IMG/VR virus record: IMGVR_UViG_3300032240_000545
Coordinates: 1-26,145 of that record
Length of the DNA: 26,145 bases
Strand: one strand, 5' to 3'
Source: a virus
The position numbers and the translations under genes were made by a program. Below the pieces are notes generated by a model. The model was given only the letters and a program-made list of their open reading frames with translations, searched no databases and was not told the DNA's origin. Shown here piece after piece: positions 1 to 26,145 of this stretch (positions within the stretch are counted from its first letter, which is position 1; every line of letters starts with the position of its first letter).

Positions 1-241
1 ATAGAAAAAATATTTTGGTGGATAGTTATATACAAGACAACCAAATATTAAAACCCCCTGGGTTGTGGATATCCCGCAACGCCGTCCCGCGTGTCGTCCA
101 CAGGGCTACGAGCCCTGCGAAGTAAGGCGAAAGGCGGGCGAAACTAGGGCGTGGCGGGGCGGTCTCGTCCCGTTGCAACGCGGTCGGGCGTGTCGGACGG
201 GCGTTGAGCGGTGTTAGCGGGGGGACTGTCCACCCAGCCCC
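1..241. other. Gene-free leader, GC-rich after position 60
   Basis: I see no supportable gene here. The first 55 bases are AT-rich with an imperfect inverted repeat (AATATTTTGG near 9-18, CCAAATATT near 41-49). From about 60 the composition turns clearly GC-rich, unlike the genes on either side, with a perfect hairpin CAGGGC-TACGA-GCCCTG at 101-117. An 89-codon minus-strand frame spans 26-295 but has low-complexity Arg/Pro composition and no ribosome binding site. The stretch could be a replication or packaging region or an untranslated leader; the sequence does not decide. Confidence 0.5.
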
Positions 242-255
242 CGAACACCTGTTCG
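242..255. promoter_or_regulatory. SOS/LexA-like box 1
   Basis: CGAACACCTGTTCG is a perfect dyad with arms CGAACA and TGTTCG around 2 bases. It matches the LexA box CGAAC-N4-GTTCG known from Bacillus and, as TCGAAC-N4-GTTCGA, from Mycobacterium. It lies about 190 bp before the first gene of the plus-strand operon. A phage-encoded repressor using the same dyad is the alternative. Confidence 0.6.
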
Positions 256-288
256 CACGATACGAGGCTCCCCGAATCCCACCGAATC

Positions 289-302
289 CGAACAACTGTT
301 CG
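289..302. promoter_or_regulatory. SOS/LexA-like box 2
   Basis: CGAACAACTGTTCG is a second perfect dyad, 47 bp from the first. The flanks are also shared (C before, CA after), so the 17-base unit differs at one base only. It sits 31 bp before the candidate -35 element at 333, close enough for a bound repressor to affect transcription. No other CGAAC-N4-GTTCG site was noticed in the window. Confidence 0.6.
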
Positions 303-316
303 CATAAATCCCCTAA

Positions 317-346
317 TGGTCATAAATATTTATTGACTGGTCATAA
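317..346 (+). repeat. Direct repeat TGGTCATAA, 21-bp spacing
   Basis: TGGTCATAA occurs at 317-325 and 338-346, start to start 21 bp, or two helical turns. The second copy shares its first base with the candidate -35 element. This is the arrangement expected of a two-site operator for an activator or repressor binding one DNA face. Confidence 0.5.
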
Positions 347-364
347 GGGCATTATCGGTAGACA
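333..364 (+). promoter_or_regulatory. Candidate promoter of the plus-strand operon
   Basis: TTGACT at 333-338 is a good -35. The -10 is not clear: TATCGG (354-359, 15-bp spacer) and TAGACA (359-364, 20-bp spacer) are both possible but badly spaced, which would suit a promoter needing an activator at the flanking direct repeats. It is the only credible promoter between the SOS-like boxes and the first gene. Confidence 0.4.
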
Positions 365-396
365 CTCCTAGCCCGATCGTGTAACTTATGAAATGT

Positions 397-411
397 CGGG
401 GAAGCTCCCCG
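397..411 (+). promoter_or_regulatory. Leader hairpin before ribosome binding site
   Basis: CGGGGA-AGC-TCCCCG is a perfect 6-bp stem with a 3-base loop. Four bases later comes GAAAGGACT (415-423), the ribosome binding site of the first gene. There is no T run, so it is not a terminator. The same hairpin plus GAAAGGACT arrangement recurs at 1206-1236. Confidence 0.5.
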
Positions 412-430
412 CATGAAAGGACTACATCTA

Positions 431-646
431 ATGAATAGAAACCTAGAAGCAGACATGATCGCAATATGGGTAACCGATCAAGCCGAAGCGATCGCAAATG
501 CTAAACCTTTATACACCATAGAAGCTACAGGGGCGGGCGGGTGGATGTCCTACCGCTACCAGTACAAGGTGGGCGTTCACGATTACTTCGGCTATGCCGA
601 AACCGAAGCCGAAGCCCTGGCGATCATAGAGAAGGCGGGGGCATAA
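431..646 (+). CDS. Small hypothetical protein, first gene of early operon
   Basis: A 71-residue acidic protein of unknown function. The start at 431 was chosen over an in-frame ATG at 413 because GAAAGGACT lies 8 bases before it, while the upstream ATG sits inside the leader. The middle (GGWMSYRYQYKV) looks like beta strand with many aromatics, and the C-terminus is helical and ends EKAGA. The protein encoded at 1697-1999 has a similar ending (NEKAGA) and similar strand-then-helix layout, so the two may be distant relatives. As first gene after the SOS-like boxes it should be expressed early. No catalytic motif is visible. Confidence 0.7.
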   Translation: MNRNLEADMIAIWVTDQAEAIANAKPLYTIEATGAGGWMSYRYQYKVGVHDYFGYAETEAEALAIIEKAGA

Positions 647-647
647 C

Positions 648-818
648 ATGAACCTAGACGATTACCTAGCTTGTGCCTCATGTCGCAAGGCTACCCATAA
701 GTACGAGGTCTTTCCTGGCAATATCTGCCTCTCATGCTACGAGCAGACCCCCGAGGCTACCGCGCCACTTACCGCGCAAGGTCTAGCTGATTTAACCAAA
801 ATGTGGGGCGGGAAATGA
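648..818 (+). CDS. Small zinc-ribbon protein (CxxC...CxxC)
   Basis: A 56-residue protein with two CxxC pairs (CASC at 9-12, CLSC at 27-30), spaced as in a treble-clef or zinc-ribbon knuckle; it probably binds one zinc. The remaining 25 residues are a plain helix (LTAQGLADLTKMW). The start lies one base after the preceding stop and the end overlaps the next gene by ATGA. Phage proteins of this size with one zinc knuckle often bind nucleic acid or a host protein, but nothing here says which. Confidence 0.7.
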   Translation: MNLDDYLACASCRKATHKYEVFPGNICLSCYEQTPEATAPLTAQGLADLTKMWGGK

Positions 819-904
819 GCGAACTAGATCTCCTAAATGCTTTACAAGCCACCGAACAGCTGGCAGAATATCTCCGCAAGCTACTCACCGAGAAAGGACT
901 CTAA
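815..904 (+). CDS. Very small helical protein, 29 aa
   Basis: The frame starts in an ATGA overlap with the preceding stop and ends two bases before the next start. The 29 residues form one amphipathic helix rich in Leu and Glu with no special residues. Evidence for expression is only the operon-like overlap. The 3' end carries GAAAGGACT, the ribosome binding site of the next gene, so the frame could exist partly to couple translation. Unknown function. Confidence 0.5.
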   Translation: MSELDLLNALQATEQLAEYLRKLLTEKGL

Positions 905-905
905 T

Positions 906-1052
906 ATGAAGAAACTCACCGCCACCGCGCTACTTGTCGCGCTTGTCGCGCTCGTAGGCTTTCGCCTCACTCACCACCCAATCTACGGCAACTGCCACAA
1001 CACGGCAGACGGCTACACCTGCACACTTCTAGCATGGAAAGGCAATAAATAA
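906..1052 (+). CDS. Small secreted or membrane-anchored protein
   Basis: 48 residues: a short basic start (MKK), a hydrophobic run of about 17 residues (ATALLVALVALVGF), then a polar tail with two cysteines (C31, C40) that could form a disulfide outside the membrane. This is a signal anchor without a clear cleavage site. The start at 906 is fixed by GAAAGGACT 5 bases upstream; an in-frame start at 837 lies inside the preceding gene. In a takeover operon, such a protein could act on the envelope, for example in superinfection exclusion, but this is inference. Confidence 0.65.
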   Translation: MKKLTATALLVALVALVGFRLTHHPIYGNCHNTADGYTCTLLAWKGNK

Positions 1053-1053
1053 C

Positions 1054-1158
1054 ATGGAGCTTTATTGTTCATATTGTGGCAATTATGGAGACTGTACACC
1101 CCACCTAAATAACGGTTCGGAGAAATGGTGTTGTAAAGAATGTTACGGTAAGGAATAA
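1054..1158 (+). CDS. Micro zinc-binding protein, 34 aa
   Basis: The 34-residue product has CSYC (5-8), C14, and CCKEC (27-31): six cysteines, enough for one or two zinc sites. It resembles a minimal rubredoxin-like or zinc-ribbon knuckle pair. It starts one base after the preceding stop and is followed by an 83-base structured gap. Cysteine spacing this regular in so short a frame makes a chance ORF unlikely. Function unknown; it is one of several micro zinc proteins in this operon. Confidence 0.6.
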   Translation: MELYCSYCGNYGDCTPHLNNGSEKWCCKECYGKE

Positions 1159-1164
1159 GGCGAA

Positions 1165-1220
1165 ACGGTGGCACACCGCCACCGTCCGAGCGTGTCGCGC
1201 TCGCTGATGAGCCTCTCATC
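1165..1220 (+). promoter_or_regulatory. Three tandem hairpins in 5' leader
   Basis: Three perfect stems follow one another: ACGGTGG/CCACCGT (1165-1185, 7-base loop), CGAGCG/CGCTCG (1187-1203, 5-base loop) and GATGAG/CTCATC (1206-1220, 3-base loop). None is followed by a T run, so a simple terminator is unlikely. The third lies 7 bases before GAAAGGACT, the ribosome binding site of the gene at 1242. The block may be an RNA processing or translation-control element. Confidence 0.5.
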
Positions 1221-1241
1221 TGACTACGAAAGGACTATGAA

Positions 1242-1697
1242 ATGCAAGAAACGAAAGAAACCGCGCCCGCTCTGAGCTTCCCCTGCTCTTGCCACGGTTG
1301 CAGAAACTACCCAACACGCCCCGCCGAGATCTATCACGAGAGCCAAATCCCAGCCAAAGAACGTGAGGGGTACTTCTTCTCCCGCGACACTATGAAGGCT
1401 TTCTCTAGCCGTGTCTCTGATTTTAAGCCAATCGGCATAAGTAAGAGCGGAGTGAACTCTCTCATGGTAATCGTCTCATCTCGCTACGGTATAGAAGGCG
1501 CTCAACGCTATTACGAGATTCTGCTTATGTGCCCTTATGGCATAATCTCCCGCGAGTGGGCTACAGAAGGCGACGCGTCTTTTGTAAAATACTCTTCACT
1601 CGCTAAGGCTCGCAAGGCTCCACGGTGGACAGGTAACGCCCCCCGCCCTATCTGCTCCTGCCACGGTTGCCAGCTAGACGAGGCAGGTCGCGCCTAA
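1242..1697 (+). CDS. Hypothetical protein with duplicated CSCHGC motif
   Basis: The 151-residue product has CSCHGC near the N-terminus (15-20) and the same motif near the C-terminus (138-143), bracketing a core of about 100 residues (SRDTMKAFSSR, LMVIVSSRYG, RYYEILLMCPYG) that resembles a short beta-rich domain seen in small actinophage proteins; I cannot name it securely. Each motif could give three Cys and one His ligand, so the ends may meet on a shared metal site. The DNA of the two motifs is also near-identical (17 of 18 bases), suggesting recent duplication or conversion. GAAAGGACT precedes the start; the end overlaps the next start (TAATG). Confidence 0.75.
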   Translation: MQETKETAPALSFPCSCHGCRNYPTRPAEIYHESQIPAKEREGYFFSRDTMKAFSSRVSDFKPIGISKSGVNSLMVIVSSRYGIEGAQRYYEILLMCPYGIISREWATEGDASFVKYSSLAKARKAPRWTGNAPRPICSCHGCQLDEAGRA

Positions 1698-1999
1698 TGA
1701 ATCACACAAGAACCCAGGAAATAAACGGTACTTCGCTACAGGGCTACACAGAAACCACTCGCGCCGATTTAACTCGCGCCTTTGGTGAGCCTATATGGTA
1801 CGGCGATCATACTGAGAAGGTAACGATTGAGTGGGGCGTACTCTTTGCAGACGGCACACTTGCCACCGTCTACGATTGGAAACGCTACACCGAAAAAGAA
1901 CTGGGAGCAGATGAGGTCTACCAGTACCACATCGGGGGCGAATCTGCCCACGCCGTGGAGCTTATAGAGCAGGCTCTCAATGAGAAGGCGGGCGCATAA
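1697..1999 (+). CDS. Conserved-type actinophage hypothetical protein
   Basis: 100 residues. The start at 1697 is set by a TAATG overlap; an upstream in-frame ATG at 1667 lies within the preceding gene. The pattern FGEPIWYGD, KVTIEW, FADGTLATVYDWK, IGG and a closing helix is one I recognise from small hypothetical proteins common in actinobacteriophages, but they have no assigned function. The predicted layout is four or five strands followed by one helix. The C-terminal NEKAGA resembles the end of the protein at 431-646. It also ends in a TAATG overlap with its downstream neighbour, so translation is probably coupled. Confidence 0.8.
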   Translation: MNHTRTQEINGTSLQGYTETTRADLTRAFGEPIWYGDHTEKVTIEWGVLFADGTLATVYDWKRYTEKELGADEVYQYHIGGESAHAVELIEQALNEKAGA

Positions 2000-2163
2000 T
2001 GAATAAAACCGAACTCATAGAGTTAATCTATACCGAACGCGCCAAAGTAGCAGAAGAATATGGGCGAGCGGATGACTCAACTCAACTAGGACTATTGGAA
2101 GGCTGGGAGAACGCCCTAAAATGGGTAATTCGCCAACTAAACACAGAAGAGGTGAACGCATAA
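1999..2163 (+). CDS. Small helical protein with GW-x2-A motif
   Basis: A 54-residue all-helical protein between two TAATG overlaps. It contains LLEGWENALKWVIRQLNT, a pattern of glycine, aromatic and then spaced Ala/Val/Leu that recurs in at least four other short proteins here (genes at 2163, 3148, 7485 and 12286). It probably forms a helical hairpin and might oligomerise. There is no catalytic residue pattern. The tight coupling on both sides supports real expression. Unknown function. Confidence 0.7.
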   Translation: MNKTELIELIYTERAKVAEEYGRADDSTQLGLLEGWENALKWVIRQLNTEEVNA

Positions 2164-2357
2164 TGAAAATCTCCGAAGAGAACTTAGTCCGCTACCTGGT
2201 AGACCTGTCCGACTCATACAGCGCCGATAGTGATTACATGCGAAAGAAAATAGAAAGCGCATACGCGCAAGGAGTACGTCAGACTGTAAGCCATGTTCTC
2301 GCGTTACTTAATGGTGAAGTAAGTGTCCTTTATATGGATAAGGAGAGCAGCTCGTGA
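2163..2357 (+). CDS. Small helical hypothetical protein
   Basis: 64 residues; the start at 2163 is chosen from the TAATG overlap with the preceding gene rather than an in-frame ATG at 2121. Two predicted helices: ENLVRYLVDLSDSYS, then KKIESAYAQGVRQTVSHVLALLNG, where YAQG-x3-T-x3-V-x2-LLN belongs to the glycine/aromatic helical pattern repeated in several short proteins of this phage. The next gene starts in a GTGA overlap. Unknown function. Confidence 0.7.
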   Translation: MKISEENLVRYLVDLSDSYSADSDYMRKKIESAYAQGVRQTVSHVLALLNGEVSVLYMDKESSS

Positions 2358-2440
2358 GCCACGAAATAGAGACGTGTGACTGCTTACGGTGTGAGTACTT
2401 GCAAGAGGTGGAGTTATTCCATGAAGAGGCGGGCGCATGA
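2354..2440 (+). CDS. Micro cysteine protein, 28 aa
   Basis: Starts with GTG in a GTGA overlap with the preceding stop and ends in an ATGA overlap with the next start. The 28 residues carry CDCLRC (8-13), then an acidic helix. Three cysteines and one or two histidines could hold one metal ion, perhaps in a dimer. The frame is supported by both overlaps and the clustered cysteines, not by similarity. Function unknown. Confidence 0.5.
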   Translation: MSHEIETCDCLRCEYLQEVELFHEEAGA

Positions 2441-2679
2441 TCTCTCGCCGACTCATAGAAACCGACATTTCAACCCTTGATCTCATATTCGGCGAGTGCC
2501 AAAATCAAATGGCAGAAGTAGATCAGCTGATGAGCGGACTATCAGAAGATGACCCCGAACACAAGGAGCTTGAATATAGGCTCTACGCGTTCGCCTATAT
2601 TCGCGAAGAGATAGACCGAATCACCTACGAGCGGGCTAAGTTTGACCGAAACGGCGGGACGCGTGAGCGGACATTCTAA
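2437..2679 (+). CDS. Acidic coiled-coil hypothetical protein
   Basis: An 80-residue, strongly helical and acidic protein: heptad-like leucines and isoleucines run from ISTLDLIFGECQNQMAEV through MSGLSEDDPEHKELEYRLYAF to IREEIDRITYERAKF, suggesting a coiled-coil hairpin broken at SEDDP. It overlaps the preceding gene by ATGA and the next by 17 bases. No catalytic motif. Small acidic helical proteins in early phage operons are frequently inhibitors of host DNA-binding proteins, but this is only a possibility. Confidence 0.7.
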   Translation: MISRRLIETDISTLDLIFGECQNQMAEVDQLMSGLSEDDPEHKELEYRLYAFAYIREEIDRITYERAKFDRNGGTRERTF

Positions 2680-2830
2680 ATCCTGTTACGCCTACGATTA
2701 CCAGGGGCAGGAGTGGCTCACCGTGTGCGAGTCGGGCTCTTGCCCCTGGCAGGTCTACACCCCAACACTACGCGACGCGAAGCGGGCACGGCTGAAGCAC
2801 ACCCGCTCGGAGTGCGCGGGTGGATATTAA
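2663..2830 (+). CDS. Small cysteine-containing hypothetical protein
   Basis: 55 residues from GTG at 2663, which follows GGCGGGA by a few bases; an in-frame TTG at 2642 has no such site. The sequence reads as a strand-rich zinc knuckle (C8, then CESGSCPW, then a helix LRDAKRARLKH and a final C), giving four cysteines and a histidine. The layout of strands, CxxxxC, helix and His/Cys resembles a single zinc-finger unit. It is the last gene before a 108-base intergenic gap. Unknown function. Confidence 0.6.
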   Translation: MSGHSKSCYAYDYQGQEWLTVCESGSCPWQVYTPTLRDAKRARLKHTRSECAGGY

Positions 2831-2839
2831 CTAGTCACT

Positions 2840-2857
2840 CAACCGATAGGGGAGCGA
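2840..2857 (+). repeat. Start-associated-like repeat, copy 1
   Basis: CAACCGATAGGGGAGCGA lies exactly 80 bp before a near-identical copy at 2920. No start codon with a usable frame follows this copy, so it is not simply a ribosome binding site. The core CCGATAGG resembles the start-associated sequence GGGATAGGAGCCC described in cluster K mycobacteriophages. Confidence 0.45.
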
Positions 2858-2873
2858 CCCGACACGTTAACGC

Positions 2874-2902
2874 TTGACTTTCGTTAAGGCGTAGGCAATT
2901 AT
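2874..2902 (+). promoter_or_regulatory. Candidate promoter for WhiB-containing gene set
   Basis: TTGACT (2874-2879) and AATTAT (2897-2902) are separated by 17 bp, in the only gene-free gap between the tiny-gene cluster and the set containing WhiB. It sits between the two CAACCGATAGG repeats. A start near 2909 would leave a 30-base leader ahead of the gene at 2939. Confidence 0.35.
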
Positions 2903-2919
2903 TCACCCAATCAAGCAAC

Positions 2920-2937
2920 CAACCGATAGGAGAACGA
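2920..2937 (+). repeat. Start-associated-like repeat, copy 2
   Basis: CAACCGATAGGAGAACGA shares its first 11 bases and 16 of 18 overall with the copy at 2840. Here AGGAGA also acts as the ribosome binding site for the ATG at 2939. A third related element, CCGATAGGGGGAGA, precedes the minus-strand gene that starts at 5985. Confidence 0.5.
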
Positions 2938-2938
2938 A

Positions 2939-3133
2939 ATGGCACGGAATCAAGGACGAATCGCCTACTTTGAGGCGAAGGCAGACTTACTTCAACGCAA
3001 CGCCGAACACTTTGCACGCGAAGGTCGCAACGATGACGCGATCAAAGCTGGGATAGACATGGTGCGAGCCATGAGCGAAGCGACACGCCTACGCATAGGC
3101 TTAGGCAATAACCAACCCAACGACGCAGCATAA
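2939..3133 (+). CDS. Small helical hypothetical protein
   Basis: A 64-residue protein with a strong ribosome binding site (AGGAGA, 6 bases upstream). It is almost entirely helical and charge-balanced: IAYFEAKADLLQRNAEHFAREGRNDDAIKAGIDMVRAMSEATR looks like a two-helix hairpin with a turn at EGRND, similar in feel to a single TPR-like unit. First gene after a candidate promoter. Unknown function; no metal or catalytic residues. Confidence 0.75.
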   Translation: MARNQGRIAYFEAKADLLQRNAEHFAREGRNDDAIKAGIDMVRAMSEATRLRIGLGNNQPNDAA

Positions 3134-3147
3134 GGAAAGGAGAAAAG

Positions 3148-3309
3148 ATGACTCAATCATTTACTGAAAAGTTAATGCAACCAGCAATAGATCAAATACA
3201 GACCGCGTTACAAGTTGCATATCAAGCTGGCTACGATCAAGCACTGATAGACCTACAAAATCACGAACACCATATAAGCGAAATAATTGCAGAAGATATT
3301 GGAGAATAG
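3148..3309 (+). CDS. Small helical protein with AYQAGYDQA motif
   Basis: 53 residues, preceded by AAGGAAAGGAG 5 bases before the ATG, one of the best ribosome binding sites in the window. It is acidic and helical; AYQAGYDQALIDLQN belongs to the recurring glycine/aromatic helical pattern of several short proteins here. The stop overlaps the GTG start of WhiB (TAGTG), so WhiB synthesis is probably coupled to this gene. Unknown function. Confidence 0.7.
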   Translation: MTQSFTEKLMQPAIDQIQTALQVAYQAGYDQALIDLQNHEHHISEIIAEDIGE

Positions 3310-3758
3310 TGCAACGCAATCTTAATCCCGATGACCAACCGCTGTGCGCGGACCCAGCCTATGACCCAGAGATGTGGTTCCCTGAACCTAATTCCAAAGA
3401 GAATCCTCTGGGTCTACGCTACCAAAAGACAGCTATTGAGACGGCGGTTGAGGCAATGCAGATATGTGGCACTTGCCCATTACAGCAAGCCTGTATAGAG
3501 TACTCAATGGAATCCTTAGAGACCGTTCACTACGGTATCTTTGGTGGCACACTACCTATGGAAAGGCAACGAGCTGTGGGCGCAGGAGATGTATCCAACA
3601 CCCACTCATGGCAAGGCAAGATCAGACGAATGGCAGATGAGAAGGGCGTTATCGTTCCTTATATTGCCAAGAGAGAAAGGCCAAAGCTATTAGTATCATT
3701 ACAAGAAAGAGCCTCGTGGCAACAATCAGCCTCGCAGTCATTGGAGCAGGCATCGTAG
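3309..3758 (+). CDS. whiB: WhiB-family Fe-S transcription factor
   Basis: A 149-residue WhiB-like protein. The four cysteines C13, C53, C56 and C62 follow the family pattern C-Xn-C-x2-C-x5-C that holds a 4Fe-4S cluster, and YGIFGGTLP (75-83) is the G[VI]WGG-type turn with Trp replaced by Phe. A basic C-terminal part (KIRRMADEKG, KRERPK) would bind DNA. WhiB proteins occur only in actinobacteria and their phages; phage versions such as mycobacteriophage TM4 WhiB are known to interfere with host WhiB regulation and superinfection. GTG start in a TAGTG overlap. The C-terminus overlaps the next gene by 43 bases. Confidence 0.93.
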   Translation: MQRNLNPDDQPLCADPAYDPEMWFPEPNSKENPLGLRYQKTAIETAVEAMQICGTCPLQQACIEYSMESLETVHYGIFGGTLPMERQRAVGAGDVSNTHSWQGKIRRMADEKGVIVPYIAKRERPKLLVSLQERASWQQSASQSLEQAS

Positions 3759-4126
3759 TAGCCCCACAGGGGCCTTTACAGCCGTTTAAGGGGCATCACA
3801 AACCTTCCCCACCCCCGACAACGGCAGAACTTAAAGCCTATGCAAAAGCTAAATATGGCAAAGACGACATACAGTTTGAGGCACTTGATCTCCTACTGAC
3901 TATGGAATCTCACTGGAACTGGCGATCTACTGGCGCCAAGACCACAAACGGTAGGGCATACGGTATCCCGCAAGCTCTACCCGCCAGCAAGATGCGTGTC
4001 GCAGGTAAAGATTACTTGACTAACCCATACACCCAGATAAACTGGGCACTGATGTACCTCAAGAGCAGGTATCAAAATAACGCTATGTATGCGTTAAAGC
4101 ATGAACTACGAAAGGGCTGGTGGTAA
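3716..4126 (+). CDS. Lytic transglycosylase-like cell-wall enzyme
   Basis: 136 residues: a short hydrophobic N-terminus (ATISLAVIGAGIVV), a Pro-rich linker (about 29-36), then an SLT-like domain. LLTMESHWNW contains the probable catalytic Glu64; NGRAYGIPQALP, NPYTQINWALMYLKSRY and the final GWW match the domain in secreted actinobacterial resuscitation-type transglycosylases, which cut peptidoglycan glycan strands. The start is GTG at 3716 inside WhiB. Its place next to WhiB, far from the lysis genes, suggests a role in host wall remodelling or entry rather than final lysis (inference). The hydrophobic start lacks the usual basic residues, so export is uncertain. Confidence 0.8.
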   Translation: MATISLAVIGAGIVVAPQGPLQPFKGHHKPSPPPTTAELKAYAKAKYGKDDIQFEALDLLLTMESHWNWRSTGAKTTNGRAYGIPQALPASKMRVAGKDYLTNPYTQINWALMYLKSRYQNNAMYALKHELRKGWW

Positions 4127-4959
4127 AAGTGCAACCGTTAGTACTGATGCACATATTGGCAAAGGACAAGGCAGCGATGTTACCCGCATGGCTGGAGCAA
4201 AACTTAGAGAAGATGGATTACCCAAAGGATCGGGTGATCCTGTACTTCAGAACTAACAATAACAATGACGATACGGCAAAGATCTTGCACGACTGGATAG
4301 ATGACCAGCGTACCTTGCGTGATCGTGATGATGATGACTTTGAGTATTACAACTGGCGCGACATAATCATTGAGGACAAAGATGTGGACGCGCAAGTGCA
4401 GAAGTATGGTGTGCATGAGTGGACACCTGAACGCTTTAAGGTACTTGGTGAGCTACGTGAGCAGGGTATTGAGGAAGCAATCTTCTGGGAAGCAGACTTC
4501 TACTACACGGTAGATGTAGATAACTTCACCATGTCGCACACGCTTAGCACATTAGTGAAGCACAACCAGCCAGTGGTAGCACCATTTCTGATGAGTGCCG
4601 ACCCAGAGCAACCTGCCTACAGCAACTACCACAACATAGCCACGAAGAATGGGTACTTCCTAGATAACGAAGCCTACTACCGTATCCTTAATCGCCAGAT
4701 ACAAGGGCTCATTAAGTGCGATGTAGTCCACTGCACCTACCTCATTCGCAAGGATGTACTCAAGAGAGTTACCTACCAGGACGGCACGGATGACTACGAG
4801 TACGTGATCTTTAGCCGCGAGCTACGACGCTTAGGTATCCCGCAGTACCTAGACAACACGAAGGTCTACGGCTATCTATCCACACGTGAGAACGTAAAGG
4901 CATGCACGAACAAGATGGCAGAACTACGTAAAGAGTGGGTTAAGAGCCAGCTGAAGTGA
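4120..4959 (+). CDS. Putative GT-A glycosyltransferase
   Basis: 279 residues. The N-terminal half reads as a GT-A nucleotide-sugar fold: VLMHILAKDKAAMLPAWLEQNL, then ILYFRTNNNNDDTAKIL, then EEAIFWEADFYYTVDVDN with E-x-D at 124-126 and D132/D134 as candidate metal ligands. This layout resembles the ANP1 and collagen-galactosyltransferase-like families. The C-terminal half (CTYLIRKDVL, YEYVIFSRELRRLGIPQYLDN) fits acceptor binding and donor-site closure. Starts with GTG overlapping the previous stop by 7 bases; a second GTG at 4129 is possible. It may glycosylate host surface polymers or a virion protein; a second, unrelated glycosyltransferase lies at 22471. Confidence 0.75.
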   Translation: MVKVQPLVLMHILAKDKAAMLPAWLEQNLEKMDYPKDRVILYFRTNNNNDDTAKILHDWIDDQRTLRDRDDDDFEYYNWRDIIIEDKDVDAQVQKYGVHEWTPERFKVLGELREQGIEEAIFWEADFYYTVDVDNFTMSHTLSTLVKHNQPVVAPFLMSADPEQPAYSNYHNIATKNGYFLDNEAYYRILNRQIQGLIKCDVVHCTYLIRKDVLKRVTYQDGTDDYEYVIFSRELRRLGIPQYLDNTKVYGYLSTRENVKACTNKMAELRKEWVKSQLK

Positions 4960-5396
4960 TGATTGTCCCGATTACTTTGCGCCAAGCTAATGAGTTTGTG
5001 ACGCAACACCACCGCCACCATAAACCAACACAAGGCCACAAATGGTCAGTGGGTTTAATGTCTGATGGCGAATTGGTTGGTGTTGCTATTGTTGGCAGGC
5101 CAGTAGCTCGTGGATCCGACAATGGTTTAACAGCAGAAGTAACGCGCCTTTGCACAAATGGAGTTAAAAATGGTTGTTCTATGCTTTATGGGGCTTGCGC
5201 TAGAGTAGCCAGAGAAATGGGTTATGTAAAAATACAAACTTATATTCTTGATAGCGAACTTGGCGTGAGCTTGAAAGCAACTGGCTGGGTTATGGAAGCC
5301 ATGACAGCTGGTGGACAATGGAAATATACAGGTGGAAAAGAACGCCGCACTGACCAACCAACAGATAAAAAACAAAGGTGGGCTAAAGAATTATGA
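4959..5396 (+). CDS. XF1762-like GNAT-type protein
   Basis: A 145-residue protein matching the XF1762 family as I know it: VPITLRQANEFVTQHHRHH at the N-terminus, GHKWSVGL, GVAIVGRPVAR, EVTRLCTNGVKNGCSMLYGACARVA, and a C-terminal TGW. The fold appears GNAT-like, with the strand-turn-helix near VTRLCTNG placed as in acetyl-CoA binding, but the substrate is not known. The ATG at 4959 overlaps the preceding stop (TGATG); a GTG one codon earlier is also possible. Such genes are frequent in phages and mobile elements. It ends in an ATGA overlap with the next gene. Confidence 0.85.
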   Translation: MIVPITLRQANEFVTQHHRHHKPTQGHKWSVGLMSDGELVGVAIVGRPVARGSDNGLTAEVTRLCTNGVKNGCSMLYGACARVAREMGYVKIQTYILDSELGVSLKATGWVMEAMTAGGQWKYTGGKERRTDQPTDKKQRWAKEL

Positions 5397-5689
5397 GTAT
5401 TAAACCAACTGAATTAAAGAAGCTAGTCGCCCTGCTAGATGAGGAAGCACCATCAGCAGAGTGGCTAGCCAAAGCAGTATGGGAACTGATGGAAGAACTG
5501 GTAGCCAAGCGCACCCAGTATGTAGTCTTCGCAGTACACCCATCGCTCAATATCGTACAAGCAGTCGGGCCATACGCCACGAAAGATAAGTTACTCAAAG
5601 ATTATGCCAAGCGAATTGGCGCGTATGATTCACATTCATATGCTAAGGTTGCACAGTTGGTCCACCCAGATGATATTACACAAGGTTGA
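5393..5689 (+). CDS. Hypothetical protein, last gene of plus operon
   Basis: 98 residues, starting in an ATGA overlap. The first half is helical and acidic (LKKLVALLDEEAPSAEWLAKAVWELMEELV); the second half alternates strands and helices (QYVVFAVHPSLNIVQAVGPYATKDKLLKDYAKRIG, AKVAQLVHPDD), reminiscent of small ferredoxin-like alpha/beta proteins seen in actinophages. No assigned function. Its stop codon lies inside one arm of an inverted repeat, and a bidirectional terminator follows, so it closes the rightward transcript. Confidence 0.75.
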   Translation: MSIKPTELKKLVALLDEEAPSAEWLAKAVWELMEELVAKRTQYVVFAVHPSLNIVQAVGPYATKDKLLKDYAKRIGAYDSHSYAKVAQLVHPDDITQG

Positions 5690-5720
5690 TCGGTAGTTTC
5701 TAGTCCTTTCCGCCGATCAA
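5686..5720. repeat. Inverted repeat at operon end
   Basis: TTGATCGG (5686-5693) and CCGATCAA (5713-5720) are perfect 8-base arms around a 19-base loop, and the left arm contains the stop codon of the last plus-strand gene. It lies 38 bp before the terminator stem and may help protect or process the 3' end. No gene is visible in 5690-5814. Confidence 0.4.
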
Positions 5721-5758
5721 TAGCCTGCTCCCTGTCCGTGAGGTTGAGCGGCAAGACA

Positions 5759-5786
5759 AAAGCCACCGCGTAAAAACGGTGGCTTT
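5759..5786. terminator. Bidirectional intrinsic terminator between convergent operons
   Basis: AAAGCCACCG pairs perfectly with CGGTGGCTTT around an 8-base loop. On the plus strand it runs into TTTATCTTTT; on the minus strand the stem is followed by TTTTGTC. It therefore can stop the rightward early operon and the leftward replication operon, which meet here. Confidence 0.85.
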
Positions 5787-5814
5787 ATCTTTTGCATCTT
5801 CCCCTAATGCAAAG

Positions 5815-5985
5815 CTATGGCGTATTGTTATAGAAGCCTGATGCGTTCCACTGGATAGCAGGTGAGTCATACTTGCGACCCATTGACTGCTGGCAACAGA
5901 CTGGATCTACAGCCTCGGCGTGGATGCTACGCTCCAACGTTTGAACACCACCACAGGTAGCGCAAAGGTAATCATACTGAGGCAT
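5815..5985 (-). CDS. FmdB-family zinc-ribbon protein
   Basis: 56 residues beginning MPQYDYLCATCG, the hallmark start of FmdB-type putative regulatory proteins (MPxYxYxCxxCG). C8/C11 and C30/C31 form the zinc-ribbon ligands; the second knuckle is CC rather than CxxC, slightly unusual. The C-terminus (SPAIQWNASGFYNNTP) matches the FmdB tail in which the knuckle is followed by a short Gly/Tyr-rich strand. The start is set by GATAGGGGGAGAG just upstream and overlaps the previous gene by 14 bases. Last gene of the leftward operon. The family is thought to act in gene regulation, though biochemical evidence is thin. Confidence 0.85.
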   Translation of the reverse strand: MPQYDYLCATCGGVQTLERSIHAEAVDPVCCQQSMGRKYDSPAIQWNASGFYNNTP

Positions 5986-6106
5986 GCTCTCCCCCTATCG
6001 GACATTTCTCTACACAGTTCCAAACTAATTCCATATAGGAACGATCTGCAATCTTACGGATCTCGGTATAGCAATCGGCATCGTGGATGGGTTCCTTCTT
6101 ACTCAT
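5972..6106 (-). CDS. Small hypothetical protein, 44 aa
   Basis: Begins in an ATGA overlap with the stop of the sigma-like gene and overlaps the FmdB gene by 14 bases. 44 residues: a helix containing C12 (DADCYTEIRKIADRSYMELVWNCVEKCPIGGEH) and a C-x3-C pair (C31, C35) plus His3-type ligands (H8, H41), so metal binding is possible. Its 3' end carries the strong ribosome binding site for the FmdB gene. Unknown function. Confidence 0.6.
   Translation of the reverse strand: MSKKEPIHDADCYTEIRKIADRSYMELVWNCVEKCPIGGEHASV
5988..6001 (-). promoter_or_regulatory. GATAGG-type ribosome binding element
   Basis: On the minus strand CCGATAGGGGGAGA ends two bases before the ATG at 5985. It shares CCGATAGG with the two plus-strand repeats at 2840 and 2920, so the same start-associated motif is used on both strands by different operons. 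Confidence 0.45.
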
Positions 6107-6735
6107 TCCTCACCCTTTCCAAATGGGTTATCCCCACCTAACGAGAAGTGCAAGCGGCGCAGAGCGCCAGTTACTTTGCGATGAGCGGTTGTATCTGAAC
6201 ACTGCAACAGCTCTGCCATCTCGGTAAAGTTATGGTTCTCATAATACTTCAACTGCAATACCAACTGATCTGATGGGTCTAACTTATGTACGGCACGGCG
6301 TACGTCAAAGAGCTGGATGATGTAGTTGCCACCCTCGGCAGGGTTACCGCCACCTGTTACAACTTCCCCATCATTAGCCGCACGAGTCTCAATGACTGGC
6401 GACCAGATCAACGGCAGCATATCCTCAAGCGTAGGGATGGAGTAGTAATGCTCATCTCGGATCTCATAGCCCAACTTCTGTGCTTTAGCACGGCGACAAT
6501 ACTTGTCCGCCTGGCGAGTGAGAGTCTTACCTAAATGCTTAACGCCAGACTTAAGATCTTCTGGCTTCTGATCGGGGTTAAGCCACTGCGTAATCTTGTC
6601 CTGCCTACGCACACACCAGAGCAATAGCTCCTGGCGTACGTCAGCCACGTCAAAGTATGGATGGTATTTACGATGGACAATGCGAGCCACTTGCGAGGCT
6701 ATGTCTACGACTTCCTCTGGGAGTTCGCTATTCAT
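6103..6735 (-). CDS. Sigma-70-like RNA polymerase sigma factor
   Basis: 210 residues. The N-terminal part (IASQVARIVHRKYHPYFDVADVRQELLLWCVRR) resembles sigma region 2, including the polymerase-binding helix with D-x2-Q-E. The C-terminal part (VHKLDPSDQLVLQLKYYENHNFTEMAELLQCSDTTAHRKVTGALRRL) is a region 4 helix-turn-helix that would read a -35 element. The 75-residue linker between them is long and contains a Gly-rich stretch (VVTGGGNPAEGGN). ATG at 6735 preferred over TTG at 6738. It could redirect transcription to phage late promoters. A DNA-binding protein that is only sigma-like is the alternative. Confidence 0.75.
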   Translation of the reverse strand: MNSELPEEVVDIASQVARIVHRKYHPYFDVADVRQELLLWCVRRQDKITQWLNPDQKPEDLKSGVKHLGKTLTRQADKYCRRAKAQKLGYEIRDEHYYSIPTLEDMLPLIWSPVIETRAANDGEVVTGGGNPAEGGNYIIQLFDVRRAVHKLDPSDQLVLQLKYYENHNFTEMAELLQCSDTTAHRKVTGALRRLHFSLGGDNPFGKGEE

Positions 6736-7189
6736 CAATCACCACTGGCAAGATGTAATCTGGGAAATCTATCGCCGCATTAAAGTGGACGTTAAAGTCA
6801 TGCTCGTTTGTATCGGCACGAGTGAGGCCAAAGATAGGGTCTAAGCACCGTAGAACGTGTGCAGGGATAAGCAATAGCGCATCGGTATAGCGGATGCAGA
6901 TACGGTTGAAAGCGTCTGGACGGTCCGTTGTAGGCTCGGTAAGCCATATCTGTTGGAGCTTCTGGTATGGGAACTTAACCTCTGAGTTGACTGGACGCTT
7001 CATCCACTTCACTTCAAGCCCACCGATGTAGTTAGCGTAGCCGTTGCCATGATTCTTGTTGACAAGAAAGTCTATGAAGTAGTACTTTGGTGTACCGTAG
7101 AGGTCCCAGGAGTATGTCTCGGATAGATAGTGAGCAACCTTCTGCTCACGAGTACCATCACCTAATACCTGGCGGATTGGTTCAACCAT
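6728..7189 (-). CDS. PD-(D/E)XK-like nuclease candidate
   Basis: 153 residues. KYYFIDFLVNK followed by GGLEVKWMKRP gives D40 and E59-x-K61, the spacing of a PD-(D/E)XK core, with K72 and Q79/Q80 further on as possible supporting residues. The rest (FNRICIRYTDALLLIPAHVLRCL) is predicted alpha/beta. The start at 7189 is in a TAATG overlap with the HNH gene and the end overlaps the sigma-like gene by 8 bases. The neighbourhood of nucleases and recombination proteins fits a DNA-processing enzyme. The family is highly divergent, so the call depends on the motif alone. Confidence 0.55.
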   Translation of the reverse strand: MVEPIRQVLGDGTREQKVAHYLSETYSWDLYGTPKYYFIDFLVNKNHGNGYANYIGGLEVKWMKRPVNSEVKFPYQKLQQIWLTEPTTDRPDAFNRICIRYTDALLLIPAHVLRCLDPIFGLTRADTNEHDFNVHFNAAIDFPDYILPVVIDE

Positions 7190-7485
7190 TAGACCTGCCT
7201 CATAAGGTAGGACACCATGCGGCTGAGTAAGTTCTTGCCCTCAAAGTAACCCAGGCGTGTGTTGCAGTTCATACAAAGCAACCCCCGCACCTGTAACGTT
7301 TCATGGTTGTGGTCTACAGCCAATGTGTGTAGTTTACCATCTTTTGTCAGGTTTTCAGGCTTTTCGCATATGGCACAGACACCGTTTTGTTTGGCAAAGA
7401 GAGCCTCGTATTCTTCAACGGTAATCTTGTAGCGAGTCTTGTAGTTATGCTTGCGCTTATTTTCATAAGATATTTTCTTGGCCAT
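7189..7485 (-). CDS. Endonuclease VII-like HNH nuclease
   Basis: A 98-residue protein of the recombination endonuclease VII type. CAIC (37-40) and CMNC (71-74) hold a structural zinc, and AVDHNHETLQVRGLL contains the D-H-N-H catalytic stretch (58-62). T4 endonuclease VII cleaves branched DNA and debranches DNA before packaging; short homologues like this are very common in actinophages. The start at 7485 is set by a TAATG overlap with the upstream 48-aa gene; an in-frame ATG at 7527 falls inside that gene and is rejected. Confidence 0.9.
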   Translation of the reverse strand: MAKKISYENKRKHNYKTRYKITVEEYEALFAKQNGVCAICEKPENLTKDGKLHTLAVDHNHETLQVRGLLCMNCNTRLGYFEGKNLLSRMVSYLMRQV

Positions 7486-7631
7486 TAGGAAGCACTCTTG
7501 TCTCCGTTGAGGATTCGCAAGGCCCAATCAAGCCCAGCGTTAAATCCTTCCATCCAGTCAAAGTCTTTATGACCTACTGGAAGGGACGTCTTAGCCGACT
7601 CAATCTTCTCTTTAGCTTTATCAAGGTCCAT
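7485..7631 (-). CDS. Small helical protein, EGFNAG motif
   Basis: 48 residues between two TAATG overlaps. WMEGFNAGLDWALRILNG is the same glycine/aromatic helical pattern found in the 54-aa protein at 12286 (DEGYNAGFDAGVAYAKSV) and, more loosely, in three plus-strand proteins. The N-terminal half is a basic/acidic helix (LDKAKEKIESAK). No catalytic residues. Such little proteins are common between phage replication genes; function unknown. Confidence 0.65.
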   Translation of the reverse strand: MDLDKAKEKIESAKTSLPVGHKDFDWMEGFNAGLDWALRILNGDKSAS

Positions 7632-8008
7632 TACTTGGGCCACTTACCTCGTTCAATCATCAGGGCTATAACCGCATAGTTAGCCATATCCTTAAACGAA
7701 TCTTCAATAGGCTCGTGTTGAGGTGTGCGATTGTTCTTATACAGATTCTTAAGACGTTCAAACTTATCGCCAATGCGCACCATAAGGCCGTTAATAGGAC
7801 CGCCAAAGGCATTGTTAATATTACCAGGGCCGTAGTCAGCTTGTTTCGTGATAAGGAGATTGCCGATCTCATCCATTATTTCCCAGACGTTGGCCGCGAA
7901 GTCGGTATCTGAACGAGTAGCTGGTTTGTTGTTTTGTCTAGGGATATAACTTTCAGCCCAATTGATTGAATCAACTTGATCGCCAATTCCATGTCCTCGC
8001 TCATTCAT
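7631..8008 (-). CDS. DUF1599-like (Nmad1-type) nucleotide-modification-associated protein
   Basis: 125 residues from the ATG at 8008, chosen because GGGGGAG lies 6 bases upstream; a longer in-frame start at 8059 lies inside the neighbouring gene. The C-terminal 75 residues match DUF1599 as I know it: KQADYGPGNINNAFGGPINGLMVRIGDKFERLKNLY then EPIEDSFKDMANYAVIALM, with conserved Lys, Asp, Arg, Lys and Glu/Asp positions. This all-helical family has been named nucleotide modification associated domain 1 and resembles MazG/dUTPase-type NTP pyrophosphatase folds. It may process nucleotides for modified phage DNA, but no modification enzyme is visible here. Confidence 0.75.
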   Translation of the reverse strand: MNERGHGIGDQVDSINWAESYIPRQNNKPATRSDTDFAANVWEIMDEIGNLLITKQADYGPGNINNAFGGPINGLMVRIGDKFERLKNLYKNNRTPQHEPIEDSFKDMANYAVIALMIERGKWPK

Positions 8009-8186
8009 TATTCTCCCCCTGTATTTGTCCATTGAATATCCAATTCTTTGAATCTTCATCTAGTACGTACGTGTATAAAATAACTTGCCCGCTTGCCAAG
8101 CGATGTTCCATCTCAATAACATCCAACACCCACAACATATCTGGTACCCGTGCGCCATCTTTAGGACCGCCAATAAACTCAGGCAT
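8001..8186 (-). CDS. Small hypothetical protein, beta-rich
   Basis: 61 residues. The GGPKDGARVPDML start, followed by strands with HRLASGQVILYTYVLDE and WIFNGQ, matches a short beta-rich phage protein type I have seen beginning with F-I-G-G-P-x-D-G, usually of unknown function. It overlaps the metallopeptidase-like gene and the DUF1599-like gene by 8 bases each. Nothing suggests catalysis. Confidence 0.7.
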   Translation of the reverse strand: MPEFIGGPKDGARVPDMLWVLDVIEMEHRLASGQVILYTYVLDEDSKNWIFNGQIQGENNE

Positions 8187-8508
8187 CGTCCGCTTCGTCT
8201 ACTATCTCCCTTAAGATATAAGCAACAATCTCTGGGTTCTGTGCCAGTGTATCTACTACATGATAGCCAACGATGTCGCATACTTCCTCAACATCAAAAC
8301 GCTTGCGCATAGATAGCGGAGTTTCGTTAATAATCGCATGGGTAATTTCATGGCCTAGCACGCGAATCAGTTTATCTTCTGGCATGTTAGGGCGCAACCA
8401 GATGGTATTGCTATCTGCATCTGTCATGCCATAAGAATTTTCGTCCATGTGGTCATAGCGAATCTTATACTTCTGACCAAAGATTCTGATGGATACTGGA
8501 CGTTTCAC
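8179..8508 (-). CDS. Small HExxH metallopeptidase-like protein
   Basis: 109 residues. LIRVLGHEITHAIINET carries H53-E54-x2-H57, the zinc-binding and catalytic motif of gluzincin-type metallopeptidases; a downstream Glu (FDVEEVCDIVGYHVVD, about residues 72-75) could be the third ligand. Before it come strands (SIRIFGQKYKIRYD, GMTDADSNTIWLRP) as in the ImmA/IrrE and SprT-like groups. IrrE/ImmA-type peptidases cut repressors; this one is shorter and has no repressor beside it. GTG start in a GTGA overlap with the primase TOPRIM gene. Confidence 0.8.
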   Translation of the reverse strand: MKRPVSIRIFGQKYKIRYDHMDENSYGMTDADSNTIWLRPNMPEDKLIRVLGHEITHAIINETPLSMRKRFDVEEVCDIVGYHVVDTLAQNPEIVAYILREIVDEADDA

Positions 8509-9140
8509 GCTGCTAGTCTATCACGGAACCAGGTTGGCCCTGAGTCTAAGAAGGTGTCGTTGACATCTCTGTTGGCTGGCAACCCAACCACCATAGCTTT
8601 GTCTAAGTCTTCTTTAATCCTTTTCGCCAGTTCCTGTCCTGGATTTCTTCCATCTTCTTTAACATCGTTGTCTGCGAAAATGAGAATACGGTCATACGAT
8701 TCAAAGAGCTTAGGGAACCACGGTTTCCATTGGCTGACTCCAGCAACTCCAACAGCTGGTATCTGAACCATGCCCGATAATACAATGGTGTCAATCTCCC
8801 CCTCACAAATGGCAATAGTGTTGCTATGCTTGTGAAGATCATTAACATTAAACAGCCCGATTTTCTGACCCGTAGGCCAAATGTATTTTGGTGTCCCATC
8901 ATCTAATCTCCTAAACTTGATACCCACCACACCAGCGGGAGTAATATAAGGAATGGAAAGCATACCTGTAGCATGTTCATGGCCAGCACTAGGCTCAACG
9001 ACGCTTCCAAGAAGGAATGTACTTGCCACTTCCTTGGTTAGTCCCCGTCCCGCGAGGTAAGAGGCTGCCTGTGGTGTGAGATTGCTGGAGTATCTTTCGG
9101 CTGCTTCCGTTAGTGATTGTCTCTGCTTTACGTTTAGCAT
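8505..9140 (-). CDS. DNA primase, TOPRIM part
   Basis: 211 residues. IAICEGEIDTIVLSG contains the TOPRIM Glu113, PAVGVAGVSQW follows, and ILIFADND supplies D157-x-D159, the metal-binding pair of DnaG-type primases. Upstream, LTPQAASYLAGRGLTKEVA is the helical segment that in single-chain primases directly follows the zinc finger. The zinc finger is on a separate, overlapping gene (8995-9357) in another frame. The ATG at 9140 lacks a good ribosome binding site. It lays RNA primers for lagging-strand synthesis, presumably with the nearby helicase-like protein. Confidence 0.88.
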   Translation of the reverse strand: MLNVKQRQSLTEAAERYSSNLTPQAASYLAGRGLTKEVASTFLLGSVVEPSAGHEHATGMLSIPYITPAGVVGIKFRRLDDGTPKYIWPTGQKIGLFNVNDLHKHSNTIAICEGEIDTIVLSGMVQIPAVGVAGVSQWKPWFPKLFESYDRILIFADNDVKEDGRNPGQELAKRIKEDLDKAMVVGLPANRDVNDTFLDSGPTWFRDRLAA

Positions 9141-9357
9141 CTTTGAAATCTAGCCCTTCTTTTGCTTGCACTAATGTATATACATCTCCGAGTACCTGGC
9201 AGACGAGGCAATTGTATGCCTGGTTGTCTAGGTTGTAGGCGGCACTTGCCATTGCATCATCGTGAATGACGCACTTGCAAGGCACCCAGCCGTGCTTATC
9301 TATGACGTTAACCCCGTAGTGCTCTAGCACCAGGGCAATATCAGGCTTTGAGATCAC
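8995..9357 (-). CDS. DNA primase, CHC2 zinc-finger part
   Basis: 120 residues from a GTG that abuts the preceding stop. C29-x2-H32 and C50-x2-C53 form the CHC2 zinc finger used by DnaG primases for template recognition, followed by GDVYTLVQAKEGLDFKDAKRKAE, the usual helix after it. The last 48 residues (low complexity Ser/Gly/Arg) read over the start of the TOPRIM gene and look like non-native sequence: the normal continuation is found in the other frame. So the pair is either two separate subunits, or one primase expressed by a +1 frame change. Confidence 0.85.
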   Translation of the reverse strand: MISKPDIALVLEHYGVNVIDKHGWVPCKCVIHDDAMASAAYNLDNQAYNCLVCQVLGDVYTLVQAKEGLDFKDAKRKAETITNGSSRKILQQSHTTGSLLPRGTGTNQGSGKYIPSWKRR

Positions 9358-9633
9358 TTAGATTAGCTCTGCATCCCAATGCAGCTTCTTTGCCTGGTAG
9401 GCAATGATGCGGTAAAGGGCAATTTTGTCCCTTAACAACTGTATCTCTGATCTCTTGATCTTAATATCTTCTTGGGCTTTCAACAGCTCGCGCTCTTGAT
9501 TGTCAGCAGACCTTAATTTGACGTAAGCATCTCGTAGCCATTCGCGTTCTTGGCCAACTGACTTCTCAAACAATTCCAAAACATATTTAGTTGGTTGAGA
9601 TTCATCTGCATTTACTCGTGCTGATTCGTTCAT
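9358..9633 (-). CDS. Coiled-coil hypothetical protein
   Basis: 91 residues from an ATG in an ATGA overlap with the resolvase stop (GGGAG upstream); an in-frame start at 9660 is inside the resolvase gene. The sequence is one long charged helix: VLELFEKSVGQEREWLRDAYVKLR, NQERELLKAQEDIKIKRSEIQLLRDKIALYRIIAYQ, with heptad Leu/Ile spacing, indicating a dimeric coiled coil. It sits between resolvase and primase; a replisome scaffolding or accessory role is possible but unproven. Confidence 0.7.
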   Translation of the reverse strand: MNESARVNADESQPTKYVLELFEKSVGQEREWLRDAYVKLRSADNQERELLKAQEDIKIKRSEIQLLRDKIALYRIIAYQAKKLHWDAELI

Positions 9634-9989
9634 TCTATTGCTCCCGATTGTGCTAACCATTGGTTAAGATCCTGGACTACCCAGCTCTGATCTAACCCCG
9701 CCATGCGACGCTTGACTATGACATAGGCTGGTGGAACTGCATCTAAGCCACGAGCTTTGGCGTAGTTGGCTGCTTCAACACAAGCCTCACGCCAGAACTG
9801 TGGCAGATCCATCTTCACCGTAGCCTTTAATTCAAAGATGTAGGGCTGACCAGCGACCATGCAAACAATGTCGCCTTCATCGTCTTTGCCAGCCAACCTA
9901 AGCCGCTCAGCCGCTACACCCTTGCCACGAAGCCATTTGAGTATGCCCGTCTCAAAGGCTGAACCTTTACGTTTTCCGTATGTACTCAT
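9630..9989 (-). CDS. Holliday junction resolvase (Hjc-like, PD-(D/E)XK)
   Basis: 119 residues. KGSAFETGILKWLRGKG gives the early Glu13, then AGKDDEGDIV (Asp40) and YIFELKAT (Glu53-x-Lys55) complete the E...D...E-x-K active site of Hjc-type resolvases, which nick four-way junctions symmetrically. The basic N-terminus (GKRKGS) and LRLAGKDD are also typical. It starts in an ATGA overlap with the helicase-like gene. In this operon it would resolve recombination and replication intermediates, alongside the endonuclease VII-like protein. Confidence 0.85.
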   Translation of the reverse strand: MSTYGKRKGSAFETGILKWLRGKGVAAERLRLAGKDDEGDIVCMVAGQPYIFELKATVKMDLPQFWREACVEAANYAKARGLDAVPPAYVIVKRRMAGLDQSWVVQDLNQWLAQSGAIE

Positions 9990-10813
9990 CTAATCCCACT
10001 CCAAGTTTGTGCAACAAAGGCTGATGATCTATCACCATAGATAGACATTCGGCTTGCATCTGCCCACAGTGTAACGAACTTGTCGCCAGTAGCACTGTGT
10101 TTTCCAAAGCGATTCTTCACAACTGCCACTCGGAACTCTCCTGAATATGGCACAAGTGCCACGGTCAAAATCATTTCTGGTAGCTGTGCAATCTTGCCTT
10201 GAATAGCCTTACGGCTTGGGGGAATGTCAGGCTTTCCTTCTGCCTCACTGGTGTGGTGAAGTAGTAGGACTCCTGCATCTGTCTCACGTGCAATATGGTG
10301 CATAGCCTTGGCAATCTCACGAAGGCCAGACCATTCATCATTGTGCATTGAGACTACGTTCATTGCGTTATCCACAATAATCATGTGTGGATATTCTCCA
10401 TATGCTTCTCCGTAGGCGCGGATAGCAAGATCAATCTCATCAAGTGTTGGGCTAGGGGCGAAGTCAAACTGCAAGTGGGAAACACTCAATAGTTCAGTTT
10501 CGTAAAACTCTTTGCCTGCACCAGTTGTAAATGCTTCTTCTACTGTGGCGACTTGGTGACCAGTAATCATTGCTGCGGCACGGATTGCAGTGGTATAAGA
10601 ATCGGTATCTGCGGATATGTAAAGCGTAGGCACTTGCATCTTCACCGCCATCCAAAGGGCTATGAGTGATTTACCAGCGTTAGGTGCGCCAGCTATCATT
10701 GTCAACTGTCCTCTGCGAAACCTAATCCCCTCGCTTTGCAACGAAGGGAAAAGGTCTGGCAGTAACTGATGATCGTTAGTGCTTTTCGCTGCCGCTTGGG
10801 TAAGTGACAGCAC
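9986..10813 (-). CDS. RecA/DnaB-type ATPase, probable replicative helicase
   Basis: 275 residues. GAPNAGKS (42-49) is the Walker A loop, ADTDSYTTAIRAA (69-81) the following RecA-fold element, MIIVDN (143-148) the Walker B strand with Asp148 metal ligand, and VLLLHHTSE (182-190) a sensor-like motif; R-x-AIQGKIAQ and VVKNRFGKH complete a DnaB/RadA core. There is no N-terminal primase-binding domain, so it is shorter than DnaB (about 450), a known form in small actinophages. GTG start, no clear ribosome binding site. It would unwind DNA as a hexamer with the primase encoded downstream. Confidence 0.85.
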   Translation of the reverse strand: MLSLTQAAAKSTNDHQLLPDLFPSLQSEGIRFRRGQLTMIAGAPNAGKSLIALWMAVKMQVPTLYISADTDSYTTAIRAAAMITGHQVATVEEAFTTGAGKEFYETELLSVSHLQFDFAPSPTLDEIDLAIRAYGEAYGEYPHMIIVDNAMNVVSMHNDEWSGLREIAKAMHHIARETDAGVLLLHHTSEAEGKPDIPPSRKAIQGKIAQLPEMILTVALVPYSGEFRVAVVKNRFGKHSATGDKFVTLWADASRMSIYGDRSSAFVAQTWSGIR

Positions 10814-10818
10814 CTAGG

Positions 10819-11220
10819 TTATCTAACGAACTTAGGCTCGCACTGGTCTGGAGTTCCCTTAGCGGATGGGCAGAACCAGCCCTTCCATGCTTTCGGAGCT
10901 CCTGGCTTTGACTCACGCCATACAAGTTCACCATGCTTACAGTGTCCATCAGGAGTCTGTACTGGTGGTGCGTAGGCTGCTGGTGCAGCTGGTGGTGCAT
11001 ATACAGGTGCAGCGACTGGCGCTGCGCCAAGTCCTGCTGCTAATGCACGGACTGCTCCAGCACTAGCAAGTGATGCTGATACTGAGTTGATGAGAGCTGA
11101 ACTATCTTGGATGGTAGCAAGACCAGTCTCAAGTTCTGCTGATGTAGCTGCATAGATATTGACGAGTGTTCCGTCAGCCAACTTAAAGTTGACTTGGAAC
11201 TTTGTTCCTTCTGTTGCCAT
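10819..11220 (-). CDS. Zinc-ribbon protein with Pro/Ala linker
   Basis: 133 residues in three parts: an N-terminal beta/helix segment (FQVNFKLADGTLVNIYA, then a helix to about 60), a Pro/Ala-rich linker (66-90) and a C-terminal zinc knuckle C94-x-H96 ... C117 ... C127 within KPGAPKAWKGWFCPSAKGTPDQC. The C-terminal block is one I recognise in actinophage proteins located beside Cas4-type nuclease and helicase genes; a single-stranded DNA-binding or recombination mediator role is likely but not shown. A good AAGGAG site precedes the ATG. Confidence 0.8.
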   Translation of the reverse strand: MATEGTKFQVNFKLADGTLVNIYAATSAELETGLATIQDSSALINSVSASLASAGAVRALAAGLGAAPVAAPVYAPPAAPAAYAPPVQTPDGHCKHGELVWRESKPGAPKAWKGWFCPSAKGTPDQCEPKFVR

Positions 11221-11231
11221 TGTATTTCTCC

Positions 11232-11891
11232 TTATTTTATTTCTGCTAGTGGGTCATATATTGTTGAAAGTTGTCCGCCTACTGCGTAACAATAGTCCTT
11301 TACGCCGCAAGTAGAGCATGCCATTCCGATGTTCGGAAGGTAGATATTAGCATCAATTCCCCGAACAAACTGGGCAAACAGTTCGGTCATTACGGGAATA
11401 GTCCAGCGATCTAGGCCGCTTAGTTCCTTAAACTCAGCTTTGCGGGCATCGTAGAAGTAACCTTTGGTTGGCCTAACACCAAACTGCATCTCCATACAGC
11501 AGGCGTAAACACCCAATTGCATAGACGAGTTGGGCATATAGCTGCCAGTCTTGAAGTCAATGACTGCAAGTTCACCTGATGGTTCAACCACAATCGCATC
11601 AGCAAATGCCTTGATAGGCACATCACCAAAGTTGAGAATCCATCCGAGTTCTGCTGCTGGCACACCTTCAGGTGTTACCCACAACTCAAACTTAGAACCT
11701 TCCCAAGCGGTAATGAAATTAAAGAACATCTCTTTACCATTGCGATCCCACCAAGTTTTGTTTTCTTTATCTGGGTTCTCTTTGGTAGCACGGCCAGCTA
11801 CACGCCAGTCAGTTGGGTTAGAACCAGACTTGGCTTCTACCTCAGCAATGGCTTCAAGGAATGTTTCATCCCAAATCTTATCCCACGTCAT
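11232..11891 (-). CDS. Cas4/RecB-like Fe-S nuclease, C-terminal part (split gene)
   Basis: 219 residues. AFADAIVV (Asp98), LAVIDFKTG (Asp112-x-Lys114) and QLGVYA (Gln125) form the PD-(D/E)XK catalytic core, and C192-x2-C195-x5-C201 is the C-terminal triad of Fe-S ligands in Cas4, AddB and RecB-type exonucleases. The fourth ligand normally lies near the N-terminus, before a motif that is missing here but is encoded by the separate gene at 12450. ATG at 11891, 9 bases after AGG, preferred over TTG at 11900. Likely a 5' exonuclease in recombination. Three small genes sit between the two parts. Confidence 0.85.
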   Translation of the reverse strand: MTWDKIWDETFLEAIAEVEAKSGSNPTDWRVAGRATKENPDKENKTWWDRNGKEMFFNFITAWEGSKFELWVTPEGVPAAELGWILNFGDVPIKAFADAIVVEPSGELAVIDFKTGSYMPNSSMQLGVYACCMEMQFGVRPTKGYFYDARKAEFKELSGLDRWTIPVMTELFAQFVRGIDANIYLPNIGMACSTCGVKDYCYAVGGQLSTIYDPLAEIK

Positions 11892-12078
11892 TGGCTTCAA
11901 CCTTTCCTGCTACTAATTCCTGGGCTTGCTTTAATCCAGTGATGATGTCAGGGTTTGTTTCCTTCTCAATCAGGTTCTCAATCCTAGCACCTAAGTTCTT
12001 GCGCATGATAACTTCAGCTTCCACGAAGGATTGCATAAAGGCATCACGGCTAATGATCTTTGCGTGTTTACGTCCCAT
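11878..12078 (-). CDS. Small hypothetical protein within split nuclease
   Basis: 66 residues with AAGGA 8 bases before the ATG. Basic N-terminus (GRKHAKIISRDAF) then two helices (FVEAEVIMRKNLGARIENLIEKE and DIITGLKQAQELVAGKV). It resembles no named family I can place. The end overlaps the nuclease C-terminal gene by 14 bases, so its translation probably feeds the nuclease part directly. One of three genes separating the nuclease halves; whether it aids assembly is open. Confidence 0.7.
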   Translation of the reverse strand: MGRKHAKIISRDAFMQSFVEAEVIMRKNLGARIENLIEKETNPDIITGLKQAQELVAGKVEANDVG

Positions 12079-12080
12079 TG

Positions 12081-12296
12081 TTAATCCTTATCTATCGCTG
12101 TAACAACTGTGGCAAGACTATCGCAGAGGACACATCTTGCATCCGTTGCGTACATTCCAATTTCAAAGTCATCGTCAAACTTAACTTTGACGTTCCACCA
12201 TTCTGATCCGCAGGGACATACTCGTATTGGACCGAGCGAACGATAGTCCGCTTCTGCTCCAAGGGTGGGTTTAATGTTTGCAAGTTCATCCCCCAT
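12081..12296 (-). CDS. Small zinc-ribbon protein within split nuclease
   Basis: 71 residues, one zinc ribbon: RVCPCGSEWWNVKVKFDDDF then ARCVLCDSLATVV, that is CPC at 27-29 and CVLC at 55-58. The spacing and the strand between them match a nucleic-acid-binding ribbon. The ATG at 12296 is preferred; a longer frame from 12434 is only the opposite reading of its neighbour. It overlaps the preceding small gene by 11 bases. Unknown role. Confidence 0.7.
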   Translation of the reverse strand: MGDELANIKPTLGAEADYRSLGPIRVCPCGSEWWNVKVKFDDDFEIGMYATDARCVLCDSLATVVTAIDKD

Positions 12297-12450
12297 TGTC
12301 CTGGCTTTCCATAACGGATTTTGCGTAAGCAACACCAGCATCAAAGCCAGCGTTGTATCCTTCGTCAAAAGATTTTCCTTTTTCGTAAGTAACACCTGCC
12401 GCTTTAAGGCGCTTGCGATTTTCTGGTAAACCAATCTTAGTGTCAGCCAT
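12286..12450 (-). CDS. Small helical protein, EGYNAG motif, within split nuclease
   Basis: 54 residues starting in a TAATG overlap with the stop of the nuclease N-terminal gene. The N-terminal half is basic (LPENRKRLKAAG), the rest SFDEGYNAGFDAGVAYAKSVMES, closely similar to the 48-aa protein at 7485 (EGFNAGLDWALRIL). It may form a helical hairpin. Tight coupling to the nuclease N-terminal part is the only functional hint. Confidence 0.65.
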   Translation of the reverse strand: MADTKIGLPENRKRLKAAGVTYEKGKSFDEGYNAGFDAGVAYAKSVMESQDNGG

Positions 12451-12662
12451 TAGAACGGGAACACTTCAGTTTTGTCTAACTTTTCTTGATGCTTAGCAAG
12501 CAAGTATTTTTCTGCTGCTGAGTGAAATGCACTACCGCCAACGAAATACCATGCTGGCTCTGATGGTGCTTGCAAGTTGCGCTCTAGCTGAAATGCTTTG
12601 CCACAGCGTAACCATGATGTAAATGCAGAGAATGATCTATGTTGTATTTGTATTTCTTTCAT
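12450..12662 (-). CDS. Cas4/RecB-like Fe-S nuclease, N-terminal part (split gene)
   Basis: 70 residues with the opening of a RecB-type PD-(D/E)XK nuclease: SFSAFTSWLRCGKAFQLE (Cys20 in the place of the first Fe-S ligand), a short spacer, then YFVGGSAFHSAAEKYLLA, the helix with Gly-Gly-x-A-x-H that precedes the catalytic core. The core itself is in the gene at 11232-11891. The chain stops after VFPF, and three small genes intervene. The ATG at 12662 has no ribosome binding site, and the -10 element ends 6 bases before it, so translation is probably leaderless. Confidence 0.8.
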   Translation of the reverse strand: MKEIQIQHRSFSAFTSWLRCGKAFQLERNLQAPSEPAWYFVGGSAFHSAAEKYLLAKHQEKLDKTEVFPF

Positions 12663-12668
12663 GGGTGA

Positions 12669-12699
12669 ACCGTAGCACTGCTGATGAATAGCATGTCAA
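12669..12699 (-). promoter_or_regulatory. Consensus promoter with leaderless start
   Basis: On the minus strand TTGACA (12699-12694) and TACGGT (12674-12669) are separated by 19 bp. Transcription would start at or next to the ATG at 12662, leaving no leader, and indeed no ribosome binding site exists there. Leaderless mRNAs are common in actinobacteria. This would be the main promoter of the replication operon (12662 to 5815). Confidence 0.6.
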
Positions 12700-12734
12700 C
12701 TCATCTACCTTATCGGCGTGGCGCGTACCTTAAT

Positions 12735-12850
12735 TTGCTAATGGGGTTGGAATGTGTATACTACGAGCGAAGCGAGTGCGGTAAACACAGGGGCGCCTGA
12801 AGGGCGCAATGGTTGGGGCGGCTAGTGCGATAGCCCCTAACCCGTAAAAT
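12735..12850 (+). ncRNA. Candidate structured RNA
   Basis: A gene-free stretch with TTGCTA (12735-12740), 16 bp, TATACT (12757-12762) on the plus strand, followed by three stems: GAGCGAAGCGAG-type near 12765, GCGCC/GGCGC near 12793-12807, and GGTTGGGGC (12811-12819) with GCCCCTAACC (12833-12842, one bulge). No ORF fits. It might be a small RNA or part of a replication origin. No plus-strand T run marks an end. Confidence 0.3.
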
Positions 12851-12855
12851 GGCAT

Positions 12856-12891
12856 AAAAAAATAACCCCCACCGCCGAAGCGATGAGGGTT
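12856..12891 (-). terminator. Strong intrinsic terminator of the late operon
   Basis: On the minus strand a 12-bp stem (12891-12880 with 12875-12864, two G-U pairs) closes a UUCG tetraloop and is followed by seven T residues (12862-12856). It lies directly after the holin-candidate gene and separates late genes from the replication operon. Confidence 0.9.
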
Positions 12892-12906
12892 AAGTTAAAG
12901 CGTTTG

Positions 12907-13173
12907 TTACGCAGTTGGTGGGGTTGTTCCCTTGACTGCTGCATCAGCTGCAACAAGTGCAGGTGCTGCCGCTGGGAATGTATCACCAGGGTTGAAGTAA
13001 CGATAAAGAACTGGTGCTAGAGCAGCAAGTGCTGCACCGCCCAATGCTTTGAGTGATGTTGTGTGGTGAACGATGTACTCAGTAAGTACACCACCCGCAG
13101 CAACGTGGAACCAAAAGCCGAATACAGTCCAAACCTTTGGTGGAATGTTTACTAGATAACGATTTGAAGCCAT
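12907..13173 (-). CDS. Putative holin / small membrane protein
   Basis: 88 residues from the ATG at 13173, set by AAGGAG 7 bases upstream. Two hydrophobic segments (VWTVFGFWFHVAAGGVL at about 17-33 and ALGGAALAALAPVLYRYF at about 47-64) and an Ala/Pro-rich tail. The position directly after the endolysin gene and the two-helix layout suit a class II holin, which opens the membrane to release endolysin. The tail is unusually Ala-rich. Holins are too diverse to be sure from sequence; a simple membrane anchor protein remains possible. Confidence 0.65.
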   Translation of the reverse strand: MASNRYLVNIPPKVWTVFGFWFHVAAGGVLTEYIVHHTTSLKALGGAALAALAPVLYRYFNPGDTFPAAAPALVAADAAVKGTTPPTA

Positions 13174-13184
13174 TTGTTTTCTCC

Positions 13185-13679
13185 TTAAGAAGTCCACTTT
13201 GGTCGTCCAAAGCCGACAACAAATACTACCATTTTCCGCTTGTTTGCTGCCTGAAAGGCGCGTGTCTTAATTGCTACTTCTCCGCCATTGGCTTGGCTGC
13301 CTTTAGGCTTGGAGTCTGAGCTTGTGTTACCTTCAATGGTTGTAATCGTGCCGTCACCGTTGTCCTTGACCACGATACCCACATGCTCAATGCCCTTGCC
13401 GTCAAAGTTAAAGAACACGATGTCGCCTGGCTGGGGCTTGGCAGTCTCATGGTTAGACCATTTGCCCTGGCCCTGGAAAGCAGTGGCCCCAGCGGGCGTA
13501 TAGACGCAATTAGGCATACCTTTGAAGTTAATCTGTGCCGCACACCACATGACGAAAGAACCGCACCATGGCTGGCCATCGTGTCCTGTGAACTTGCCAT
13601 AGATAGTCTTGTTGTCTGGGACCTCAACCACGCCTACCTGTGTCTGTGCCTTGGCTACAAAGTCTGCTGCTTGTGTCAC
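13185..13679 (-). CDS. CHAP-domain endolysin
   Basis: 164 residues forming a single CHAP domain: WCGSFVMWC with nucleophile Cys39, IEHVGIV with His99 and TIEGNTS with Glu116 make the Cys-His-Glu site; PGDIVFFNF is the conserved strand before the histidine. CHAP enzymes cut peptide bonds or the amide in peptidoglycan. There is no separate wall-binding domain visible, though the C-terminal basic stretch (QAANKRKMVVFVVGFGRPKW) closes the fold. GTG start in a GTGA overlap with the upstream membrane protein. It is the main lysis enzyme, with the small membrane proteins either side. Confidence 0.92.
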   Translation of the reverse strand: MTQAADFVAKAQTQVGVVEVPDNKTIYGKFTGHDGQPWCGSFVMWCAAQINFKGMPNCVYTPAGATAFQGQGKWSNHETAKPQPGDIVFFNFDGKGIEHVGIVVKDNGDGTITTIEGNTSSDSKPKGSQANGGEVAIKTRAFQAANKRKMVVFVVGFGRPKWTS

Positions 13680-13930
13680 TGCTCTACCTTAGACTTCATT
13701 ACCTCAACATCAATCTTGATGAGCTGCTGGTTCTCAATCAATTGATCTACCTTGTTGATAAGTCCTGTCTTGCCATCGTTGTATAGCGCATACTCAATAC
13801 GGCTTAACTTATCTTTAAGTTCTTCCGTATACTTTTGAATGGTGTGTCTGGCTATCATTGCCATACCTGCAAGTAGGGCTGCGCCTACGAAGAAGTATGA
13901 GTAAACGATGGTGGCGGTATCGGCTGACAT
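13676..13930 (-). CDS. Membrane protein with coiled-coil tail, lysis cassette
   Basis: 84 residues: one membrane helix (IVYSYFFVGAALLAGMAMIA, about 8-27) and a coiled-coil tail (KYTEELKDKLSRIEYALYN, then LINKVDQLIENQQLIKIDVEVMKSKVEQ). This is the layout of a bitopic phage lysis protein, for instance a holin or antiholin, or of a structural membrane-anchor factor. It precedes the endolysin with GTGA coupling, supporting a lysis role. An AGGGAAAA site precedes the ATG. Confidence 0.65.
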   Translation of the reverse strand: MSADTATIVYSYFFVGAALLAGMAMIARHTIQKYTEELKDKLSRIEYALYNDGKTGLINKVDQLIENQQLIKIDVEVMKSKVEQ

Positions 13931-13946
13931 TGCGGTTTTCCCTGTC

Positions 13947-16181
13947 TTATACGGTTCTGAATTGGCAAAGGATCATTCCACCGAAGCCCTTGAAACGGCG
14001 TTCTGGTGGGGTCATACGAATAAAGGTAATGCTTTCAATGACACCGCGTACGGTTTCATCATTAGTAAAATCTTGTAGGACTACAACGTCACCACCTGAC
14101 TCAATAGTTTCAAGTGACTGGATGCGCTCGCTGGCTCGTCCTTCATAACCAGTAGTCATGTTGTAACGGTCACCTTCAAAGTCGTAACAGAGAAGGGGAA
14201 GAGTAATAATGCGCTGACGCTTGACGGCAGGCAATGCCTTTAGCTGGTAGCCATTAAACGAATCCTCTGTTCCGACAGCTTGACTTGTTGCTGAGGTAAA
14301 GGTAAAGCGCAGGGCAATAGATTCTTTTGGATAAATGTCTTGCGTATCCATGCCTGTAATATCTTGAGTGAAGTCAAAAGTGTTATCTGCTGTAATAATA
14401 TCTACAACAGTCTCATCAGAATTGACTACGCTAAGTTTGATTGTTCCCTGCATTGGCAGTGTCTCGCGTAGCTTGACCAATTCAAAGTGCTTATCTTCAA
14501 GGGTGAAGTAACGCACTTGTCCAGTCTGAAGGTAGCCGCTGGCAATAAGAGTTGATGCCTGGAAGTAGACGCCGACACCCTTTACACCAATAGCCAACTT
14601 GTTTGTTGAACCAACGATACAGACAGAGCTTGCTTCTGCTGTTGATGGCACCTGAAGGTGGGTTGCATATGCCATCTGGTTTGGATTGAGTTCTCGGCTG
14701 AGATCAATCTTGATTAGACCAGAGTGCATTGCAGTGCCAGAGCCATCTGAATCAATGTAATTTGTTACTGTGCAGTAGGCATAACGATCATTGAATGTGA
14801 TGGATTTGCATGGCGATCCAGTGAGAATAGAGTCACTGGCTGGCTCATAGCCATTGGTAATAACAGTCAATGGGCCGTAAGTAATGTAACCAGATGACAC
14901 GAATCCTGATGTGTCAATGGTTCCTACGCGGATACCTTTGCTTGTGCCAAATACCATGTATTTGCCGATGTATGAACCAAGGGCATAAATGACTTCACCC
15001 TTTGGCATGTCGGCAGCAGTCACAGCTTTGGTGAGAAGGGGAACAGCACCACTTGTATCCAAGGAAAGACGATACACGGTTGATGAATCTCCAGCATAAC
15101 CAGATACATAAATAGCGTTAGGACCTTCGCAGATACCAGTCCACTTCCATGTTGCATTTGGATGTGCGTAGATTGGCAAGTTGTTGTTAGTTGCAAGTAC
15201 GGCAGTACCAGTTAACCCAGTTGCTTGGTCATCATCTGCATGGTTGTGGTAATAAGAGAATTCGGTAACAGATGGAACTGCCGTTATTGTCCATGTACCA
15301 TTGTAAGTTGTTCCAAGAGATGCAACGGTTACCTGTGAACCAACCGAAAAGTTGTGATTTGTTGAATCTGTTTTAAGCGTTACTATGTTTGTTGACAGTC
15401 TTGCAGCAGTAACTGCGTAAGAAGTAATCGGGGTAATCTCAAAGATGTAGTTGTTGATACCAGCAATAAGTCGCTGCTTAACCCATCCCATGCTGACATT
15501 TGTAACTGTTCCAGCCGCTGTTGGGTGTGTAAATACTAATGATCCAGAACCGCCAGCTAGGGTACCTTTGTAGATACCAGTAGCATTTGCGGCGTAGTAG
15601 TTAACGCCATCTTGGGCAAGTGCAAGAATTGCACCTGATCCACCCCATGTAATAGTGCTGGTTACACCAGCGGCAGTTGTACGGTAAAGGGTTGAATTGC
15701 TTGCAGTAAGAACTACATCTACTCCAGCGGAATCCGTACCGCCGACGACAATTGGTGCGACACCTGACGATACGGTGATGTCAGTATTTTTTGTTGTATC
15801 TGGAAGTAGCGTTACCTTGCCAATGTTAAAGACATCTACGCCAGCTGATTTGTTAAAGCGCATGCCAACTTCAGGGCCTTGAATCGGCTCTTCGTAGCGG
15901 ATACCAGCACCGTAGTGGAATGAGGATTGGGAACGAAGCCACCATCCAGTGAGCGTCTGCTCACCTGGTTCCTTCTGCTGGTCAATCTGTTGCTTGCGGT
16001 ACTGGGCAGTCTCGCGCTTGTATGGGTAGTCTTTAGATGGACCAAGGAAGAATGGCAGACCAGCAATAGCGCAGTCATACTGGTTACTGGTGTTTTCGTA
16101 AGTGGATCCAGAGCTTGATGGGGCGCCAAGGGTAACTGCTGCTGCTGGTTCTGCTATATGTAGGTAACCGTCTGTTGCCAC
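13947..16181 (-). CDS. Large tail/virion protein, beta-propeller-like
   Basis: 744 residues, GTG start with AAGGAGCAACA upstream. The N-terminal 100 residues (FFLGPSKDYPYKRETAQYRKQQIDQQKEPGEQTLTGWWLRSQSSFHYGAGIRYEEP, cited in pieces) are polar with a KREX repeat; after that come repeats of strands with V-x-Y-x-G and I-x-V-x-G turns, as in WD/Kelch-type propellers or fibre shafts. C-terminal about 200 residues (TLEDKHFELVKLRETLPMQG, then RIITLPLLCYDFEGDRYN) look like a receptor-facing domain. It lies after a terminator and before lysis genes, the usual place of a minor tail protein. Exact role not shown. Confidence 0.7.
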   Translation of the reverse strand: MATDGYLHIAEPAAAVTLGAPSSSGSTYENTSNQYDCAIAGLPFFLGPSKDYPYKRETAQYRKQQIDQQKEPGEQTLTGWWLRSQSSFHYGAGIRYEEPIQGPEVGMRFNKSAGVDVFNIGKVTLLPDTTKNTDITVSSGVAPIVVGGTDSAGVDVVLTASNSTLYRTTAAGVTSTITWGGSGAILALAQDGVNYYAANATGIYKGTLAGGSGSLVFTHPTAAGTVTNVSMGWVKQRLIAGINNYIFEITPITSYAVTAARLSTNIVTLKTDSTNHNFSVGSQVTVASLGTTYNGTWTITAVPSVTEFSYYHNHADDDQATGLTGTAVLATNNNLPIYAHPNATWKWTGICEGPNAIYVSGYAGDSSTVYRLSLDTSGAVPLLTKAVTAADMPKGEVIYALGSYIGKYMVFGTSKGIRVGTIDTSGFVSSGYITYGPLTVITNGYEPASDSILTGSPCKSITFNDRYAYCTVTNYIDSDGSGTAMHSGLIKIDLSRELNPNQMAYATHLQVPSTAEASSVCIVGSTNKLAIGVKGVGVYFQASTLIASGYLQTGQVRYFTLEDKHFELVKLRETLPMQGTIKLSVVNSDETVVDIITADNTFDFTQDITGMDTQDIYPKESIALRFTFTSATSQAVGTEDSFNGYQLKALPAVKRQRIITLPLLCYDFEGDRYNMTTGYEGRASERIQSLETIESGGDVVVLQDFTNDETVRGVIESITFIRMTPPERRFKGFGGMILCQFRTV

Positions 16182-16205
16182 TGTTGCTCCTTAGTTTGTC
16201 TCAAT

Positions 16206-16229
16206 AAAAAACCCACCCCGAAGGGTGGG
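16206..16229 (-). terminator. Intrinsic terminator after fibre module
   Basis: Minus strand: CCCACCC-UUCG-GGGTGGG (16229-16212) followed by TTTTTT (16211-16206). It lies between the small gene ending at 16247 and the large tail gene starting at 16181. Genes further left therefore need read-through or their own promoter, which I could not find. Confidence 0.85.
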
Positions 16230-16246
16230 CTGTAATGCTGTACCGA

Positions 16247-16399
16247 CTAACTCTCGGTGGAGTGTTCCTGAGCCGCTTGCTGAGCATCGTAAGTTGCCTT
16301 AGCCATACAAACAAAACTGCCGTTGTCATCTTCTATTTTGACCCACTCAATCATTGTGCCGTCAAAATCATCAACTATAAAAGTAGTTACATTACTCAT
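16247..16399 (-). CDS. Small acidic protein downstream of fibre 2
   Basis: 50 residues, GGAG 8 bases before the ATG. Acidic: FIVDDFDGTMIEWVKIEDDNG then C31 and a short helix (ATYDAQQAAQEHS). A beta-hairpin followed by one helix is likely. It follows the fibre gene ending in SAEL-stop, just as the 54-aa gene follows the other fibre; both may act as fibre-assembly or attachment factors. Unknown otherwise. Confidence 0.6.
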   Translation of the reverse strand: MSNVTTFIVDDFDGTMIEWVKIEDDNGSFVCMAKATYDAQQAAQEHSTES

Positions 16400-16400
16400 T

Positions 16401-17447
16401 CTATAACTCCGCACTTATGGCAAAATAACCAGCCGCATTGTTTGAACAACGAACAGAGGCAGGCGAACCTATGGTCAAACCACTTGTAACGGAGAATCTT
16501 GCCATAACGACTGAGTTGCTTGAGAAACTCTGAATGTCTGAAGAAGTGACCGCAAATGCCGTTCCTAAAGTCATTTGGAATACTTCCAGCGCCGATACTT
16601 CAATGGCACTTGGAGCAGTTCGCATTGGAACGAATGGAGAGAACATCCACAAAGTTCTTGTGGCACTTTCGTTGTAAGTCATCCCAGTCAAGGTTGTGTA
16701 AGCCGCTGCTCCTGTGTAGCGAACATAATAACGCTGACACAAGGCTAACTCTCCTTGGAATGTTCCAGCGGCTCGGCTGAATGGGGTGGATACTGAGCCG
16801 ATTTCAACCTGAACACCAGTAACTTCGTAGTAGTCATTAGCGCCAGCAGTACCTGTTGGGTTATTAACAAAAAGGACACCGTATTCATTAGTGTTTGTTG
16901 CCAAAGTTGCAGTTGCTGAGAATCTTTGCCAAGTAGTAGTTAAAACAACAGAAGTATTTATTGGCTGGGCTACACCTGTATAAGCAACCGTTGCCCCATT
17001 TTGGTCTGTTCCTGTACCTGTGTTTAATTGAAATATCAAGTTATTACTAGGTGACGAGTAGTTTGCACCCGCTCTTGCATAAAATGAAAATGTAACTGTC
17101 TTCCCAGCAAGATTTACAGAATTAGCAGTCTCTTGCCAATACTGCATATTTAATCCTTGTGTTGAAGTATTCCCGCTATCGCGTTGTACGCGAGCGCAAT
17201 ACTGGATATTTGGAAGGTTAGTTGAATCATTAACTAATTGTCGGGATACTGTCATTCCAGCGGCATAACCACCTCTAAAGCATATCCATCTGTCAGCGGC
17301 ATAGGTAGTTGCGGAAATAGTTGCAGTCGTTCCGCGCTGCCATATATCCATTGCGCCGTTAATGACACCATTTTTGCCAGCCACCAAAGGAGCTACTGCC
17401 CCACCTGTGTTCTGCTCAACTGTTGAGGTTAATTGTGCGCGACTCAT
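16401..17447 (-). CDS. Tail fibre / receptor-binding protein, paralog 2
   Basis: 348 residues. Shares long stretches with the 460-aa protein at 17613: DIWQRGT, ADRW, ARVQR-x-SG, SFYARAGANYS, WQRFSATAT, GTAGA-x-DYY, GSV-x-T-x-FSRA, QGEL and CQRYY, then a variable C-terminal domain and a closing SAEL. The shared part is the carbohydrate-binding, jelly-roll-like fold widespread in phage receptor-binding proteins; the variable end is probably the specificity tip. Its N-terminus is short (about 30 residues), whereas the paralog has about 150 extra residues. Starts in a TAATG overlap with a 54-aa gene. Confidence 0.78.
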   Translation of the reverse strand: MSRAQLTSTVEQNTGGAVAPLVAGKNGVINGAMDIWQRGTTATISATTYAADRWICFRGGYAAGMTVSRQLVNDSTNLPNIQYCARVQRDSGNTSTQGLNMQYWQETANSVNLAGKTVTFSFYARAGANYSSPSNNLIFQLNTGTGTDQNGATVAYTGVAQPINTSVVLTTTWQRFSATATLATNTNEYGVLFVNNPTGTAGANDYYEVTGVQVEIGSVSTPFSRAAGTFQGELALCQRYYVRYTGAAAYTTLTGMTYNESATRTLWMFSPFVPMRTAPSAIEVSALEVFQMTLGTAFAVTSSDIQSFSSNSVVMARFSVTSGLTIGSPASVRCSNNAAGYFAISAEL

Positions 17448-17611
17448 TATTCACCTGCCTGTGGGATAGAAGAGTTGGATGGAAGTGTGTCTTTGTTTAG
17501 GTATGCCTGATAATCGGCATTTGATTCATCCATTGGAATCCAAGCCTCATCAGACCTTAAAAGCATTGTGTTACCAAGTTGGTCTGTAATGATTTCGTAT
17601 GTATATTTCAT
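17447..17611 (-). CDS. Small tail-fibre-associated protein
   Basis: 54 residues between two fibre genes, starting just after the first and ending in a TAATG overlap with the second. MKYTYEIITDQLGNTMLLRSDEAWIPMDESNADYQAYLNKD resembles small phage proteins with the D-x2-N-x-DY-Q-x-YL pattern that sit beside tail fibres, some annotated as assembly chaperones. The C-terminal end is disordered (SNSSIPQAGE). Likely a fibre accessory or chaperone. Confidence 0.65.
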   Translation of the reverse strand: MKYTYEIITDQLGNTMLLRSDEAWIPMDESNADYQAYLNKDTLPSNSSIPQAGE

Positions 17612-17612
17612 A

Positions 17613-18995
17613 TTACAACTCCGCGCTTGCCGTGTAGTGAAAATCCATCATATTTGATTGAGCGATGCCAGTAAAAATGTTAAAACCATCTACACCAATA
17701 TCAGCAATAGAGGCAGGTGTATAATTAACATTTGTACTAATCTGACGGATGCGGTTAGCAGTTCCACCATTACTTGAATAAACAGTCACACTTGGCGCAG
17801 TTCGCTTTGTAACTTTCCAGCGTGTGCCTTGCGTGTAGTTTGCGTCTGAATATACGGAAACTTTGTTAGTTGATTCGGTTGCAGCCGTTACAAAAGTTTG
17901 CTCATAATACCTCTGACAAGCGGCTAACTCCCCCTGAAGTGTTCCACCAGCGCGGGAGAAGGCAGTTGCAACTGAGCCGAGTTCTAGTTGAACGCCAGCA
18001 ATATCGTAATAATCTGCTGCTCCAGCAGTACCGCTAAAGTTGGTGGAAGTAAATGTCAAAACAATTTGGGTAACTGATGAACCAGCAGTTGCGGTTGCGC
18101 TAAAGCGCTGCCAAGAACTTGTAAGAGTTTTTGTTCCGCTTGTAGCAGATACCTGTCCTGTGTAGGTATTGTAGATACCGTTTGCATCTGTGCTTCCAGT
18201 ACCAGTTCTGAAATCGTAGGCTAGAAGCGAACTTCCAACTGAGTAGTTAGCACCTGCGCGGGCATACCAAGATACGGTAATTGACTGTCCAGCCAAAAGC
18301 GTTGCATTAGCAATTTCTATGCTTGTGCCAATAGTGCCGCCATTTGTATCTGTCTGACCTGAGTTACGCTGAACGCGAGCAAAATATGGGAAACCTGTTG
18401 GGCCACCTGCTTGCCGACTTAGAGTGTAAGAAGATGGGGATGTTCCAAAATACATACTCCAACGGTCAGCCCAATAAGATGAACCTGATGAGTTGGAAGC
18501 GGTAAATGAAGTACCGCGCTGCCAAATGTCAAAGCCGCCCCCTACCGCAAAGTTCTTTCCAGCAGCCAAAGAAGGCCCTGCCCACGATACGCCTGTGCTG
18601 GCAGAAGAGTTTGCCACGAGTGTTGTGCCGTCAGCTCCTACTGCGAGGTTGGCAGGTGTTGAAGCACCTGAAGCTACGAGCAGATCGCCCTTAGCTGTGA
18701 CAGTTGACTTAGGAATAGCGTTAGCCACGTTAAAGGCAGATGGGCTAGAGACAGTCACGATGTCGCCTGCTACAAGGGCTGTAAGCCCTGTGACGGTGGT
18801 TCCAGTTGAGGCGGTGTAATCCACACCACGCTCAAGCAACACTCCGTTAACAAACACTTGCTCAGCACCTGCGGTGTAAGCAAGGGCGGCACTGAAATCA
18901 TCAGTACCTGAGAGAGATGTTTCACCACCCGCAGCGGTTTTACGCCACTGGGTTAGTGTCACACCATTGTTATTGGGGTGACGAAGGACTGTCAT
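17613..18995 (-). CDS. Tail fibre / receptor-binding protein, paralog 1
   Basis: 460 residues. N-terminal 150: QWRKTAAGGETSLSG, AGAEQVFVNGVLLERG, TVTGLTALVAGDIVTVSSPS, a repeat-like fibre shaft or attachment segment seen in many phage tail proteins. From about 150 (FAVGGGFDIWQRGT) it matches the shorter paralog at 16401 through ARAGANYS, WQRFSATAT and FSRA, ending SAEL. The two presumably form alternative or paired tips. It begins in a TAATG overlap with the 116-aa structural gene, and is read into the small 54-aa gene one base later. Confidence 0.8.
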   Translation of the reverse strand: MTVLRHPNNNGVTLTQWRKTAAGGETSLSGTDDFSAALAYTAGAEQVFVNGVLLERGVDYTASTGTTVTGLTALVAGDIVTVSSPSAFNVANAIPKSTVTAKGDLLVASGASTPANLAVGADGTTLVANSSASTGVSWAGPSLAAGKNFAVGGGFDIWQRGTSFTASNSSGSSYWADRWSMYFGTSPSSYTLSRQAGGPTGFPYFARVQRNSGQTDTNGGTIGTSIEIANATLLAGQSITVSWYARAGANYSVGSSLLAYDFRTGTGSTDANGIYNTYTGQVSATSGTKTLTSSWQRFSATATAGSSVTQIVLTFTSTNFSGTAGAADYYDIAGVQLELGSVATAFSRAGGTLQGELAACQRYYEQTFVTAATESTNKVSVYSDANYTQGTRWKVTKRTAPSVTVYSSNGGTANRIRQISTNVNYTPASIADIGVDGFNIFTGIAQSNMMDFHYTASAEL

Positions 18996-19345
18996 TAGGA
19001 GAGCTCACTTCCATAAGCGTTGAATGAGACTGATGTAGAAGATGCTGCAATTGAGATGATGTCAGTATTGGCAAGGGTTAGACCCAAGGTGAGAGTGTCT
19101 GTAGCGTTGCTACCAAGGAGTACGTCGTAAGCGATGTACTGCTTTGGTGTGTCTCCCGCTGCTGCTACACGGACTGAGACACGGTATGTCTGAGCCGATG
19201 TGGACTGGTTACAGATGGTGATGCTAGAGACAACTGCGCCTAGTGACGTAGCTGATGTGTACAGAGTTGTAAGGCTAGATGAAGCACCTGCCGCTGTTGT
19301 TGCTGCTGGGACTGCCTGCCCAAGCACTTTATATGCACTTGCCAT
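18995..19345 (-). CDS. Small virion protein, beta-sandwich
   Basis: 116 residues, Ala/Ser/Thr-rich, nine or so strands (SSLTTLYTSATSLGAVVSSITICNQ, QTYRVSVRV, KQYIAYDVLLGSNATDTLTLGLTL, DIISIAASSTSVSFNAYG). This is the tail/baseplate beta-sandwich pattern of small structural proteins that decorate tails or join fibre to tail. Ribosome binding site AAGG about 8 bases upstream. It sits directly upstream of the fibre genes with a TAATG overlap. Confidence 0.7.
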   Translation of the reverse strand: MASAYKVLGQAVPAATTAAGASSSLTTLYTSATSLGAVVSSITICNQSTSAQTYRVSVRVAAAGDTPKQYIAYDVLLGSNATDTLTLGLTLANTDIISIAASSTSVSFNAYGSELS

Positions 19346-19364
19346 TTATTTTTCCTTTGCTTGG

Positions 19365-19757
19365 TTAAGCGCCCATTGTCAGGAACGCGATACTTGTGAC
19401 ATCACTTGCTGCTGCTAGTTGACCTGAAACGCCATGAACATCTGCTGTGGCATCAAAGTGAGCCTGCATATCTGTCATGTCTTGTGCTGAGATTACGTGG
19501 CGCACTACTGCGCCAGTACGGTGAGCCTGTGGGGTTGTGCTGTTGTAACCACGTTCTACAGTGAAAGTAGTTGCTGCTGTCTTGGCTGTAACCTTGACCA
19601 GTTCTTCTGATGCTGCGTTATAGTCAAGGGCAAGGATGAACGGATAGCTGGTTGGGAAACCAACTGCTGCGCTAAGGATAATGCTAGTAACGGATGAGTT
19701 GATGTTTCCGTTGATAGTTGTATCTTGCGCTGTGGCGCTGTAATAACGTGTAGGCAT
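19365..19757 (-). CDS. Virion protein, connector-like
   Basis: 130 residues. The segment SSVTSIILSAAVGFPTSYPFILALDYNAASEELVKVTAKTAATTFTVERGYNSTTPQAHRTGAVVRHVIS (given in pieces) resembles the N-terminal domain of the 296-aa protein at 19767 (SSTDLTFTVADG, LVEIDDELIWVDSFDRTTNTATIPGYGRG, AHAAGTRVTIAPS), so the two are related by a shared module, probably a baseplate or connector domain. C-terminal 40 residues are helical (DMTDMQAHFDATADVHGV). GAGGAT site before the ATG. Confidence 0.7.
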   Translation of the reverse strand: MPTRYYSATAQDTTINGNINSSVTSIILSAAVGFPTSYPFILALDYNAASEELVKVTAKTAATTFTVERGYNSTTPQAHRTGAVVRHVISAQDMTDMQAHFDATADVHGVSGQLAAASDVTSIAFLTMGA

Positions 19758-19766
19758 TGGCTATCC

Positions 19767-20657
19767 TCAGCTTGTGTAGTGGGTACGAGGTGGGTACTGC
19801 TCTTGAAGGCGACGTACTTCTACAAGCAAACGCTGGTTGTACATCTGTTGTAGGACTCTGCCGATATTGGCTGCTGAGCCAATTGGATCATTACCTTGCT
19901 GTGCATCTGCTTCAGCAGTTGCGGCTGGTACACGGCCCATATCTAAGTACATTGCTGTACGGTAGGCGGCACCAAGGATGATGACTTCACGAGCTGATTC
20001 AGTTAGGCCAGTCATAGTAAAATCATCTGTATCGTAGGTAAGAGTGCTTGGCTTCTTGGTGTAGGTAACCATCACAGTACGACCAGGAATAATTCCTTCA
20101 CGGATTGAGATGGTTTTACCGCTGTTCCAAGTGGTTGGGTTAGCCATACGGTCAATGCGGTAGTGACGCACTGGTAGCCATTCCTTAGAAGGGCCGATGG
20201 TCTGCCATGAACATCCGAGAACATCCACTGCTTCTTGTGGAAGCACATAAGTTGTTACAGCTGCTTGCCATGTAAAGGTTGTGTAGAAGGTGCCAAACAA
20301 ATCTGGGTAGACAGCATCAATGGCGAGGTTAATGTTTCGGCGGATAACACTACGCGGAAAGGAAGGCGCGATAGTTACACGAGTGCCAGCAGCATGAGTG
20401 GTGGCTGTTGTGTCACGAAACCCACGGCCATAGCCAGGGATGGTTGCCGTATTTGTAGTACGGTCAAATGAGTCTACCCAAATTAGTTCGTCATCAATCT
20501 CAACCAAGCCACGGGTTAGCACAGTGCCATCAGCAACTGTAAACGTGAGATCGGTTGATCCAATGCCTGCTGTTAGATAAGTAGCCTGATCTTGGCGGTT
20601 GGTGTAACCCGTCAGGGCTAAGTTTGTTTCGTCAATAAGGTTTACAAATGTACTCAC
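19767..20657 (-). CDS. Head-tail connector-like protein
   Basis: 296 residues. N-terminal about 105: beta domain (TAGIGSTDLTFTVADG, VEIDDELIWVDSF, AHAAGTRVTIAPSFPRSVIRRNIN) shared in outline with the protein at 19365. Middle: WQAAVTTYVLPQEAVDVLGCSWQTIGPSKEWLPVRHYRID and TISIREGIIPGRTVMVTYTKKPS, a second beta domain; C-terminal helices (ESAREVIILGAAYRTAMYLDMG, RVLQQMYNQRLLVEVRRLQEQYP). Matches proteins annotated as head-to-tail connector in actinophages. GTG start in a GTGA overlap. Confidence 0.7.
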   Translation of the reverse strand: MSTFVNLIDETNLALTGYTNRQDQATYLTAGIGSTDLTFTVADGTVLTRGLVEIDDELIWVDSFDRTTNTATIPGYGRGFRDTTATTHAAGTRVTIAPSFPRSVIRRNINLAIDAVYPDLFGTFYTTFTWQAAVTTYVLPQEAVDVLGCSWQTIGPSKEWLPVRHYRIDRMANPTTWNSGKTISIREGIIPGRTVMVTYTKKPSTLTYDTDDFTMTGLTESAREVIILGAAYRTAMYLDMGRVPAATAEADAQQGNDPIGSAANIGRVLQQMYNQRLLVEVRRLQEQYPPRTHYTS

Positions 20658-20935
20658 GAGGTTATCCTTCTTGCTGCTTCTGCTTCGCCAAGACCGAAAG
20701 TGCCAGCAAGGGCATTGAACGCACCTGGAGTGTCATAGTAATAGTTCTTTCCACCGTTGCGGAAAGCGTAGATCTGATTAAGAGCATCAATACCACGGGA
20801 GTATTTTTTACCTGTTACGTTAAAAGCCCAAACGTTTGCAGCACCATTAAAATCAAGTTGTGGTACATCGTTAAGAAGTGTACCTGCCAACCGATTCAAA
20901 TGGTAAACAGTAGTCCTGCCATCCGTTAATGCCAT
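20654..20935 (-). CDS. Small hypothetical virion-region protein
   Basis: 93 residues, starting right after the previous stop. LTDGRTTVYHLNRLAGTL, NVTGKKYSRGIDALNQIYAFRNGGKNYYYDTPGAFNALAGTFGLGEAEAARRI: repeated N/Y/G-rich strands with one helix, typical of small head or connector proteins. It overlaps the connector-like gene by GTGA. No named family. Confidence 0.6.
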   Translation of the reverse strand: MALTDGRTTVYHLNRLAGTLLNDVPQLDFNGAANVWAFNVTGKKYSRGIDALNQIYAFRNGGKNYYYDTPGAFNALAGTFGLGEAEAARRITS

Positions 20936-21127
20936 TTACTTGCCCTTCTTGTGGCCTTTGGTTTTGTGATATTTCACAACTGCGGCAACGCCTTGCTGTA
21001 CAGTTTTAGCGCCAGACTTTGCAGTTAGATTGATATTAGGGCCAGCGTTGTCTGGATGAACCACGTGTACATCGCCCTTTTGGATGACGACTTTGTGGTT
21101 AATGCCTGCGGCCTTAATTGTTGCCAT
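20936..21127 (-). CDS. Small basic protein
   Basis: 63 residues, ending in a run of Lys/His (KYHKTKGHKKGK). IKAAGINHKVVIQKGDVHVVHPDNAG is a beta-rich start. First of five adjacent Lys-rich proteins in the head-gene region. Could bind DNA or an acidic protein partner. It starts in a TAATG overlap with the 37-aa gene. Confidence 0.65.
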   Translation of the reverse strand: MATIKAAGINHKVVIQKGDVHVVHPDNAGPNINLTAKSGAKTVQQGVAAVVKYHKTKGHKKGK

Positions 21128-21240
21128 TACTTAGTTCCGCCAACACCGTCATATTGACCGTATGGATCCTGTGGCTTGCCTGTTAGCTTGTCATCCAACT
21201 TGCCAACTGATGACTTATTGCATCCGCATGATACGCACAT
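21127..21240 (-). CDS. Micro protein with CVSCGC motif
   Basis: 37 residues from the ATG at 21240; a longer in-frame start at 21330 lies in the neighbouring gene. MCVSCGCNKSSVGKLDDKL: C2, C5, C7 in a row, then a Gly/Asp-rich tail (GQYDGVGGTK). A Zn or Fe-S knuckle, or a short structural peptide. Supported by start one base after the preceding stop and TAATG overlap downstream. Confidence 0.5.
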   Translation of the reverse strand: MCVSCGCNKSSVGKLDDKLTGKPQDPYGQYDGVGGTK

Positions 21241-21241
21241 G

Positions 21242-21424
21242 TTATTTACCCTTCTTTGCTGGTAGGACTTTCTTAAGATTTGGGTTAGCCTTCTTTGCCG
21301 CTGGGCTAGCCTTACGAGTAGATGAAGCAAGAATCGCTCCAGCTGACTTCATAGATACGCCTGACTTCTTAGCAATTGACTTCTGCGCTGCGGCGAAGCC
21401 CATGCCCTTCTTTGCTGCTGCCAT
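21242..21424 (-). CDS. Histone-like basic protein, 60 aa
   Basis: 60 residues rich in Lys and Ala: AAAKKGMGFAAAQKSIAKKSG, SSTRKASPAAKKANPNLKKVLPAKKGK. The KKAxPxxKK spacing is like a histone H1 or HU-type tail, and nothing else in the protein is hydrophobic. It probably binds DNA, perhaps condensing it in the head. ATG at 21424; an in-frame upstream ATG at 21454 lies inside the next gene. Confidence 0.65.
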   Translation of the reverse strand: MAAAKKGMGFAAAQKSIAKKSGVSMKSAGAILASSTRKASPAAKKANPNLKKVLPAKKGK

Positions 21425-21425
21425 G

Positions 21426-21587
21426 TTATTTACCCTTTTTCTTTTTGGCTGCACGCATGTTGTCTACCAAATTTGGGTATGGTCGGCCTGCTGCGGCGGC
21501 ACTTGCTTTGGCTGATTTCTTTTGAGATGAGGTCAGGGGAGTTGACTTCTTCTTTGGATTGGGTTTATCCCAAACTTCTTTCTTCAT
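21426..21587 (-). CDS. Lys-rich small protein, 53 aa
   Basis: 53 residues: MKKEVWDKPNPKKKS, a Ser/Ala/Lys-rich middle (SQKKSAKASAAAAG) and RPYPNLVDNMRAAKKKKGK. The PYPNLVDNMRAA segment looks conserved-like and could be a small helix that docks on a structural protein. One of five adjacent basic proteins. It overlaps the 98-aa gene by 4 bases. Confidence 0.65.
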   Translation of the reverse strand: MKKEVWDKPNPKKKSTPLTSSQKKSAKASAAAAGRPYPNLVDNMRAAKKKKGK

Positions 21588-21880
21588 TTCTTGTCTTTGT
21601 TTCTTTTAGAAATGGCTGCTGCTTTTTTCTTAGCATCTGCTTTAGACGATGCGCCCCAAGCCTGAAGCGATAGGAGCAAACGAGTTGGCTCACCATTAGG
21701 CTTCTTCTCAGGTCCTGGCATATTGCCCATGCGGGCTAAGAATGATGCTCGGCGTGGGTCATCACCTGATTTAACAGGTGGCTTGATGTTATGTCCCTTT
21801 GCGTTCAAAGAAGCTCTACCCTTAGCGTTTAATCCGCCTTTAGGATTCTTGCCTTCTTTCTTCTGCCAAGCCTCAGACAT
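21584..21880 (-). CDS. Basic conserved-type phage protein, 98 aa
   Basis: 98 residues: EAWQKKEGKNPKGGLNAKGRASLNAKGHNIKPPVKSGDDPRRASFLARMGNMPGPEKKPNGEPTRLLLSLQAWGASSKADAKKKAAAISKR (cited in pieces). I recognise the NPKGGLNAKGR, KPPVK-x-G, RRASFLARMGNM and WGASSKADA blocks as a widespread short phage and bacterial family (a DUF; number not certain), function unknown. Highly basic. It starts in a TAATG overlap. Confidence 0.75.
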   Translation of the reverse strand: MSEAWQKKEGKNPKGGLNAKGRASLNAKGHNIKPPVKSGDDPRRASFLARMGNMPGPEKKPNGEPTRLLLSLQAWGASSKADAKKKAAAISKRNKDKK

Positions 21881-22059
21881 TACTTAGCCTTTTTGATCTT
21901 TGCTACGAGTGCCTTGTCCATCTTCATATCTGCCTTAGCAGATGGCTTCTTCTTATCCATAGCAGCGTCGCCTTTCTTAAAGGCTGCCTTCTGCTTTGGG
22001 GTTAATCCCTTAGTAACTTTTGCGTCTTGCTTCTTGTCTGCCTTTTCGCTGTATGCCAT
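21880..22059 (-). CDS. Very basic Lys-rich protein, 59 aa
   Basis: 59 residues, over a third Lys, with repeats of KxxKK and MDK: MAYSEKADKKQDAKVTKGL, PKQKAAFKKGDAAMDKKKPSAKADMKMDKALVAKIKKAK. Probably disordered and nucleic-acid binding. Bounded by TAATG overlaps on both sides. Fifth of the adjacent basic proteins. Confidence 0.65.
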   Translation of the reverse strand: MAYSEKADKKQDAKVTKGLTPKQKAAFKKGDAAMDKKKPSAKADMKMDKALVAKIKKAK

Positions 22060-22502
22060 TAGACAACTCCCGCTTCTGTGAATGACTTTGCAGTCTGTTT
22101 GGTTATCTTGCTTGTCGCTGGCATTACGTCAGCGTTATATGCCTTGCCTAGTGTTTCGCTAGCCTGATGGGCTTCACGAATAGCCTGAGTTGATGTACCC
22201 GCAGGTTGAATACCCTGCGATCTTGCATCGCGGTAGGACTGAAGCTCTTTATCCCATTTCTTCTGGGACATAGAATCGGCTCGTCCTGCATCGCCTGTGT
22301 TGAGTTCTAGTGTGCTGAGTTTGCAAGCAAAGCACCCATCAATATAAGCAGTATGCTCAAAATGATCCGATGGTGTCTCCGCATAAACGAATGGGGTGGC
22401 ACTAACTTCGCCACATTCTGTGCAATCGTATTCAACTGGGACAGAGTTATATTTCTCATCTATTCCCCATTTACTTACTCTGCTTGTATGTTGATGTTGC
22501 AT
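22059..22502 (-). CDS. Zinc-knuckle virion-region protein
   Basis: 147 residues; the start at 22502 follows GAGGAAG by 6 bases and is preferred over an in-frame start at 22517. CTECGEVSATPFVYA ... FACKLSTLELN gives CxxC and CxxC (about 27-30 and 57-60), one zinc ribbon, followed by a long charged helix (KKWDKELQSYRDARS, STQAIREAHQASETLGKAYNADV). This resembles a head or scaffolding-linked protein; the preceding GT2 gene overlaps it by 32 bases. Confidence 0.65.
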   Translation of the reverse strand: MQHQHTSRVSKWGIDEKYNSVPVEYDCTECGEVSATPFVYAETPSDHFEHTAYIDGCFACKLSTLELNTGDAGRADSMSQKKWDKELQSYRDARSQGIQPAGTSTQAIREAHQASETLGKAYNADVMPATSKITKQTAKSFTEAGVV

Positions 22503-23547
22503 TTTTAACTTCCTCAAAAAAAACTAAGTTGCGCTGGATACGGTCATTTTCTGGACCGTTAGCCTTTATCGCTTCGCGAGTAAAGGTTATTGCTTCATCA
22601 ATATGCTTGAGATTGTATGCAGCGATTCCTGCCAAGTCGTAGGCTTTCCAATCCCATACTGCTGATTCGTAGCAGTAGTGGTTGGATCTAGGAGCTTCCA
22701 AAGCGTTGAGAGCAGCATCTAAGCACCGCTGCCATTCTTGCTTTCGGTAAGCATCCATTGCAACACCGAACTGCGGCTCACCTTGCACGGGAAGAATTGT
22801 TGCGCCCTTGTCATACCACACACGAGCATCTTCTTCTTTGCCAAGTTGATGCGCTGCTTCTCCTGCCCATCGGCAGACAGCAGCACTTTCAACATCCCAG
22901 CCCTCGTTCTCTAACTTGCGTTCAGCTGCTTTGATTACATCTTCCCATTTGGAGTAGAAGAAGTATTCTCTGCACATATAAGTCCACATACGTGGATCTT
23001 GGGGAAACTCTTTGACTGCTAGTTCAAGCAGTTCTATGTATTGACCGCGGGACTTTGTATTGTCTGGCAGATGCTCAATAACAGCATTGCGTATATCGCA
23101 GTCAATTGTTTGGTGCTTGCCGTAAAAGACATTTACCTCATGGCATGGATACTTCCATGTCCAATTCCATCTGGAGTGAAGTCTATCTCGCTCCCATTTG
23201 TTAGCATCAGTCTTCATGCTAATCCAGCCTAGGTCAGCACCTGGCTTCCACTTCTTGCGTACCTTCTTAAAGAAGTCTGGCTCTGGTACTTCGTCTAAGT
23301 CTAAGATCAAACATACATCAGCATCATCTGGCACTAACGCCAATGCTGCATTACGAGCCATATCAAACCTAAATGGATTGACGTGGATCTGATGAACTGT
23401 TACTCCCAGCTCTTTAAGTTTTTCTTGTGTACCGTCCGTGCTACCAGTATCAGCAACGATACGATAATCAGCACCTTCAGTAGCTTTAGCCCAGCGTTCC
23501 GCATGAAGAATCTCATTCTTTGATATTGCATACACAGCAATCTTCAT
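22471..23547 (-). CDS. GT2-family glycosyltransferase with TPR-like tail
   Basis: 358 residues. IAVYAISKNEILHAERWAKA then IVADTGSTDGTQEKLKELG is the start of a family 2 glycosyltransferase; LILDLDEVPEPDFF holds the D83-x-D85 metal site. After about 175 the chain turns into helical repeats (YIELLELAVKEFPQDPRMWTYMCREYFFYSKWEDVIKAAERKLEN ... AICRWAGEAAHQLGKEEDARVWYDKG) of TPR type, as in SunS-like and WaaE-type enzymes. The ATG at 23547 has no good ribosome binding site. Next to a collagen-like fibre, it may glycosylate that fibre (inference). Confidence 0.85.
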   Translation of the reverse strand: MKIAVYAISKNEILHAERWAKATEGADYRIVADTGSTDGTQEKLKELGVTVHQIHVNPFRFDMARNAALALVPDDADVCLILDLDEVPEPDFFKKVRKKWKPGADLGWISMKTDANKWERDRLHSRWNWTWKYPCHEVNVFYGKHQTIDCDIRNAVIEHLPDNTKSRGQYIELLELAVKEFPQDPRMWTYMCREYFFYSKWEDVIKAAERKLENEGWDVESAAVCRWAGEAAHQLGKEEDARVWYDKGATILPVQGEPQFGVAMDAYRKQEWQRCLDAALNALEAPRSNHYCYESAVWDWKAYDLAGIAAYNLKHIDEAITFTREAIKANGPENDRIQRNLVFFEEVKNATSTYKQSK

Positions 23548-23559
23548 GGTATAAGCGTA

Positions 23560-24861
23560 TCACATGCCACCAAGCATTAGTATGTCATAAAGGTTTGCTG
23601 CGCCTGTTGCACCTGTGCTACCCGTTGACCCTGTTGTTCCCGTATTACCTGTAACGCCAGTCGGTCCTGTCGGGCCAGTAGGCCCTGTCGTTCCAGTCGC
23701 GCCAACGCTGCCAGTAGCGCCTGTTGCGCCCGTGTTTCCAACTGCCCCATTCGTTCCAGCAGAACCAGTAGGCCCTGTTGCACCCGTGGCTCCATTGGTT
23801 CCGTTAGTTCCAGCTGCGCCAGTAGGTCCTGTAGATCCGTTGGTTCCTGCGGTTCCTGTGGCACCCGTTGCTCCTGTCGCTCCAGTATTTCCAGTTAATC
23901 CAGTTGAGCCAGTATTACCTACTGCTCCCGTATTTCCTGTATTACCTTGCGATCCAGTATTACCCGTTGCTCCAGTTGGTCCAACAGCACCAGTGTTGCC
24001 AGTAGCACCAGTGGGACCAGTATTACCAATGGCACCAGTATTTCCTGTAGCACCTGTCGCACCGATAGCCCCCGTATTTCCTACTGCGCCCGTAGGCCCA
24101 GTAATTCCTGTTGCACCCGTATTGCCCTGGGCGCCCGTATTACCAATGGCTCCTGTATTACCAGTATTACCAGTGTTACCTGTTAATCCAGTATTACCTG
24201 TAGGGCCTGTTGGACCTGTGCTTCCGATAGCTCCTGTCGGACCAGTATTTCCTTGGGCTCCAGTGTTTCCTGTTGCTCCTGTAACTCCTTGTGCACCAGT
24301 CGCTCCTATCGCTCCTGTAGGGCCTGTAATGCCCTGTGAGCCTGTATTACCAGTTGCCCCAGTATTGCCTGTGGCACCAGTGTTTCCAATGGCTCCTGTG
24401 GCGCCTACAGCGCCTGTATTGCCCTGAGCACCAGTTACTCCAGTTGACCCTGTGGGTCCAGTAGACCCTGTGCTTCCAGCAGAACCTGTTGAGCCATTAG
24501 CACCCGTGGGTCCTGTCGCTCCGACGTTACCCGTGGATCCTGTAATACCCTGGCTTCCAGTAGATCCAGTTTGGCCAGTGCTACCCGTAGCACCTGCTGC
24601 ACCCGTTGATCCAGTTGCTCCAGCAGAGCCAGTGGCTCCTGTATTTCCTGCCGAACCTGTTGCTCCAGTTCCGCCTTGTCCGCCTGTATTTCCAGTGGCT
24701 CCAGTTGCACCTGTGTTACCTACCAATCCTGGATAACCTGTTGGGCCTTGTGGGCCGATAGGTCCTAATTCTACAATGTTGAGTTGAGTTGTAGAGATGT
24801 CATAAACATTGGTTGTGACTGGAATTTCTACAACTGAGATGCTATCTGGTGTAACTGTCAT
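23560..24861 (-). CDS. Collagen-like fibre protein
   Basis: 433 residues: a short N-terminal beta segment ([31 protein letters not shown]), then more than 120 Gly-x-y triplets rich in GAT, GNT, GPT and GST, then a short cap ([14 protein letters not shown]). Collagen-like triplets form stiff trimeric rods; in phages they make fibre shafts. Proline in position y is less common than usual, with Thr and Asn dominant, so glycosylation of Thr could help stability. The ATG is in a TAATG overlap. Adjacent GT2 enzyme may be the modifying partner. Confidence 0.9.
23600..24765 (-). repeat. Collagen-coding tandem repeat tract
   Basis: A 9-base period built from GGN-NCN-NNN codons over about 1.15 kb (the Gly-x-y triplets). 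Codons vary at the third position, so the tract is repetitive in protein rather than a perfect DNA repeat; it still makes a long opposite-strand open frame (23615-24427) as a by-product. Repeat number may differ between related phages by slippage or recombination. Confidence 0.85.
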
Positions 24862-25208
24862 TAGTGGGTCACACTCACATTTACAATGAATGTTCCCTGT
24901 AGGATCTTGTAAACAGTTCCGTCTGTATTGTTTGTAAGATTCAAGTCATACTGGTATGTACCAGCTGTGAGAGCAGAAGTCTGGGCTGCTGTTAGATGAA
25001 GGTTGATACGACCATACGCGGCATCAATTGTGGCATTGCCATTAGATGTTGAAAGTTCAACGATAAGAGCTGTGTCGCTTGCTGCTCGTACCTGCATAAC
25101 CGCTGAGTAATTTGTAAGATTTACAGGTACTCCGCCAATCTTCCAGACTGGCTTAAGGTCAAAAGTAGTACCTTGATAAACTGTGAGGTTGTATCTACCT
25201 GGATTCAT
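24861..25208 (-). CDS. BppU-like virion protein
   Basis: 115 residues, start with AAGGAG 5 bases upstream. [49 protein letters not shown], then [50 protein letters not shown] (cited in pieces). This is a beta-sandwich of the type at the N-terminus of the siphophage baseplate protein BppU. In this position, right before the collagen-like fibre, it may be the fibre's attachment adaptor. It ends in a TAATG overlap. Confidence 0.7.
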
Positions 25209-25217
25209 CAGGACTCC

Positions 25218-25475
25218 TTAGACGGTTGTAATGTTTGCGCCGTAACCAGCGTTAATCAAAATTGTTCTCTCTGGTGGGGTGATGATGTACTCATGCCCGC
25301 CGAGGTAGCAGTAATCTGCCGCTTGCGTTTCATCCACGCCTGGTGTACGAATTGATCTAACCGTGGTGCCGTATACAAGAATCGTATTCGCACGAGCGAT
25401 TCTATAGCGCCAGAACAATCGCGTGAAGCCCGCTGGGCCTTCTTCCACCGTAGGTGGCTTAAACATGTATGCCAT
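25218..25475 (-). CDS. Small head/virion protein after capsid
   Basis: 85 residues with AAGGAG before the ATG. Strand-rich: FTRLFWRYRIARANTILVYG, VRSIRTPGVDETQAADYCYLGGHEYIITPPERTILINAGYG. Position one gene downstream of the major capsid suggests a head-completion or decoration protein. No named family. Confidence 0.65.
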   Translation of the reverse strand: MAYMFKPPTVEEGPAGFTRLFWRYRIARANTILVYGTTVRSIRTPGVDETQAADYCYLGGHEYIITPPERTILINAGYGANITTV

Positions 25476-25490
25476 TGTTCTCCTTATTAG

Positions 25491-25548
25491 GTGGTAAGGG
25501 TGGGAGTGTGACTTTGTTTCAAGTCGTGCTTAACCCCACCCTTACTAC
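25491..25548 (-). promoter_or_regulatory. Long hairpin after the major capsid gene
   Basis: GTGGTAAGGGTGGG (25491-25504) pairs with CCCACCCTTACTAC (25535-25548): 14 bp with one G-T pair. The 30-base loop contains a second short hairpin (GACTT/AAGTC). On the minus strand it directly follows the capsid stop. No T run follows, so it is more likely an RNA-stability or partial-attenuation element that lets capsid mRNA be more abundant than downstream genes. Confidence 0.55.
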
Positions 25549-25557
25549 TACTTCAAA

Positions 25558-26145
25558 CTACGCTGTGTGGATTGAAGATGTTGATTCAATACGAACGAGT
25601 GATGGTTCACGGTAACGTGCCCATCCTAGAACGCCGTACCATCCGATTGGACGGAAACGCATCAACTTGTCAACGATTGGTCCGAAGATGACATGTGGCT
25701 CTTCAGCAACTGCCTCTGCGAGTGCCTGCTTACCTGCAACGAGTGTACGGAATACACGTACGCCGCCTGTAGCGTTGACATATGAAGAAGTACCGAAAGT
25801 ACCTGATGCTGAACCAGCACCTGTACCATCAGCAAAGTTAGCCATACGTGGAGACTCAACGAACATAGCACCTTCGTATGTTCCGATTGTTCCTGGCCAG
25901 AACTCAGAAGAACCTGTCTCTGAGTACTTGTGGTCGTCACGCCATCCGCCTGAGCCAGTTTCGGCACGGAGATCGTGTGAGACTTCTGGGTGGATACCAA
26001 CCCAGTAGTATTCTCCCTGACGTGGGACAGCCTTGTTAGCACGGAGCTTAGCGACAGCCAAACGGATGTCACGAGACTTGATTACGTCTGTTGAGAGAAT
26101 TGACTTGTTAGTTGTACCGTTGGTGTATGTACCAGCGAAGGTAGA
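25558..26145 (-). CDS. Major capsid protein, partial (N-terminus off window)
   Basis: 195 residues visible and open to the edge, so the N-terminus is missing; a TTG at 26061 is internal. YYWVGIHPEVSHDLRAETG, WRDDHKYSETGSSEFWPGTIGTYEGAMFVESPRM and the following strands match the N4 gp56-type major capsid family as known from actinophages and podophages, HK97 fold. It forms the icosahedral shell. Followed by a long hairpin and small head genes. High confidence from the conserved blocks. Confidence 0.88.
   Translation of the reverse strand, partial: STFAGTYTNGTTNKSILSTDVIKSRDIRLAVAKLRANKAVPRQGEYYWVGIHPEVSHDLRAETGSGGWRDDHKYSETGSSEFWPGTIGTYEGAMFVESPRMANFADGTGAGSASGTFGTSSYVNATGGVRVFRTLVAGKQALAEAVAEEPHVIFGPIVDKLMRFRPIGWYGVLGWARYREPSLVRIESTSSIHTA

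Follow-up and report, generated by a model that had tools for sequence, protein, structure and literature searches.

Gene Organization of the Locus

The window, that is, the whole 26,145-nucleotide stretch of viral DNA analyzed here (IMG/VR record IMGVR_UViG_3300032240_000545), carries on its minus strand two genes predicted to encode the N-terminal and C-terminal parts of a single RecB/Cas4-like nuclease (hereafter, the N-part and the C-part), with three short genes, g2, g3, and g4, lying between them (Table 1). The coordinates, lengths, order, and strand of these five genes were all re-found as given in the first-pass annotation. The stop codon of the N gene overlaps the ATG of the next gene (TAATG), and the C gene starts within the final codons of the 66-aa gene. 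A consensus scan listed a terminator-like site upstream of the N gene and none on the same strand between the N and C genes.

Table 1. Features of the split nuclease locus (positions in the window)
Feature	Positions	Strand	Length	Remarks
Terminator-like stem-loop with T run	12863-12892	-		upstream of the N gene; consensus scan only
N-part (putative N-subunit of split exonuclease)	12450-12662	-	70 aa	Cys20, His47, Glu51
Cys20 codon of the N-part	12605-12603	-
His47 codon of the N-part	12524-12522	-
SSB C-terminus-like tail of the N-part	12453-12470	-		TEVFPF; PF ending common in the clade
Inserted gene g2	12286-12450	-	54 aa	no match in the related loci searched
Inserted gene g3	12081-12296	-	71 aa	zinc-ribbon-like, CxCG...CxxC
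Inserted gene g4	11878-12078	-	66 aa	helical; no family match
C-part (putative C-subunit of split exonuclease)	11232-11891	-	219 aa from ATG	D98, D112-x-K114, Q125-x3-Y129, C192/C195/C201
Downstream neighbor	10819-11220	-		weakly L5/D29 gp49-like
DnaB/RecA-like helicase, same module	9986-10813	-		phrog_243, 8.4e-73

According to family matches, the split nuclease shares its module with a helicase, a Holliday junction resolvase, and a primase. The gene order around the helicase is the same in phages with a single-gene nuclease, and a small gene similar to the downstream neighbor adjoins the 3' side of the nuclease in ct2KA10 (locus L081, positions 5723-6106). The DNA primase is encoded by two overlapping genes of the minus strand, at positions 8995-9357 (phrog_360) and 8505-9140 (Toprim/phrog_849), as in PA6 gp31/gp32. 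Elsewhere on the same strand, the window encodes a protein with the DUF1599 nucleotide modification-associated domain (positions 7631-8059) and a collagen-like protein of 433 aa with G-x-T-type triplets (positions 23560-24861), opposite to which there are long spurious open reading frames (ORFs). The window also encodes a WhiB-like regulator (positions 3309-3758, plus strand), a sigma-70-like factor (positions 6103-6738, minus strand), and a glycosyltransferase (positions 22471-23547, minus strand). The same set has been reported for LanE43AprE7 and LanE43AprF5, cultured phages that infect “Candidatus Planktophila” (PMC10202952), and suggests an actinobacterial host, possibly a member of Nanopelagicales.

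Family Membership and the Divided Active Site

In profile searches, the N-part aligned with positions 3-51 and the C-part with positions 69-246 of the 247-position Pfam domain PF12705, with the C-part of the window scoring above and the N-part slightly below the Pfam cut-off; this domain was matched at an E value of ≤0.1 by 22 of 25 homologs of the N-part. The N-part also matched phrog_69 (6.5e-10), and the C-part matched phrog_1870 (3.2e-34). In an alignment with six single-gene phage exonucleases (267 to 318 aa), the two parts cover the family in order. Such comparison with nuclease profiles had been suggested in the first-pass annotation, and by these matches the two parts are complementary stretches of a RecB/Cas4-like phage exonuclease (PF12705/phrog_1870/phrog_69). 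Although members of PF12705/phrog_1870 typically consist of one polypeptide, two genes were found in every relative seen; this two-gene state is a structural variant of the family rather than a sign of failed homology. The match to the CRISPR Cas4 model TIGR00372 reached 22 bits, compared with its curated cut-off of 65, and the neighborhood of the split nuclease is a replication module, not the cas1/cas2 adjacency expected of Cas4. Searches detected no relatives in bacterial or archaeal genomes and no nucleotide similarity to phage records.

All motifs of the PD-(D/E)XK nucleases are present across the two halves: His47 is in the N-part, whereas D98, D112-x-K114, and Q125-x3-Y129 are in the C-part; all of these residues are invariant. 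His47 and Glu51, conserved residues of the family, belong to motif I of the N-part (GGSAFHSAAE), so the earlier statement that the catalytic set is confined to the C-terminal part was wrong. A check of positions bore out the distribution of the four Cys residues of the Fe-S module that had been noted earlier, one of them (Cys20) in the N-part and three (C192-x2-C195-x5-C201) in the C-part. Because Cys20 and motif I reside in the N-part and the rest in the C-part, both the catalytic site and the Fe-S ligands, as assigned by homology, are split across the two chains. The Cys/His/Glu motif of the N-part and the three-Cys motif of the C-part were found in 216 of 216 loci. The strict DxK-QxxxY pattern was seen in 207 of these 216; in those of the nine exceptions that were inspected, FAD is replaced by YAD, and the catalytic residue is retained.

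Conservation of the Split in Related Phages

A search of viral contigs with the C-part identified 80 loci, and a search with the N-part identified more. A second clade (the ct2KA10 clade), ∼35% identical, emerged from a search with the C-part of the closest relative in GenBank and comprises 80 loci, including those of the two cultured phages, LanE43AprE7 and LanE43AprF5 (GenBank accession numbers OX376640 and OX376641, respectively). All loci that show both sides (144 window-type and 80 second-clade loci) are split at the same place; these 224 loci come from many assemblies but are not independent, as some are duplicates of a single contig and many others are nearly identical. Removal of identical N/C pairs left 78 pairs in the window clade and 50 in the second clade. 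The two parts always occur together: C genes with at least 1,300 nt of upstream sequence are accompanied by an N gene in 121 of 121 and 63 of 63 cases, and N genes with at least 1,600 nt of downstream sequence are accompanied by a C gene in 134 of 134.

An intact PF12705 gene was not found in 12 long relatives (contigs of 36.8 to 48.6 kb, completeness unknown), which contained only pieces of this domain; in three of them, the C-part alone was matched. A full-length gene in close relatives, together with an assembly error, had been named earlier as the finding that would argue against a genuine split, and it was absent, with the halves being separate in 224 of 224 loci and in both cultured phages. 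These comparisons show an old split that has been kept in over 200 freshwater phage contigs related to the window, and the best explanation is that the fission predates the divergence of the two phage clades. In the tree, all split forms fall together, apart from the single-gene row of phage PA6, whose long branch makes its placement unsure; a single fission event is possible, though not proven by this tree.

Genes Between the Two Halves

In the window clade, the interval between the N and C genes spans 365 to 749 nt and contains g3 and g4, often with one or two other small genes. The conservation of the inserted genes in relatives, raised as a question in the first-pass annotation, held in part: the 71-aa and 66-aa genes are conserved in the clade, whereas the 54-aa g2 was unmatched in the loci searched. 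The CxCG..CxxC motif of g3 is found in 73 of its 76 homologs located between N and C, and g4 was present there in the window-clade loci searched; in Pfam- and PHROG-type profile searches, neither g3 (above the cut-off) nor g4 had a family match.

In most loci of the second clade, the end of the N gene and the start of the C gene share up to 20 nt, with C in the +1 frame. The exceptions are L189, L217, and L223, in which 956, 297, and 321 nt, respectively, separate the two halves and hold genes that show no relationship to those found in the window; the junction therefore appears to accept insertions repeatedly. One inserted gene is similar across these three loci (L189, positions 2854-4615; L217, positions 3507-4603; L223, positions 3480-4600). 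Because the second clade usually has no inserted genes or has different ones, the inserted genes are best regarded as operon passengers that are not part of the enzyme and would have arrived after the fission.

No match to an intron or another family of Rfam was detected, the N-C interval lacked inverted repeats and showed minor direct repeats only, and profile searches found no extra domain (intein) on either part; thus, neither a split intein nor an intron-interrupted gene is indicated by Rfam, repeats, or domains. The overlap sequences of the second clade vary and have no common slip site.

Selection, Correlated Distances, and Predicted Structure

The N and C genes are under equal purifying selection, with median pairwise dN/dS values of 0.158 and 0.159, respectively, as against 0.22 for g3 and 0.24 for g4. 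The correlation of protein distances between N and C (0.79) is higher than that for any other gene pair of the interval, even though g3 is located nearer to N. The possibility that the N gene is spurious was rejected on the basis of its dN/dS value and of the synonymous codon changes at its 3' end (see below). It had been proposed that the two products must assemble or else that the nuclease has changed its function; this proposal is supported, and selection and residue conservation favor assembly over decay or a changed function.

The fold was modeled with AlphaFold2 for the single-chain homolog from Rhodococcus phage Hiro, with N- and C-part sequences from split loci added as alignment rows (pLDDT 90.3, pTM 0.87). 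In this model, the split maps to the loop of residues 55 to 60, between the helix of residues 38 to 54, which carries motif I, and the helix of residues 61 to 82, at which the C-part starts, which would place the break in a surface loop that joins two helices. The nearest solved folds are those of AdnA, ACE1, Dna2, AddB, and Cas4. When the C-part of the window was modeled alone, its core was predicted confidently, and the Cys-containing segment of residues 186 to 219 had pLDDT values below 50. This low confidence may reflect a cluster module that needs the N-part, but a shallow alignment could also cause it.

The SSB-Like Tail of the N-Part

Pro-Phe is the C-terminal dipeptide of the N-part in most of the window clade (41 of the 50 distinct N-part ends and 60 of the 78 distinct N/C pairs). 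The tip follows the pattern [D/E]-x(1-2)-P-F and is preceded by a hydrophilic linker that varies in length and sequence; Asp or Glu is found at positions -3 to -5 in all 30 distinct 8-residue PF tails. Pro is encoded by CCA, CCG, or CCT and Phe by either TTC or TTT, and this synonymous variation indicates selection on the protein. Among 2,230 distinct ORF ends in these loci, 40 encode a terminal PF, and 39 of these 40 belong to the N gene.

A chain end of this kind, in which a variable hydrophilic linker leads to one or more acidic residues and a final x-P-F, resembles the C-terminal tip of the SSB proteins. The tip of the Escherichia coli SSB is MDFDDDIPF (PMC7913777), and the Mycobacterium tuberculosis SSB ends in DDEPPF, the terminal Phe being needed to activate ClpX (PMC7847540); the N-part ends in TDEPPF in locus L037 and in TEVFPF in the window. 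Unlike in SSB, the tail is attached to half a nuclease that has no OB fold, and the SSBs compared are those of E. coli and M. tuberculosis. The N-part itself has only nuclease homology and lacks the SSB OB-fold domain PF00436, which was not found in 12 related contigs either.

The PF tail is absent in the second clade and in two subclades of the window clade, all of which retain the active-site residues, so the tail would be an addition dispensable for the basic enzyme. Within the window clade, its distribution on the tree requires three changes, consistent with a single gain and two losses. The tail probably recruits the nuclease to SSB partner proteins of the host or the phage, as judged from its similarity to the SSB tips. 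A further suggestion, to which we give somewhat less than an even chance, is that the fission became a regulatory device, with an SSB-mimicking tail that would compete with the host SSB for partners in replication and recombination and bring the nuclease to single-stranded DNA (ssDNA) in phages in which no SSB gene was found.

Proposed Two-Subunit Enzyme and Alternative Explanations

The likely interpretation, in our opinion, is that these genes encode a two-subunit RecB/Cas4-like exonuclease whose small subunit carries an SSB-like recruitment tail; its assembly, the cluster, the exonuclease activity, and the binding by the tail are what we infer from the comparisons above, and the two-chain exonuclease part is strongly implied by conservation. 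The N-subunit (the helices through motif I and one Cys) and the C-subunit (D, D-x-K, Q, and three Cys residues) would be separate translation products of one operon that bind each other noncovalently, and the full PD-(D/E)XK site and the set of four Fe-S Cys ligands would be complete only with both chains. The fission would have created a new C-terminus midway through the fold, and in the window clade this end could have turned into the variable linker with its acidic-x-P-F tip. The resulting nuclease would work with the neighboring helicase, Holliday junction resolvase, and primase.

A self-sufficient C-part, acting as a nuclease or in some other function, with the N-part being an independent protein in which the old domain serves another purpose (e.g., as an SSB tail decoy or regulator), would agree with the confidently predicted fold of the isolated C core and with the new tail gained by the N-part. 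This possibility is quite unlikely, given that His47, Glu51, and Cys20 of the N-part are invariant along with the three Cys residues of the C-part, that the two always co-occur, and that their distances correlate best. The PF tip, lying as it does at the new chain end, might instead dock onto the C-subunit and complete the fold rather than copy SSB; this too is unlikely, if a shade less so, as the second clade and the two subclades without the tip keep all active-site residues, and as the length of the linker varies while the last residues and the acidic character are kept, just as in SSB tails.

The overlaps of up to 20 nt in the ct2KA10 clade, with C in the +1 frame, might suggest that a single full-length product persists through programmed frameshifting, ribosome bypass, RNA splicing, or protein trans-splicing. 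Such a product is highly improbable: overlaps that vary without a common slip site, the lack of Rfam introns, an interval without inverted repeats, and N- and C-parts in which all but the short tails is homologous to nucleases, with no room for an intein, all speak against it. In the window clade, where 365 to 749 nt and other genes separate the halves, a single polypeptide made by frameshifting is impossible. The window is a single metagenomic contig, which by itself might point to an assembly error or a decaying pseudogene, but the probability of either is negligible in view of 224 loci from many assemblies, two cultured phage genomes, and strong purifying selection; an assembly error is excluded by those loci and the OX376640 and OX376641 genomes.

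Comparison with Known Systems and Significance

The two-subunit arrangement proposed here has its closest counterparts in the single-gene exonucleases of actinobacteriophages, such as Hiro gp56, NothingSpecial gp69, Rahalelujah gp76, PA6 gp37, Thermobifida phage P318 orf15, and Ibantik gp53. These have the same motifs in the same order, and several of them are found in a similar neighborhood with a DnaB-like helicase and a primase; however, each is encoded by one gene of 267 to 318 aa, whereas the enzyme described here comes from two genes, without a covalent link and with an SSB-like tail on the small one. LanE43AprE7 and LanE43AprF5 share with the window the fission point and the retention of both halves but differ in having a 17-nt gene overlap, no inserted genes, no PF tail, and ∼35% identity in the C-part; the main text of the paper that reported their isolation does not mention the exonuclease (PMC10202952). 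AdnA (Protein Data Bank entries 6PPR and 7SJR), the Argonaute-associated Cas4-like ACE1 (9IAB and 9IAC), Dna2, AddB, and Cas4, which are the nearest folds and profile hits of the single-chain homolog, have their nuclease domains in one chain according to the match descriptions and mostly function in helicases or in CRISPR or Argonaute systems. The two-gene DNA primase of these phages (and of PA6, gp31 and gp32) is likewise a replication enzyme made from two genes, but its parts are separate domains, of the zinc-binding type and Toprim, whereas in the nuclease a single domain has been cut.

A phylogenomic study of Cas4 described family members of mycobacteriophage and Propionibacterium phage origin, and the word “split” does not occur in it (PMC5704561). 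In the open-access literature, the coverage of which is incomplete, no papers were found on a split exonuclease of the same kind or on a nuclease with an SSB tail. The single-gene members are well known, and the fission and the SSB-like tail are new as far as could be found.

In the annotation of these abundant freshwater phages, only the C-half is named an exonuclease, and the N-half, with the motif I His and the fourth Cys, is left as an unknown protein of 60 to 76 aa. Expression of the annotated C gene by itself would therefore probably yield an incomplete enzyme. A stable fission inside one catalytic domain, with the Cys ligands of an Fe-S cluster expected to come from two chains, is unusual, and tests in culture are feasible, as LanE43AprE7 and LanE43AprF5 carry the split and have been isolated with a host. 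If the SSB-like tail is real, a phage enzyme would be borrowing the main ssDNA recruitment signal of its host.
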